In this document: positions 1 through 64,000 of the stretch, one piece after another
Position numbering within the stretch: position 1 is the stretch's first letter
How the letters are laid out: the number at the start of each line of letters is the position of its first letter
Assembly (NCBI GenBank): GCA_026014595.1
Contig: JAOZHY010000048.1
Coordinates: 124,001 to 188,000 of the forward strand
DNA length: 64,000 nt
From: Candidatus Bathyarchaeota archaeon
GTDB taxonomy: Archaea; Thermoproteota; Bathyarchaeia; Bathyarchaeales; Bathycorpusculaceae
Direction of reading: 5' to 3'
Notes under the pieces: model-generated
Seen by the model: the letters and a program-made list of their open reading frames with translations, nothing else
What the model was told of the DNA's origin: nothing
Databases searched by the model: none
Translations under genes and position numbers: made by a program

Positions 1-410
1 TTTTTGAATCCGTCAGGGCCACAATTCACTGTCCCGTTTAGGTTTTTCAGCTCCATTCGAATGCTGCTGACGTTGGAGGCTGTGAATTCAACGCTGTTGG
101 TGCCGAAGTAAGGCGGGCCTCCGAAAAGTGTGGCGCTGCTGTTAATGTAATCCACTGTGTTGTTACTTATCATCACACCAGGGTTTGCTTGCCATAGTCC
201 CGCGTTTTGTGCCCAAAAATCGCCTTGAGATGCTGACGGATTAGTTATTTCAAGATACTGGTTTGAACCAGCCACGTATGTATAGCTAACTTGTAATGCT
301 ACGAAGATGATGAGCAGTATGAAGGCGCCTAGGTACTGTGGATTCTGTAGAATGTTTTTGAATGCTTTTTGTGGTGCGTAAATGACTTTAAGTATATTGC
401 CAACAACCAA
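1..410 (-). CDS. Hypothetical membrane protein, N-terminal part, truncated by window start
   Basis: Open minus frame from TTG at 410 (VLVVGNILKVIYAPQKAFKNILQNPQYLGAFILLIIFVALQVSYTYVAGSNQYLEITNPSASQG...) reads to position 1; one TM segment then an extracellular-type region. Confidence 0.6.
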   Translation of the reverse strand, partial: MVVGNILKVIYAPQKAFKNILQNPQYLGAFILLIIFVALQVSYTYVAGSNQYLEITNPSASQGDFWAQNAGLWQANPGVMISNNTVDYINSSATLFGGPPYFGTNSVEFTASNVSSIRMELKNLNGTVNCGPDGFK

Positions 411-651
411 TACGGTAGACTCCGACTATCAACTCATATCACACCAGTTTATATAATATTCGTTGTACAAGGATTTTGTTATTTTCTATGGTGGATTCTG
501 CTGTTCACCCAAGATATTTGATGTGACGGCGTAGTGAAAATGGAAATATTTGCTTGTTTGCCAGAAATTCCTCGGTGCTTTTTTCGTTTTAAATTTTCAT
601 TTGCGGTTTCTAAACAAAAAAAGAGGGAAAGATTGTTTTAAGTTTGTATAT

Positions 652-3381
652 TTACGGTTTTTTCCTGAGTATGAGCAAGCCGACTATGGCTATTGCGATG
701 ATTATGGCGATTGCAACGATAACTGAGTACATCATCACGTCTCCCGCCGTAGCTAAGCCTGGTTGAGGCGTAATCACGGGCGCGGGAGTCGCTGCTTCGG
801 TCGCGGTGAAGTGTGCTTCAGCGCATGACCCGTAGTACGAGTTTGAACCAGCGAACGTGGCGATCACGGTGAAGTCGCCTGGGATGTCAGGCGTCCACGT
901 GAAGCTGAACGAGCCGGTCGTGTCGCTTGTGGTGGTGCCTATGGTGCGGTAGTTGTTGTTGGAGTCGATGACGTCGATTGTGATTTCGACGCCGGTCGTG
1001 TTAGTCGGCAACGGTTGCTGCTGGTACACGTACTCCATCCAATGGCTCTGGCTTTCGTCAGAGACGCATGGAACACCGTTGGGGAACCGCAGCGCAACCT
1101 CGTTCTGCTTCGTCATAGTAACCTCAGGCTGAGCCAAGTACCTCGTGCCAGGCGAAACATCCATTATAGTGCCCGTTATTGTTATGGGCGTGGCTGTTGT
1201 CACTCCAACGTGAGGAGCATCGAGTGTCATTTTGCTTGGTCCCTTGCCGAAAGCGTAAATCATGTTGTCGTAACAGTTGCGCGACAATAAGACGCCATAT
1301 GCAATCGATGTGGATTCAACTGAGGTGTCCAGTATCTTCCAGCCTAATGAACCGTCAGTCCAGTTCAACGCCAGTAGCTGTGCTCCATGGAACAGCGGCG
1401 GATTATACTCGTGACCGATAGCAACGTACGCGAAATCTTTTGAAGCGGCATGACTGTTGAAAGACCAAATTGGCCAAACACCGTAGGGAGTCTCCAGTCC
1501 AGGGTTGCCCAAGATCTCGTTTGTACTTGTGTACCACAATTGCGTTCCGGTTGTAGCGTTGAGGCACCAGATGTCTCCTCCAAAGCCGAGGATTGCGATT
1601 CTACTCTCAGGTCCATTTAGGCGGGCTAGGCCGAACGCGTTGTAGCCGTGTGGCAGAGAGCCGTCAGATTTCCTGAGATCTGTGTTCCATGCCTTCTTGC
1701 CTGTGCGTGCGTCAATTGCAAAGGCGTCAGAGTAAGCCATGTTAACCAGTATGAGTTTTCCGTCTTGGATCCACACGTTAGTCCTTGAATCCGGTGCTAA
1801 AGTGTCGGTTTCTGTCGATGTGAAGTTATGAGCCCACAGCACATCACCAGTACTCGCATCCATGGCTCCGCAGAGTAGCCAACCGACCTGTTGTCCTCCT
1901 GTTCCCTGTCCAAAAGTGAAGCCTGCAGTCATCACCACTGCATTATTAGTTATGCCGTTTATCGCCATAACAGGATTGGTTACCCCTATTAGGGGATTGT
2001 TTATGGGTTCGCCCTTATCTGTCGCGTTAGGTAGCGGTTTAGCCCACATTATTCCACGCTCAAAGGGAATCACTGTGTTCAGGCTTGGACCCCATCCCCA
2101 GTTGCTGCCCAGTGCTTGTGACAAGTTCCAGCAGACTAGGACGGGACGATCGGGAGCAATAGTTACATATCCTGTGACGGGTGGATTGCCAAATCCAGGT
2201 GCGTTTCCAAACGTTCTCATGGTGCCAGCTGTGCTGTTGATGTAGTAGCCTATTATGTGTCCATTTTCATCCGTCGTAAGCGTAGGATTGGTACCGTTGA
2301 CGATGCTAAGGACGTATTGTCCAGTCAAGCCAGAATACATGTTCCACTGCGTTCCAACGTTGGCAGGTCGGGTTCCACCTGTGTCTGCTGCAGGAAGAGT
2401 GCCAGTGGTCCAGATGTATGGGCCAACAGAGCCGTACATATTAGGCGTATACCATTGAGTAACCATGCCGCACCGTAACGCAGTAGTAGTGTTTATGCGC
2501 CATAGCGTTTGTCCAGTGTACAGGTCTACCGCAATAATGCCATTCTGATAGCTGTTGCTTTCCGCTTTCCAGTCAGAGTACATTATGCCATTGATTATGA
2601 CTGGCGCGAACTTAGGCCAGTACTGTGAGGTTGACCAGTAGTGTCCCGATTGCTCATCTCCGCTTAAACCGTTTACACCACCGCCCGCCCAAATCTTTGT
2701 CCAGAGAATGTGACCAGACATCACTGATTCTGTTTTCGGATTATAGTTGCCAGTAGCATTGTAGCCGCCAGTTTGCGCAAAAACGACTGACCCGTACCCA
2801 AGCCAAGGCCCCGCAATTTTATACCATTCTTGCACGTTCTCAGCAGTAACAGGAGTCTGCCACCACGAAGTCGGCAACGGCGTAATCTGATAATGGCCAA
2901 GCTGTACAGGCTCCTCCTGCACAACAAGCGTCACAACGGGACTCTCAGCTGCTAAAGCGGTAACGCCATTAATTAAGAGTTGTTGAGCAAAGATGGCTTT
3001 GAATGTATAGTTGCCAACTTGATCGGGAGTGAACGTGGTGTAGGATCCTCCGGTGGTGTCACCTTTGAATGGGCCAAGTACTACTTTATCTCCGTTAGGT
3101 TTCGTCATTACAACTGTCCAGTTTTGCGGCACATCACCAGCTCCCCCTCCGGCTGCGCTCGTTACCAGAGGTGCAGCCATGAAAAAGTTAATGGTTACTA
3201 CTTGACCGACGCCTACTGGATTAGGACCGACGTTAACAAAGGCATATATATGCTGGACGTTTCCTGGCTGCGGAAGTGCTGCAAATTGGGCTAATGCGTT
3301 TGGTAGCATCGCTGAAGCGACAATTGAAAGTGTCAATATCATTGCAATTGCAATAGCGCTTGCCCTTTTTTTGCTAAGCAA
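652..3381 (-). CDS. Secreted/surface PQQ-like beta-propeller repeat protein with C-terminal TM anchor (cassette 1)
   Basis: N-terminal signal segment, repeated 'G.I.WxxN / D..TG..LW' propeller motifs, Ig-like 'TGSFSFTWTPDIPGDFTVIATFAGSNSYYGS', C-terminal TM + RKK. Confidence 0.85.
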   Translation of the reverse strand: MLSKKRASAIAIAMILTLSIVASAMLPNALAQFAALPQPGNVQHIYAFVNVGPNPVGVGQVVTINFFMAAPLVTSAAGGGAGDVPQNWTVVMTKPNGDKVVLGPFKGDTTGGSYTTFTPDQVGNYTFKAIFAQQLLINGVTALAAESPVVTLVVQEEPVQLGHYQITPLPTSWWQTPVTAENVQEWYKIAGPWLGYGSVVFAQTGGYNATGNYNPKTESVMSGHILWTKIWAGGGVNGLSGDEQSGHYWSTSQYWPKFAPVIINGIMYSDWKAESNSYQNGIIAVDLYTGQTLWRINTTTALRCGMVTQWYTPNMYGSVGPYIWTTGTLPAADTGGTRPANVGTQWNMYSGLTGQYVLSIVNGTNPTLTTDENGHIIGYYINSTAGTMRTFGNAPGFGNPPVTGYVTIAPDRPVLVCWNLSQALGSNWGWGPSLNTVIPFERGIMWAKPLPNATDKGEPINNPLIGVTNPVMAINGITNNAVVMTAGFTFGQGTGGQQVGWLLCGAMDASTGDVLWAHNFTSTETDTLAPDSRTNVWIQDGKLILVNMAYSDAFAIDARTGKKAWNTDLRKSDGSLPHGYNAFGLARLNGPESRIAILGFGGDIWCLNATTGTQLWYTSTNEILGNPGLETPYGVWPIWSFNSHAASKDFAYVAIGHEYNPPLFHGAQLLALNWTDGSLGWKILDTSVESTSIAYGVLLSRNCYDNMIYAFGKGPSKMTLDAPHVGVTTATPITITGTIMDVSPGTRYLAQPEVTMTKQNEVALRFPNGVPCVSDESQSHWMEYVYQQQPLPTNTTGVEITIDVIDSNNNYRTIGTTTSDTTGSFSFTWTPDIPGDFTVIATFAGSNSYYGSCAEAHFTATEAATPAPVITPQPGLATAGDVMMYSVIVAIAIIIAIAIVGLLILRKKP

Positions 3382-3405
3382 TTCTCCTTTTTCTCCATTA
3401 TTTTA

Positions 3406-3422
3406 GTACACTCAAAGTGTAC
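3406..3422. promoter_or_regulatory. Perfect inverted repeat GTACACT-CAA-AGTGTAC in divergent TrmB/PQQ promoter region
   Basis: 7+3+7 palindrome 25 nt upstream of the PQQ gene TTG start. Confidence 0.55.
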
Positions 3423-3514
3423 AGTAGGATAAAATCTTTTGAACGCAATTTAATTTTTTGTAGTTTGAAAATCCACCAACAGCCAAAAAACTTATATTAA
3501 TAAATACTACTAAT

Positions 3515-4321
3515 TTGCGGGCAGCCTCTGTGGAAAGTGCAGACGAGTACGTAGCCATATTAAGCGAACTAGGCTTAAACAAAACACAAGCTAGAGTTTA
3601 CTTAACGCTGGCCAAAGCAAAGAATCTATCAGCAAAAGAAATCGCTGAAATCTCAAAAGTCGCCAGACCAGATGTTTACCGAGCGCTATACCAGCTTGAA
3701 AAAATCGGTCTCGCCGAAACACTGCTAGGAGAACCCATGTATTTCGAAGCTGTCCCTATTGACGAGTGCTTCTCCACTCTACTTCTTGAAAGAACGAAAA
3801 AAACAGCCGAACTTAAAGAGAAGGCACAAAAATTAACCCAAAACTTCAAAAAAAATCTTCAAGACAAAGAAGTTGACGAGGAATTTCAATTCATGCTCAT
3901 TCCCAGAAAAGTTGCTGTTTATTCTAAAGTTCGAAGAATGATAGAAGCTGCTCAAGAACGCGTCTGCTTGCTGGCATTAATGAGAAGAACGCTCACTTGG
4001 TTCTCTGAATACTCGTACCTTGTGGAAGAAGCGCTAGCAAGAAAAGTGGAATTCAGGGTAATTATACAAAAACCAAAAAAAGACTTATGGAAACCGCTGA
4101 AAAGCTTAGGCAAATATCCGAATTTTTACCTAAGATTAAGCCCAAGGGCGCCCCAAACGGCTTTTAGTGTTTGGGACCGAAAAGAACTGTTGATGTCTAC
4201 ATCTCTGACTGATACGGCATCTTCTGCCGCTATTTTGTGGTCTAACAACAAAGGCATTGTAAACTTGTGCCAAGATTATTTTGAGTACCTGTGGCGCAAA
4301 GCCGAGAAAATAGATTTGTAA
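3515..4321 (+). CDS. TrmB-family transcriptional regulator
   Basis: N-terminal wHTH 'LGLNKTQARVYLTLAKAKNLSAKEIAEISKVARPDVYRALYQLEKIGL' plus TrmB-type effector region. Confidence 0.85.
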   Translation: MRAASVESADEYVAILSELGLNKTQARVYLTLAKAKNLSAKEIAEISKVARPDVYRALYQLEKIGLAETLLGEPMYFEAVPIDECFSTLLLERTKKTAELKEKAQKLTQNFKKNLQDKEVDEEFQFMLIPRKVAVYSKVRRMIEAAQERVCLLALMRRTLTWFSEYSYLVEEALARKVEFRVIIQKPKKDLWKPLKSLGKYPNFYLRLSPRAPQTAFSVWDRKELLMSTSLTDTASSAAILWSNNKGIVNLCQDYFEYLWRKAEKIDL

Positions 4322-4405
4322 CATTTCTGCGCAATATAATTTTTAAATTGTGCCGATACCCAAATCGCTTAGCATAAGGGATAAAATATCTGGCTTAAGT
4401 ATTCG

Positions 4406-5914
4406 CTACATCCCGAGTTTGAGCCGTCGGTAAGTGGTGTAGTCTACGAATTCCACAAACGGGTTTTCAGCTTGATATTTAACGCTGAGTTTCTGTCTCT
4501 GCCTCTTATCCGCAATTTGGCTTGTGGTTCGCAGCAGGTAAGCGTCGCTTCCCGCACCTGAGCCGTAACTCACCATCAAGATGCGCTCCTCAGGCTTCGC
4601 GATGTCCAGCACCGATGCCAACCCAGCGGGTGAACATCCAGAGTAGGTGTTGCCGAACTTGTTGATTTGAAGTGAAGCAGCGTACTGCTCATCCTTGAAG
4701 CCGAGTTCATTGGCGATTTTAACTGGAAACTGAGGGTTAGGCTGATGGGTCACAAAGTAGTCAATGTCGCTTGCTTGCACGTTAAGCTTCTCCATGAGTT
4801 TGGTGGCTGCTTTTCTGACGTGCTTGAAGTACGCTGGGTCACCTGTGAATCTTCCGCCGTGCATCGGAAACGGTTCCCCGTCTCTGCGCCAAAAGTCAGG
4901 GGTGTCAGAGGTAACCGAGTACCAACCTTCAATCTCAGCTAACACATCCTGTTTCCCAAAGATGAACGCGGAACCACCATAGCCTACGAACGCATCGAGC
5001 TCGCCGCCTGGACAGCCTTTGGGCGCAGCTTGCGAGTTGTCTGCGCCTATAACCATCGCGTATTTTATGCCCGACTTCGGGTAGTTGACGAGTGAAGCCG
5101 CGTCCTTGAACATGCTGGTGGCTGCTTTGCAAGCGAACTCCATGTCGACAGCGTCCACGCCTTGGATGTCGCCGTCTTCTTCTCCGAGCTTCAAAACCTG
5201 CGCCACCTTCGATGCGATGGGCTTCACGGCGTATGGGTTTGATTCTGAGCCTACATAGATTTTGCCGACTAAGGCGCTGTCAACTCCCGAATGGATTAAC
5301 GCTAGTTTTCCAGACTCAACCGCCGCTGTTACCGCGTCTTCATCGATGAACGGGACTGAACGCTGGAGGCTTCCTTCCCTTATTCTGAAGCGTGAAGTGT
5401 AAAAACCGTAACCCACAATGCCAGGCGTATCGTATTCTTTGCTTGGCTGAACCACCGTGTATTCCTGATGCGGATAATACTCATCGGCTAAGGTGAACGC
5501 CAAAGAAATCGTCGGCACAACATCGCTTTTGCCCACTGAATACCGCCTCCTGAACCTCGGAACAACCTCTCTGCCTTCAAGGCTTGAGAAATCAACAGTC
5601 TCTCCGTCCTTCAATATCTGGTCCGTGAGCCTTCCAGGAACGCGAATTTTCCCGCCGTGGAAAGAAACTATGCCGTACACGTAGTTTTCCAGTTTCATGA
5701 ATTTGTTTGTGGGCTCAGTGACCAGCGTGCAGAGTTCAAGCTTGCCTTTCTCGTAAAAGAGGTCTATGCTTTCCATTTTCCCGAAGCTTTTTCTGCCACA
5801 ATCTCCACAGTAGTCTCGCACCTCGAAGTATTCTTTCCCGCAGATTCCACATCGGCTGGATTTCAGCCTATCACCGAGGTAGGAGACCCTGCGCTCTATA
5901 GGTTCACTGCTCAT
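4406..5914 (-). CDS. DUF35 (zinc ribbon + OB)-HMG-CoA synthase fusion protein
   Basis: N-terminal CGICGKEYFEVRDYCGDCG zinc ribbon and DUF35-like OB region; C-terminal HMGS (DMEFACKAATSMFKDA; HQPNPQFP; GNTYSGCSPAGLASVLD). Confidence 0.85.
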   Translation of the reverse strand: MSSEPIERRVSYLGDRLKSSRCGICGKEYFEVRDYCGDCGRKSFGKMESIDLFYEKGKLELCTLVTEPTNKFMKLENYVYGIVSFHGGKIRVPGRLTDQILKDGETVDFSSLEGREVVPRFRRRYSVGKSDVVPTISLAFTLADEYYPHQEYTVVQPSKEYDTPGIVGYGFYTSRFRIREGSLQRSVPFIDEDAVTAAVESGKLALIHSGVDSALVGKIYVGSESNPYAVKPIASKVAQVLKLGEEDGDIQGVDAVDMEFACKAATSMFKDAASLVNYPKSGIKYAMVIGADNSQAAPKGCPGGELDAFVGYGGSAFIFGKQDVLAEIEGWYSVTSDTPDFWRRDGEPFPMHGGRFTGDPAYFKHVRKAATKLMEKLNVQASDIDYFVTHQPNPQFPVKIANELGFKDEQYAASLQINKFGNTYSGCSPAGLASVLDIAKPEERILMVSYGSGAGSDAYLLRTTSQIADKRQRQKLSVKYQAENPFVEFVDYTTYRRLKLGM

Positions 5915-5916
5915 CT

Positions 5917-7116
5917 TTATTCTCTCCCGAAAATGGTAACGTACGCTTTGGTGCCGAAACCCTCAAGCTCCGATGTGCAGCCGTACCGCGGTGTTTCTTG
6001 TCCAAGGTCAATCTGTCTTTCGCCAGCTTCGCCTCTTAGTTGCTTGAATATCTCAAAGATTTGGGCACCTCCAGTCGCGCCCAACGGGTTACCGTCTGCC
6101 TTTAAGCCGCCGTTTGCGTTGACGAAAACTCTTCTGCCGTTTATCTCATAGTAGCTTTTTTCCTCTGGGCGGCTTTCGTTAATGCTTTTCCAAGCTGTTC
6201 CCGGTTCACAGAAGCCCAAGTCTTCAAGGGACACCATCTCCAATACAGTGGACTGGTCATATACCTCGACAACCTGCATGTCTGAAGGCGCCACTCCTGC
6301 CATCTTAAAGGCGTTTTTTGCGGCAATCTTGGTTGCGGTGAAATGGGTTAGGTCATCTCTTGCCGTGAAGTTCAGGTAATCTGTGGCTGAGGAACAGTCT
6401 AAAACGTAAATAGGCTTATCAGTCATTTTTCTAGCGTGTTCTTCACTGGTGAGAATCAACGCTGATGCGCCATCGGATATGGGTGCAAAATCGTAAAGCC
6501 CCAACGATTTTCGCGCTGCTTTTCTGGCGTTTAGGACATGGTCAACGGTTATTTTTCTCCGAAAATGCGCATACTCGTTTTTCGCGGCGTTGGCGTGGTT
6601 CTTGACGGAAACCTGCGCCAAAGCTACATTAAGCTTATCCAGATTCTCGCCCGTTATCCCATACTTGTTTATGTACGCTCTGAGCAACAGTTCATGATTC
6701 GCCTCTGGAGTGCCGCCGGCATAGTAGCTCCAGGGGTCTTCCAGAAGCATGAGGTCATCGCGGATTTTGTCCCAGCGGTCCGTCATTTTCTCTATGCCGC
6801 CCACCAGCACCGTGTTGTATGCGCCTGCTTGGATGGCGTGGCATGCTGTGAGTAAGGCGGCGCTGACGGAGCGGGTGACTTCCATTGGAACGTGAAGTTC
6901 CGTGAGTTCTGAGAGAAAGCCTTCTTCTAAGCCTAGCTTGTTTGTGATTGGAAGGAAGCAGTCGGAGAGATAGCAGGCTTCCAAGTCTCTGCGTTCTAAG
7001 TCACATTCTTTGGATGCGGTGAGCCAGGCTTCTTCAATCAGCTTTTCTGGCTCTTTGCCATAATGCTCTCCAAACTTGGTTCTGCCAACAGCAACTATGG
7101 CTGGGCGATTCTGCAT
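5917..7116 (-). CDS. Acetyl-CoA C-acetyltransferase / thiolase family
   Basis: Thiolase motifs (SVSAALLTACHAIQAGAYNTVLVGGIEKM; NANGGLKADGNPLGATGGAQIFEI); directly upstream of DUF35-HMGS. Confidence 0.85.
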   Translation of the reverse strand: MQNRPAIVAVGRTKFGEHYGKEPEKLIEEAWLTASKECDLERRDLEACYLSDCFLPITNKLGLEEGFLSELTELHVPMEVTRSVSAALLTACHAIQAGAYNTVLVGGIEKMTDRWDKIRDDLMLLEDPWSYYAGGTPEANHELLLRAYINKYGITGENLDKLNVALAQVSVKNHANAAKNEYAHFRRKITVDHVLNARKAARKSLGLYDFAPISDGASALILTSEEHARKMTDKPIYVLDCSSATDYLNFTARDDLTHFTATKIAAKNAFKMAGVAPSDMQVVEVYDQSTVLEMVSLEDLGFCEPGTAWKSINESRPEEKSYYEINGRRVFVNANGGLKADGNPLGATGGAQIFEIFKQLRGEAGERQIDLGQETPRYGCTSELEGFGTKAYVTIFGRE

Positions 7117-7225
7117 AATTTTTTTACCTTCTTGAGTAGCAAATATCCTTTTTCAAGAAGCCTTTTAAGTGTTTTCCATATTCGTTCCGTGGTCTGCTGC
7201 AGTTTAGATGAGGCGGATTTAGATT

Positions 7226-7600
7226 TTAGAGTACTGCGGCAACCGCTAAAATATTGTTTGTAACCACAACGGTTAGGGCAGTAAGGGACAGGAAATATCC
7301 TGATTGCAGGAAGCGCTTCTCCAGTTGGAAGCTGGCTTTTTGTGTTTCTTCAATTTGGTATGCCTTGTAGAATAAGCAGCCTATGAGCAGGACAGCGGCG
7401 AGTTTTACGGCGCTGAAAGCAACCGGGTTTGTTTGTGTTAGACCTGCGAACAGAGGGTTGATTTCGACTGCGCCGAAGTAGGTTGTGCCCACGAGTGTTG
7501 TGAGCAAGTCGGCGAGTCCCATTGAAACCAGGATGAGGCATAGCAGTTGTTTTGTTTTGGACACGCGCTTCCCTCTGGTATAGTAATACACAATATGCAA
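7226..7600 (-). CDS. Small integral membrane protein (DUF5658-like)
   Basis: 'MGLADLLTTLVGTTYFGAVEINPLFAGL' pattern and 3-4 TM helices. Confidence 0.55.
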   Translation of the reverse strand: MHIVYYYTRGKRVSKTKQLLCLILVSMGLADLLTTLVGTTYFGAVEINPLFAGLTQTNPVAFSAVKLAAVLLIGCLFYKAYQIEETQKASFQLEKRFLQSGYFLSLTALTVVVTNNILAVAAVL

Positions 7601-7869
7601 TTACGCAGCCTACTCAGATACGCATTCTGAATGTTCATTCGTAATAACTGAACTACGCCAATACATATACATTAACATAAAAATGTAAAAATAACAATAA
7701 TTACATCCTAAAAATTCAGCTGTTTATCTGAAAACACGCAGTAGTTCTGTTCAACACCAAAACCCCGCACCCAAATCCACACTCTCACGTCATAAGTACG
7801 CCTTCACAAAACTTTTATCCGCCACGCACTTGAATAGAAAAATCAAACCGGAACGGAGCCGCAACAACT

Positions 7870-8409
7870 TTGGATGCCAAGAAAAGCACCGCGCTTTTAG
7901 GCGTAGCATTCCTCGTTTTGCTGGGGCTTTCATACGCGGAAAACCTCTTCTTTTTCAACATCCTCGGCGACATCCTCAAGAACCAACTGCTGGCAGTTGC
8001 AATGCTCTTCCTCCACAACGTCCTCGTAGTGTCGCTGATTCTGCTGGGCATGACGTTCTACGTCAACCTGGTGGTTTTGAACTTCTTCCGAAGAGAGAAA
8101 CACGCCGACGTTGTGATAACGCACCCGCGCAGCTTCGCTTTCATCTTCGCGTGCATAGTCGTATTCCTGAGCATACTCCGCGGCGCCACCCTCATCAACG
8201 GCGGAATAACCCTTGAAACCCTGCCCTTGGTTCTGCTCATCAGCGCGCCAGTCGGCATAGTTGAAGGATACGGCATCTACTTAACAATCAAGAAAACATT
8301 AAGCAGAACCATGTCGTTGAAGGGTCTTGGCTTCATCTACGGCGTGTTCTTCGCCGCATCCCTCTTAGAAGTCGGCTTCATCAACCTACTCTTGACCGCT
8401 GCTGCCTAA
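7870..8409 (+). CDS. Integral membrane protein (stage II sporulation protein M/DUF95-like, weak)
   Basis: About 5 TM helices; TTG start; convergent 29 bp overlap with next gene. Confidence 0.55.
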   Translation: MDAKKSTALLGVAFLVLLGLSYAENLFFFNILGDILKNQLLAVAMLFLHNVLVVSLILLGMTFYVNLVVLNFFRREKHADVVITHPRSFAFIFACIVVFLSILRGATLINGGITLETLPLVLLISAPVGIVEGYGIYLTIKKTLSRTMSLKGLGFIYGVFFAASLLEVGFINLLLTAAA

Positions 8410-9787
8410 TTTCGTTCTGCGTCAACTTCCGCCGCAGCCGCCGAATCAAAGCGGATAAGTTCGGGCTTATCTTTACAAGATACTCTGGTGCCGCAGTCAA
8501 CTGCTTGTATTTCTCCGGAAGCTTTGCCAAGTTCGTGGCTGCCGTTGCGCGTATCTCATCAAGCGAGGGGAGACTGTAGGTTAGCTTGCCGTTCTCCATG
8601 ACTTTCCTCAGCAACGGCTCGCCTCCAACTTCCTCATCCGCCAACGCAATCACATCTCTCTCGTAAAAGCCGTCAGCGTCTTTGAACCTGTAAACCTGCT
8701 TCCGCCCTGGCAAGGTGGCTTTGCCCTCGCTCAGCTTCATTATCGGCGCGGAGGTGCCGTCAGCTGTCATGGTTTCGCAGAGCTTGTAAATCACGTCCAC
8801 GTAAGGCTTGTCCGCCGAGGTACCCATCTTTGTGCCGACACCGAACGCGTCAATCCTCGCGCCTTGGCTGAGCAACTCAGCTATTTTGAACTCGTCCAAG
8901 TCGCCGCTCGCAAAAATGCTCACGTAATCCAAGCCTTTTTCATCAAGAAGTTTTCTGACTCTTTTGCTTATAGTTGCCAAGTCGCCGCTGTCCAGTCGCA
9001 CACCGCTGAGCCGTAAGCCCTTTTGCTCGAGTTCTTTGGCGACGACGGCGGCTTTTTCCGCGCCAGCAATGTCATCGTAAGTGTCGATTAGAAGCGTGGA
9101 CTTGTTGGGGAAGGTTTTGGCGAACGCTCGGAACGCGTCTATCTCCCGCTCGTAGGACATGACGAAGCTGTGTGCCATGGTGCCGAACACTGGTATCCCA
9201 TAAGCCAAGCCCGCTAAAACGTTCGAAGTGCCTTGACAGCCTGCGATGTAGCTACACCGCGCCACTTTCATGCCTGCGTCGATGCCGTGCTCACGTCGCA
9301 AGCCGAACTCGATAACCGCCTTGCCCTTGGCGGCGTGGACCACGCGTGAGGCTTTGGTTGCAATCATGGTCTGCAGGTTGACCGTGTTCAGCAGGAACGT
9401 CTCCACCAGCTGCGCCTCGATTATTGGCGCCGTCACCCTGATTAGGGGTTCGCATGGAAACGCCACCGTGCCCTCTGGCACAGCCCAGACGTCGCCAGTG
9501 AACCTGAAGTCTCTGAGGTAGTCGAGGAAACGGCTGCTGAAACCCTGCTTCTTCAGGTAGGCGAGGTGTTCCTCGGTGAACTTGACACTTTTGAGGTAGA
9601 GAAGCACCTGCTCCAAGCCCGCGAACAGGAGGTAGCCGCGGTTTTCAGGCAGTCTTCGGATGAACAAGTCAAAGGTTGCGGGTTCGAACTTGTTGTTGTC
9701 GAAGTAGCTGGCGCACATGGTCAACTCGTAGAGGTCGGTGAACATACTCATGTTTTTTTCGCTTTGGTAATTGAGAAAAGGGTTCAT
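8381..9787 (-). CDS. pncB: Nicotinate phosphoribosyltransferase
   Basis: MFTDLYELTMCASYF, FDLFIRRLPENRGYL, GVRLDSGDLATISK, FGVGTKMGTS motifs. Confidence 0.93.
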   Translation of the reverse strand: MNPFLNYQSEKNMSMFTDLYELTMCASYFDNNKFEPATFDLFIRRLPENRGYLLFAGLEQVLLYLKSVKFTEEHLAYLKKQGFSSRFLDYLRDFRFTGDVWAVPEGTVAFPCEPLIRVTAPIIEAQLVETFLLNTVNLQTMIATKASRVVHAAKGKAVIEFGLRREHGIDAGMKVARCSYIAGCQGTSNVLAGLAYGIPVFGTMAHSFVMSYEREIDAFRAFAKTFPNKSTLLIDTYDDIAGAEKAAVVAKELEQKGLRLSGVRLDSGDLATISKRVRKLLDEKGLDYVSIFASGDLDEFKIAELLSQGARIDAFGVGTKMGTSADKPYVDVIYKLCETMTADGTSAPIMKLSEGKATLPGRKQVYRFKDADGFYERDVIALADEEVGGEPLLRKVMENGKLTYSLPSLDEIRATAATNLAKLPEKYKQLTAAPEYLVKISPNLSALIRRLRRKLTQNEIRQQRSRVG

Positions 9788-9921
9788 GCGCTATAGTGGA
9801 GAGCGAGTAAATTTAATCCTTTCTGCGTTTGTCTTTAAAGTGGTAGAAGCATTTTTCGTTCTAATTTTCAGCGTTCTAATAAATAGATTTATAAGTTGAA
9901 CCGAGCAAACAAGGAAGCCAA

Positions 9922-12738
9922 ATGCCATTCCTGTACTCAGTCAAACGCGTATTCCGCTCATGGAAACTTTTCATAGCACTCTTAATCGGTATAATTCTTG
10001 CATCCACTTTTTTCGCAAGCATCAACATAAAAGCCAACCTCGCAGCCGAACAAGCCTTGGATCAACAGCTTAGCTCTCTCCTTACAGATATGGAGTTTAG
10101 TGCCAACCTCAACATCACAAACCTTGCATTTGCAAGGCAAAACATTTCAAGCATCGACGGCGTCAAGAATGTTGATGTTGTCGCAAGGTTTTACGGTCTA
10201 CCCATTTCATTACCAATCGACAACTACACTACCATCGAGTATACTCAAATGGCTTGTATGCCAAATTCCTCGCGAATTTATGATGAATGGGTAAACAAGC
10301 CCGTGGATGGAATAAAAGAAAACGAAACCTACCTGATCGGGGGCACACCTTTAGCGAAAAAAGTCGCCATAGGAGATAATATTTCGACAGTTATCGAGTT
10401 TCCAACTCCGAAATTTGATAATAAGACCACAGTTTACATTAATCTCACCGTGGCGGGGTTTGCAGAACTCACTAGCACCGGTTACTCGCTTATTTCGGGC
10501 AACACCTTCTATATTTCTCCGCTTTCTGTCGAGGATGCTAAGCAGAGGTACCTTTACCAATCAGACTTGATGATTATAAGTTGGGAAAACACTCTCGAAA
10601 AGCTCTGGGTTAACGCTCCGAACGGCACGGTTTACACAACTTTCTCGATTTATGTTGACCGTGACAAACTCTTAAGCCCATGGGACACAGCGACGTCAGC
10701 TGAAAACGTGCAGAGAGTGGCTGACAACATACAGAACAATGTCCTTGCCAATTTTGAAGCCCATGGCTACGTTAATAACATGCTTAGCTATGCCTTATCC
10801 AATTTTCAGTATAATTTCTCAATCACTTTGTTCAGCTTAATTGTGGTTTCAATTCCAATTTTCTTTGTAGCATGGTACCTCGGCTCCACAGTTTCCGACG
10901 TTTCCTTCAACTTGAGACGCCGGGAGATCGGGTTACTATCGACAAAAGGGCTTTCAAGCCGGCAAATACAGCGAATGTTTCTCGCTGAAGCCTTAGCTAT
11001 TGGCTTTATCGGAGGAGTACTTGGAGTAGTTGGCGGTTTAATTCTAAACCAAGTATATGCTGGCGGCAGCTTTAACTGGAATACATTGTTCAGTCCGCAA
11101 CTGTTTAGCCCATACACCGTGATTTTCACCGTTGTTTTCGGCATGGTTTTGGCTCTTTTCTCCGTGTTCTGGTCCGCAAGAAGAGCAGCGAGAATCCCAA
11201 CCGTAGAAGCACTCAGAGACTACATGCCGACAGAAAGTGAAAAGTTCTACCGAAAAAGGTTGCCGTGGATAGCGTTCATCCTTGGAGCTTACAAAATTGT
11301 AGTATACATCGCAAGCATTAACATGTCTCAACTTGTTTCAAACTTAAGCTTTTCTGGAAATTACCTAACAGTGTTGATTCTTACGCCTTTCTTGGTACTT
11401 GACCAAATACTCAACTATATTGGTCCTCTGCTGTTTTTCTGGGGCCTCACTAAACTATTAATCCAGAACTCTCTCAAATTCCAACAGTTAACATCCAAAG
11501 TCTCAATAGTCATGGGCGACCTAGGCCATTTAGCAGCAAAAAACGTCAGACGCAACCCTGCACGGATGGCAGCCATTGCATTTGTAGTCGCGTTCATAAT
11601 CTGGTATGGCGTTCAAGTAACTGGGCAATTGGCGAGCGAGCAAGATTACGCCGTTAGGCAGGTTCAGTACCAAGTTGGCGCTGACGTCACGGTTAGCGTG
11701 ATAAACGCCACCAAAGCTCCAATCATAATGGACGACATTTTGGGGAATGTTACAGGAATCAGGAACGCATCTTTGGAATGCACGCTTCGCCAGCCAGATA
11801 CTGTTGTGAAAACTGTTGACCCAGACACTTGGAGGGCAACAGCTTATTATGAGGAGGACTGGTTCAGCGGAGCTCCAATGGAACAAGCATTCAACGACAT
11901 GAAAGCAAACAACATGACCATCATCTTGGAGCGGAGGCTTGCCAAACAATACAACATGAACATAGGTGATACGATTGGCATCGATTTCCCATCGGGTCCA
12001 AGAAAGCTAAAGATTGTAGGACTATTTGGTCCAGAACCCGTCGAGGTTTCCGCAGGAATGGGAACGGCGACGTCTTATGCGACGCCAATGTGGTCGTTTG
12101 TGCCGAGAAACCTCTTCAACATGAGCAGCCCCTTCAGCGACGCTTACCTGTTGGAGAATTTTGAGACGAAGATACTGCTGAAATTAGATGCTGGCATTAA
12201 CGGAACCGCTGTGGCGGAAAAAATCAGGGGACTTGGTCTCGAAATTTATGGAGTTGACTCGTTTGAGGAGCAGTATGAGCAATCTCTGCGCATGAGCAAC
12301 GTATACACATACAGCAGTCTGCAAGTGGCGGATATTCAACGTTTAGGCTTAATCTTCGTTGTCCTCGCTGCTTCGGTAGGAACGGTGCTGATAAGTGTGG
12401 TCAGCTTGAGAGAAAGAAACCGTGAAGCCACCATTATGAGCGTTAGAGGCTTATCGTATCGGCAGCTAGTGTGGATGTTCCTTTCCGAGAACATTGCTGT
12501 AATAACATTCTCAGTAATCCTAGGCGTAAGCGTTGGATTAATAACCTTGTACGGCAACATAACCTCAACCTACGCTGTCATCCCAGAGATTGTACAGAGA
12601 CGCTTGGTTTTCCCAGCCGACTTCATAGTCTCCATCGCTTCTTATATAGCGGTCATATACGCCGCCACAATTGGTTCTATCCTGATAATGTCCAGTCAAT
12701 ATGTAACTAAACTTGAGAGGATGGTTAGGTTAAGATGA
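9922..12738 (+). CDS. FtsX/MacB-type ABC transporter permease, two FtsX domains
   Basis: FtsX-like membrane blocks, large extracytoplasmic region, 4 bp overlap with ATPase gene. Confidence 0.88.
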   Translation: MPFLYSVKRVFRSWKLFIALLIGIILASTFFASINIKANLAAEQALDQQLSSLLTDMEFSANLNITNLAFARQNISSIDGVKNVDVVARFYGLPISLPIDNYTTIEYTQMACMPNSSRIYDEWVNKPVDGIKENETYLIGGTPLAKKVAIGDNISTVIEFPTPKFDNKTTVYINLTVAGFAELTSTGYSLISGNTFYISPLSVEDAKQRYLYQSDLMIISWENTLEKLWVNAPNGTVYTTFSIYVDRDKLLSPWDTATSAENVQRVADNIQNNVLANFEAHGYVNNMLSYALSNFQYNFSITLFSLIVVSIPIFFVAWYLGSTVSDVSFNLRRREIGLLSTKGLSSRQIQRMFLAEALAIGFIGGVLGVVGGLILNQVYAGGSFNWNTLFSPQLFSPYTVIFTVVFGMVLALFSVFWSARRAARIPTVEALRDYMPTESEKFYRKRLPWIAFILGAYKIVVYIASINMSQLVSNLSFSGNYLTVLILTPFLVLDQILNYIGPLLFFWGLTKLLIQNSLKFQQLTSKVSIVMGDLGHLAAKNVRRNPARMAAIAFVVAFIIWYGVQVTGQLASEQDYAVRQVQYQVGADVTVSVINATKAPIIMDDILGNVTGIRNASLECTLRQPDTVVKTVDPDTWRATAYYEEDWFSGAPMEQAFNDMKANNMTIILERRLAKQYNMNIGDTIGIDFPSGPRKLKIVGLFGPEPVEVSAGMGTATSYATPMWSFVPRNLFNMSSPFSDAYLLENFETKILLKLDAGINGTAVAEKIRGLGLEIYGVDSFEEQYEQSLRMSNVYTYSSLQVADIQRLGLIFVVLAASVGTVLISVVSLRERNREATIMSVRGLSYRQLVWMFLSENIAVITFSVILGVSVGLITLYGNITSTYAVIPEIVQRRLVFPADFIVSIASYIAVIYAATIGSILIMSSQYVTKLERMVRLR

Positions 12739-13631
12739 AAGGCTTAGACGTGAAAGTAAGAGACCTAGTTAAGGTGCACAAAACAGGCAAGATTGAAGTG
12801 CAAGCCCTCCGCGGGTTAAGCATGGACGTCAAAGCAGGCGAACTAATCGCCATCATAGGCCCCAGCGGAAGCGGAAAAACAACCTTGCTTAACATAATCG
12901 GCGGGTTAGACACAGCCACCGCCGGTTCAGTGCAAGTTGGTGATATCAGCGTAACATCCATGTCCATTACGCAACTAGTTGACTACCGAAGGAAAATTGT
13001 GGGTCACATATTCCAGACGCTGAACTTAATACCCACGTTGACAGCGAAGGAAAACATTGAATTCTCCATGATTGCCTCAGGCGTGCCGCGCGCAAAAAGA
13101 AAAGCACGAGTAAACGAGCTCTTGGGAACGGTTGGTTTGACAGACCGCGCAAGCCACAAACCTGAAGAACTAAGCGGAGGCGAACAGCAACGCATAGCCA
13201 TTGCAGCCGCTCTAGCGAATGACGCGCCTGTCCTCTTGGCGGATGAGCCCACTGGAGAGCTGGACACTGCAAACGCGCGAATTGTGGTGGAATACCTTGT
13301 GAAGGTAAACCGTGAACTCGGCAAAACCATAATCATGGTGACGCATGACCCAAGCGTGGCGAGAGTGACGCACAGGATTCTCCGCATCGAAGACGGTGTG
13401 ATAAAAATGGCGCTGACCCCGTCCGAGGTTATAGTTGAGGAAAAAGCTGTTTCCTATACTGACCAGTTGAGAGCAAGGATAGGCGAAATAAACACGCAGC
13501 TCCAGCGGCTAGACGACGACTTTAGGGCTGGAAAGATAAATGGAGACGAGTACACCGAGAAAAGGCTGAAGCTGAAGCAGACACTGGGAAGCTTGCGGGA
13601 AGAGCTATCCCGCATGGGCGTAGTACCATAA
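12735..13631 (+). CDS. ABC transporter ATP-binding protein (LolD/MacB type) with C-terminal extension
   Basis: Walker [18 protein letters not shown], Walker B VLLADEPT. Confidence 0.92.
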   Translation: MKGLDVKVRDLVKVHKTGKIEVQALRGLSMDVKAGELIAIIGPSGSGKTTLLNIIGGLDTATAGSVQVGDISVTSMSITQLVDYRRKIVGHIFQTLNLIPTLTAKENIEFSMIASGVPRAKRKARVNELLGTVGLTDRASHKPEELSGGEQQRIAIAAALANDAPVLLADEPTGELDTANARIVVEYLVKVNRELGKTIIMVTHDPSVARVTHRILRIEDGVIKMALTPSEVIVEEKAVSYTDQLRARIGEINTQLQRLDDDFRAGKINGDEYTEKRLKLKQTLGSLREELSRMGVVP

Positions 13632-13662
13632 CAAAAATCACGGAAACTTCAGAGCAGCTGCT

Positions 13663-14151
13663 TCACTGACGCGTTTCCTCAGTTTGGATGCTCTGCCTAA
13701 GTCGCCTGCGCTGCAGTAATCCTTCAGCGATGAAAATCGCCATTGCAGAGCCAGTCACCAACGCCAGCAGCAAGAAGAAGATTTTAAAACTGTAACTCTC
13801 AACCGCGTAGTGCAGCGCCAGAACCACGAGCTCAGTGATTAGTATGCCCAAGAAGATGAGGGAGTAAACCAGCATTTTCGGCATTATGCGCTTGCCAACC
13901 CAAACGTACCCGCGCAAGCGCGCTTTGTCCTTTACCACGTACTCGCCGTAGTCGTTCTTCTGCAGCAAACCCATGTCTTCAAGCTTCTGCAGATGCCGGT
14001 AAGCCACGCTGGGGCTGCTCAGGTGTGCGCCCTTCACGACATCTCTTGGACCTACCGGCTTACCCTTTTTTACGGCGTACAAGTACACGGTGAGCGTTAA
14101 GCCCTCAGGTTCCTCTTTGTTCGCGTTGTTTGGCACGGTTAAGCCTCGCAC
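13663..14151 (-). CDS. Winged-helix DNA-binding protein with two C-terminal TM helices
   Basis: wHTH 'VKGAHLSSPSVAYRHLQKLEDMGLLQKNDYGEYVV' followed by two hydrophobic segments. Confidence 0.7.
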   Translation of the reverse strand: MRGLTVPNNANKEEPEGLTLTVYLYAVKKGKPVGPRDVVKGAHLSSPSVAYRHLQKLEDMGLLQKNDYGEYVVKDKARLRGYVWVGKRIMPKMLVYSLIFLGILITELVVLALHYAVESYSFKIFFLLLALVTGSAMAIFIAEGLLQRRRLRQSIQTEETRQ

Positions 14152-14181
14152 CTGCGGTGACTATTTGACGGTATTCGCGTA

Positions 14182-15141
14182 TTAGCTTTGCTCAAAGGCT
14201 AAAGGCGCTTGGCGTTTGAAGAACAGGGGCAAACCCACAAGCGGTAGTGATATAATCCACAGGTCAAGATTGTGCCCGAGGAACCACGCGTACCAGTCGC
14301 TCCACAAATAGTTTTCTCCGAAGAAAATCCATGTTAAGTAATTCCAGAGGAAGTAGAGACCCAAAGCCACAACTATAACACCTAAAGTTCGCAAGTTAAG
14401 CTTTTCAAAAACTTCTGTCCCTATGGACTTTCCCGTAAAGTACGCAGTAAACACGGCTAACGCGGGCAAACCATATACGGTTAAGGCAAAACTAAGCAAG
14501 TTCTGCGGATAAGCACCAACGTATTCTGTTCCCTTCGACAGCAACGTCGATATCCACATACCCGTGTTGCTGAGCCAAAAAGCGAAAATGTAAACCACGC
14601 CTGCAATCAACCCCCATTTTATAGCCTCCGCCCGCGGTTTGTCTACTTTCAACGTGGACGCGAGCTTTACCAAGACAATGGGAATAGCAATAGCTGCCAC
14701 TAAACAAGGTACACCTGTTGAAATCAATAAAACTGTACTAAACTGCAACTCTTCTCCACCGCCACCGAAACCGCCCAATGCAACGGGCAAAACGCCCCAT
14801 ATTCCAGACACAAGAAGTCCAAGCCAGTAAATCGCCTCTAAAACCAGAACCCACCGGAGCACCTTAAACGTCGTTTGTGTGGAAAGTCCCTTCTTGGCAA
14901 AGTATAAGATGACTGCGGCGAAGGCTATGAAACTGGCTATGAACCTGAAAACAATACCGATAAAACCGGAAATATCTGTTACAAAAATCCAGAAAGAAAT
15001 TAAACCTGAACCTCCACCAACATACTCCCATTCGCCAATCCATGAAAGCGTAAACAACGCGTGAAAAGTGACCAGGAAATACGAGAGGGTGACTAAGAAT
15101 AATCCGATTTTCAGCGGTGAATAAAACTTCTGTTCGTTCAT
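14182..15141 (-). CDS. Polytopic membrane protein, unknown function
   Basis: ORF 14182..15372 trimmed to internal ATG (MNEQKFYSPLKIGLF...) because the longer form overlaps the 15267 plus gene; about 8 TM. Confidence 0.65.
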   Translation of the reverse strand: MNEQKFYSPLKIGLFLVTLSYFLVTFHALFTLSWIGEWEYVGGGSGLISFWIFVTDISGFIGIVFRFIASFIAFAAVILYFAKKGLSTQTTFKVLRWVLVLEAIYWLGLLVSGIWGVLPVALGGFGGGGEELQFSTVLLISTGVPCLVAAIAIPIVLVKLASTLKVDKPRAEAIKWGLIAGVVYIFAFWLSNTGMWISTLLSKGTEYVGAYPQNLLSFALTVYGLPALAVFTAYFTGKSIGTEVFEKLNLRTLGVIVVALGLYFLWNYLTWIFFGENYLWSDWYAWFLGHNLDLWIISLPLVGLPLFFKRQAPLAFEQS

Positions 15142-15266
15142 AGTCCCAAGCAACCGTTTTATCATTATTTCGCTCTCTTTCATTATTAGGCTTGTGGTCT
15201 GCAAACGCAGAGGCAGTTTTAAATACGAGTTCTTTTCTATTCGTCCATCTGGAGTGACGCGGGTTG

Positions 15267-15509
15267 ATGCTAAGCAGCAGGCAGATAAACATATTCCTGT
15301 ATGCAACTCAAGGCGTGGGCGCTGTTTTCGTTGCGGTTTTCTTAGCGGCTTACTTGGGCGGTCTTCCAACAACTAAAGTTCTCCATTCGGAGCCTGTTTT
15401 CAGGTGGCTGCTGTTGATTTTTGGTGCGTTGTTCCTAATTCTTATATTTGTGGTTGCGGTTGTTTCAGTTTTGTCCAGAGACAAGAAACAGATATCCAAT
15501 AATTTTTGA
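15267..15509 (+). CDS. Small membrane protein, two TM helices
   Basis: LSSRQINIFLYATQGVGAVFVAVFLAAYLGG...; ORF 15264..15509. Confidence 0.55.
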   Translation: MLSSRQINIFLYATQGVGAVFVAVFLAAYLGGLPTTKVLHSEPVFRWLLLIFGALFLILIFVVAVVSVLSRDKKQISNNF

Positions 15510-15607
15510 AGGATTGCTTTTGCAAAATTATTAATGAAGCGGTAGAGTTTTCAAATGTCAGTCCCGTAAACAATAAATTTCAGGGCTTGCTGTAATGTTC
15601 CGTAGAG

Positions 15608-16051
15608 ATGATTTTTATGTCAAAAATGAATTTTGAAGGAACCGCCACTTGGAAAGGCGGAACCGAATGTGCATTAAGCGTTAAAGGCAAGAACATCACC
15701 ACCGTGAGTCCTCCTCCAGCCTTCGGCGGAAAAGAAGGCTACTGCGTTCCCGAAGAAATCTTTGCGGCTGCACTGGCTTCATGCATGAACACGCTGTTCC
15801 TGCTAATCGCAAAAAATTCCAAGCTGGAACTCAAGAACTTGGAAACAACAGCTTTAGTCACCATGAACGTGGAAAGCTTAGAAAAACTGATTTTCACCCA
15901 CATCCACTTCGCCATGAACGTCAAACTTGAAAACGACAACGAACGAGAACGCAAAAAAGCCAACACAGTGTACCAAATGGCGCAGAAAATATGCCCACTT
16001 AGACAGTCATGGGGCGAAGACGTTCCAATAACATTTGAATTAAACTTTTAA
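15608..16051 (+). CDS. OsmC family protein
   Basis: 'PEEIFAAALASCMNTLF' and 'CPLRQSWGEDVPI' OsmC/Ohr-type motifs. Confidence 0.8.
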   Translation: MIFMSKMNFEGTATWKGGTECALSVKGKNITTVSPPPAFGGKEGYCVPEEIFAAALASCMNTLFLLIAKNSKLELKNLETTALVTMNVESLEKLIFTHIHFAMNVKLENDNERERKKANTVYQMAQKICPLRQSWGEDVPITFELNF

Positions 16052-16214
16052 ACAGGAAAAAGCCAATTTCCCACTTTTCTCCCTATTTTTGCATATAAAA
16101 TCAACGGAACTGCATTTCTTTTTTAACCCTTTGTTCCAACCCTTTAGCATCATAACAGTACGAAAAATATTTATGAGCTACACGTAAAGTCTGAAAGGAT
16201 TTAGAAAGGCAGCG

Positions 16215-16307
16215 ATGAGGTTAATGACAAACGAGCTCATTGGGCAATCCTGGGAAGGAAACCCTGATGCCGACAAAGCGGCAAAGCATCAGGCGGAACT
16301 GGAGTGA
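16215..16307 (+). CDS. Candidate 30-aa ORF translationally coupled (GTGA overlap) to ABC permease
   Basis: ATG after GAAAGG; MRLMTNELIGQSWEGNPDADKAAKHQAELE*; stop overlaps GTG start of the permease at 16304. Confidence 0.4.
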   Translation: MRLMTNELIGQSWEGNPDADKAAKHQAELE

Positions 16308-17977
16308 GGAAACGCGTGAACCGCCGCAAAATCAATGATGCACTAAACGCGTTATCCTCCAAAAAAACACCAAAATACATCACCTACCTCGCAGCAATAT
16401 TGATTTTCCTCGCCTTAATCCTGCTCCCGCCGATACTCGGAATTTTCACAAAATTCGATACAATACAGCAAATTTTCAACCAGCCAGCACTCATGAACAG
16501 AGCATTGATCGCAATTGCAAACTCGTTCATAATTGCTTTACTCGTTTCAGCCTTTGACGTCATCGCCGGCGTTCCGATGGCGTGGCTCATCACGCGTGGA
16601 AAATCAAGATGGCTAAGCATTCTCGACACGTTAGCGGACATACCGTTCATCGTGCCCACCGCAGCATTAGGCTATTCCCTGCTGCTTTTTTGGAATGGAC
16701 CAGAAGGCATATCAGCCCTGTTCGGCGGCTCACTTATCTCTCCCGGATGGCTCCTCATAGCCCTGCTACACTTCACCTTCTCATTTCCCATCGTGGTTCG
16801 AGTAATGGTTGGCGCGTTGCTCGATTACAAGATGGAGTTCGAACGGGCATCCAGAACGCTGGGTGCTTCGCCCTTCACGGCAGTTCGCACCGTCACCATG
16901 CCCATACTCAGACCTTCACTGATTGCGTCGTATATTCTTGCGTTTGCTCGTTCGCTTTCAGAAACTGGCGCTACATTTATCGTTGCCGGACTCCTTGAGA
17001 ATGGGCCTGTCTTCCTTCAAAATATTAAAAATGAGCTGGCAGTTTCCAACCCGTCTCTCTATGAAGGCGCAACCGTGTTCACAAGCCTAGTACTCATTGT
17101 AGTGTCGCTGGCAATTTTCGCCTTTATACGGATTTTCGGTTCGCGGCTGAGGCTGCCAATCAAGGGATTCTGGCCTAGCTTCGAAAGAAAACTAAGCTAC
17201 AAGAAAGCTGAAGCCTCAAGAAACAGCATCACTTTGATAGTTTTCTTTCTTATAGTCCTGATTCCGTCTTTATTCGTGGCTTTACCAGCTTTCGAAGCCC
17301 TATTCAACCCCACGCTCTCGGAAGCGTTCTCAGGCTCAGGCATTTGGAGCGTTTACTGGCAAAGCTTAGTGGTCTCTTACGCGTTGGCAGGCATCGTTAC
17401 CCTGCTTAGCTTCGTGATCGGGCTGCCCATGGCGTTGATGATTGCGAGAAAAAGATTCGGAAGGCTCACCTCAACCACGTTTGATATTCTCGTCAACGTT
17501 CCGCTTATAGTTCCGTCGATAGCACTGGGAGTTTCCTTGAAGTTCTTCTGGCAAAGCTTCGCCTTCGTCCCTGAATTTCTGCTCCTTGTATTCGCGCATT
17601 TGGCGATTACATACCCTTACTTCGTGAGGTCGATGACCGCAGCGTTCGAACGCATAAGCCTCGACATGGAAGAAGCAGCAAGAACCTTAGGAGCCAAACC
17701 GTTCGATGTGTTCCGAACCATAATGCTGCCGTTGACGAAGTACTCGATTCTTTCTGGAGCCATCATAGTCTTCACCAGAAGCGTAAGCGAAACCGGCGCA
17801 ACCTTGGCAGTGGTGACAACGTTGCAGACAGCGCCGGTAGTCATTGTTAACTGGGTGAAGCAAGTTGTGCCCGCCACGCCATCGGACATTGGATTAGGCT
17901 GCGGCATCCTCATAGTGCTATCTCTTGCCATCTTGTTGACGTTGAGGTTTGTAACCAGAGGAAAGGGGAGGTATTGA
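16304..17977 (+). CDS. ABC transporter permease, duplicated BPD domain (thiamine/iron/tungstate type)
   Basis: Two EAA loops 'FERASRTLGASPFTAVRTVTMPIL' and 'MEEAARTLGAKPFDVFRTIMLPL'. Confidence 0.88.
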   Translation: MRKRVNRRKINDALNALSSKKTPKYITYLAAILIFLALILLPPILGIFTKFDTIQQIFNQPALMNRALIAIANSFIIALLVSAFDVIAGVPMAWLITRGKSRWLSILDTLADIPFIVPTAALGYSLLLFWNGPEGISALFGGSLISPGWLLIALLHFTFSFPIVVRVMVGALLDYKMEFERASRTLGASPFTAVRTVTMPILRPSLIASYILAFARSLSETGATFIVAGLLENGPVFLQNIKNELAVSNPSLYEGATVFTSLVLIVVSLAIFAFIRIFGSRLRLPIKGFWPSFERKLSYKKAEASRNSITLIVFFLIVLIPSLFVALPAFEALFNPTLSEAFSGSGIWSVYWQSLVVSYALAGIVTLLSFVIGLPMALMIARKRFGRLTSTTFDILVNVPLIVPSIALGVSLKFFWQSFAFVPEFLLLVFAHLAITYPYFVRSMTAAFERISLDMEEAARTLGAKPFDVFRTIMLPLTKYSILSGAIIVFTRSVSETGATLAVVTTLQTAPVVIVNWVKQVVPATPSDIGLGCGILIVLSLAILLTLRFVTRGKGRY

Positions 17978-18033
17978 CATGCCACTTTATAACTCTCATA
18001 GCAATACTATAACCCGCAAAGGAGAATCCTGTC

Positions 18034-19134
18034 ATGCCTGACGTTCGCGTGGTCAACTTGACTAAAAAATTTGGCGATATAGTCGCCTTAGACAACGTCA
18101 ACCTGACAGTTCACGACAAAGAATACTTTTCGCTGCTAGGTCCAAGCGGATGCGGAAAAACCACCCTTCTTAGGTTGATAGCAGGGTTAATCGAACCAGA
18201 CAGCGGAGAAATCTACATCGGCGACAAGCGAGTTGATAATGTCCCGCCTGAAGACCGGGAAATCGGGTTTGTTTTCCAAACCTTTGCGCTGTTCCCGCAC
18301 ATGACAGTGTGGGAGAACGTAAATTATGGTCCCAAAGTAAAAAACTTCGACGAGAAAGAGTCAGAAACCATAGTGCACGAGGTGCTGGAGCTGGTTAAGC
18401 TTCATGAACGCTTAAGCGCATACCCAAACGAGTTAAGCGGTGGCATGATGCAGCGAATAGCGGTTGCGCGGGCGCTTGCAGCTGGTGCAAAGATTTTGCT
18501 TTTGGATGAGCCGCTGGGACAGTTGGACGCTAAAGTGAGAAACGAGATCAGGTACGAAATGCGGAAGATGGCTAAAGACCTTAATCTGACAGCTATTCAT
18601 GTCACGCATGACCAATCTGAAGCCATGTCCATATCTGACAGGATTGCGGTGATGAAAAAGGGGAAAATCGTGCAGGTGGGCACACCGCAGGAACTTTACA
18701 TGAAGCCAAACAGCCTTTTCGTGGCGAATTTCATAGGGGAGTCCAACTTTCTTGAGGGCTCAGTTGCAGAAGCAAACAACGGCAGCTTAGTGATTGAGCT
18801 TCGCGGCGGAGCCAAAGTCCACGCTTTCGGGAAAGGCTTGGCGAAGGATGAAAGAGCCATCGTGGTGATTAGGCCTGAAGTTCTCACGGTTGAGAAACCG
18901 TCCTATCAGGGAAAGAATATGCTTCGAGGTGTGGTTGAGAAGATAAGTTTTGAAGGCACATTCATAAGGTACGTCATTAGGCTTGAGAGTGAGGATGTTG
19001 TCATAGTGATTAAGCCTTCGTTGACGGAGAGGTGGTTTGACATCGGAGACAGCATAACCTTGAGCTTCGAATCGGAGAAAGTGCACGTATTTGCGTATCC
19101 TGAAGCGGGATTAATGGAGGAAATCTCGGTTTAA
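18034..19134 (+). CDS. ABC transporter ATP-binding protein (CysA/PotA/FbpC class, C-terminal TOBE-like)
   Basis: GPSGCGKTTLLRLIAG, LSGGMMQRIAVARALA, LLLDEPLGQLDAKVR. Confidence 0.9.
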   Translation: MPDVRVVNLTKKFGDIVALDNVNLTVHDKEYFSLLGPSGCGKTTLLRLIAGLIEPDSGEIYIGDKRVDNVPPEDREIGFVFQTFALFPHMTVWENVNYGPKVKNFDEKESETIVHEVLELVKLHERLSAYPNELSGGMMQRIAVARALAAGAKILLLDEPLGQLDAKVRNEIRYEMRKMAKDLNLTAIHVTHDQSEAMSISDRIAVMKKGKIVQVGTPQELYMKPNSLFVANFIGESNFLEGSVAEANNGSLVIELRGGAKVHAFGKGLAKDERAIVVIRPEVLTVEKPSYQGKNMLRGVVEKISFEGTFIRYVIRLESEDVVIVIKPSLTERWFDIGDSITLSFESEKVHVFAYPEAGLMEEISV

Positions 19135-21143
19135 ACTTTCATCTCAACGTTTTTGGCAAATCCATGCATGGTTTTTTCCCAGTAGAAAGGTCGCGTGATT
19201 AACTGAATCAAGCCTCTCCACGCTGCCGCACTTATGAGCACCCAGTACAGCGGCATAGCCAGTGCATAGGGTACTAAGCTGTATTTTTTCTTCTGCACGC
19301 AGGTTACCGTGTACAGGAGAAGATATACGGTGTTGCCGACGATTAGGTTGAATAGACATATGAATTGGATGGGCAGAAACTCGAGGGCACCAAGGGCGCT
19401 AAGTGTCCAAGGCGCGAATATACTGAGAGCGGCGATAAGCCAGAGAAACGGGTTGATTATTGGCATGAATATGGCGCCGCCGAATGTGAGTTGGAATAGG
19501 AAGAATTTTCTCCAGCCTAAGTCCTGAAGAAGCTTCCGTGGATGGCGCATGTGGACAAGGTAAGTTTGCACATGTCCCTTATACCATCTTGAGCGTTGCC
19601 GAATCCAGTTTTGAACTTTGACCGTGGCTTCCTCGCATGTGTAGGAGTCCAGCATCTGGGTTGTTAACGCTCTTCTAGAGATTCTTACGCCCAAGTCAGC
19701 ATCTTCAGTCACGTTGTATGGGTCCCAACCGCCGAGGTCTCTTAGCTGGTCGATTTTGAAGTGGTTGCTTGTGCCGCCCAAAGGGATTGGCGTGTCGGTT
19801 TTGTCTAAACCTGAAAGGTAGTAATCGTACCAGTATGAGTATTCTATTGAGAACCATCTGGTCAGCAGGTTTTCTTTTGCGTTGTAGAAGTTTAGTTTTG
19901 ATTGGAGGCAAGCGGTTTTCTGTGGTGCTTTGGCGAAGGCTACTGCAGCTTTTTTAAGCTGGTCTTGGTCGGGTTTGTCTTCTGCGTCGTAAATTACGCA
20001 GTATTTTCCTTTTGCCCTGAGTAAACCGTAGTTGCAGGCTCTGGGTTTTGTGGTGATGTCCGCTTTGGGTACGACAACAGGCTCGAAGATTTTGAGAAAC
20101 TCCCTGTATTCGTGGGGTGGTATCCCCTCGACTTGCGTTTGGGGTTTTCCGAACAGCCCCAGAATTCTTGCTTCGTTCAGTGTTTCCTCGTCTTTTTCTT
20201 CCATGAGAATTTTCACGTCAAGCCTGTTCTTCGGATAGTCCAGCTCGTATATGTTTCTCATTACTTGAGGGAGGACTTTGGATTCGCGGTATACCGGAAC
20301 CAAAATGGTGTAAATGGGCAGTTCGCCGTCTTCTGCCTCGCGTATTTCCCGTTGCGAGATTCGTGTAACATTCTCTGATTCCTTGAAGCCTCTTAGGGAA
20401 ATGTAGATCTTTACGGGATTTATGATGAAGTATGCCACGTTTACTGCGGCAAATAGGAATGCGAAAATCAAAGCTGAATTTATTAGGATTGCGGTGATGA
20501 CTGCGAGAAGTGTTCCTACTGCCAAGATTTTTTGATTTGGAAAGAGTACTTTGTGGGCTGATTCGTCAGGATTCCTGTAATAAAGGTCAAGCAGTGCTTT
20601 TTGCGTGTGGATTTTCTGATAAACCCTTTCTATCGCCATGCTTATTGATTCCGAAGAGGCTACAATCCACGTGACTTTCCTTTCGCCGAGGAGACAGCGT
20701 AGAACCATCATTGCCTTGAGGTTTAATGGGTTTTCCAACACTATTTTCGCTGTCGTGTCATTGATTTGCAAGGGAATAATCATGTAATTGGCTATAACGC
20801 GATATGGTAGGATTGTTAGAAACTGGCATCCGTCACTTTTGCGGCATAGTTTTTTGATTTCTTTCTTTTTCAGGTAAGGGAAGCCTAATTCTGCTGCGAG
20901 GTCTTTGAAGAAGCCTTCAGGAACTTTTACCTTGGCTTGTCTAAGTGTGTAGATAACGTCTTCTTTTTTCACGTTCGGGTTTTCCACGAGGTTTGTTTCA
21001 TGGATGCCGTGTTTTTTTAGCAAGTCGATAAGTTTCTGTTTGCTTATTTTAATGGCTGCGGAATCTTCCTGTAAATTGCCAAAACTGCTGTCAACGATGA
21101 TTTCTGAGGCTTCGACGCTGCGGCTTTCCATAACTGCTCCCAA
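19131..21143 (-). CDS. GspE_N/MshEN-like domain fused to family 2 glycosyltransferase
   Basis: N-terminal 'ELGFPYLKKKEIKKL...ILPYRVIANYMIIPLQI...KIVLENPLNLKAMMVLRCLLG'; GT2 'TILVPVYRESKVLPQVMRNIYELDYP', 'DAEDKPDQDQLKKA', 'TEDADLGVRI', 'RQRSRWYKGH'. Confidence 0.8.
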   Translation of the reverse strand: MGAVMESRSVEASEIIVDSSFGNLQEDSAAIKISKQKLIDLLKKHGIHETNLVENPNVKKEDVIYTLRQAKVKVPEGFFKDLAAELGFPYLKKKEIKKLCRKSDGCQFLTILPYRVIANYMIIPLQINDTTAKIVLENPLNLKAMMVLRCLLGERKVTWIVASSESISMAIERVYQKIHTQKALLDLYYRNPDESAHKVLFPNQKILAVGTLLAVITAILINSALIFAFLFAAVNVAYFIINPVKIYISLRGFKESENVTRISQREIREAEDGELPIYTILVPVYRESKVLPQVMRNIYELDYPKNRLDVKILMEEKDEETLNEARILGLFGKPQTQVEGIPPHEYREFLKIFEPVVVPKADITTKPRACNYGLLRAKGKYCVIYDAEDKPDQDQLKKAAVAFAKAPQKTACLQSKLNFYNAKENLLTRWFSIEYSYWYDYYLSGLDKTDTPIPLGGTSNHFKIDQLRDLGGWDPYNVTEDADLGVRISRRALTTQMLDSYTCEEATVKVQNWIRQRSRWYKGHVQTYLVHMRHPRKLLQDLGWRKFFLFQLTFGGAIFMPIINPFLWLIAALSIFAPWTLSALGALEFLPIQFICLFNLIVGNTVYLLLYTVTCVQKKKYSLVPYALAMPLYWVLISAAAWRGLIQLITRPFYWEKTMHGFAKNVEMKV

Positions 21144-21216
21144 GCTTGCCTTTTTGATTTTTCAGCTTGGGCGGATTAACCGTTATGAACGTCGAATCCT
21201 GATTCAGTTTAAGTTT

Positions 21217-21852
21217 TTATCTCCTTCTTCGCCACAAAAAGGCTGCAACTGCAAGAACCAATGTTATCGCCGTTATTAGCACAGCGTAGAATACGGCCGG
21301 TTCTAAGCCTAAAATTTGAGGTTGCCACATATTTGTTTTGCTCGTGGTGGAGTGGATGGCGTAATTTGGAAACTCTGAAATCCCCTCAACAAGGATGCCT
21401 GTGGCTTTGTCCCAGTAATAGATATTCTGTGCCGTGGATGCGTAAACGACGGTTCGTGTGGCGCCTGCGTAGCTGCGTTCTTCAGCGCCGTTAATGGTGA
21501 TGTTGCCGTGGTACTGGTCGAGGAATGTGTCGCCAATGTTCAGGTTTGCGGGGATTATAAAGTCGTCTCCAAGCTGTCCTGTTTCAAGGTTCAGGGTTAC
21601 TGTTTCGTAGAAGAGTGTTCCGTTGGCGAATTTTGTGGTTACGTTGAGATTTATGGTTGTTCCCTGCACTGCGGCGACCTCCATTCTAGCCCAAGTTACT
21701 CTGTGGTCTGCTGGTGGCGAACCGGTGAAGGTTACTTCGTACTCTATCCAGTTGCCTTGTTGCACGCCGACCGAAACTTCAGCGCATACCATTTTTGCGG
21801 CGAGCAGGAGAACAACTAAGACTGTTAGGGGCAGGACAGGCTTTTTGTTCAT
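21217..21852 (-). CDS. Secreted protein with C-terminal TM anchor, unknown function
   Basis: Signal peptide, C-terminal TM + RRRR. Confidence 0.65.
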   Translation of the reverse strand: MNKKPVLPLTVLVVLLLAAKMVCAEVSVGVQQGNWIEYEVTFTGSPPADHRVTWARMEVAAVQGTTINLNVTTKFANGTLFYETVTLNLETGQLGDDFIIPANLNIGDTFLDQYHGNITINGAEERSYAGATRTVVYASTAQNIYYWDKATGILVEGISEFPNYAIHSTTSKTNMWQPQILGLEPAVFYAVLITAITLVLAVAAFLWRRRR

Positions 21853-21930
21853 GTTTCTTCATCTTTTGGTATCTTGTTCTATGCGTGTTGGAGGCTTTAA
21901 CTTTTCTGTGGATTCGAGAAACGCACTGCG

Positions 21931-21955
21931 GTATACAAAAGCATCGCCAAAACAC
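21931..21955 (+). repeat. GTATAC dispersed motif, copy 1
   Basis: gtatacaaaagcatcgccaaaacac. Confidence 0.85.
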
Positions 21956-22010
21956 GCTTTCCTGAGGCTATTGTGCGAGAAGAAAAAAATGAAGGTTAAG
22001 GAGCGTTGTT

Positions 22011-22175
22011 TTAGATTTTCTTTTTGTCCAAGACTTGCCTGAAGGTTTTTCCGCAGCACTCGTATAGTCCTATGGTAAGCTGTGTGCGTTTTCCGTTCTT
22101 GTCGGGTTTGCCCGCCATTTTCCAAGTTTTCTTGGCGTTTTTAACATCTTTTCCACAACTGGGACATTTAGCCAT
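22011..22175 (-). CDS. 54-aa zinc-binding Cren7-like small basic protein
   Basis: MAKCPSCGKDVKNAKKTWKMAGKPDKNGKRTQLTIGLYECCGKTFRQVLDKKKI*; CxxC + CC; resembles Cren7 'KVWALAPKGRKGVKIGLF...KYFRHKL'; missed by the 60-aa ORF cutoff. Confidence 0.7.
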   Translation of the reverse strand: MAKCPSCGKDVKNAKKTWKMAGKPDKNGKRTQLTIGLYECCGKTFRQVLDKKKI

Positions 22176-22227
22176 TCTCAATTAACCTCGTTTACACCGT
22201 TACGCATGAATTAACATAAAACATTTT

Positions 22228-22797
22228 CTATTCGTGGCAAGCAAGCACATCTTTTGCTTTGCCCATGTAGACCTCAAGTGCATGTTCAGAAAACAAAACA
22301 AAAACCACTTCGTCGAGGTTATCCTCTTTTTCCAGAAACTCCTTCACTGCTTTCAACGCTACCAGACTCGCCTCTTCAACAGGATAGCCGTATGCACCCG
22401 TGCTTATCGACGGAAACGCCACAGTTTTCAGCCCCTTAGACACCGCCAGCCTCAGCGATTTCTGATAAGCCTGCGCCAGCAGTTCGGGTTCGCCGCGGTT
22501 TCCGCCACGCCAAACTGGTCCAACAGTGTGGATGACATATTTGGCTTTGAGGTTGCCCCCTGTGGTTATGACTGCTTTGCCTGTCAGGAGCCCGTCAGGC
22601 CATTCCGTTGCTCTTATGCGTTTGCATTCCTCAAGTATTTGTGGTCCGCCCTTGCGGTGAATAGCCCCATCGACACCTCCGCCGCCCATAAGCGAAGAGT
22701 TAGCTGCGTTTACTATCGCGTCAGTTTCAGCTTCGGTTATGTCTCCCATGACCAGCCGCACGGTCGCTTTTCCAACCTTAAACTCGTTCGACGCCAT
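22228..22797 (-). CDS. Macro domain protein (ADP-ribose binding/hydrolase)
   Basis: GDITEAETDAIVNAANSSLMGGGGVDGAIH; FPSISTGAYGYPVEEAS. Confidence 0.93.
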   Translation of the reverse strand: MASNEFKVGKATVRLVMGDITEAETDAIVNAANSSLMGGGGVDGAIHRKGGPQILEECKRIRATEWPDGLLTGKAVITTGGNLKAKYVIHTVGPVWRGGNRGEPELLAQAYQKSLRLAVSKGLKTVAFPSISTGAYGYPVEEASLVALKAVKEFLEKEDNLDEVVFVLFSEHALEVYMGKAKDVLACHE

Positions 22798-22809
22798 CCC
22801 ACATCATCT

Positions 22810-23457
22810 TCACAGCATTGCGCTTAAGGCTGACCACAGCGCGGAACTGAAGAACCACGCTCCAAACCCAACAAAAATGACAAAGCAGAATATGAAGATG
22901 CTGCTGTGCACCTTTTCGTTCCAGAAACGGCGCGACTTGAAAATCGCGAAAGCCACGACGGTGTACCAGAGGAAGTCGCAGAGCCAGTGGACAACCGCGA
23001 ACACGGAGAAGCCCACCAATCCGAATTGTTGAGCGTTGATTATCAGGGCGGTGCCGATGGTTAACCACCACAGAATGAAACCCGCGTTTGCAGCGGTCGT
23101 CCAAATTCCAGCCACCAACGAGTCTTTTGCAGTGTGGAAGTATTTTTCTTCAGTCTTCTTTCTGTTCCGGAACGTTTGAACGCCCATAAACATCATCACC
23201 AAGCCGCCGATTAGTCCCACAGCAATGGGCACAACATCGGGGATGGTGAAGCTACTCAGCCAGAAGTAGATGAGGAACATTAAGGGAAACTCCACCACGC
23301 CGTGTCCGAGAGCAATGAGTAGCCCAGCGGTTTTGCTCTTCGCCGCTTTCTCCAGCGTAACCGCAAACAATGGTCCAGGCAGCAACACGCCCGAGAGGGA
23401 AATCAGCATTACGGAAGCCAAGAACACGTAAAAGTTCGTGATGAACTCCATGCCCAA
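22810..23457 (-). CDS. LysE/RhtB family transporter
   Basis: N-terminal 'SLSGVLLPGPLFAVTLEKA' and 6 TM topology. Confidence 0.8.
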   Translation of the reverse strand: MGMEFITNFYVFLASVMLISLSGVLLPGPLFAVTLEKAAKSKTAGLLIALGHGVVEFPLMFLIYFWLSSFTIPDVVPIAVGLIGGLVMMFMGVQTFRNRKKTEEKYFHTAKDSLVAGIWTTAANAGFILWWLTIGTALIINAQQFGLVGFSVFAVVHWLCDFLWYTVVAFAIFKSRRFWNEKVHSSIFIFCFVIFVGFGAWFFSSALWSALSAML

Positions 23458-23489
23458 ACCTCCTTTATTCTAAGTGCCATACCCACGCC

Positions 23490-23514
23490 GTATACGAAAG
23501 CATCACCAAAACAC
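23490..23514 (+). repeat. GTATAC dispersed motif, copy 2
   Basis: gtatacgaaagcatcaccaaaacac. Confidence 0.85.
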
Positions 23515-23526
23515 ATTTTTTTCAAC

Positions 23527-24057
23527 TCAACACACGCTCGCGTCACGGTAAAGGTCGCCTTGAATCCTGATTACCTCAGCGCTGTCCTGAGCTGCAGCGT
23601 AGCTCTCAAGCACTGCATGGTTTAACTCGAAGAAAGTGTGACCCCAAACGAAAATGGACAGCAAATCCGCCGCCTCCTTCTTGAATCCTGCGATGTAGAG
23701 CGCTGCGGCTAATGCTTCCGCCGTTGAGAGTTTGGTGGCTTTGCCGAAGTTCACTGGGTTCCCAGCGATAAGGATGGGCAGGCAGCGCGAAGTTCCCTTC
23801 ACGTGGTTCAGCAGGACTTTTTCGGCGTGTTCCCAACTGCAATCCAACGCCACTAACCCATAGTCTGCAACGCGGTCTCTGTCCGCGGGTGAAAACGCTA
23901 TTTTTGAGAACGGGTTAAGCACCACAGCGCGCTTCGGCAAAAACCGCGTCCTGCTCACTACTCTTGCTAAGCCATGGCGCTTCAGCTTCAGGCCAGTGCA
24001 GCGTTTCGGGTCGCATTGGTTGGCGTGGTATATGGTGATTTTAACTGGTTTTTCCAC
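23527..24057 (-). CDS. tsr3: Tsr3 family (rRNA aminocarboxypropyltransferase; DUF367)
   Basis: CDPKRCTGLKL, LDCSWEHAEKV, RCLPILIAGNPVNFGKATKLSTAEALAAALYI. Confidence 0.9.
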   Translation of the reverse strand: MEKPVKITIYHANQCDPKRCTGLKLKRHGLARVVSRTRFLPKRAVVLNPFSKIAFSPADRDRVADYGLVALDCSWEHAEKVLLNHVKGTSRCLPILIAGNPVNFGKATKLSTAEALAAALYIAGFKKEAADLLSIFVWGHTFFELNHAVLESYAAAQDSAEVIRIQGDLYRDASVC

Positions 24058-25657
24058 CTGTTTTTCGCACCTTCACATGAGACATCGGGTCATTCAGCAC
24101 ATGGGGAATCCATTCTAATAGGTCGGTCGCCACAAGGTGATAGCCGATTTTCTCCGCCACAAAGTCTCCTGCAGCACCGTTAACAAACGCCGCAGCCACC
24201 GCAGCCTCAAACGCGTCAGCCTTCTGCGCCAGAAACGCGCCCGCAACACCTGAGAGCACGTCGCCGGTGCCGCCCACGGTCATGCCTGGATTACCCGTAA
24301 AGTTCAGCTTGAACCGTTCCCCATCGCAAACCACGTCCACCTGTCCCTTCAGCAGAATCACGGCGCCAAGCTTGCCGGCAGTTTTTTGCACTTCAGCCAC
24401 GCGGTCTTCAAGGCTTTCAGGCACCTGTCTGCCCGCTAGAATGGCGTATTCGCCCGCGTGCGGCGTGAAAATAACCGGAACCTTCAATGGTGTTTTGTTT
24501 TCTGCGAAGGCTTTCAACCCGTCAGCGTCAAGAAGCAACGGTTTCCCAGCGCCTTCGACTGTGCTGACGAAGGCTTTTACGAATTCTTTGGTTTTCGGGT
24601 GCAAGCCCAGACCTGGTCCAAGCACGACTGCGTCAACCGCGTTAACATAAGCCCCTAATTCTGCCACGTTGCCGGGGTTCAGGTGGTCACCGTCCAGCTT
24701 CACCGTTATCAGGTCTGGCGAAACCGACGAGATTGCCCGGGCGGTTTTTTCTGGTGCCGCCAAGTACACGATGTCCACGCCCGTCCGCAAAGCAGCCAAC
24801 GCAACAAGCGTGGGAGCTCCTGAAAATACTTCACTGCCGCCGACGACTAGGAGCCGACCGAAATCTCCTTTGTAGGCGCTCAGCGGTCGCGCTTTTGTGA
24901 CGAGAAGCACGTCGCCTGGACCCGCATATGCTTCAAGCTCTTTGGGCAAGCCGATGTCCTTTACGAGCAGTTCGCCCGTGTACTTCTTGGCGTTCTCCAG
25001 CCCTGCCTTTGCCTTGTAAAACGTTATTGTCACGTCAGCTTTCACCGCTTCGTCCAAGACTTCGCCGGTGTCGGAGTCCACTCCTGTGGGCACATCCACG
25101 GCGATTTTGAAAGCGTTAAGCGAGTTTATGCGCTCCACGAACTGTGAGATGGGCGGTTTGAGTTTGCCTTTTGTTCCCGTGCCCAGCAACGCGTCAACGA
25201 TTACGTCCGCTTTCACGGTTGGCATGAGCGAGCTGTCAGACGCCTCGTAAATGGGAATTTTCTCGCGGAGAAATTGGAGAGCACACCAGTTCCTTGCCGC
25301 GGCGTCATGCGTGATGTCCTTGCCTTTTCCCGCGAGCACGACGGAAACCGTGTAGCCCATGCTGAGCAGGTGCCGTGCAGCCACGAAGCCGTCGCCGCCG
25401 TTTCCGCCCAAACCGCAGAAGACGGCGATTTTCTTATCTCGCTGGAACCGCGCCGCTACTTCGGCAGCCACGTTGCGCCCTGCGTTTTCCATGAGTTGAA
25501 GCAGGGTAACCCCGAAGTATTCCGCGTTGACTTCCGCGGCTCGCATTTCCCGGCTGGTTATGTATTGCGAGTTTTTCTTTTTGGTCGGCATGTTATGACC
25601 CTGAGTAGTGTATTGGCACTTGATAAAAGATAAGCCTATCCTCGGAGGCTGGGTCAT
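24041..25657 (-). CDS. nnr: Bifunctional NAD(P)H-hydrate epimerase / ADP-dependent NAD(P)H-hydrate dehydratase
   Basis: N-terminal YjeF_N (MENAGRNVAAEV; GNGGDGFVAARHL); C-terminal carbohydrate-kinase-like (VLGPGLG, TPHAGEYAIL, TVGGTGDVLSGVAGAFLAQ). Confidence 0.93.
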   Translation of the reverse strand: MTQPPRIGLSFIKCQYTTQGHNMPTKKKNSQYITSREMRAAEVNAEYFGVTLLQLMENAGRNVAAEVAARFQRDKKIAVFCGLGGNGGDGFVAARHLLSMGYTVSVVLAGKGKDITHDAAARNWCALQFLREKIPIYEASDSSLMPTVKADVIVDALLGTGTKGKLKPPISQFVERINSLNAFKIAVDVPTGVDSDTGEVLDEAVKADVTITFYKAKAGLENAKKYTGELLVKDIGLPKELEAYAGPGDVLLVTKARPLSAYKGDFGRLLVVGGSEVFSGAPTLVALAALRTGVDIVYLAAPEKTARAISSVSPDLITVKLDGDHLNPGNVAELGAYVNAVDAVVLGPGLGLHPKTKEFVKAFVSTVEGAGKPLLLDADGLKAFAENKTPLKVPVIFTPHAGEYAILAGRQVPESLEDRVAEVQKTAGKLGAVILLKGQVDVVCDGERFKLNFTGNPGMTVGGTGDVLSGVAGAFLAQKADAFEAAVAAAFVNGAAGDFVAEKIGYHLVATDLLEWIPHVLNDPMSHVKVRKTGGKTS

Positions 25658-25671
25658 GCGCGCGGCGTTTA

Positions 25672-25688
25672 GTATACGAAAGCATCAA
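25672..25688 (+). repeat. GTATAC dispersed motif, copy 3 (core only)
   Basis: gtatacgaaagcatcaa. Confidence 0.75.
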
Positions 25689-25714
25689 CCGTTTGCTACG
25701 CGTCTGCTTTTATG

Positions 25715-25984
25715 CTACTTGTTTTTCGGTCGGTAGTTCTTGCCCTTGTACTCTCGCGAAATTATCATGGTAGACGTTACAAGCACGTTCGGCACCGTCC
25801 GAACCCTCTCCGACAAGAAGCTCTCCAACGCGTCCAAGTCTTCTGTTTCCATCTTGGCGATAACGTCGTATTCTCCGAAGATAAGATCGGCTTGGATGAC
25901 CTCGGCAAACTCGACGAGTTTTTGGCAAACTTCCCTCTCGGTTCCTGAACTCACTTTAAACAGAACATAAGCTAGAATGGTCAT
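25715..25984 (-). CDS. Lrp/AsnC ligand-binding (RAM) stand-alone domain
   Basis: ORF trimmed to MTILAYVLFKVSSGTEREVCQKLVEFAEVIQADLIFGEYDVIAKMETEDLDALESFLSERVRTVPNVLVTSTMII. Confidence 0.85.
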   Translation of the reverse strand: MTILAYVLFKVSSGTEREVCQKLVEFAEVIQADLIFGEYDVIAKMETEDLDALESFLSERVRTVPNVLVTSTMIISREYKGKNYRPKNK

Positions 25985-26138
25985 TGTTTCACCATCCAGC
26001 CTATTCGCTGCGGCACTTAAATTACTTTCCTTAGCCTTCTGGAAAGGTTTATCCGCTGCCTTGGCGCATATGTCAATGGTTCTCACGTAACTCATACAAT
26101 TCGCTGAGAACATTACATGTTGTTTAGGTGAGAGCTGT

Positions 26139-26861
26139 TTGAAAAAAGAATATGTCATCAGCAAAGAAGATGCCTTGATGATAGTGGATGTGCAGAACGA
26201 TTTTCTTCCAGGCGGCGCTCTACCCGTCCCCGAAGGCGAACAAGTGATTCCGGTGCTTAACGACTACGCAAAGATGTTCAAGAAGGCTGGCGCAAAGATT
26301 TTTGCCACGCGAGACTGGCACCCTCCAAACCATATTTCCTTCAAAGCTCAAGGTGGTCCTTGGCCGCCTCACTGTGTTCAGCAAACCGAAGGTGCACGGT
26401 TCAGTCCAGCCCTCAAGCTTCCTGAAGGCACTGAAATCATCTCAAAAGCTACCGACCCCGCTAAAGAGAGCTACTCGGGTTTCGACGGCACCGACCTCGC
26501 AGCTAAACTGAAAGCCCAAGGCGTCAAACGAGTTTTCGTGGGTGGATTAGCAACTGATTACTGCGTTCTCAACACGGTTCTCGACGCACGCAAAAATGGC
26601 TTTGACACTGTCTTGCTTTCGGACGCCACCCGCGGCATAAACGTGAAACCAGGCGACGTGAACCGCGCAATAGAACAGATGACCGCGAAAGGCGCTGACC
26701 AAGCTACGTTAGAGAATTTTCCCGACTCTCTTGAAACCCCCATAGACGAGGAGCACGCGGCGGAGGCGATTGCGGATAAACCTTTGTCTAAACTGGAGAT
26801 AAAAAGAAAAGCGCGAATGCGACCACGAGGACCTTACAAGCGAGTCCGCACTGAACGATAA
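26139..26861 (+). CDS. pncA: Nicotinamidase
   Basis: MIVDVQNDFLPGGALPV, FATRDWHPPNHISF, VGGLATDYCVLNTVLDA. Confidence 0.92.
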   Translation: MKKEYVISKEDALMIVDVQNDFLPGGALPVPEGEQVIPVLNDYAKMFKKAGAKIFATRDWHPPNHISFKAQGGPWPPHCVQQTEGARFSPALKLPEGTEIISKATDPAKESYSGFDGTDLAAKLKAQGVKRVFVGGLATDYCVLNTVLDARKNGFDTVLLSDATRGINVKPGDVNRAIEQMTAKGADQATLENFPDSLETPIDEEHAAEAIADKPLSKLEIKRKARMRPRGPYKRVRTER

Positions 26862-26954
26862 TAAGGACCCGCCGGCTTTGTACTGACAGCAGATCTTTCC
26901 CTTTCTTTTTGCAAGGATGCCCTGCTTTTAATTAGTGCATGCTCTAAAACCATT

Positions 26955-27125
26955 ATGTCTTGTCCGAACCTGAACGAACCTTATAAATACATGAACGAGT
27001 GTGAGCTGAAAGACGGGGTCAATAAAGAACGATTCAGCTTTTTCATGGAGAAAATTTGTAAAATCGATGAAGTTTCAGTCCTATTTGTCTCTTTAGGGCT
27101 TGATGGATGCGCCTGTTTATCATAA
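26955..27125 (+). CDS. Candidate 56-aa cysteine-containing small protein
   Basis: MSCPNLNEPYKYMNECELKDGVNKERFSFFMEKICKIDEVSVLFVSLGLDGCACLS*; isolated intergenic ORF, no homology test possible. Confidence 0.3.
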   Translation: MSCPNLNEPYKYMNECELKDGVNKERFSFFMEKICKIDEVSVLFVSLGLDGCACLS

Positions 27126-27166
27126 GGCTCGCGTTGTCGTGTCTGTTTTGTGTTTCCGAATAATCT

Positions 27167-27201
27167 TCGAATGGTCACTTTTTACAATAAAAAGTTAAAA
27201 A
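27167..27201 (-). repeat. ACTTTTTA-N3-TAAAAAGT palindrome repeat, copy 1
   Basis: tcgaatggtcACTTTTTAcaaTAAAAAGTtaaaaa; palindrome 27177..27195; near-identical to 35412..35445 in the opposite orientation. Confidence 0.7.
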
Positions 27202-27345
27202 ATAATGTTTACATGCTCAAGATTGACGGCAAAGGATTAAATGTTCAGGCTTTTGCTGTTGTTTTCGAAGCTGAAGAATCGAAATCTGGCGCGCAGTGTG
27301 TTTGCTGAAGAAAAAATTAGGAGAGGCTTGGTGTCATGCGTCGGG

Positions 27346-27762
27346 CTATTGTTCACCCATCACTTGTATGATGACTGTGCGCTTTCGCGGGTAAACGTCT
27401 GTCTCCACAAAGAGCAAAGACTGCCATGTTCCAAATTCCACGCGTCCGTCAATCACGGGCAAGGTCTTGTCAGGCGGCAGAAGCATGGACCGCAGGTGAG
27501 CGTGAGCGTTAGACGGATGCTGGTAGGCGCGGCGTTTGGGCGCTGTCTCATCCAGAAACGTTTTGATGTCGCTGAGCAGGGCGTAATCGTTCTCCGTCAA
27601 AATCAGTATGCCCGTGGCGTGCGGCGCAAAAACGTGGACTATGCCGCTTTTTACGCCAGACTTGGACACTGCTTCCTGAACCTCGTCTGTCAAATCGACA
27701 AAGTCTATTTCGCCGTTGGTAGAGAAAACGCGGCGCACGTTGAAAACCTTGAAATCGGACAT
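27346..27762 (-). CDS. YjbQ/UPF0047 family protein
   Basis: GIVHVFAPHATGILILTEND and HPSNAHAHLRSMLL...VIDGRVEFGTWQSLLFVETD. Confidence 0.9.
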   Translation of the reverse strand: MSDFKVFNVRRVFSTNGEIDFVDLTDEVQEAVSKSGVKSGIVHVFAPHATGILILTENDYALLSDIKTFLDETAPKRRAYQHPSNAHAHLRSMLLPPDKTLPVIDGRVEFGTWQSLLFVETDVYPRKRTVIIQVMGEQ

Positions 27763-27850
27763 GCGTGTACCAACGTTTTTCTATCATTTATCGTCGCTGA
27801 AAAACGTTTCCCCTCAAATGAAGTTCGCTGTGCTTTGGTTTGCGCAAGTT

Positions 27851-27874
27851 TGTTTTGGTGATGCTTTTGTATAC
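27851..27874 (-). repeat. GTATAC dispersed motif, copy 4
   Basis: tgttttggtgatgcttttgtatac (reverse complement of consensus). Confidence 0.85.
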
Positions 27875-28088
27875 GGACATCGAAGCCCATATTTCACGAT
27901 TGCTCTGGTGAATTTTGGTGACCAATAAATACTGTGGTAGTTCCTTTGTCACCGAGTTCACTTGGGCATGACGTGCGCATGTATAAAAGTTGGATTTTCA
28001 ACAAGCTTAGCCTACTCTGCTATGAATAAATCCGCTTCTTAACCGAAAAAAGGCTGGAAAATGCCGTTTCCAGCATGCGTTTTTCAGG

Positions 28089-30326
28089 CTAGCGTTTGAA
28101 TTTTCGAATAGGAACCTGGAGGATCTGCTGCTCGACTAAGCATTCTTTCAGATAGTCTTCCAGCGTAGCGGCTGGAACTACGTCGATGGTGTAGTCTCTT
28201 GCGTCAACCGAGTGCAGGAAATTCTTCTGGGGGATAACTACCTTCTTGAACCCCCAGGCTTCGGCGGCTTTGATTTTCTCGTGAACACCGCCCACCGCTG
28301 TTACTTGTATGGAGTCGCTGACGCTGAGGTTTATTTCGCCTGTCACAGCCACATCTTGCCGGATGGGTTTGCCCTCGATGAGTGAGCACAAGAGGATAGC
28401 CATGGTCACCCCTGCAGACGGGCCATCCACTCCGTAAGACTGAGCAAAGTCGATGTGTGTCAAGTAATCTTGCGCGATGTCCACGCCGTACTTTTGAAGG
28501 ATGACGCTGCGAACTTTGGCGATGCTGTCCGAGATGAAACTTTGACCTTTTGCGACACCTGTCACTCTGTAATAGCCTTTGAGCGGGTGGTCTCGTGGAA
28601 GCTCATTTTTCTTAACCATTTGAGCTTTCACGCTGAGGACGTTGCCCGTCATCTCACCGCTGTATGGGTCGTGCACAACCGCCAACCCGTATATTTGGCC
28701 GAGTTTCACGCCTTCAGGCTTGATTTCTAAGAGTTTGCCCCTTTCGTTCATCTCATGTTCCAGTAGTTGTTTCTGGATGGTTTTGCAGTGCTCATTCAAG
28801 GCTTCCAAAACGTGGCGCCGTTCGACCACTTTGCAGTCTTCGTTCATGGCTAATGTTGCAGCGGTCTTGATTATGGAAATCAATGGTCTGAACCGCGTTG
28901 ATAACGCGTCACGTTTGTTGCTTCGCCGTCTGCCTTCCTCAACTATCTCGATGCATGCAGCTCGGCTGAACGGCAGCAGGTTGAAGCGTTTGACTTCCTG
29001 CGCGATAAACTGGACATATTTGCGCCTGTTCTCCAGCGTGTTAGGCATGTCGTTGTTCATGCGTACAACCTTGCCGTAGCCGTAGATGCGGTCCATAAGG
29101 GCGGGGTGAATCTGTCCTATGCTGTCAAAGTTTCCGGCGCCCACCAGAAAAGTGATGGCTGGAACGGGTTCAGTGGAAACTGCCATCGCTGCTGTGTCTC
29201 CGCCGTGCCATCTTCCACGTAAAGTAATCGGTAGCTGTCCATCTTCCAAGACGGTTAGCAACGTGACTGCTTCTTCAGGGTCAAGGTTCTTGATCTCGTC
29301 GATGTACAGTATTCCAAGCGAAGCCACATGGACGTCTCCTGCGGTTACCCGCTGGTGTTCAGGCGTGCCCATTCCACCTGTTTGAAACGGATCCCATGCA
29401 ACCGAGCCAAACAGCTGTGGGTTTCTGTGGCCTGTCGCATCTACGAATGGTGCTTTTCCTGAGCTGTTGTCCACCAGTAGTTTTGGGACATCGGATTGTT
29501 GGGCGCCTCCGATGCCGCGGAAGTTGCTCATTCCGCCTATGCGTGTGAACCACCATATGAAGATACTGAAGAAGATTAGGCTTCCTCCGGGGATGAAGGT
29601 CAGCGGCACCACGTTTATGAATCGGTCTATGAAGTATGCTGAGAAGTTGTTAGAGTACAGTTCCTTCCAGGATGTGCCGCCTATGGATTGCCCGTTGATG
29701 TTCCATGCGTGCCACGCGTCGTACATGAAGTACATGCCTAACCCCAGCAGGAACAGTCCTAATGCAAGCATCAGGATCTGTATAGACCTTAGACCCACCT
29801 TGGTCGTGAACTTGCGCTTAAGCTCTTTCCGCTGTTCTCTCTGCAGGAGCTTTTTTCCTTCTCCTGCCTTGTGTATGGACACGCGGGGTTGGCTGGGCAT
29901 GGCTGGGTTTTTCCAAGCAACTACATCGAAGAGTTTTATGCCGTTCTCTTTGTAGACTTGCGTAAGTTTTTCTGCTAAGGCTCTTCCGAGGAGGGATTTT
30001 CCGGTTCCAGGGTCGCCCAGAAGCAGCAGGTAGGGTCCGGGGTTTATCACGGTTTTCGCCATGGGCTTCGTTTCGTTTGGGTTGCTCCAGCTTGAGTACC
30101 ACTGCGTCTGCTCTAGATGCTTGAGCTTGTGGGTCCACTCGTTGAGACATAAGAAGCACTCGCTTAGAGCTTGCTCTTGGCCTATAACCCAGTTTATCAT
30201 GCTGTCGTCAACTGGGAAGCCTTCGGTGGTTTTGAATGTGCCCCAGTTCCACTTTACATTAACTGTTCGTCCCTGTATGTTGCGGGTCAGAGTTTCTGAG
30301 CCTTCCCCAAAATGGTCAAAAGACAC
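28089..30326 (-). CDS. lonB: Archaeal LonB membrane-anchored ATP-dependent protease
   Basis: Walker A GDPGTGKSLLG, two TM segments in the AAA module, protease 'GPSAGVTMAILLCSLIEGKPIRQDVAVTGEI'. Confidence 0.93.
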   Translation of the reverse strand: MSFDHFGEGSETLTRNIQGRTVNVKWNWGTFKTTEGFPVDDSMINWVIGQEQALSECFLCLNEWTHKLKHLEQTQWYSSWSNPNETKPMAKTVINPGPYLLLLGDPGTGKSLLGRALAEKLTQVYKENGIKLFDVVAWKNPAMPSQPRVSIHKAGEGKKLLQREQRKELKRKFTTKVGLRSIQILMLALGLFLLGLGMYFMYDAWHAWNINGQSIGGTSWKELYSNNFSAYFIDRFINVVPLTFIPGGSLIFFSIFIWWFTRIGGMSNFRGIGGAQQSDVPKLLVDNSSGKAPFVDATGHRNPQLFGSVAWDPFQTGGMGTPEHQRVTAGDVHVASLGILYIDEIKNLDPEEAVTLLTVLEDGQLPITLRGRWHGGDTAAMAVSTEPVPAITFLVGAGNFDSIGQIHPALMDRIYGYGKVVRMNNDMPNTLENRRKYVQFIAQEVKRFNLLPFSRAACIEIVEEGRRRSNKRDALSTRFRPLISIIKTAATLAMNEDCKVVERRHVLEALNEHCKTIQKQLLEHEMNERGKLLEIKPEGVKLGQIYGLAVVHDPYSGEMTGNVLSVKAQMVKKNELPRDHPLKGYYRVTGVAKGQSFISDSIAKVRSVILQKYGVDIAQDYLTHIDFAQSYGVDGPSAGVTMAILLCSLIEGKPIRQDVAVTGEINLSVSDSIQVTAVGGVHEKIKAAEAWGFKKVVIPQKNFLHSVDARDYTIDVVPAATLEDYLKECLVEQQILQVPIRKFKR

Positions 30327-30653
30327 GCCTTCTCCTCCTCATGTTTCACAGTCTTTCTGTCGTAGAATCAATTAAAGCACTTATTTCAAAATCAGGAATA
30401 TTACCGAAACGTGGAAAATCGGCTTCACAGCCTTCAAAATTTACGGCTTTCCGTTTAAACTTATTTCCAAGATAAAGCAGTTTTCACGCCTATTTTTCTC
30501 CAAACAACCAATTATTGGCTGGTAATTAATCGAATCTGGACAAGCACCAAAACAGGTTATTCCTTCAGCCTTCAGTCCGAAAACGAAAAGCCCAAAACAA
30601 GCCTTAAACGGCAAAATAGCCCTATTCTGTCTTTTTCAACTCTTGTTTTCGTG

Positions 30654-30712
30654 TTTGCCCATGGAGATTATCGTGACCTCATATAAGTACTGTCGAAAAT
30701 CTCCATGCCAAA
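30654..30712. other. Long imperfect hairpin (candidate structured RNA or palindromic element)
   Basis: TTTG-cc-CATGGAGATT ... AATCTCCATG-c-CAAA; 10 bp perfect stem plus 4 bp outer helix. Confidence 0.5.
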
Positions 30713-30925
30713 CCAGCTAGGGTATTTTTCGATTTTGCTTCGACCCAGAAGCGGCTTTCCAGGCGATTAACCAGGCTGCTTGACCAGGTGACCAGAAAAC
30801 ACCTGTTTAGTTGTTGCGGATGCTTCCTTTCAGCGCTACCGCTGCTCCCGGCGGATTTGTTTGGCGCCTGGCGCCTGCGATTCCTGCTGTAACTTGAAGC
30901 TGAGCCAGAGGTTTTACTGTAGTTG

Positions 30926-30943
30926 GGTGATGCTTCCGTATAC
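30926..30943 (-). repeat. GTATAC dispersed motif, copy 5 (diverged)
   Basis: ggtgatgcttccgtatac. Confidence 0.7.
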
Positions 30944-31199
30944 AGAATTCCAGCAGAGTCAACTTCCGCGAGCGTTCACCAGCGCTTCAGCTTCCTTTTT
31001 GGGTGCTATAAAGGGGCTGTGTTTTGGCTTGTTTTTCACGTGTGTGTACTTTTGCAGGTGTTGGTGTAGGCTAAAACATAATGATTCTGAAATCTATAAT
31101 GTTGCGGTTTTCTTTTCTGGTGATATTAGTTGCACGTGTATTACATTGCAGAGCGTCATCTCACCAGTGCTTTCCAGACCCGACCACCGAAAAAAAGGC

Positions 31200-31217
31200 G
31201 TATACAAAAGCATCACC
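31200..31217 (+). repeat. GTATAC dispersed motif, copy 6
   Basis: gtatacaaaagcatcacc. Confidence 0.8.
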
Positions 31218-31287
31218 GCGACTTCCGTTTTTCGGGGTGTGCGCAATAGTTTTTTATTTTTTTAACTGCTACTCAGAGTAGGCTTAA

Positions 31288-31719
31288 GTGGAGGAAGCAG
31301 CAGTTAAGGAAGTCGACAAAATCAAGCTTCGACGTTGGCGCAAGAGAGGCTTCTACAGCGAAACTGTACTCGTGAAGCTCCTTCAGAAAAACGGGTACAG
31401 CGCCGTGCGCGTCCCAGTCAGCAACCCCAGCCTGAACCCGCTGCCAGACATCATAGCCAGGAAGGGCGAGCACAGCTACGCTTTTGAAGTGAAAAACGCC
31501 AGCTACTACGCGTACTTCCCGAAACAGCAGATTGACAAACTCTTCAGGTTCCTCAACGAGCTCATACCGGGCAGCAACGAGAACAAGCACGCTGTGGTGG
31601 CGGCGCATCTGGGCAAGAAGTGGCTCTTCAGAGAAATCAGCTGGGCTGACTGGGAGCGGGACAAAATTCCAGATAAAGTTCGCATCCTCAAGCGCGACAG
31701 GGGTAACCTCAACCTGTAG
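31288..31719 (+). CDS. hjc: Holliday junction resolvase, archaeal Hjc type
   Basis: RRWRKRGFYSETVLVKLLQKNGYSAVRVPVS...LPDIIARKGEHSYAFEVKNAS PD-(D/E)xK core. Confidence 0.85.
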   Translation: MEEAAVKEVDKIKLRRWRKRGFYSETVLVKLLQKNGYSAVRVPVSNPSLNPLPDIIARKGEHSYAFEVKNASYYAYFPKQQIDKLFRFLNELIPGSNENKHAVVAAHLGKKWLFREISWADWERDKIPDKVRILKRDRGNLNL

Positions 31720-31792
31720 CCTGTAAGGGAATGTACCTTAACACATATTATTATCTGCCCAGCCAATCAATAATGCATAAAGAGGTGAGAAC

Positions 31793-32476
31793 GTGGCTGA
31801 AACAGTGGTTTCCGCAGTCTCATTAACTAAAGCTTACCCAATGGGCGACAGTGCAATCGAAGTTCTGAAAGACGTAAGCTTCAGCATCGCAGAGGGCGAG
31901 TTCATCGCCGTGTACGGCCCGTCTGGCGCGGGGAAAACGACGCTGCTGAACATCATCGGCGGAATCGACAAACCCACATCGGGACAAATCATAGTCTTAG
32001 GCGAGGACTTGGCGGTGCAGAACGAGGATTTCCTGGCGGATTTCCGTTGCAACGCCCTTGGCTACGTTTTCCAATCCTACAACCTCGTCTCAACCTTGAC
32101 GGTGGCGGAGAACGTGGCGTTTCCCATGGAGTGGACAAAGCGACCTGCAGAAGAAATTGAGAAACGTGTCGCGGAGCTTTTAGAGACTGTAGGTTTGGCT
32201 CATAGGGCAAACCATTTTCCAGCCCAGCTAAGCGGCGGTGAACAGCAGCGTGTGGCATTTGCCCGTGCCTTGGCTAATAACCCGCCCCTGCTTCTCGCGG
32301 ACGAACCAACGGGAAATTTAGACACGAAGAACGGGCAGAAAATAACCCAGATACTTCAGATGCTGAAGACCGAAGGAAAGACGATTGTTGTTTCCACTCA
32401 TGACGCTGAAATAATGCAGCTTGCAGACCGAACGCTATGTTTAGAGAATGGTCGACTGGCGAGCAAAAATGAATAG
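31793..32476 (+). CDS. ABC transporter ATP-binding protein (LolD/MacB type)
   Basis: [39 protein letters not shown]. Confidence 0.92.
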
Positions 32477-34355
32477 CGCCGCTTTTCCAGTGAAAGACCT
32501 TCTGCGCAGGCGACTACAGACCAGCTTGACCATCATTACCCTGACGTTGAGCGTGGCGTCCACGCTTTTCCTGCTGCTCTTCAGTTGGCGAGTGGACGTT
32601 GGGATAGCTTCAACTGGGGAAACGTTGACCGCGGGATTGTCAGCCGTTTTCGCGCAGTTTGTGCTTTTTGTTGGGTTCCTGATTTTTGCAGTTGGCGCAG
32701 TTTTAACCAGCTTTATTGTTTTTCTAATGATGAAGCAGAGAACACATGATTTCGGGTTAATCAAAGCCGCTGGATGCCCAAACGGTCGCGTCTTCAGTTA
32801 CTTTTTGGCTGAGCTTTTGATAATAACGGTTGTTGGCTGTATCTTAGGCGTGGTGTTTGGTTTCATAGCCGACTTCGCTGCCACCGGCATACTGGGTTTT
32901 CAGCCTCATCAGCAACCGCCGAACTTGCTGTTTGCCTCAGTAGTTTTTGCCGTTTTCTTCATCCTTGCCGTAACTTTCGGGATAAAGCCTATGCTGGGCG
33001 CAGCCAGAGCCTCGCCGGTGAAGTTGCTTTCGCCCGTTCAGTACTTTGGGTTAGGCATTGGAGGCAAGTTTAAGCCGCTGTCGCGAACCGGGATAAATGT
33101 GAGACTTGCGTCACGAAGTCTGTTCCGTCGAGTGTCCGCAAGCGTACGAATCATCGTGTTGCTCTCGATAGTGTTTATTCTGCTTACTGTGTCAGTGGCG
33201 GGAAGCATAATTGCCAACGACACCACCAAGACATGGGTTGAAAATGCCGTAGGTCAAAACGTCATTTTAATAGCACACAAAGACATGGTCGCGCAGTATA
33301 AACTTCTCACATCGCAAGCATTTACTCAGGGCGAAAGCGTTTATTTTAACTATACAAGCGAGAACTTTGCGGTACCCGCTGGAATTTTTGAACAGTTGAA
33401 CGCGATGCATGGAGTGTCTGGCGTCGACGCGCGCTTGGTTTTGATGGAACCAGTTCAAGAGATGAGTGGATATTACATCGACCAAGAAACTCAGTCGACC
33501 CATCCGGTTGGCGATAATCGCAGCGGCATTTCTTTGGTTGTTGGCGTGGACACTGACGAAGATCTGACCACACCCTTCACGAAAGGGCGGTTCTTGAATT
33601 CAAGCGATGTGCAAGAGGCGGTTATTGGTGACACTTTGGCTCAGGCGATGTATTCTGCAGACCCAAGAGCCAAGCCACCAATCAGGCTTTCTGATCCATT
33701 TCTGCAGAAGATTATAGTGCAAGGCAAGATTTTCGACATTGTCGGCGTTTGCGTTGATCCAATTAACAGCGGCAACGTCACTTACGTGCCTCTCAAGCGC
33801 CTACAGAACGCAATAGGCATTCCAACAGTCAACGTTGTTCTCGTCAAATTAGACGCTTCGGTTGACCGCGCCGCCACTTTGGCACAGTTATCGCATATGA
33901 TTCAAAATGTAAACCAGGAGTTCTCAGTTTTTGACCTGAATGAAGTGCTGCAGAAAAACGTTGCCTTTCTCGGGTCACTGTGGTCTGAAATAATGCTTTT
34001 GCCATTATTTACTTTGGGGTCGGCGACGCTGTGCCTTGTTGGCTACATGATGCTTAGCATGGATGAGCAGCGTCAAGAATTCGGCGTATTGCGAGCCATC
34101 GGAGCAAAACCAGGCACCGTGGTCGCGGTGGCGGCAGTTCAGAGCACGATGGTTCTGCTTTCAAGCCTTGCGGTTGGACTTTCTTTCGGTGTGATAACGA
34201 CTTTGATGATTTTGATGCCTCATCCCGTAGTGACAAGCGTTACCATCGCGAAGATAGCGGTGTTGATGCTTGCAGCTTTGGCTGTTATGCTTCTTTTAAG
34301 TCTTTATCCAGCAGTTAGAACCGCCAAGACTCCAATTTTAAAGGTCATGGCGTAA
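32448..34355 (+). CDS. FtsX-type ABC transporter permease
   Basis: 29 bp overlap with ATPase gene; FtsX membrane blocks at both ends. Confidence 0.88.
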   Translation: MVDWRAKMNSAAFPVKDLLRRRLQTSLTIITLTLSVASTLFLLLFSWRVDVGIASTGETLTAGLSAVFAQFVLFVGFLIFAVGAVLTSFIVFLMMKQRTHDFGLIKAAGCPNGRVFSYFLAELLIITVVGCILGVVFGFIADFAATGILGFQPHQQPPNLLFASVVFAVFFILAVTFGIKPMLGAARASPVKLLSPVQYFGLGIGGKFKPLSRTGINVRLASRSLFRRVSASVRIIVLLSIVFILLTVSVAGSIIANDTTKTWVENAVGQNVILIAHKDMVAQYKLLTSQAFTQGESVYFNYTSENFAVPAGIFEQLNAMHGVSGVDARLVLMEPVQEMSGYYIDQETQSTHPVGDNRSGISLVVGVDTDEDLTTPFTKGRFLNSSDVQEAVIGDTLAQAMYSADPRAKPPIRLSDPFLQKIIVQGKIFDIVGVCVDPINSGNVTYVPLKRLQNAIGIPTVNVVLVKLDASVDRAATLAQLSHMIQNVNQEFSVFDLNEVLQKNVAFLGSLWSEIMLLPLFTLGSATLCLVGYMMLSMDEQRQEFGVLRAIGAKPGTVVAVAAVQSTMVLLSSLAVGLSFGVITTLMILMPHPVVTSVTIAKIAVLMLAALAVMLLLSLYPAVRTAKTPILKVMA

Positions 34356-35060
34356 ATGCTCAAAATTCCTCGTGAAGACCTTCAGCGAGTCAGCGTACGC
34401 AGGCAACTGATTCAGAAAATCCTGAAGTTGGAGCACGGGCACGATGGGCACCTGCTCGTAGAACTTAAAGCTTCCATGTACCAGCGATAGGACAGCGGGC
34501 ACAAACTTGGCGCCCTTCCACTTAGCGCACTCAATTTTAAGGCTCGCGCTGGGTAACGATTCGGCTAGGGCACGCGTTCTCTGCGCTTGAGCCTCGACAA
34601 TTCGTTTCAAGGCTGACGGGGACATCCCGTGGTGCCAGTGCTTGCAGTCGATGCAGAGGACCAGGGGTCTCTTGCAGCCGACAACGTCGATTTCCCATCT
34701 TCGCCCCGCACTCTTGAATCGTACGTTCTTGGCGGCAACGTAGCCGTTCCTTTCGAGAGCAACGGCGGCGATTTCCTCGAACTCCTGCCAGTGGAGCAGG
34801 TTGCTGACGGATTCAACGTCTGCGCCGAGGGTTAACGCCCTGACGGCTATTTTTAGCCGACCGTAGCTGTCAGCTTCAACTGCGCCGTTTTTCAAATAAA
34901 CTGCACCTTCTTTTTGCAGGTTTTCAAGCAATTTCCCAGCAATGCTAGTGGTGACGTGTGAGTCCTGTTTGACATTTTCAATTAAAACAGACCCGCTTTT
35001 CGTTAATTTTAGCAGCGAAATTAACAGGTTCCGCTCAACTGCCACGGTTAAACCTCCCAC
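34338..35060 (-). CDS. Mrr-like restriction endonuclease-fold protein with N-terminal winged helix
   Basis: FEEIAAVALERNGYVAAKNVRFKSAGRRWEIDVVGCKRPLVLCIDCKHW (E..D..CK core). Confidence 0.75.
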   Translation of the reverse strand: MGGLTVAVERNLLISLLKLTKSGSVLIENVKQDSHVTTSIAGKLLENLQKEGAVYLKNGAVEADSYGRLKIAVRALTLGADVESVSNLLHWQEFEEIAAVALERNGYVAAKNVRFKSAGRRWEIDVVGCKRPLVLCIDCKHWHHGMSPSALKRIVEAQAQRTRALAESLPSASLKIECAKWKGAKFVPAVLSLVHGSFKFYEQVPIVPVLQLQDFLNQLPAYADSLKVFTRNFEHLRHDL

Positions 35061-35145
35061 AAATATGCGCGAAACTGCTAAAAATCCGATTTTTCGCTGT
35101 GAAAATTAAAACTTTGAACCGCTTAGGCGGTATATTCACGGCAGC

Positions 35146-35170
35146 GTATACAAAAGCATCACCAAAACAC
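35146..35170 (+). repeat. GTATAC dispersed motif, copy 7
   Basis: gtatacaaaagcatcaccaaaacac. Confidence 0.85.
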
Positions 35171-35411
35171 ACTCCAACGCGCCAAGTACGCAGTTCACAA
35201 CCGGTCACCAGCCCTACCCGTAACGCGATTTCAGGTGCGGTAACCGAGACGCGGGAAACGAGGTTTGGCATATTCTTCCACATGCGAGTTCTTGCTGAAA
35301 TAGCTTCTTGCTCCGTTCAGCCCCCTGTTCGCTGCTCGTATTGCTGAAGATGGGTAAAGCAACATGATTTTTTACGCTTAGTCTGCATTTTTCGCTTGAC
35401 TGAAACAGGAA

Positions 35412-35445
35412 TTTTAACTTTTTAATGTAAAAAGTGACAATTCGA
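35412..35445 (+). repeat. ACTTTTTA-N3-TAAAAAGT palindrome repeat, copy 2
   Basis: ttttaACTTTTTAatgTAAAAAGTgacaattcga; palindrome 35417..35435. Confidence 0.7.
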
Positions 35446-35799
35446 CCAATTTTCGAGTCACGCAAACCGAGCGAGCAGGCGCTAGACTGCGGGACTAGAC
35501 GATTAAAGTGCCAAAAATGCCGTGGGATGAGGCTTAAACTGTCACATCAAGAATCCATAGGCATGGTCTCTGTGCGTTAGTTTTCCCTATTTTTTTGGCG
35601 GCGACGTGTTAAACCGTCACAAATAAATGAAATACTCCCTTTACCACCTATGGTTATATAAGGTTCGTTTAATTTCGCATAGTTTGGAAAGTTGGCGTAA
35701 CGTCAAGTGTAACGCAAAGGAGCGTAAATACGTTGTTTTGATGTTTAGACGCGTTCTGAACTTAGTTCAAAGCAAAATTAGCAAAATTCATACAACCGG

Positions 35800-36601
35800 C
35801 TAAGGTTTATTCCACAATTCGTTAAAGTAGCTTCTGGCTAGTTTTACAACGTTAGGGTTGTTTGACCACAAGCAGGGCAGGCCATCTTTGTCAGATATGG
35901 AAAGAGTAATTTCTTTATCGTCAAATATATGCATTCCAAAATTTACTGGGCCATCGAAGCATTTGATTTCAAAGAAGCGATTCTTCATCGAAGCTTGCAG
36001 CTTTTTCATCGTCGACTCGTCCTCAGCTTTCTGTGTGATTAATCGAATTTTTACGTCTTTGTTTGCCCACTTGAAGTACTTGGGCTGCTCAAATAGACTT
36101 ACTTGGATGCCTCGAAATGGTATTGTCATATCTATACTTTTTTTGGTCTTCTGAGATAGCGTTTTAAGCAATTTGAAAAGCAGCGTGTTTTCTGAAGTAA
36201 GTTTGAACTGGGTGTCCTCTTCTTTAAGCGCTATTTTGACGTTATTCACGTTGAAATTATTGATCATTAAGCATGTTTTATTTTGCAACTCTGCAGTTTC
36301 TTCTCTTCTTTTTTGAAGTAAAATCGGAAGCCCTTCTTTTATCGGAGTGGCTTCGTAAATGGTTAGTTTAGTAATAATTTTTTTTTCCAAGTCCAAGCTT
36401 TTGAAGCACAGGCATTACGCGGTAGATGTCTTGCCGAGCAACATTTGAAGCCTTTGAGATCATTTTTACATCTGCCTTTCCTAGCGTGGCAAGAGCTAAG
36501 TACGTTTTTGCCTGCAAAAGCGTTAGTCCCAACCCCATCAGCGTTTGAACACATTCGTCATACTGCATCACGGGCTTATTCCCCTTAGCCTTTTGGACCA
36601 T
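35800..36601 (-). pseudogene. TrmB-family regulator split by +1 frameshift at an A9 run
   Basis: ORFs 36368..36601 (N-terminal wHTH) and 35800..36396 (C-terminal) join as ...QKLGLGKKIITKLTIYEATPI... if one A is removed from 36378..36386. Confidence 0.8.
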
Positions 36602-36641
36602 ACGGGAGTTTATTAATGTTTTTTCAAATTGTCAGAAGAAC

Positions 36642-36656
36642 CACTTGTTGCAAGTG
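36642..36656. promoter_or_regulatory. Perfect inverted repeat CACTTG-TTG-CAAGTG in divergent TrmB/PQQ promoter region (cassette 2)
   Basis: 6+3+6 palindrome, 49 nt upstream of PQQ gene ATG. Confidence 0.5.
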
Positions 36657-36704
36657 TTTAAGTTTCTTTGGCTAATGTAGCTTTACAAAAAAATAGAAGA
36701 ACAC

Positions 36705-39198
36705 ATGGAAAGCACTGGAAACAAAATAGTTGCAGCAATTACTTTGGTTTCACTGTTGATTATTTCTATGACGTCAACATTAATATCAACCTCAAATGCT
36801 CAAACCTATCTAGCGTCCTATCCATCTTCAATATTTCTCAGTGTTTCACCAAATCCCATAGGCGTGGATCAGACAGTCAGCGTTATCTTCTGGTTAGCCG
36901 ATTCACCGCCATCACACGCAAACTATGTCGGATGGAAAGGCATCACAATTGAAATCACCAAACCTGACAACACAAAAGAGACAAAAATAGCCAGCGAAAC
37001 AGACGACATTGGAGCAAGTTACATAACTTATGTACCACAAACGACTGGCACATACAAATTCAAGGCGATTTTCCCTGGACAAGAAATAAACATAGTTGGA
37101 AACCGCTATGGACTTTCTGATGGCCTGTACTACTATGAACCGGCAGAAAGCAGAGTGGTAGAATTGACAGTGCAGGAAGAACCAATCCAAGCAACGCCAG
37201 AAACTCCCCTGCCCACTTTCTATTGGACACGCCCGATAACCGCTGAAAACAGAGCATGGACCGCAATATCTGGCGACTGGCTAGAATCCAGAGGTCTAGG
37301 CGCAGCAGGCTACAACGAATACACCACGGCACCTGAATCTGCACACATTATGTGGACCAAACCGCTATCCTTTGGGGGGCATCACGGACGGAGAATTAGG
37401 CTGGGGAAAAGCCTACTATAACGGAATCGTCTACGAACCGCTGTTTAGTCCACCTGTAATCATTAGCGGACGAATATACTACAATATGTTCCCACAAGGC
37501 TTTACAGGAGGACTTTCAGGAGTGATCTGCACAGACTTGCGCACTGGAGAAGAGATCTGGCGAAATGACGATATGCCAGCAATATCCCGTGGCCAAGTGT
37601 TTAACTTTGAAGGAGGAAGCCACCACGGAGCATGCGCTTATCTATGGAGCACGAGTGGGCCATCTTGGCAACTGTTCGATGCCTTTTCTGGAAGGCTACT
37701 AGCAACTCTAGAAAATACGACATCAGAAACAGCAGCGTATGGCAGCATAGCGGCGGGATCTGGAAAGTTTGCGTATGGTCCTAATGGCGAATTGTTAATG
37801 TACATTCTTGACGGCGAAAGCAACAGACTGACTATGTGGAACTCAACCCTAGCCTTCTTCACCTCTTCATCATCGTGGGATCCAGCCGGAACAATTAACT
37901 GGACCAAAGGAATACAGTGGAGCGTCGAAGTGCCCGACGTACCTGGCATTCAAACGATGAGCTTGCTTGACTACGACACCGGCGTCATTATTGCGGAATC
38001 AACAATTGCCGCTCCAACTTTCATACATATAGGTTACAGCATGACGACAGGCGCCCAACTATGGGTTCAAAACAGAACTGGGTACGGCTACGGCTTCAGC
38101 GGAGCAACAATGCCACCTGGGCTTCTCAGTATGTTTTCCCCCTGCAGAACATTAAATGACGGCGTTTACACTTTCTTCTATAAAGAGGAACAGCGATTCG
38201 TAGCTTTTGATGCTAAAACTGGAAACTTCCTCTGGAAAACTGAGCCAATAAGCAAATTCACTAACAACGACTTTTCAATGTACGACTGGGCTCCGAGAAT
38301 TGCATACGGAAAATTATACGTCACAGGCTACACTGGCTCTGTTTCTGCTTTTAATCTCACAACTGGAGAGCACCTGTGGACTTATACACAGGGCAGCAGC
38401 GGATTCGACACACCCTATGGAAGCTGGTCTTGCATTGACGGCGTAGTACCCGCAGACAACAAAATATACGTCCCATGCATGGAGCACACACCACAAACGC
38501 CAATGTACCAAGGCTACACGCTATACTGCTTAGACGCTGAAACAGGCGATTTCTTATGGAAAATCGCTGCTTTTCTCACAAACGTCGCTGTAGCAGATGG
38601 CTACATAGTTGGAGCGAACGGCTATGACCAACAAATATACTGCTACGGAAAAGGACCAAGCGCACTCACCGTGACCGCACCAGATACAGCCGCAACTATG
38701 GGCAAAAGCGTTATCATAAAAGGAACCGTGGCTGACATTTCTGCAGGAACAGAACAAGTCGCATCTCGATTCCCAAGCGGTGTCCCGGCAGTTTCCGACG
38801 AGAGCATGACTGAGTGGATGGAGTACGTGTACATGCAAAAGCCTAAACCGACGAACGCTACGGGCGTTGAGGTGATCTTGGATGTTCTTGACGCTAACGG
38901 CAACTACCGTAACATTGGCAATGCTACGTCTGACGCAAACGGCTTCTACAGCTTCGAGTGGAAACCTGACATCCCAGGCAAGTTCACTGTTTACGCGAAA
39001 TTCGCCGGCTCTGAATCCTACTATGGTTCTTCCGCGGAAACCGCCTTCGTCGTCGAAGAAGCGCCACAAGCAACTCCACCACCTACGCCGGAGCCTGCTT
39101 CTGCTGCTGACCTGTACTTCCTGCCAATGTCCGCCGCTACCATCATCGCAATCATAGTCGTTGCTGTCCTCGTCGTACTGCTGTTCAGGAAGAAATAG
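36705..39198 (+). pseudogene. PQQ-like beta-propeller surface protein split by +1 frameshift at a G6 run (cassette 2)
   Basis: ORFs 36705..37421 and 37372..39198 join as ...HIMWTKPLSFGGITDGELGWGKAYYNG... if one G is removed from 37374..37379; C-terminus homologous to 652..3381. Confidence 0.82.
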
Positions 39199-39270
39199 CC
39201 ATGCAGAAAAAACGCAAAAACAATTTTCCCCCATTTTTTGGGTTACGCACAGGCAAAACAGGGGCTGAGA

Positions 39271-39358
39271 GGGCTTTGGACGGAAAAATCGCAATTGCAA
39301 TAGTTTTTAAGCAGATTGCATTTTTCTATTCTCCTTTAGTTTCCGCCGTCCAGAGCCC
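39271..39358. other. 13 bp long-arm inverted repeat with 62 nt loop (candidate structured RNA/terminator)
   Basis: GGGCTTTGGACGG (39271-39283) pairs with CCGTCCAGAGCCC (39346-39358), one G-U; inner TGCAAT/ATTGCA helix. Confidence 0.5.
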
Positions 39359-39425
39359 CAGCAAACCCCTCTCTTCTGATTGAACAAAATGCTAAAATCT
39401 GCCCGAATTTTTCGCATATGTGCAG

Positions 39426-39538
39426 AACCAGCATATTTGCCGCCTATTGGTAGTTGGTTGCAGGAACCTATAGAGGGGCTATCGGTATTGGCGCCGAGAA
39501 CGCGCAAACTATGTTGAAAAACAACAGAGGGAGAGGGG
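39426..39538 (+). repeat. ~115 bp dispersed repeat, copy A
   Basis: Alignable with 45194..45309 over the full length, mostly identical with small indels. Confidence 0.7.
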
Positions 39539-39553
39539 ACGCGAGGTTCACAT

Positions 39554-40549
39554 TCAGAGCAGCAGCATTTTCAACGCCAAAACCGGCGCAGCCACCGCCA
39601 CGCTGAACAAGACGGCGGTTAACAGCATTATTCGCCAGGCTTTTCCAATATCTTCGGGCGAGATGTCTTCACCGTCGCCTAACGCGTAATATCCCTGCTT
39701 CTCAAGTTGCGTGTTTAACGCTCCAGCCATGGCTGAAATAGTCCATCCAGCGTTGAGGCTTGCGGTTTTGTTCTTGTCTCTCTGCAGGATACGAAGGGAA
39801 TTTCTCCAATCCGCACCCGCCATCATCGCTGAAGCAACCATCAAAATCGCGGTTAGCCTTGCTGGAACATAGTTGGCTATGGTGTCCGTTCTCGCCGAGA
39901 ACCAGCCGATGTTCACGTTTTCAGCGTCCCTGTAACCCACCATCGAGTCCAGCGTGTTGATTACTCTGAAGGCGAGGGCGCCTGGAACGCCGAACAAGGC
40001 AAAGAAGAATAGCGGGGATGTTACGCCGTCGGTGGTGCTTTCTGCTATGGACTCGACTGCTGCGGACATGATGTGCCGCTCGTCGAGTGTTGCTGGGTCG
40101 CGTCTGACGATGAAATGCAGCCAGCGCCTTGCCTCGTTAACATCACCATTTTTAAGCGCCTCAACTATCGGAGCAGTATAATGCCTCATGCATTTGATGG
40201 CTATTGTAGTCTTCAGTAGCACGGCAGACGCGACGATGTAGAGTAGCCAGCCCCAAACTGAAATTAGCCGAATCGTCCACAGCAGAAAGAATGCTGGAAC
40301 CGCGAAGAGCGCGATGACACCTACGCACAGGAAGACGCCGTTCCTCTTCTCAGCCAATGGATTGGAGCTTCTGGTTTTGGGTTTAAAGTAAGCGATGACG
40401 TTGCCCATCCACACGGTGGGATGAACGCGGTCTGGAAACTCGCCGAAAACCAAGTCAATAACGAAAGCCAAAAGCAGAATCAGCAGGGAATCCGTGAGAA
40501 ACGAGACGTTTATGAGAACCATGCCTCCGAGTGAAAACTGTTTACCCAA
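39554..40549 (-). CDS. cbiB: Adenosylcobinamide-phosphate synthase
   Basis: LVFGEFPDRVHPTVWMGNVIAYF; ESIAESTTDGVTSPLFFFALFGVPGALAFRVINTLDSMVGYR. Confidence 0.94.
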   Translation of the reverse strand: MGKQFSLGGMVLINVSFLTDSLLILLLAFVIDLVFGEFPDRVHPTVWMGNVIAYFKPKTRSSNPLAEKRNGVFLCVGVIALFAVPAFFLLWTIRLISVWGWLLYIVASAVLLKTTIAIKCMRHYTAPIVEALKNGDVNEARRWLHFIVRRDPATLDERHIMSAAVESIAESTTDGVTSPLFFFALFGVPGALAFRVINTLDSMVGYRDAENVNIGWFSARTDTIANYVPARLTAILMVASAMMAGADWRNSLRILQRDKNKTASLNAGWTISAMAGALNTQLEKQGYYALGDGEDISPEDIGKAWRIMLLTAVLFSVAVAAPVLALKMLLL

Positions 40550-40576
40550 GAAAACAAATTGTAAAACGTAAGCCAG

Positions 40577-41698
40577 CTAAGCATAATTTTCCACTGTCTT
40601 CCTGAAGGCTTCCAGCAGCCGCTCGTTTTCCCGCCTTGTTTTAACCGCCACTCGCACATAGTACTCGTCCAATCCATGAAATGAACTGCAGTCCCGTATC
40701 AGCAAGCCATAATTCAGCAGTTTCGCTTTAAGCTGAGCCGCAGTGAAACCCGACTTCCTGACATCCATGAAGATAAAGTTGGCGTCAGCAGGATACACCT
40801 TGAAAGCCGCAATCCGCTGGAGGCCATTCATCAAAAACGCCTTTTCATTTCTAACGAGTTCACGTGTTTTTTCCAAGTGCTCTTCGTCTTCCAAGGCTGC
40901 GACTGCTGCGGCATGTGCTAAGCAGTTGACGTTCCAAGGCGTTTTAGCGTTCGTTAACGTGTGGATAATCTCTTTTGAGGCGATTCCGTAGCCAACTCTG
41001 AGCCCAGTTAACCCGTAAATCTTCGTGAACGACCTCAAAACAAACAGATTAGGGTACTCCGCTATTCTGCCAATCAGGGACAAGTGCCTTTCTCCCTCCA
41101 CGAATTCGAGGAAATCCTCATCCAAGAAAACCAGAATGCCCTGCTCTAGAGCTCTTTCAACTATTGCAGTTAAATCGTCTTTTGGTGTGAGAAGACTTGT
41201 CGGGTTGTTTGGGTTGCAGAAAAACAGAACTCTCGCGCCGGACATCTCGCGCAGAAAAGCATTCACTTCAACGCGAAACTCCTCATTTAGATGTATGTGC
41301 TTAACCGCCTTTCCCATTTTTCTAACCGCATGCTCGTACTCGCCGAATGTAGGCGCAGACACAGCAGCAACGTCGCCGTCTTCCAAGAACGCTTCGGCGA
41401 ACAGGTAGATGAGTTCTGTGGAGCCGTTGCCCACAACCACGTTGTCCTCTGTGACGCCTTCATAGCGATTGGCGATTGCCTTCCGCAACAGTGTAGAATT
41501 CGAGTCAGGATAAACCGGTATCTGCGCCAAACTGCTTTTTACTGCATCCAGCGCTTTCTGGGAAGGACCCAGCGGGTTAACGCTTGAACTAAAATCTATT
41601 ATGTCTTCTCTTCTGAAACCTGTCTTGCTTGAAATTTCCCAAACTTCGCCGCCGTGAACACAAGGCTTTAGATCCTTAAGATTCTCTCGAATTTTCAT
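40577..41698 (-). CDS. cobD: L-threonine-O-3-phosphate decarboxylase (CobD, HisC-like aminotransferase fold)
   Basis: CVHGGEVWEISSKTGFRREDIIDFSSSVNPLGPS; RSFTKIYGLTGLRVGYG; adjacent cbiB. Confidence 0.9.
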   Translation of the reverse strand: MKIRENLKDLKPCVHGGEVWEISSKTGFRREDIIDFSSSVNPLGPSQKALDAVKSSLAQIPVYPDSNSTLLRKAIANRYEGVTEDNVVVGNGSTELIYLFAEAFLEDGDVAAVSAPTFGEYEHAVRKMGKAVKHIHLNEEFRVEVNAFLREMSGARVLFFCNPNNPTSLLTPKDDLTAIVERALEQGILVFLDEDFLEFVEGERHLSLIGRIAEYPNLFVLRSFTKIYGLTGLRVGYGIASKEIIHTLTNAKTPWNVNCLAHAAAVAALEDEEHLEKTRELVRNEKAFLMNGLQRIAAFKVYPADANFIFMDVRKSGFTAAQLKAKLLNYGLLIRDCSSFHGLDEYYVRVAVKTRRENERLLEAFRKTVENYA

Positions 41699-41702
41699 CT
41701 AA

Positions 41703-42938
41703 TCACCCGTCCAAGCCTCTTTGCTTGCCCATCAGTTTCAGCAGCAACGGCATCACATCCTTTCCCTGTATGCGGTTTAAATCGCCCCTACAAGCTGCAC
41801 GCTCATTATATTGCGAGACGCCGTCTTTAACCACATGAGCGCTTGCGATAGCAACTGGAACAGGGTCAGCCGTGTGCTCCCTGCTTATCGAAGAGGCGGC
41901 GTGGTCCGCAAGCAACACTACACTCACCTCGTTCAGGTCAACGTGGCTCAATATTTTACCTACCATAGCGTCAATCTTCCTTATGATGGCGATTTTGCCC
42001 TGAACATTGCCGTCATGGCTTGCCTCGTCAGGGCCTTCCACATGCACCAACACAAAGTCACATCGCTGAACAGCCTCTAACGCCGCATCAGCCTTCGCAA
42101 TCGTATCCGTGTCCAAATTACCAGTAGCACCAGGGACGTCAATAACTTCCATGCCGCTGAGCGTAGCAATGCCCCTGATGAGACTCACAGCAGCCACGCA
42201 TGCGGCACTTAGCCCATACTTGCTGCTGAAAAGCTCGATGACTGGCAGTTTGGCTCCACTCCACGGAACCACCATATTTGCTGGAGGCTGCCCCGCGGCT
42301 CGTCGCCCCTCATTAAGGGGGTGCGAGTCAAGAAGTTCGTGTGAAAGGCGCATAAACTCTTCCAATACGCTGGCTGTCCGCTTAGCTGCGACGGACTCGT
42401 CTAAAGGCTGAACTGAACCAACGCGGTCTCCAACCTTCGGCGTCGCCGCAGAGACGTTGGCGCTGAGCTGCTCGCCTCGAAGCACCAGAGCACCCTTAAA
42501 CCCCAGCGTCTGCCGATACAAGATCTGCACGTCTGAGTTATCCTTCAACCGCATCGCTTCAATCGTCTTTGCAAGTTCGCGGGCTTCATTTCCGATTCTG
42601 CCTGCCCTTGCGTCAACCAAAACCAAGTCAGCGTTCACGCTTGCAAGGTTGCACCTAAACGCCACATCGCCCGGTTCAAGCTTGATTCCTGCGCCAGCAG
42701 CCTCGAAAGGTCCTCTTCCACCGCAAAGCACACGTGAGTCGTAGCCAAGAATCTCCAAGTTCGCCGCGTCGCTTCCCGGAGCAATTCCCGCAGCAACAGG
42801 GTCAAGCAAGCCTGAGATGCCGCTTGAAGCCAACGCGTCCATGTTCACGGGATTAGCCGCCTGCAGCGGCGTCTGGAAGCCAAGTTTTCTAATGGGGCGA
42901 TCAGCCATTCCATCACCAACAATCAAAATAACTCGCAT
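41703..42938 (-). CDS. ApgM family (AP-superfamily phosphoglycerate mutase-like; possible L-threonine kinase)
   Basis: MRVILIVGDGMADRPI, APGSDAANLEILGYD, GGRGPFEAAGAGIKLEPGDVAFRCNL, VHVEGPDEASHDG; ORF 41703..43061 trimmed to the ATG after GGGGGAGAAACGAAGG. Confidence 0.88.
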   Translation of the reverse strand: MRVILIVGDGMADRPIRKLGFQTPLQAANPVNMDALASSGISGLLDPVAAGIAPGSDAANLEILGYDSRVLCGGRGPFEAAGAGIKLEPGDVAFRCNLASVNADLVLVDARAGRIGNEARELAKTIEAMRLKDNSDVQILYRQTLGFKGALVLRGEQLSANVSAATPKVGDRVGSVQPLDESVAAKRTASVLEEFMRLSHELLDSHPLNEGRRAAGQPPANMVVPWSGAKLPVIELFSSKYGLSAACVAAVSLIRGIATLSGMEVIDVPGATGNLDTDTIAKADAALEAVQRCDFVLVHVEGPDEASHDGNVQGKIAIIRKIDAMVGKILSHVDLNEVSVVLLADHAASSISREHTADPVPVAIASAHVVKDGVSQYNERAACRGDLNRIQGKDVMPLLLKLMGKQRGLDG

Positions 42939-43296
42939 CCTTCGTTTCTCCCCCTTAACTGCTGCGTCACTTTGTGGTGGACAACCGAGTTTTGTTAGAT
43001 GAAAATTCATATAAATGTTTGGTTGGATAGTCCAGCCAAAACTGGCGATCGCGTCCGCCATCCCCGCAAAGTCAACTCAAGGAAAAAATCAAGCGTATAG
43101 CTCAAAAAATGTGATGTAAGCCTTCTCCTTTCGCCCTTTCAGGTTGAGATGAGGATGATGCTAAAAAAGTTATAAAGCGTTGTGTCGCCGCCGACATATA
43201 TCCTGTTAGGCAATATTGTTTTTTGCGGGGTCATTTCGGTTTCTGAAACTTTCTTTTTTAGCATAGGAATGCTTAGCCATACGGGGAGAAAGGGGA

Positions 43297-43413
43297 ATGT
43301 TCGAAAGAGCGTTCTCTGACGCGGCTGCTATGCTGATACTCTTTTTCGGAGTAGCCATAGCCTTCATAATACTCCAAAGCTACTTTTGGAGCCGCGAACG
43401 AAAACGAATATAG
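43297..43413 (+). CDS. 38-aa single-pass membrane microprotein
   Basis: MFERAFSDAAAMLILFFGVAIAFIILQSYFWSRERKRI*, preceded by GGGGAGAAAGGGG. Confidence 0.55.
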   Translation: MFERAFSDAAAMLILFFGVAIAFIILQSYFWSRERKRI

Positions 43414-43541
43414 CAACGAGAGCCCCAGCGCTCAACGTTAAGCAGGTCTGACTTTAAACGTTAAACCGCTTAGAGTGCACCTTAACACTTAAAAGCGAGA
43501 GGTAGCCCACTACGACAAAAAACGGGAAACGGTGTACACAA

Positions 43542-43652
43542 ATGTTTGATTACAGCACGTTAATCGTGGCGGGAATAGGCGTGTTCTCTTTGGCGCTTGC
43601 CTTTCTTGAATACGCGTTCTCCAAGAAGAGAACCCAAGCCCACAAACACTAA
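43542..43652 (+). CDS. 36-aa single-pass membrane microprotein
   Basis: MFDYSTLIVAGIGVFSLALAFLEYAFSKKRTQAHKH*. Confidence 0.5.
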   Translation: MFDYSTLIVAGIGVFSLALAFLEYAFSKKRTQAHKH

Positions 43653-43770
43653 ACAAGCGGTGTTCAGGGAGAAAGTTTCTGTTTAGCAGAAATCCTGTCC
43701 CTTTTCAGCTAAGCTAGCTTTCATAGGACGCAGCCCTTTTTGTGTGGAGGGGTCCGCGTTGAAAAGCTTG

Positions 43771-44322
43771 TCAAGGCAAGCTTGACGCCAACCGTTCCAT
43801 CTCATCTGCTATTTTGCTGTATTTTTGGTGAATGAGGTTTTTGTCGAAGTCCCAGAACTCTTTCAGCATGGTGTCTTGCTCCTGCGGCGTGAGGTATTGC
43901 ATGGAGGGTAGGAAGAAGGATTTGTCTTCTTTCTCTATGTGCTTGGGGTAGAACACAACCAAGTCGTTCAGGAACCTGCGGACTTGGTTCAGGGCCTCCG
44001 CTTTTCCATTGGCGTAGTCTTTCATGGCTTCTTCCAGATTGCGGGTGGTTGTCCGGGCGTAAACGTGCTCTTGGATTAGCTCTTTCATGGTTGCGTCGTG
44101 TTCCGGTGACAGGTTTTTCTTGGAGAGTTCGCGGAAGAGTATGCCTTCTTCTTTGCCGTGATGGCAGTGGTCGGCGTAGGTTCGGATGAAGTCCACAGTG
44201 ACATTGATGAATCCCGTGTTGACTTTGTTGGCGCTGCTGATTTTGGCTATTTGCTTGTTCATGGGGTTTATCATGCGTTCGATGATTCTGTGCTCGTTCA
44301 TGAGGAGGTCTGTGGGTAACAA
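43771..44322 (-). CDS. Hemerythrin HHE domain protein
   Basis: LMNEHRIIERM, FIRTYADHCHHGKEEGILF, HIEKEDKSFF. Confidence 0.88.
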   Translation of the reverse strand: MLPTDLLMNEHRIIERMINPMNKQIAKISSANKVNTGFINVTVDFIRTYADHCHHGKEEGILFRELSKKNLSPEHDATMKELIQEHVYARTTTRNLEEAMKDYANGKAEALNQVRRFLNDLVVFYPKHIEKEDKSFFLPSMQYLTPQEQDTMLKEFWDFDKNLIHQKYSKIADEMERLASSLP

Positions 44323-44431
44323 TTCAGAATCGCCTATTAGTAAGGCAGCGTTTTTGCTAATAAATTTGACTTTGGCGGCTGGCAGGAGCGCAACTCTTTA
44401 GAGAAACCAAAACAAATACCATTAACGAAAG

Positions 44432-44626
44432 GTGCAGATGAAAATGACTGAAAAAATGGACAAAGAACATATCCAAGAACTAAAAGAAATGGTCAAAGAG
44501 AAAAAAAAGGGCGAACCAGTAGAGGAGGTTCTCGCCAAGTTCTGCCAGAGACACGGCGTTTCCCTGAACACTTGCCGCGTGTATTACGATCGCTTAGTGG
44601 CGAACGGCGAAATCGAGGAAAAATAG
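44432..44626 (+). CDS. Conserved small protein, HTH-like
   Basis: MTEKMDKEHIQELKEMVKEKKKGEPVEEVLAKFCQRHGVSLNTCRVYYDRLVANGEIEEK. Confidence 0.6.
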   Translation: MQMKMTEKMDKEHIQELKEMVKEKKKGEPVEEVLAKFCQRHGVSLNTCRVYYDRLVANGEIEEK

Positions 44627-44630
44627 TCGT

Positions 44631-45116
44631 TCATTCTATCTTAATTTTCTTACCCTTAACAGGCGTTTTCAGCGGAATCTCGACAGTGAGCAAACCGTTC
44701 CCGTAGTTTGCCTTTGCTTTGTCCACATTAACCAGATGCGCCAAGGTGAAGCAGCCGAAAAGAATCACATCTTCTCTTGGTCCCTCCACGCACATCGTCT
44801 GCTCCGAAACGAAGAGCTCCACATCCTCCTTCTTCACACCGGGCAACTCGATTTGAATGTGGTATGCTTCGCTGTTATGGTCAAAGCAGACTCCGGGCGT
44901 CAGAACAGGCTTTAATTCTTTTTCCTCAATCTCAGATTTCTCGCTAACCGTCTTCTTAGACAAAGAATATTTCCTCCAAAAATCTGCACTTAAACCTCTG
45001 TCAACCCAATCTAAAAACCTTTTCAAACCATGAAAAAGCTCCTGAACCTTGCCTTCAACCGCATTAACAAGCCAATCAAGCAGTTTACATTTTAAGGACA
45101 GGTAAAAAGAGGACAT
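44631..45116 (-). CDS. Hsp20/alpha-crystallin family protein with N-terminal extension
   Basis: YHIQIELPGVKKEDVELFVSEQTMCVEG...ANYGNGLLTVEIPLKTPVKGKKIKIE. Confidence 0.85.
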   Translation of the reverse strand: MSSFYLSLKCKLLDWLVNAVEGKVQELFHGLKRFLDWVDRGLSADFWRKYSLSKKTVSEKSEIEEKELKPVLTPGVCFDHNSEAYHIQIELPGVKKEDVELFVSEQTMCVEGPREDVILFGCFTLAHLVNVDKAKANYGNGLLTVEIPLKTPVKGKKIKIE

Positions 45117-45193
45117 GCATGTTTAGGGAGGAAAATTTCAAGAGGCATCAGCAGGGTTCTTGGGCTGTTCTGCGGCAGCTCAGTGCACAAGCA

Positions 45194-45309
45194 AACCAGC
45201 CTATTTGGCGCCTATTAGTGGTTGGTTGCAGAAAACGATAGAGGGTAGGGATCGCTATTGGCGCAGAAACACTCCAAACCATGTAGAAAAACAGCAGAGG
45301 AGAAGGGGG
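45194..45309 (+). repeat. ~115 bp dispersed repeat, copy B
   Basis: See copy A 39426..39538. Confidence 0.7.
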
Positions 45310-45557
45310 CCGACACACGCCTTTGCAGAGTAGAATCGTCTCAGTATCATGCAGGGCTCCTTTAAATAAGTGGGCTATATACAAAACCGCGCAACAGTCT
45401 TTAGCCGATTGTGAACCGTGCAGTTTCGACGTGCTTGCCGGGACGTCATGGCTTGAAGCTTGAGCCGCTACGAGGTTTGCGGTGATGGCTTTCATAAAAC
45501 TTTTATATACGATGCATGGTGCTTATGCATGTATCGACTGTAATGAGACACGGTGCT

Positions 45558-45800
45558 ATGATGGAACCAAGCAAGAAACCGCTAAACGTCCTTATCAAAC
45601 AGCTCCACGGAAACATCGAAGTCGTTCTCAAAAACGGCTGCGAATACAAAGGAAAAATGATAAAATGTGATGGGCACATGAACATCCTCCTTGAAGGAGC
45701 AACCGAATCCAAGGATGAACAACCGCTCACCAACTACGGGAACGTGCTGCTTCGAGGAAATAACATCCTTTACATCGTGCTCGACGCCACCAAACACTAA
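45558..45800 (+). CDS. Lsm/Sm-like archaeal RNA-binding protein
   Basis: KPLNVLIKQLHGNIEVVLKNGCEYKGKMIKCDGHMNILLEGA...YGNVLLRGNNILYIVL Sm1/Sm2 motifs. Confidence 0.93.
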   Translation: MMEPSKKPLNVLIKQLHGNIEVVLKNGCEYKGKMIKCDGHMNILLEGATESKDEQPLTNYGNVLLRGNNILYIVLDATKH

Positions 45801-45880
45801 AACCGGCTTAGCCGCTTTTTCACCGTTCGCCCGCAGCACATAAAATCTTATCTTCTCCTAAACGCATACCTCTCTTAACG

Positions 45881-46354
45881 GTGAGTGCTGTGAGCGACAA
45901 GGAACTGCGAGTTTCCAAAATCAAGGATGGCACCGTGATTGATCACATAAGTGGCGGGTACGCTTTGGACGTCGTCAAGATTTTGGGGATTACTGGACGC
46001 GAGAAAAGGGTGATGACCATAGCCATCAACGTTCCAAGCAAGCGGTTCAAAGTCAAGGACATCGTGAAGATTGAAGGTCGCGCATTGAATTCGCAGGAGG
46101 TTAACCGGATTGCTTTGGTGGCGCCGCATGCCACAATAAACATTATCCGCGATTACAATGTTGTGGAGAAGTTGGAGGTTAAGCTTCCCAAGGTTATTGA
46201 GGGTATTGTCCGCTGTGTGAATCCTGCTTGCGTGAGCAACAGTGATGAGCCTGTGTCCTCCCGGTTTTACGTGAACAGCGATGAGCCGCTGGTGCTGAAA
46301 TGCCATTACTGCGGCTACATCTTGGAGAAGGCGGATGTGCTGCGGCAGTTGTAA
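45881..46354 (+). CDS. pyrI: Aspartate carbamoyltransferase regulatory subunit
   Basis: KIKDGTVIDHISGGYALDVVKILG; zinc domain C(V)NPAC...CHYCG. Confidence 0.93.
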   Translation: MSAVSDKELRVSKIKDGTVIDHISGGYALDVVKILGITGREKRVMTIAINVPSKRFKVKDIVKIEGRALNSQEVNRIALVAPHATINIIRDYNVVEKLEVKLPKVIEGIVRCVNPACVSNSDEPVSSRFYVNSDEPLVLKCHYCGYILEKADVLRQL

Positions 46355-46424
46355 ACTTGTTTCGAGTGTTCGCGTTCGGAATAGGCAATAATGTTTATAT
46401 CGTAAGATGTAATATTGCATTTCC

Positions 46425-46454
46425 TATAATATGTCCACAAAGGGACATATTGTA
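46425..46454. promoter_or_regulatory. 12 bp stem hairpin/palindrome abutting start codon of 46454 gene
   Basis: TATAATATGTCC-acaaag-GGACATATTGTA (one G-T). Confidence 0.55.
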
Positions 46455-46765
46455 TGGGTGTACAACACAAATACACAAGGGTGAAAAACGTGCTAACCAT
46501 AATCCTTCCAACCATCTGGGCATCCTTCGCAGGCTACCTAATATGGTACGTAACATCAGCAAAACGCAACGTAGCCATAACCCTCGAAGATGCCAACACA
46601 CTATGGAAAATCCACAAAAACAGCTCCAACTGCACAGGCCGCCATTGGCAGCCCATTTCTCGCAGAGGCGGCAAAATTTTAGGTTTCCGATGTGAATGCG
46701 GCTATAAATACACGCAAAAAAGACCGCTAGTTTCCAGCATGCCTAAGCCCGTGAGCAGCCGATAA
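46454..46765 (+). CDS. Small TM protein with C-terminal CxC motif
   Basis: One to two TM helices followed by ...GFRCECGYKYTQKRP; isolated, preceded by TATA-like element. Confidence 0.5.
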   Translation: MGVQHKYTRVKNVLTIILPTIWASFAGYLIWYVTSAKRNVAITLEDANTLWKIHKNSSNCTGRHWQPISRRGGKILGFRCECGYKYTQKRPLVSSMPKPVSSR

Positions 46766-47245
46766 CGCACCTTTGTCTGTTTTTCCTGTAATCTTTTTTT
46801 CCTTTACCTTTTTTTCTGGTTCACCTAACTTGTCGCACGCAAGCTGGAATAACTTCCTGAAAAAGGCTTCATCCAACTGTTCGCCCATGTTCACGCCTGA
46901 ACACTCATCCGTGTAAGAAAACGTGTGTCGCCTGGCTTTGTTGGGCTTGAGTTCAAACGGGTAAAACCTGCAAACCAACGGTCTCAACGTGTAAATCGAG
47001 CAGCGGTTGTCCGCCAGAAAAACGCATTTTCCGTCTCTCGCAGTTTTTCTCATCTCAAAAGCGTAAGGAGACTTATCAGCGATTGCGACGGCGAACACTG
47101 AGACTGGCTGCTGTGTTGCTTTTGCAATTTTTTCCGCTTCTTCACGTAAGAGAAGAATGTGGCGGGTTTTTTCTGTCGTGTCGCCGCAGCATTTTGCACA
47201 TTTTATGCACTTGAAACGCAGCGCGTTTGGATAGTCAAAGTCCAT
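46727..47245 (-). CDS. YkgJ-family cysteine cluster (putative zinc/iron-chelating) protein
   Basis: FKCIKCAKCCGDT...CVFLADNRCSIYTLRPLVCRFYPFEL. Confidence 0.9.
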   Translation of the reverse strand: MDFDYPNALRFKCIKCAKCCGDTTEKTRHILLLREEAEKIAKATQQPVSVFAVAIADKSPYAFEMRKTARDGKCVFLADNRCSIYTLRPLVCRFYPFELKPNKARRHTFSYTDECSGVNMGEQLDEAFFRKLFQLACDKLGEPEKKVKEKKITGKTDKGALSAAHGLRHAGN

Positions 47246-47401
47246 TTCTTCAGGTTCCGCTGATTTGCTGTTGATGAACTGACGTAAAAGGCAACTAATA
47301 AGGGTTGGCAGTTACAACGTTTTTGGTATTGTTTCAATGTTCGGAATAACCCCTTATTAACTGCAAGCGGCTCTTTCGCTTGGAGAACGGAGCTGGCGAT
47401 T

Positions 47402-47503
47402 GTGAAATGCCCTGTTTGCAGCGGCAAATTAGACATAGACGTGAAACAGAAGGCTGCTGAGTGCCACACTTGCGGCTGGCATCGAAACATGGGCAAGAGT
47501 TAG
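47402..47503 (+). CDS. 33-aa zinc-ribbon microprotein
   Basis: (GTG)MKCPVCSGKLDIDVKQKAAECHTCGWHRNMGKS*, GGAG upstream. Confidence 0.5.
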   Translation: MKCPVCSGKLDIDVKQKAAECHTCGWHRNMGKS

Positions 47504-47506
47504 CTG

Positions 47507-47827
47507 TTATGCGTGTTGCTTGCTGTTTCGGTGTCCTTCACCGTACTGGTAAGGTCTGCTCAGATTCTTTTCCAGCTTCTTCCTGAACATGGCGTCCATG
47601 TTTATGCTGGGACACGCCAAGCGGCTTGCATCCAACACATAAAAAATGACATCTATGAGTTCTTCAGCTATTTTTTCTTCAGGTTCGCCTTTCTTCCATG
47701 CGTCGCTGGCTTCGCCGAGTTCGATGAACGCGAACAGAAGCTTCTTGGGTATGTCTTCAGGCTTGTTGTAGAAGCCTTTTTCCATGACTAGTTTCTCGAT
47801 TTCCTTCTTCATCTCTTCTAACTGCAT
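47507..47827 (-). CDS. MazG-like nucleotide pyrophosphohydrolase
   Basis: LLFAFIELGEASDAWKKGEPEEKIAEELIDVIFYVLDASRL. Confidence 0.85.
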   Translation of the reverse strand: MQLEEMKKEIEKLVMEKGFYNKPEDIPKKLLFAFIELGEASDAWKKGEPEEKIAEELIDVIFYVLDASRLACPSINMDAMFRKKLEKNLSRPYQYGEGHRNSKQHA

Positions 47828-47932
47828 CTTTTGGCGTTCTCCTGACGCTCACACAAGACTATAGCCCCCTCTTATATAGGTTCAACCTGAAAAAGCTGGT
47901 GCATATGTATGGCTTCTTCAGATTTTTTATAG

Positions 47933-47944
47933 GTCTATATAGAC
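47933..47944. promoter_or_regulatory. Palindrome GTCTATATAGAC in divergent intergenic region
   Basis: Perfect 12 bp palindrome between 47827(-) and 48003(+). Confidence 0.35.
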
Positions 47945-48002
47945 TATGCTGAATACGCCTTAAAGCAACTTTGTATCTATATAGGAGTGAAAGTACTGTG
48001 AG

Positions 48003-48185
48003 GTGAAAGAAATGCTATCGCGAGATTGCGATGGTTGCTCCCAACAGAAAGCCTGCAGCATACGCTTCAGCAAAGTCGGCAAGGGCGGCAAAGTCTACTG
48101 TCCAGACGGCACAGCTCATCTTGTAGACGAAGAAACGCAATGTTACATAGGACTTTACGAGCAGGTTATACAAGCACTTAACTAA
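48003..48185 (+). CDS. Small cysteine-rich protein
   Basis: MLSRDCDGCSQQKACSIRFSKVGKGGKVYCPDGTAHLVDEETQCYIGLYEQVIQALN. Confidence 0.55.
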   Translation: MKEMLSRDCDGCSQQKACSIRFSKVGKGGKVYCPDGTAHLVDEETQCYIGLYEQVIQALN

Positions 48186-48248
48186 TTTTTTCTAATTTGC
48201 TTGATTTAGAATTACTTTTTGTGTTCTGCACTTGTCAAGCGGGCATCG

Positions 48249-48704
48249 TCAAGGTCGTTTAGAGAACTGTTTTATTTCGTCAAGCGAAAGAATAGTTACG
48301 TTGTTTTGCTTCAAGGTGGCTTCAGCCTTGTCGAGGTCGTTGACCCTCATAACCAAAGCAAATTTGCCGTTCATGTGCACAGCAGAGGAATAGGCGTATT
48401 CGATGTTTAATCCGCTGTCTCCCAGAATCTTTGTTATTCTGGACATTCCGCCTGAAGGAAGAATTACTGTCACTTCGATGTTCTTCTTTGACTTGGCAAG
48501 GTTGAAATCAGCATCCTCCAAAACCCGTGTAGCCTTCTCAGGGTCTTCCGTTATCATCCGAACCAAACCAAACTCGCCAGCGTCTGCTATTGACAAAGCA
48601 AGGATTTGGATTTGGTGCTTGTCAAGATGCGACATGACTTCAGACAACGAGCCTGGATGGTTGTCAAGAAACACGCTTACCTGCTGGATTGGCACAATAT
48701 TCAC
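48249..48704 (-). CDS. Tandem ACT-domain protein
   Basis: QVSVFLDNHPGSLSEVMSHLDKHQIQILALSIAD and second ACT repeat. Confidence 0.88.
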   Translation of the reverse strand: MNIVPIQQVSVFLDNHPGSLSEVMSHLDKHQIQILALSIADAGEFGLVRMITEDPEKATRVLEDADFNLAKSKKNIEVTVILPSGGMSRITKILGDSGLNIEYAYSSAVHMNGKFALVMRVNDLDKAEATLKQNNVTILSLDEIKQFSKRP

Positions 48705-48751
48705 CAGACTAAAGTAGATTCAAACAATATTTATATTTTCACATACCTACC

Positions 48752-49519
48752 ATGTTAATCCATCCTCGGAGACAGCTGGAATTGCTCAAGTGCGTGGGAG
48801 TCTCGAAAGAGTTTGGAGGTCTTCAAGCCTTAAAAAACGTAGACTTAACCGTCGAAAAAGGCGAAATTGCCGGGCTTGTTGGACCTAATGGCTCTGGAAA
48901 ATCAACACTGCTGAACCTCATCAGTGGAGTTTACAAGCCTGACCAAGGCAAAGTCCTGTTTATGGGCGAGGACATTTCAAAACTTCCTCCACACGCCATC
49001 TGCGCGAGGGGGATAACGAAAACAGCTCAGAACGTACAGTCGTTTCCAGATATGACTGCGATGGAAAACGTTTTGACAAGTGTGCTTTTCGCCAGAAAAA
49101 TGGACAGAGACGGACAAGACCCACTTGACAGAACGAAGCAGCTTCTGGAATTCGTCGGCTTAAAAACAGAAAAATTCAACCTTCCAACCAGAAACTTGAA
49201 CGTGGTAGAACTGAGACGCGTTCAATTCGCCAGAGCTCTAGCCACGAAGCCTAAACTGCTGCTTCTGGATGAACTGCTTACAGGCTTGACACCTAAGGAA
49301 AGCGACGAAGCCATCGCTCTGGTGAAGCAGGTGAACCAGCAAGGCATAACTGTTCTCATGGTTGAGCACGTTATGAAAGTCATCATGGGCTTGTGCAGCC
49401 GCGTCGTCGTCCTTCACCACGGCGAGAAAATCTGTGAAGGAACCCCAGAAAAAGTTTGCAGCGACAAGAATGTCATAAACGTGTATTTGGGCAAGAGGTT
49501 TACGTTTGGTGAGGATTAA
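48752..49519 (+). CDS. livG: Branched-chain/aromatic amino acid ABC transporter ATP-binding protein
   Basis: GPNGSGKSTLLNLISGVYKPDQG; LivG-type. Confidence 0.9.
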   Translation: MLIHPRRQLELLKCVGVSKEFGGLQALKNVDLTVEKGEIAGLVGPNGSGKSTLLNLISGVYKPDQGKVLFMGEDISKLPPHAICARGITKTAQNVQSFPDMTAMENVLTSVLFARKMDRDGQDPLDRTKQLLEFVGLKTEKFNLPTRNLNVVELRRVQFARALATKPKLLLLDELLTGLTPKESDEAIALVKQVNQQGITVLMVEHVMKVIMGLCSRVVVLHHGEKICEGTPEKVCSDKNVINVYLGKRFTFGED

Positions 49520-49521
49520 GA

Positions 49522-50226
49522 ATGCTGGAAGTTGAAAAAGTCTCTGCGGGCTACGGCATGGTTCAAGTGCTCTGGGACGTGTCCTTCAGAATAGATGAAA
49601 AAGAGATAGTCAGTATTATCGGACCTAACGGCGCAGGCAAAACAACGCTCGTGAAAACCATTGCTGGACTGATTCAAGCCAGAAACGGCGCCATCCGTTT
49701 CAGGGGAGAAAACATTGAGAAGCTCCCTCCATATGAGATAGTTAAGAAGGGAATCACGCTTATACCTGAAGGTAGAGAAATTTTTCCAAGACTGACCGTG
49801 GAAGAGAACCTGCTGCTAGGCGCTTACACGATAAACGACAAGAACGCCGTGAAGGAAAACAAAGAAAAAGTTTACCAGATATTCCCAGTGCTAAAGAAGA
49901 AGGAAAAAGCGCTCGCCCAAACCCTGAGCGGAGGAGAACAGCAGATGCTCGTGATATGCAGAAGTCTCATGTCAAACCCTGACCTCCTGATATTGGATGA
50001 GCCTTCGCTTGGGTTAGCGCCTATCATCGTGGAGAAAGTGTTGGATACGCTGGAGATGATAAACGAGGACGGCGTAACCATTCTTCTGGTTGAACAGAAC
50101 ATCCGCGATTCGTTAAACATCGCCCACAGAGCCTACGTTCTGGAAGAAGGCACGATTATTATAGAGGGCAAAGGCAGAGAACTGCTATCAAATGACCATA
50201 TAAAGGAAGTTTACTTAGGCATATAA
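49522..50226 (+). CDS. livF: Branched-chain/aromatic amino acid ABC transporter ATP-binding protein
   Basis: GPNGAGKTTLVKTIAGL, ITLIPEGREIFPRLTVEENLLLGAY. Confidence 0.92.
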   Translation: MLEVEKVSAGYGMVQVLWDVSFRIDEKEIVSIIGPNGAGKTTLVKTIAGLIQARNGAIRFRGENIEKLPPYEIVKKGITLIPEGREIFPRLTVEENLLLGAYTINDKNAVKENKEKVYQIFPVLKKKEKALAQTLSGGEQQMLVICRSLMSNPDLLILDEPSLGLAPIIVEKVLDTLEMINEDGVTILLVEQNIRDSLNIAHRAYVLEEGTIIIEGKGRELLSNDHIKEVYLGI

Positions 50227-50238
50227 AAGAAGGACTGT

Positions 50239-51561
50239 TTGATGGAAAAAGGGAAATGGAACGAAAAAATTGAAACCATGACAAGAGATGAGCTGAGAAA
50301 ACATCAGCTTCGTCTGCTGAGGGAACGAGTGAAATATTGCTATGAAAACTCAAGTTTCTACCACAAAAAACTCAAAACTGCAGGGATAACGCCTGAAGAC
50401 ATAAAAACACTTGAGGACATCCAAAAAATTCCCTTCACCGTAAAAACCGATTTGAGAGACAATTACCCCCTCGGAATGTTGGCAGTTAAGCCTGACGAAA
50501 TTGTGGAAGTGCATGCGTCAAGCGGGACCACGGGAAACCCTATTGTAGGCGCTTACACGGCAAACGACATGGATGTCTGGCAAGAATTGATGGCGAGGTC
50601 GCTGTATACCACGGGCGTCAGGCGAGGAGACGTAGTCCACATCGCTTACGGTTACGGCTTGTTCACGGGAGGCTTAGGCTTTCACTATGGCGCCCAAAAG
50701 ATCGGCGCCACAATAATTCCAGTGAGCAGCGGCATGACTCAGAGACAAATAAAGCTCATGAAGGACTTAGGCGCAACCGTGTTGTGCTGCACTCCCAGCT
50801 TCGCGGTTTACATCGCTGAAACCATGGCAAAGCTCGGCGAAGACCCCAAGAAAAACTTCAAACTCAAGTCAGGTCTCTTCGGTGCAGAACCGTGGTCTGA
50901 AAAAATCAGGGAACGAATCGAGAAGGAGCTTGGCATCGAAGCCTTCGACGTGTACGGCTTAACCGAACTGTGCGGTCCAGGTGTTTCAATAGAGTGCCAT
51001 GAACACGACGGCTTGCACATCTGGGAAGACCACTTTCTCGTTGAGACTATCGACCCCGAAACAGGTGAGACATTGTCCGCTGGAGAGGAAGGTGAACTCG
51101 TTTTCACACCGCTGACCAAAACAGGTTTGCCCATTCTGAGATACAGGTCACGCGACATTTCAATCATAGAGACCGACAAGTGCGCTTGCGGGCGGACACA
51201 CGCCAGAATGATGCGCGTAACAGGCAGGTCCGATGACATGTTAATCATAAGAGGCGTCAACGTGTTCCCCTCACAAATAGAATATGCCATAATGGGCTTC
51301 CCCGAACTCGCCGCACAATACGAGATTATCCTTGATAGACCCGAAGCATTGGACGTTTTCAGTGTAAGAGTAGAATTGGCTGAACCCGCTGCACAGAAAT
51401 CACAAGCAGACCTTGACGCGTTAAGATGCAGAATAATCGAGCAAATCCACAACGTCACCGGACTTTCACCAAACGCTGTAGAACTCGTGAAGCCCGGTGA
51501 ACTCCCCCGCAGCGAAGGAAAAGCAAAAAGAGTCATAGACCTTCGCTCGGGCAAAACCTGA
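50239..51561 (+). CDS. paaK: Phenylacetate-CoA ligase family
   Basis: VHASSGTTGNPIVGAYT, DVYGLTELCGPGVSIEC. Confidence 0.93.
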   Translation: MMEKGKWNEKIETMTRDELRKHQLRLLRERVKYCYENSSFYHKKLKTAGITPEDIKTLEDIQKIPFTVKTDLRDNYPLGMLAVKPDEIVEVHASSGTTGNPIVGAYTANDMDVWQELMARSLYTTGVRRGDVVHIAYGYGLFTGGLGFHYGAQKIGATIIPVSSGMTQRQIKLMKDLGATVLCCTPSFAVYIAETMAKLGEDPKKNFKLKSGLFGAEPWSEKIRERIEKELGIEAFDVYGLTELCGPGVSIECHEHDGLHIWEDHFLVETIDPETGETLSAGEEGELVFTPLTKTGLPILRYRSRDISIIETDKCACGRTHARMMRVTGRSDDMLIIRGVNVFPSQIEYAIMGFPELAAQYEIILDRPEALDVFSVRVELAEPAAQKSQADLDALRCRIIEQIHNVTGLSPNAVELVKPGELPRSEGKAKRVIDLRSGKT

Positions 51562-51574
51562 AGGCAATACAGGC

Positions 51575-53764
51575 ATGCGCTCAAAAATCGCAACTGACAA
51601 CCCGAACAGTTATCTGCTGCTTAACGGAGATGAAGCAGCTGCGAGGGGCGCCGTAGAAGCAGGTGTCAAGGTAGCTGCGTCTTATCCAGGGACGCCGGCA
51701 ACCGAGATTCTGGAAGCCCTTGCCGAAGCTTCAAAGACTTTCGGGATTCACGTTGAGTGGAGCATAAACGAAATCGTAGCCATGGAAGTAGCTGCAGGCG
51801 CTTCAATGGCAGGCGTAAGATCCATCGTTTCCATGAAGCATGTAGGTTTGAATGTGGCGGCTGACGCTGCCATGACGTTGGCTTACACAGGCGTCGCAGG
51901 CGGAATGGTTATCGCTGTCTGCGACGACCCCGCTTTACACAGTAGCCAGAACGAGCAGGACACGCGGTATTTCGCTTTGCACTCGAACCTGCCTCTGCTG
52001 GACGCAGCTAATCCGCAGGAGGCACTCGATATGACACGAGAAGCCTTCAAAATAAGCGAAACGCTACAGCTGCCAGTCATTGTCCGCTTAACCACCCGCG
52101 TAGCGCACAGCAAAGCAAGAGTCAAAATCAGCAGCATCAACCAAAACCTGCGAAAAGCTGAATTCGACAAAGACGCAGCACGATGGGTCATGGTGCCATC
52201 CAACGCCATAAAACGCCACCGCGTCCTGAAAAGCAAGCTGCAAGAAGCCGCGAAAATCGCCAATACCTCTAAGTTTAACGTGGTTGAGGACAACGGAAAA
52301 CAAATCGGAATCATAGGCAGCGGCGTCGGCTACTACTACGCAAGGTCGATACTAGACACCAAAAAGTTTTCATGGCTTAAACTAGGTTTCGTGCACCCCT
52401 TCCCAACCGAACTCGTCAGGCAGTTCGCGTCCAAAGTAAAGGAAATAATCATATTGGAAGAACTGCGACCTTTCATCGAGAGCAACATCCAATTTCTGCA
52501 CAGGCCATTCTTAGGGAAAGACCTGTTGGGGCTGGATGAAGTCGGCGAATTCAATCCCGATGTAGTGAGGGAAGCGTTCGCCAAACTGGGCTTGTGCGAG
52601 AAAGCGGAAAAACTAGAGGCGCTGGCGTTGCCGCCTCGTCCTCCAGTGCTTTGCCCAGGCTGCCCACACAGAGCCTTCTACTACGCTTTGAACACGGTTC
52701 GGCAGTTCGTTAACTGTGACCCCGAGAAGTGCAGCGGCTGCGACATCTGCGAGTACATCTGCTCCTTCGAGAAGGAAAAAACCTTCAACCCCATCAAGTC
52801 CCGAATCAGAGCGGTGAGGCTAGATCCACTGTCCAACATGGCTGTGACTTGCAGAACATGCAAAGACGCGCCCTGTGTGGCGGCCTGCCCCGAAGACGCT
52901 TTGGAACAGTCGGTTGAGAACGGAACAATAACGGTTGACGAAGACAAATGCAACGGGTGCGGCTGGTGCATCACTGCTTGCCAATACGGCGCGTTAACAA
53001 TTCACCCTGAAACGAAAAAAGCCATGGTGTGCGACACGTGCGAGGGCGACCCCAAATGCGTGCAGTGGTGCCCAGAACGCGCCTTAAGTTTCGGCGGAGA
53101 GACAGAGGACAAAATCGTCACGGGCGACATAGGCTGCTACACTCTTGGGTTCATGCCGCCAGTGAACACGCTTCAAACCTGCCTGTGCATGGGCGCAGGA
53201 ATCAGCCAAGCAGCGGGCATGTTTCACGCCGGAGTCAAAGACAAAATATTCGCCGTCATAGGCGACTCCACGTTCTTCCACGCGGGAATGCCTGGCTTAC
53301 TTAACATCGCGTATAACAAGGCAAACGTCTGCGTCATAATCTTGGACAACCATGTGGTGGCGATGACTGGGCACCAGCCGACGCCCGGCTCTGGAAGAAA
53401 CCTCTTAGGAGAGCAAACCAAGGAGATCAGGCTTGAGGACATAGCCAAGAGCCTCGGCATCGAGAAAGTGGAAGTCGTTGACCCTTACGACGTGAAGGCA
53501 ACCACGAAGATCCTCAGAGAAATCCTCGATTACCCTGGTCCATCAGTCATAATCGCAAGGAGACCCTGCCCCCTTTCAATTGAGAAGGGACCGGCAAGGG
53601 AGGTTCTGGAGGAATGCGACGCCTGCGGCTTATGCGTGGAAGCTTTCGGCTGCCCAGCCATCTCCATCCCATCCAAACGCGCCGAGATAGACCCGACACT
53701 TTGCTATGGCTGCGGCGTCTGCGAAACAATTTGCCCCGCTAAAGCGATAAGGAGCACTGGATAA
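51575..53764 (+). CDS. iorA: Indolepyruvate:ferredoxin oxidoreductase alpha subunit with inserted polyferredoxin module
   Basis: ASYPGTPATEILEALAEA, CPGCPHRAFYYAL, VTGDIGCYTLG; four Cys motifs between about 52715 and 53085 plus C-terminal 2[4Fe-4S]. Confidence 0.92.
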   Translation: MRSKIATDNPNSYLLLNGDEAAARGAVEAGVKVAASYPGTPATEILEALAEASKTFGIHVEWSINEIVAMEVAAGASMAGVRSIVSMKHVGLNVAADAAMTLAYTGVAGGMVIAVCDDPALHSSQNEQDTRYFALHSNLPLLDAANPQEALDMTREAFKISETLQLPVIVRLTTRVAHSKARVKISSINQNLRKAEFDKDAARWVMVPSNAIKRHRVLKSKLQEAAKIANTSKFNVVEDNGKQIGIIGSGVGYYYARSILDTKKFSWLKLGFVHPFPTELVRQFASKVKEIIILEELRPFIESNIQFLHRPFLGKDLLGLDEVGEFNPDVVREAFAKLGLCEKAEKLEALALPPRPPVLCPGCPHRAFYYALNTVRQFVNCDPEKCSGCDICEYICSFEKEKTFNPIKSRIRAVRLDPLSNMAVTCRTCKDAPCVAACPEDALEQSVENGTITVDEDKCNGCGWCITACQYGALTIHPETKKAMVCDTCEGDPKCVQWCPERALSFGGETEDKIVTGDIGCYTLGFMPPVNTLQTCLCMGAGISQAAGMFHAGVKDKIFAVIGDSTFFHAGMPGLLNIAYNKANVCVIILDNHVVAMTGHQPTPGSGRNLLGEQTKEIRLEDIAKSLGIEKVEVVDPYDVKATTKILREILDYPGPSVIIARRPCPLSIEKGPAREVLEECDACGLCVEAFGCPAISIPSKRAEIDPTLCYGCGVCETICPAKAIRSTG

Positions 53765-53766
53765 AG

Positions 53767-54354
53767 ATGGAACTGGCGGTAGTGTTCTCGGGCGTAGGCG
53801 GACAAGGCGTTGTCGTGTTAAGCGACATCTTCTGCGAAGCAGCGCTGCTTGACGGGTTCGACGTTGCCAAGGCTGAGATCCACGGGATGGCTCAGCGAGG
53901 CGCTTCAATCGTGGCGCACGCACGAATCGGAGAAAAAATAGAGTCACCGCTAATTGAGAGAGGCAAAGCGGACATCGTGTTGGGGTTTGAGGTGCTCGAA
54001 ACCGCAAGAGCCCTGCCCATGCTGAAGAAAGACGGCGCCGTGGTCGTGAACACGAAGTACATACCGCCCAACATCACGCTTAATGCCCAACCGCTGACTC
54101 AAGAGCAACTTCTGAACATGATAAAAACAAAGGCAGGAGCTGTCCACGAAGTTGACGGATTCGGCATCGCCACCAAACTTGGCAACGTACTGGTTGTAAA
54201 CACCGTCCTCCTCGGAGCTTTGTCGGCTCTTCCGGAAAACCCTGTGAAGCCCGAGTCTTACAAGCAGGCTATAGCCGCGCGGCTTAAAGAAAAGTACATC
54301 GACTTGAACCTGAAGGCGTTCCAACTGGGGCAGGAAAGCGTGACGTTAGGATAA
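53767..54354 (+). CDS. iorB: Indolepyruvate:ferredoxin oxidoreductase beta subunit
   Basis: FSGVGGQGVVVLSDIFCEAALLDGFDVAKAEIHGMAQRGASIVAHARIG. Confidence 0.92.
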   Translation: MELAVVFSGVGGQGVVVLSDIFCEAALLDGFDVAKAEIHGMAQRGASIVAHARIGEKIESPLIERGKADIVLGFEVLETARALPMLKKDGAVVVNTKYIPPNITLNAQPLTQEQLLNMIKTKAGAVHEVDGFGIATKLGNVLVVNTVLLGALSALPENPVKPESYKQAIAARLKEKYIDLNLKAFQLGQESVTLG

Positions 54355-54416
54355 TCTTATAAACAATTTCTAGACAACAGTAGAAACTACAAATTGAAAA
54401 ATAGAGGAGAATATAA

Positions 54417-55808
54417 ATGAATAAAAGAATACTCGCCGCAGTTGCAATTGTAATAATAATCGCAGCAGTATTTGTCGCAATGTGGCAACTAAACGTGTTT
54501 TCACCAGCACCTTCCGCTGAAGCACGAAACATCAAGATAGGAATCGTTGCAGGCATGCAGACCGTAGAAGGTCAAGACATTTGGCGGGCGGCTCAACTTG
54601 CGATTGACGAAATCAACGCAGCCGGAGGCGTACGAGTTGACGAATGGCACACAAACGTAAACTTTGAGTTGGTGCTGGTCGACACTGTGGATGACGCCGC
54701 TGGAAGCACCGCTAGTCCAGTTACTCGCGCAATTACGGAACAAGGAGTGGACATTCTCATCGGTGGAGCTACGACTGGAGGCACTCTTAACGGTCAAATT
54801 CCAGCAATTAACAATCGTGTTCCGTTCATAATAACGGGCGCATCGTTGAACCTTGTAACAAGAAGAGGCAGTCTCCCCTCAGATAATCCGTTGTACATCG
54901 GTGATGCTGAAGGAATGAGTTACATGTTCCACTATTGCACAACAATATCCGATTACAGCACGACAGTTGCCCACTTCTTAGCAGACAGCGTAAAGCCGAC
55001 ACTTGACTCAACCTACAGTTTTGATTCCGCCAGAAAACTCAGGCTTGCAATTCTTTACCGTGACGACGGCTACGGAAGAGGCGTTAGGGACGTGACCTCA
55101 AGCATAATAGCGAGTGACAGTTTGCCAATAGAAGTCGTTGCAAACGTCTCGTATGGAACCACCGCCACAACTTACCAGTCGCAACTCATCTCAGTCAAAG
55201 AGAGCAAACCCGACGCAGTCTACGTTGCAGGATTCACCGCAGACACCGCCGAGATTATCAGGGAAGGAATAAACGACGTTGGACTAAAATCTCTGTACAT
55301 CGCGGTTGAAATATGCGAAGACCCACAATTCTATTCGCTTCTGAGAGAAACTGGTTCTTTCCAAATCTTAGAATCAAAAATTGCCACACAATGGCAAGGA
55401 GACACATGGTATCTGGAGAAAGTCGGGAAGTACGTTGAGAACTACAAGGCGAAGTTTGACGGCAAGATTCCTGGAATGCTAGGCGCAGACACATACGACG
55501 CGATTTACATCGCCAAAAACGCTATCGAGCGGGCAGGAACCGTGAACAAAGAGGCTGTTAAAAACGCATTGGAAACAACAGACATGCCCCAGAGTTTGCT
55601 GATAATGGAAAACGAAAGAATAACCTTCAGCACCGGCACCAACTATCATGAGATTTCGCCGAAGACGTTCATTGAACAACTAATTTGGATCCCGGATGCT
55701 GGAGCGCTGAAGCCTTACGTTGTTTATCCTGATTCAATGCCTGGCATAAGCTCGTTCAAACAATTTGACTTCGCTTTACCTACAGACTATCAGCCTGGAA
55801 GCCCATAA
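54417..55808 (+). CDS. livK: ABC transporter substrate-binding protein (LivK-type)
   Basis: Signal anchor, NIKIGIVAGMQTVEGQDIWRAAQLAIDEINAAGGV, periplasmic-binding fold type I. Confidence 0.88.
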   Translation: MNKRILAAVAIVIIIAAVFVAMWQLNVFSPAPSAEARNIKIGIVAGMQTVEGQDIWRAAQLAIDEINAAGGVRVDEWHTNVNFELVLVDTVDDAAGSTASPVTRAITEQGVDILIGGATTGGTLNGQIPAINNRVPFIITGASLNLVTRRGSLPSDNPLYIGDAEGMSYMFHYCTTISDYSTTVAHFLADSVKPTLDSTYSFDSARKLRLAILYRDDGYGRGVRDVTSSIIASDSLPIEVVANVSYGTTATTYQSQLISVKESKPDAVYVAGFTADTAEIIREGINDVGLKSLYIAVEICEDPQFYSLLRETGSFQILESKIATQWQGDTWYLEKVGKYVENYKAKFDGKIPGMLGADTYDAIYIAKNAIERAGTVNKEAVKNALETTDMPQSLLIMENERITFSTGTNYHEISPKTFIEQLIWIPDAGALKPYVVYPDSMPGISSFKQFDFALPTDYQPGSP

Positions 55809-55897
55809 GCTTCTCAGCTCACCCTTTCTTTCCTTTTTCGATTTATCGCGTACATTTTAAATAGTCAACTTGAGAAAATACGTGAAGCTGACACAGC

Positions 55898-56785
55898 ATG
55901 ATAACTTCCATAACCCCCGCCGGACTTGCTGAAACTCTGCTCTGGGGAGTCGCTAACGGCTGCATTTACATTCTTTTAGCGACTGGACTGAACCTTATCT
56001 TCGGCGTCATGAAACTGGTCAATTTCGCTCATGGCCAATTGTTGATGGTTGGAGCTTTCGTAGCCTACGAAATAACCACATTTGCTGGTCTTAATCCGTA
56101 TGCGTCCATTCTTGTTTCGATGGGTTCTTTGGCTTTGATTGGAATCGTGATTGAAAAATTCGCCTTTCGCAAGGTTCGCGGAACTGAGAAATTGAACGAG
56201 ATTTTCATCAGCCTTGGCTTAATCTACGTGTTTCAAAACATCGCCACTCTCTTATGGGTGGAAAATTACAATATCCGAATCCCAAGCCCGCTTGAAGGCT
56301 TAAACCTTTCATTTGGCGCAGTGGCAATCGGCTATGATCGAATACTTGCCATGGTAAGCGTGGTTGTAATACTCATCGGGTTATTGTTGTTGACTAAGAA
56401 AACCAAGATCGGTTTGGCCATGAGGGCAACAAGCCAAAAAAGCGATGCAGCAATGCTAATGGGCATAAACATCAACAGAGTGTACCTTTACACTTTTGCG
56501 GTTGGCGCAGCGTTGGCGGGCGCCGCTGGCGCGCTTTACGGGATACTTTTCCCGTTCAATCCCGCTATAGGAGCGCTTCCGACAATCAAAGCCTTTGCAA
56601 TCATCATACTTGGCGGGCTAGGCAGCATACCAGGCGCAGTAATAGGCGGCTTACTTTACGGCATTGCTGAGAACACGGCGGTGTACATGTTAGGCGGAAT
56701 TTGGCAAGACGCTATAGCTTTCGCTTTGCTAATAGCGGTGCTGGTGATCAGACCAACAGGACTCTTCGGTGAAAAAGGTGAGTAA
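55898..56785 (+). CDS. livH: Branched-chain amino acid-type ABC permease
   Basis: ATGLNLIFGVMKLVNFAHGQLLMVGAF. Confidence 0.92.
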   Translation: MITSITPAGLAETLLWGVANGCIYILLATGLNLIFGVMKLVNFAHGQLLMVGAFVAYEITTFAGLNPYASILVSMGSLALIGIVIEKFAFRKVRGTEKLNEIFISLGLIYVFQNIATLLWVENYNIRIPSPLEGLNLSFGAVAIGYDRILAMVSVVVILIGLLLLTKKTKIGLAMRATSQKSDAAMLMGININRVYLYTFAVGAALAGAAGALYGILFPFNPAIGALPTIKAFAIIILGGLGSIPGAVIGGLLYGIAENTAVYMLGGIWQDAIAFALLIAVLVIRPTGLFGEKGE

Positions 56786-57814
56786 ATGAATTTCAAAGCA
56801 TTGTTGACTACATCTCTTAAGTCGCGAAAGTTTCAGTATGCTCTGGCATTCATAGCTTTTGTAGCGGTGCTTCCGCTTTTCGTGAGAAGCGAATACCTAA
56901 TCGGTAATGTCCTGACAGTGATGATTATCTTTGCGCTTTATGCCTCAAGCTGGAATCTTTTGGCTTATTCTGGGCAGGGCTCTCTTGGTCATGCGGCTTT
57001 CTTAGGAATAGGTGGCTTCACTTCAGCTTTGGTGGCTATTAGACTGGGGATCCCTCCAATCGTGGGATTATTCATAGGCGGCTTGTTGTCAGCAGGCATC
57101 GGTCTCTTGGTCGGTCTTGCATGCGTTAGGTTGAAAGCGTGGTTCTTGGCAATGGTCACATTTGGTTTTTCAGTAATTGCAGTCACCATAGTCAGCCAGT
57201 TTGACAGCGTTTTCGGGGGCATGATTGGTTTTGCCACGCCAACCATCGTTCCGCAAGGCGTTCCATTCTTTTATGCCACGTTGGCGATAGTGACGGTTTC
57301 CATAGGTGCCATTTTTCTGGTTATGAGATCCAAATGGGGTCTGGCCTTCAAAGCTATTCGTGAAAACGAGCTTGAAGCAAAGATGATTGGCATTAACACG
57401 GCAAAATACAGGCTACTAGCGTTCATTATCAGTACTTTCTTCGCGGGTTTGGCGGGGGGACTCTACGCTGAATCAGCACTTTTCATCCAAATCTCGATTT
57501 TTGAACCCTACTACTCTTTTCTCCCGCTCATCATGGCAGTAATCGGGGGATTAGGAACATTAGAAGGACCAATCATAGGATCAATCATCATAGTAGCAAT
57601 CGACTCCTTCGCACACCTTTCTTACGATTTTCTGCAGCCTCTGAGTCCACTTTTTCCAGGAGTGAACAACATTGGACCACCATTAAAATTCGTGGGTTTG
57701 GGGCTCTTCCTTATCGTGGTAGTCATATTCCTTCCAAAGGGAATTACATCTCTTCTCCATAGGTTGTATGATTATTTGCGTGAGGGCGAAACAAAAAAGG
57801 TGAAGGAAAAATGA
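56786..57814 (+). CDS. livM: Branched-chain amino acid-type ABC permease
   Basis: SWNLLAYSGQGSLGHAAFLGIGGFTSAL. Confidence 0.92.
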   Translation: MNFKALLTTSLKSRKFQYALAFIAFVAVLPLFVRSEYLIGNVLTVMIIFALYASSWNLLAYSGQGSLGHAAFLGIGGFTSALVAIRLGIPPIVGLFIGGLLSAGIGLLVGLACVRLKAWFLAMVTFGFSVIAVTIVSQFDSVFGGMIGFATPTIVPQGVPFFYATLAIVTVSIGAIFLVMRSKWGLAFKAIRENELEAKMIGINTAKYRLLAFIISTFFAGLAGGLYAESALFIQISIFEPYYSFLPLIMAVIGGLGTLEGPIIGSIIIVAIDSFAHLSYDFLQPLSPLFPGVNNIGPPLKFVGLGLFLIVVVIFLPKGITSLLHRLYDYLREGETKKVKEK

Positions 57815-58203
57815 AGGGAACTGACTACTTCAGGGAGTTCTTAGGCGTCAAAGTTCTCGATGCCAAAGACGGCTACGCAAAAGTATCTATGCAAATAGCC
57901 AAAGAACACACCAACTCCGTGGGAATGACGCACGGCGGTGTAGTTTTCGCTTTAGCTGACTGCGCGTTCGCAGAAGCCGTAAACTTCGGGGAAAAACAAG
58001 CCGTCGCGGTTCAAGTGGGCATAAACTTTCTCAAACCCAGCGTGGAAGGCGACGTTTTGACGGCTGAGGCAGTGCGAATCTCGGAAGGGAAAACTTTCGC
58101 GTTATGCGACGTAAAGGTCAGCAAAGGCGACAGGTTAATCGCGTCGTTCTCAGGTTTAGCGTACAAACTGCAGCCTGAAAAGCCGTCCTCAAACAGCCAA
58201 TAA
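57811..58203 (+). CDS. paaI: PaaI-family thioesterase
   Basis: NSVGMTHGGVVFALADCAFAEAVN hotdog motif; 4 bp overlap with livM. Confidence 0.9.
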   Translation: MKGTDYFREFLGVKVLDAKDGYAKVSMQIAKEHTNSVGMTHGGVVFALADCAFAEAVNFGEKQAVAVQVGINFLKPSVEGDVLTAEAVRISEGKTFALCDVKVSKGDRLIASFSGLAYKLQPEKPSSNSQ

Positions 58204-58293
58204 CGCTCGCATGCCGTAAAGTGCTGATGCCCCAAAACCTGTGCGGCTCAAACGCGAAATGTTTCCGTTATGTTGAAGCCTACAGTTTTGTGT

Positions 58294-59541
58294 TCAGTTG
58301 TCGTAGGTTCCTCTTTTAATTTTTTCCGCCAGCAAGTGAACAAACTCAATAGGCCAGACATCGTCAGCCACGTCATCGGTAAGTACATTGCGTTCATGAT
58401 AGTATGATATGAGATCGTTTTTCAGCAGCAATATCAACAGAAATTCGTGTCCATACGTCCGTTTGAAAAGCGCATACTTGCGAGCCTGTCTTGTAGTCAT
58501 TTCAAAATGAGGCTCCAGAATAATCCTTCTTCCTTCCACCGACTTGTCTAAAATGAAGTCTGGCGTGTACTTGTCACCAGGCAACGGGAAAGTGATTGCC
58601 TCATAGCTGTATGGAATCCTCAGGTTGGAAAGCACTTTTGCGGTTTCTTTCTCCCAGCCGCTCTTGTAACGGCTTAATTTTTGGTAGTGGGACTGCGGAT
58701 GCCCCGTTACGGTGGTCATGTAGTCAAAGAATTGCAGTGCTTCTTTCAACGTGTTTGTGTTCAAGTTTTTTTGCTTCAGCCACCTGCCTATCAAGAAAAA
58801 GGGATAGTCCACTTTTGCAGGATCTTGGGGAAACATTTTCTTAGCGAAGCTGGTAATTCTTTCGGTAGCCAGCACTACTCGGTCCTCATCTCTAAACAGA
58901 GATTGTATGGGTGAATTAATTAGACCCAAGCTGATCGCAACATGGGCGTTCTCAACGGTTAACGGGACATACAGGTCTTCTGGTGAAAAATGGTCAAGAA
59001 TTCTCAGGTCTGGGTGAGGTCTCACCATCCACCTCATGTAGGTCCAAGCTTTGTTTTTGTATGATCCCCTCATTTTCTCGATGTTTTGGCTGAGGTCCTC
59101 AACCAAATCTTTGGGTTTGCTGAATTCTTGAGAATATTTTATGAGGTTTCTTTCCGCCTTATTCTTGACAAACATGTTGACACTGGTCAAGATTTCGGGA
59201 ATCAGTTGCTTGCGGGGACCAAGAGCATCGTAAAACCCGCATTTCACAATCTTTTCTTCGAGCAGGTGAGGCTTGTATATCTCGAAAAGTCTGCTGCCAA
59301 ATGCCTTGTGAAGGCATATGAGGAGCCTTCTGGCGTTTTCAGAAAAGCCAATAAGCCCATCTTCAAGCACCGATGCCGCTAACAGCAAGTAGTGTGCCGC
59401 CACCTTTCTTTCTTCAGGATTTTTGGAGTAAGGGTTCAAGAGCAGTCTTGGACTCATTCTTCTGTCCCATTGAATGTCGACAACGTTTGAGTTAGTGTTT
59501 ACAAACTTCAAAAGCAAAGAAAATAGGTCGTCTGTTGCCAT
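58294..59541 (-). CDS. DUF2400-like (HhH-like) domain + C-terminal PD-(D/E)xK-like domain protein
   Basis: WTYMRWMVRPHPDLRILDHFSPEDLYVPLTVENAHVAISLGL; C-terminal GWEKETAKVLSNLRIPYSYEA...YTPDFILD...RIILEPHFEMT. Confidence 0.5.
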   Translation of the reverse strand: MATDDLFSLLLKFVNTNSNVVDIQWDRRMSPRLLLNPYSKNPEERKVAAHYLLLAASVLEDGLIGFSENARRLLICLHKAFGSRLFEIYKPHLLEEKIVKCGFYDALGPRKQLIPEILTSVNMFVKNKAERNLIKYSQEFSKPKDLVEDLSQNIEKMRGSYKNKAWTYMRWMVRPHPDLRILDHFSPEDLYVPLTVENAHVAISLGLINSPIQSLFRDEDRVVLATERITSFAKKMFPQDPAKVDYPFFLIGRWLKQKNLNTNTLKEALQFFDYMTTVTGHPQSHYQKLSRYKSGWEKETAKVLSNLRIPYSYEAITFPLPGDKYTPDFILDKSVEGRRIILEPHFEMTTRQARKYALFKRTYGHEFLLILLLKNDLISYYHERNVLTDDVADDVWPIEFVHLLAEKIKRGTYDN

Positions 59542-59647
59542 GGTGTCCGCGCCTTAACTACTTTAATTAATGTCACGATGACCTTAAATAACTATGCTGA
59601 TAGCAACGTGCCGTCTCGACTTCACCGTTCATATTTTTGACAGCCAT

Positions 59648-62380
59648 TCACTTTTTCATTTTGCTGTTAACGAATTTTCTTATCTCATCAGCAATGAAGA
59701 CTGAACTGGAAACAAGAACTATGAGCAACCAGTCCCAGGCTGAAAGCGAAGTGGTGCCTAACGCTGTTTGCAGCGGAGACAAAACAGTCGCCAGCACCTG
59801 CAATAAAACAGAGGTCGCAATGCCAGCTAGCAAGTACTTGTTGGTGGTTAAGCCAATTTTAAAAACAGATGTTGTTCTCGACCTGCAGTTCAATGCGTTG
59901 AACACTTGGAACAGCGCTATAGTGGTGAAGGCTAACGTCTGAGCTCTTTGGATACCTCCATTGCTGTATCCGCTTGTAAAAAGCCACAGGGTTCCAACAG
60001 CCATAAAGACGCCCACGTAAACGATGTTTAACATCGTGTCTCGATTGATTATCCTTTCTTTGGGCTTCCTTGGCGGCTGGTCCATGACGCCTTTCTCTTT
60101 TGGCTCCATGGCTATGAACTTGTCAAGCAAACCGTCGGTTACTAAGTTAACCCACAATATCTGAACTGGAGTAAAAATAAGAGGGACACCTGGCAAAAGA
60201 ATTAGAGCAGCGAGTATCGTGATGATTTCGCCCGTATTAGTTGAAATGAGGTATTTGACGACTTTTCTGATGTTTTCAAACACTACACGGCCTTCTTCCA
60301 CCGCGTTGACGATGCTCGCAAAATTGTCGTCAGTCAAAACCATGTCAGCTGTCTCTTTTGTGACATCGGTTCCCGTAACACCCATTGCAACACCTATTTC
60401 TGCCGCCTTCAAAGCGGGAGCATCGTTGACGCCGTCACCCGTCATAGCCACAATATGACCCTTACGTCTCAGGGACTCCACAACCCGATATTTGTGCGTC
60501 GGAGACACACGAGCAAACACTGCAACGTCGCTTATCACGGCGTCCAATTCGTCATCAGACATGCCGTCAAGGTCGGCACCTGTGAGAACCTTAGAGCCTG
60601 AGCCTAAGATGCCTATTTCTTTTGCAATAGCCTCCGCAGTAAGCTTGTGATCGCCTGTAGCCATGATCACTTTGATTCCGGCTTTTTTGCAGAGTTGAAC
60701 GGCAGGCTTGGCTTCAGGTCTAGGCGGGTCAATCATTCCTGCAAGACCAATGAAAACGAGTTTGGCGCGTCCTCGCTGGATATCACTCTTAACATCGTCA
60801 CGTTCTTTTGCGTCTATCGGCTCATAAGCGATGGCAAGTACCCTTAATGCTTCGCTAGCCATTTGCGTGCTGATCCGCAGAAGTGCCTCTTTCTTTTGCG
60901 GCGTAAGCCGTTTTGTTTTGCCGTCTTCGAGAATGTCGGAGCATCTTTCCAATATGGTTTCCGGTGCGCCTTTAACGTAGACATGAAGCTTTTCCGTGGA
61001 GACCTTGTGGAAAGTAGCCATGTACCTGTCTTTTGGGTCAAACGGAATCTCATCCACCCGAGGATATTTATCTTCTAAGTCGTCTTTCTGAAAACCTGCT
61101 TTTGCCGCCGCAACAACCAGCGCGCCTTCCGTTGGGTCACCATAAATTTCCCATTGCTGTTTCCCATCGAGCTTGTGACGCCTCAGCCGAGCGTCGTTAC
61201 AGAGAGCAGCGATTTGGAGAAGGAAGCTAAGCGAATCATCCTTTGCTGCGTCTACTGGTTTGCCATCAACTTCAAAATGTCCCTCTGGAGTGTACCCAGC
61301 GCCTGTGACCTTCACCATTTTGTTGTTTACAAATATTTTCTGGGTAGTCATCTGATTGGTCGTCAGCGTTCCAGTTTTGTCTGTGCAAATCGCTGTGGCA
61401 GAGCCTAACGTGTCAACTGCCTGCAACTTTCGGATTATGGCATTCCGTTTTGCCATTCTGTGTACGCCAATCGCCAAGGTTATTGTTATCACGACGGGCA
61501 AGCCTTCAGGGATAGCTGAGACCGCTGCAGCCAGAACGAACAAAAATGCCTCGAGGAATTCAAATCCGCGGATGAGACTGATTATTAATATTACGCCGCT
61601 TGCCAGCAGTGCAAACATTCCGAGTTTCTTGCTCAGGTCTACTGTTTGCTTCTGAATAGGAGTCGCGGCTTTTTCAGTCTCTTTTATCAGTTTAGCTATT
61701 TTGCCTATTTCGGTTCTCATTCCTGTGGAGACAACAACGGCTTTCCCTCTTCCCCGCGTAACTATCGTGCCTGAAAAAGCCATGTTTGTCCTATCAGCAA
61801 CTGGCAAGTCTTTCTCAAGGGTGACAACCGCTTTTTTAACTGGTGTTGATTCGCCCGTTAACATGGATTCGTCTATTTCAAGATTCGCAACCTCAAAAAT
61901 GCGGGCGTCAGCTGGAACTTTATCTCCAGCGTCCAAGTCTATTATGTCGCCTGGAACTATCTCTCTCGTTTTGACCCGCATTTCTACGCAACCGCCCGTT
62001 TCAGGGCAGTCTCGAATTACCTCTGCTTCTGGCGCCGCCATCGTTTTTAGGGCTTCAAGGGCTGCTTCTGCCTTGTATTCTTGGAAAAATCCAATGGCAG
62101 TGTTCAAGGCTATGACAACGGCGATGACCGTCATGTCGATGTATTTTCCGACAAATAACGAAATCAGCGCTGCGGCGACAAGGACAACGACAAGAGGACT
62201 TTTCAGTTGGCGCGCGAGAAGAGCCCATGTGAGTGTCTTCTTCTCTTCTTCCAGCTCGTTTGCGCCGTATATCTGCAGTCTCTTCTCTACTTCAGCTGTT
62301 GTCAATCCTCTTTCGCTTGTATTAAGCTGCTTGAAGACTTCTTCAACGCTTAGATTATGCCAGACCGTTTCCTGAACCAC
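59648..62380 (-). CDS. P-type (IIA/Ca2+-type) cation-transporting ATPase
   Basis: CSDKTGTLT-equivalent ICTDKTGTLTTNQMT, TGESTPV, ATGDHKLTAEAIAKEIGIL, GDGVNDAPALKAAEIGVAMG. Confidence 0.94.
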   Translation of the reverse strand: MVQETVWHNLSVEEVFKQLNTSERGLTTAEVEKRLQIYGANELEEEKKTLTWALLARQLKSPLVVVLVAAALISLFVGKYIDMTVIAVVIALNTAIGFFQEYKAEAALEALKTMAAPEAEVIRDCPETGGCVEMRVKTREIVPGDIIDLDAGDKVPADARIFEVANLEIDESMLTGESTPVKKAVVTLEKDLPVADRTNMAFSGTIVTRGRGKAVVVSTGMRTEIGKIAKLIKETEKAATPIQKQTVDLSKKLGMFALLASGVILIISLIRGFEFLEAFLFVLAAAVSAIPEGLPVVITITLAIGVHRMAKRNAIIRKLQAVDTLGSATAICTDKTGTLTTNQMTTQKIFVNNKMVKVTGAGYTPEGHFEVDGKPVDAAKDDSLSFLLQIAALCNDARLRRHKLDGKQQWEIYGDPTEGALVVAAAKAGFQKDDLEDKYPRVDEIPFDPKDRYMATFHKVSTEKLHVYVKGAPETILERCSDILEDGKTKRLTPQKKEALLRISTQMASEALRVLAIAYEPIDAKERDDVKSDIQRGRAKLVFIGLAGMIDPPRPEAKPAVQLCKKAGIKVIMATGDHKLTAEAIAKEIGILGSGSKVLTGADLDGMSDDELDAVISDVAVFARVSPTHKYRVVESLRRKGHIVAMTGDGVNDAPALKAAEIGVAMGVTGTDVTKETADMVLTDDNFASIVNAVEEGRVVFENIRKVVKYLISTNTGEIITILAALILLPGVPLIFTPVQILWVNLVTDGLLDKFIAMEPKEKGVMDQPPRKPKERIINRDTMLNIVYVGVFMAVGTLWLFTSGYSNGGIQRAQTLAFTTIALFQVFNALNCRSRTTSVFKIGLTTNKYLLAGIATSVLLQVLATVLSPLQTALGTTSLSAWDWLLIVLVSSSVFIADEIRKFVNSKMKK

Positions 62381-62625
62381 AGAGATTTCCTCAGAAAAGT
62401 GATGATTAGATTGTGATTACCTTATCTTTTCATTGGTATATAAATGATTTTATGCGTTCAATCAGCCCTAGCTTCGGCAGCGCAAACTTGGCATGCGCCC
62501 TTTGCTATTAAGAGGAAATCCCAGTCCATTTAATCAAAAATCTAAAAGCTTAAAAGCGCTTGAAATTAAATAGTTTCAACGAAGCTAATTATGTTCTGTT
62601 TAACCTTGAAAGGAGGTGATTTCTT

Positions 62626-63438
62626 TTGAATTATGAAGAAAGACTGAAAATAATTGCGAAGTCGCCTATCTCATTCAGCTATTTAAGGCGGTTCAACATC
62701 GGCGCAGGTATTCTTCATTTGTCCCAGGGAATTTTGATGCTTGTGCTGGGCACTTTAATATCTTGGGAAAGAGACATTTACACGTTTTACTTAAAATTTA
62801 ACATAGGTCCGCCGATTTCTGTTGCGCCTAACCCGCAGGTTCTATTTGCGTTAACTAATCTTGGCGTTATAGTTGCCTCGTTCCCGTTGCTGTCAGCTTT
62901 AGCTCATTTCATTATAGCTTTTCCGAAAAACCGAGAATATAATGAGAATTTGAAAAGAGGCATGAATCCTTACCGTTGGTATGAATATGCATTTTCCAGC
63001 TCGATAATGATAGTGTTAATTGCGACGTTTGTCGGCGTCTGGGATTTCTGGTCTTTAGTTATGATTTTCACTTTAAATGCGATGATGATAATGTTCGGCT
63101 ACTACATGGAAGTGGTGAATCAAAAAGCTGAGAAAACATCATGGTTGCCGTTTATTCTGGGATGTGTATCCGGCGGAGTTCCATGGGTGATTCTTTTCGC
63201 CTATTTCGCAGCAGCAATTACCTCAACGGGAACTAACCCGCCCACGTTCGTCTACCTAATATTCTTCATCTACTTCGCCGTATTCAACGTCTTCGCCTTG
63301 AATATGGTGCTGCAATACAAAGGCGTGGGCTCGTGGAAAGACTATCTTTACGGCGAACGCGTCTACATAATATTAAGCTTCGTAGCCAAAACCGCGCTGG
63401 CATGGCTAGTTTTCATCGGAATATACGCGCCCTTCTAA
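62626..63438 (+). CDS. Heliorhodopsin
   Basis: 7 TM; heliorhodopsin-type blocks RRFNIGAGILHLSQG, LLSALAHFI, NPYRWYEYAFSSSIMIVLIATFVGVWD, NMVLQYKGVGSWKDYLYGERVYIILSFVAKTALAWLVF with retinal Lys. Confidence 0.93.
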   Translation: MNYEERLKIIAKSPISFSYLRRFNIGAGILHLSQGILMLVLGTLISWERDIYTFYLKFNIGPPISVAPNPQVLFALTNLGVIVASFPLLSALAHFIIAFPKNREYNENLKRGMNPYRWYEYAFSSSIMIVLIATFVGVWDFWSLVMIFTLNAMMIMFGYYMEVVNQKAEKTSWLPFILGCVSGGVPWVILFAYFAAAITSTGTNPPTFVYLIFFIYFAVFNVFALNMVLQYKGVGSWKDYLYGERVYIILSFVAKTALAWLVFIGIYAPF

Positions 63439-63511
63439 CCCCCCTTTCTTTACAAGCACCGAGTAAAATGGCGAAACATCAACAAACCCGCGTGAACTGC
63501 ATAAATCCAAG

Positions 63512-64000
63512 CTATTTCCAGTAATCCCCAACGTTATATGAAAGCGTGTAATCCAGTTCTGTCAGCGCCTCAGGATATGGCTCCAGCACCGTCTGCGCAG
63601 ATAAGTAATCTTGCTTGAACCTTATTATCCACGCTTTCAGGATGCCCAGTAAGGCGCTTAGCGGAAGCTGACCCGCTCGGTATTTTTCCACATGCCCGAT
63701 GAAAAAGGCTTTTTCCTCTTTTGAGAGGCCGCTTGAGAAATATCCCATAATTTTCAAGAGTACATTGGCATATGAGCCCGTGCTTGGCGTTTTAGCCAGC
63801 GCCAAAGTCAAATGCCTCTTGTACTCTTCAAAAAGCTCTCTTGCTGGTTTGCCTTCCTGGTTGGCAACTATTTTCCCCATGTATCCAAGTTCTTTTTGGC
63901 TGTATGCCGTAAGTAAATACTTGCTTTCAGAGTGGAAACGGATTAAGCTGCTGATTTGTCCAGTTTTCGCGGCAGCTCTAAAACTTGCCAAGGCGAAAAG
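63512..64000 (-). CDS. DUF1722 (YbgA-like) domain protein, truncated by window end
   Basis: IRFHSESKYLLTAYSQKELGYMGKIV...GSYANVLLKIMGYFSSGLSKEEKAFFIGHVEKYRAGQLPLSALLGILKAWI...YLSAQTVLEPYPEAL; frame stays open to 64000. Confidence 0.85.
   Translation of the reverse strand, partial: LFALASFRAAAKTGQISSLIRFHSESKYLLTAYSQKELGYMGKIVANQEGKPARELFEEYKRHLTLALAKTPSTGSYANVLLKIMGYFSSGLSKEEKAFFIGHVEKYRAGQLPLSALLGILKAWIIRFKQDYLSAQTVLEPYPEALTELDYTLSYNVGDYWK

Follow-up and report, generated by a model that had tools for sequence, protein, structure and literature searches.

The window, a stretch of 64,000 nucleotides, carries a heliorhodopsin (HeR) gene with a TTG start, flanked by a divergent P-type ATPase gene and a convergent gene of the TudS-DUF1722 (RudS-like) type (Table 1). 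It belongs to a metagenome-assembled genome (MAG) of the class Bathyarchaeia, in keeping with the archaeal host named in the preliminary description. The assembly (G000) comprises 2.06 Mb in 51 contigs, is 89% complete and contains a single HeR copy on a contig of ~370 kb.

Table 1. Features at the HeR locus, in window coordinates.
Feature	Position	Strand	Basis or remark
P-type cation-transporting ATPase gene	59648..62380	-	divergent neighbour of HeR
Intergenic region, 245 bp	62381..62625		between divergent ATPase gene and HeR
Shine-Dalgarno-like AAGGAGGTGA, 6 nt ahead of TTG	62610..62619	+	inferred from sequence
Heliorhodopsin (HeR) gene, 270 aa, TTG start	62626..63438	+	PF18761, PDB relatives, AF2 model
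Codon of Glu120, helix-3 counterion (= 48C12 E107)	62983..62985	+	alignment
Codon of Lys255, Schiff-base lysine (= 48C12 K241), SxxxK motif with Ser251	63388..63390	+	alignment
TudS-DUF1722 (RudS-like) gene, C-terminal DUF1722 part	63512..64000	-	326 aa in full, runs beyond window

The protein matches the PF18761 Heliorhodopsin profile over positions 1-241 of 242 with 315 bits (E=3.5e-94), well above the curated cut-off of 26.7 bits, and its PDB sequence relatives, six distinct sequences, are all heliorhodopsins (6is6, E=8e-56; 48C12 entries, ~1e-48), establishing the family membership first proposed for it. Its closest named relatives come from Candidatus Bathyarchaeota bins, the nearest being 97% identical. 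Comparison with this relative gives a dN of 0.010-0.011 and a dS of 0.15-0.22 (dN/dS ~0.05-0.08), a strong purifying selection showing that the reading frame is not a chance one. The gene is confirmed as genuine and intact, and its kind is already known: HeRs of Bathyarchaeota subgroups 6 and 8, with transcripts from mangrove sediment, were published in 2020 (PMC7110647), and the window HeR is a known occurrence type rather than a first report. A contaminant contig, or a decaying gene useless to its host, is scarcely credible. Bins can include stray contigs, and broken HeR copies occur in two relatives (G199 and L047), but the HeR lies inside the 370-kb contig, the order ATPase, HeR, RudS-like is repeated in a separate assembly (L002/L101), and the purifying selection argues against decay.

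Copy number and integrity vary among other HeR carriers. The single-contig genome G199 contains two truncated copies, at L093:9734-10165 (residues 1-140) and L094:9887-10201 (residues 1-101), neither of which reaches helix 7 with its lysine, one of them still near UvdE and a RudS-like gene. At L047:8001-8818, in a Nitrososphaeria bin, HeR extends over two frames, reflecting a frameshift or an assembly error. Two different full-length HeR genes are present in the bathyarchaeal bin G238 (L085, L086), and bin JAOUPL also carries two (L006, L015).

The AlphaFold (AF2) model, with a mean pLDDT of 90.9, consists of seven helices, with helices 1 and 2 joined by a two-stranded β hairpin of the HeR type, in agreement with the seven-helix, 270-aa protein with HeR motifs described beforehand. 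Structure comparison places the HeR crystal structures 7u55 and 6is6 at the top and type-1 rhodopsins far lower, and the TM score of 0.85 against TaHeR (6is6) answers the call for a structural model. Alignment to 9ljj/48C12 maps the retinal-site residues from 48C12 to the window protein as K241 to K255, E107 to E120, S237 to S251, H23 to H31, H80 to H94, S76 to S90 and N101 to N114; the lysine of the helix-7 peptide previously quoted as the Schiff-base site is present and is residue 255. Across 52 aligned sequences spanning Bathyarchaeia, Asgard archaea, methanogens, Chloroflexota and others, K255, E120, S251, H94, S90, N114 and R117 are invariant, and H31 is kept in 51. The functions of these residues are established from HeR structures. 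Retinal would be bound covalently at Lys255, and the protein would run a slow photocycle. With the N-terminus placed inside, predicted inner loops hold ten Lys and Arg residues and outer loops two, a distribution that predicts an inverted topology with a cytoplasmic N-terminus.

Downstream, the RudS-like gene (L098:7512-8492, minus strand) converges on HeR at a distance of 74 bp, so the two share no operon. The full protein combines TudS (PF04463) at residues 9-149 (E=8e-36) with DUF1722 (PF08349) at residues 191-307 (E=2.3e-36). RudS enzymes remove 4-thiouridine, a near-UV target, from tRNA, and their genes are frequently found in light-responsive operons with photolyase (PMC11417400). The window protein retains the first two cluster cysteines as well as the catalytic Glu and Ser, and the third Fe-S cysteine is a serine (SPSSG), a loss for which we call the protein RudS-like only and its activity putative. 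The same cysteine is missing in 15 of 18 archaeal TudS-DUF1722 proteins compared, the window copy included (SPSSG, SPTSA etc.). SPSCG is retained in L131, L133 and L134, and L111 additionally lacks the CPE cysteine. These alignments make a two-cysteine cluster variant possible in archaea, and a RudS from which one cysteine had been removed remained active (PMC11417400).

Upstream, the intergenic region must hold the promoter or promoters of the divergent ATPase and HeR genes; a promoter and terminator scan of the HeR region with bacterial models gave nothing usable, and Rfam had no match within the window. The ATPase itself was rejected as a conserved HeR partner, its adjacency recurring solely in the 97%-identical relative and at a single distant locus. 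Farther upstream, a TPP/POR ferredoxin oxidoreductase (51575-53764) is followed by a transporter of the branched-chain amino acid ABC type, the whole segment (51575-57814) looking like anaerobic amino-acid use; a non-phototrophic, anaerobic host, as the preliminary description had suggested, fits these sampled neighbours. A 415-aa protein at 58294-59541 gives a partial DUF2400 match (E=3.6e-11).

HeR scores above the PF18761 cut-off in 34 of 251 sampled Bathyarchaeia genomes and in 24 of 108 genera. In a quick tree with SH-aLRT support only, the window protein falls within Bathyarchaeia, and sequences from methanogens, Methanosuratincola and Thorarchaeota are nested among the bathyarchaeal ones, a branching pattern that suggests transfer of HeR between anaerobic archaea. 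An IMG/VR scan gave no indication of viral origin, returning just two distant HeR contigs (47-48% identity).

A survey of 89 de-duplicated HeR loci reveals recurrent neighbours, the commonest named ones being SOUL and Pyridox_ox_2 (13 loci each), followed by peroxiredoxin-like proteins (11; assigned by eye, with a short representative giving no Pfam match), UvdE and DUF6512 (9 each), TudS-DUF1722 (7) and MsrA (6). Neighbour order and strand vary between loci, and on the HeR tree SOUL linkage requires at least nine changes, UvdE linkage at least six and RudS-like linkage at least five. UvdE ends 9 bp upstream of HeR on the same strand at L111, and HeR, Pyridox_ox_2 and UvdE are co-directional at L010. 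Among the recurrent neighbour clusters, some of which were profile-checked, neither a transducer nor a histidine kinase was conspicuous. Five Lokiarchaeal loci (L046, L048, L049, L051, L053) have a different block in common, with DUF1761 just upstream in four, DUF6512 in four, and a 530-aa protein of no assigned family just downstream on the opposite strand in all five.

Whole-genome comparison of HeR-positive (n=34) and HeR-negative (n=217) Bathyarchaeia by Fisher tests, computed without a full species tree, associates HeR with SOUL (12/34 vs 5/217, p=2e-8), photolyase (13/34 vs 6/217, p=8e-9), RudS-like (11/34 vs 9/217, p=4e-6) and UvdE (7/34 vs 5/217, p=2e-4), and leaves Cas1, a neutral accessory-gene control, evenly distributed (11/34 vs 63/217, p=0.42). 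At least one of the four occurs in 26 HeR-positive and 17 HeR-negative genomes. All four associations persist with genomes merged by genus (p 3e-6 to 9e-4), and within genus g4 SOUL is present in all four HeR-positive genomes and in one HeR-negative genome of at least 23. Within 10 kb of HeR lie SOUL in 8 of 12 genomes, intact UvdE in 5 of 6 and RudS-like in 5 of 11 (4 of 10 if a sister pair is counted once), against a chance expectation of ~1% per genome; these counts are bounded by MAG contigs and include three near-identical g38 genomes, and their p-values are optimistic because the families were chosen after viewing the neighbourhoods, the co-occurrence being measured afterwards. Photolyase was discarded as a physical neighbour: 13 HeR genomes carry it, and in none of them does it lie within 10 kb of HeR. 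TudS-DUF1722 adjoins photolyase in seven Bathyarchaeia (L126, L127, L128, L129, L130, L131, L132), resembling the bacterial RudS-photolyase pairing, and the RudS-like gene adjoins HeR in five, G227 having one copy by each.

The co-occurrence of HeR with SOUL, UvdE, RudS-like and photolyase, and the physical linkage of the first three, are new among these 251 genomes: within the open-licence full-text literature we found no publication tying HeR to SOUL proteins or RudS, and UvdE beside an archaeal HeR had been noted earlier in Thermoplasmatales (PMC8612252). Such UV-damage and oxidative-stress genes beside HeR in relatives hint at a light-damage alarm and support the light-signalling direction that the preliminary description had taken. 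The protein could instead be a generic regulatory HeR acting on transport or nitrogen metabolism, as in Actinobacteria, with light-stress genes merely marking lineages of lit habitats. HeR partners do vary by lineage (PMC11109279), many archaeal loci (e.g. Thorarchaeota, Methanosuratincola) have none of the named families nearby, and photolyase shares genomes with HeR without lying near it, the pattern expected from habitat alone; habitat nevertheless leaves the linkage of SOUL, UvdE and RudS-like within 10 kb, in differing orders, unexplained, and we regard this alternative as rather unlikely.

Retinal supply was surveyed through known enzyme families, and the absences below hold within these families and within MAG completeness. 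Among 51 Bathyarchaeia, of which 33 carry HeR, the window genome included, Blh (PF15461) was not matched once, and the same holds for 25 HeR genomes from other groups and one further bathyarchaeal record; the annotated Blh on a Pantoea plasmid was detected as a positive control. CCD/RPE65 (PF03055) was likewise without a match in 76 of 76 genomes, its positive controls being detected. Phytoene synthase (PF00494) is present in 3 of the 51 Bathyarchaeia and had no match in G000. With retinal self-sufficiency taken as a Blh or CCD oxygenase and a phytoene synthase, neither component was found in the window genome; the crtB and blh genes that the preliminary description had proposed to look for did not appear, and nor did CCD. 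Known Blh and CCD enzymes require oxygen, and their absence from anaerobes is therefore unsurprising. The missing enzymes imply that retinal is scavenged or made via a route not yet known, and for Saccharibacteria it has been suggested that other organisms provide it (PMC9296517).

Since chromophore synthesis genes were not found, the window HeR may be apo in nature. A retinal-free protein, either an apo-opsin or a receptor for another hydrophobic ligand (heme, quinone or a porphyrin breakdown product), might sense oxidative stress rather than light, and the lack of matches to Blh, CCD and phytoene synthase, together with SOUL, annotated as heme-binding, as the commonest named neighbour along with Pyridox_ox_2, would suit it. 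We consider it quite improbable, however: the retinal-site residues, including Lys and counterion, are invariant in 52 sequences, the light-specific photolyase and UvdE are among the co-occurring genes, and the low dN/dS with a kept retinal site would be unexpected in a receptor that never receives its chromophore. Purifying selection acts on a retinal-lysine site in genomes that lack any known retinal pathway.

We favour, at a probability of roughly 0.55, a light switch for photodamage defence that runs on imported retinal, for which we infer the retinal binding, photocycle, partner and retinal source. With its N-terminus in the cytoplasm, the HeR would hold all-trans retinal on Lys255 with Glu120 as counterion; light would isomerise the retinal, and the ensuing slow photocycle would alter the cytoplasmic face, which would regulate partner proteins rather than pump ions. 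In Bathyarchaeia the partners or targets would be adjacent-encoded defences against photodamage and oxidative damage, the candidate in the window being the RudS-like, putatively tRNA-4-thiouridine-directed enzyme and those in relatives being UvdE, SOUL, Pyridox_ox_2, peroxiredoxin-like and MsrA proteins. Neighbouring organisms would be the source from which the cell takes retinal, or a polyene aldehyde related to it, a step proposed on the grounds that no known retinal-forming enzyme was found in the genome.

Documented HeRs regulate neighbours in this manner: one binds and enhances photolyase (PMC9769723), one regulates an ABC transporter (PMC11109279) and one glutamine synthetase (PMC9529153). 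By analogy, the simplest reading is that the archaeal HeR may work likewise, with photodamage defence as its target and retinal imported. Light-driven ion transport for energy or pH, like that of viral V2HeR3, appears highly improbable; a giant-virus HeR is reported to move protons (PMC9448325), but a 2021 survey knew of no HeR ion pumping (PMC8612252), and energy-coupling genes do not recur among HeR neighbours. Against a photodamage role at this locus, searches of the window genome gave no UvdE, SOUL or photolyase, leaving the RudS-like gene as the only member of the set, and that gene is convergent and has its third cysteine replaced by Ser. Visible light is thought barely to reach the places where most Bathyarchaeia live (PMC7110647).

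More broadly, and tentatively, HeR in anaerobic archaea unable to make retinal might be the sensor for a photodamage island of modular make-up, in which it is joined by SOUL, UvdE, TudS-DUF1722, FMN-binding proteins and proteins for peroxide or methionine-sulfoxide repair, operating on neighbours' retinal, the chromophore signalling proximity to a lit, oxic zone. If so, retinal from oxygenic or aerobic neighbours would double as a proximity signal. The data bear on HeR function and on the retinal source of anaerobic carriers, and they supply SOUL, UvdE and RudS-like as named candidate partners of archaeal HeRs.

Among known systems, TaHeR of a Thermoplasmatales archaeon (PDB 6is6, 7u55) shares family, fold (TM 0.84-0.92), Schiff-base Lys and counterion Glu with the window HeR at 42-43% identity, the helix 1-2 loop being longer in the window protein. 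The zinc-ribbon HeRs of Thermoplasmatales are likewise archaeal and flanked by photodamage genes including UvdE (PMC8612252); they carry an N-terminal zinc ribbon and nearby carotenoid genes, whereas the window protein lacks such an extension and its genome has no phytoene synthase match. The HeRs of Bathyarchaeota subgroups 6 and 8 belong to the same host class and protein family; PMC7110647 describes crtY and retinol dehydrogenases in some of its bins and proposes exogenous retinal analogues, and is not known to report either the absence of Blh, CCD and phytoene synthase or linkage to SOUL, UvdE or RudS. RudS, the tRNA 4-thiouridine desulfidase, has the domain fusion and the catalytic Glu and Ser in common with the window neighbour and also sits in light-responsive loci, in a paper that makes no mention of rhodopsins (PMC11417400). 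In Trichococcus, TfHeR is similarly tied to a nearby-encoded light-damage repair enzyme, a class II photolyase whose binding was measured (PMC9769723), whereas the candidate partner in the window is encoded by a convergent RudS-like gene; in relatives of the window HeR, UvdE or SOUL take the neighbour place.
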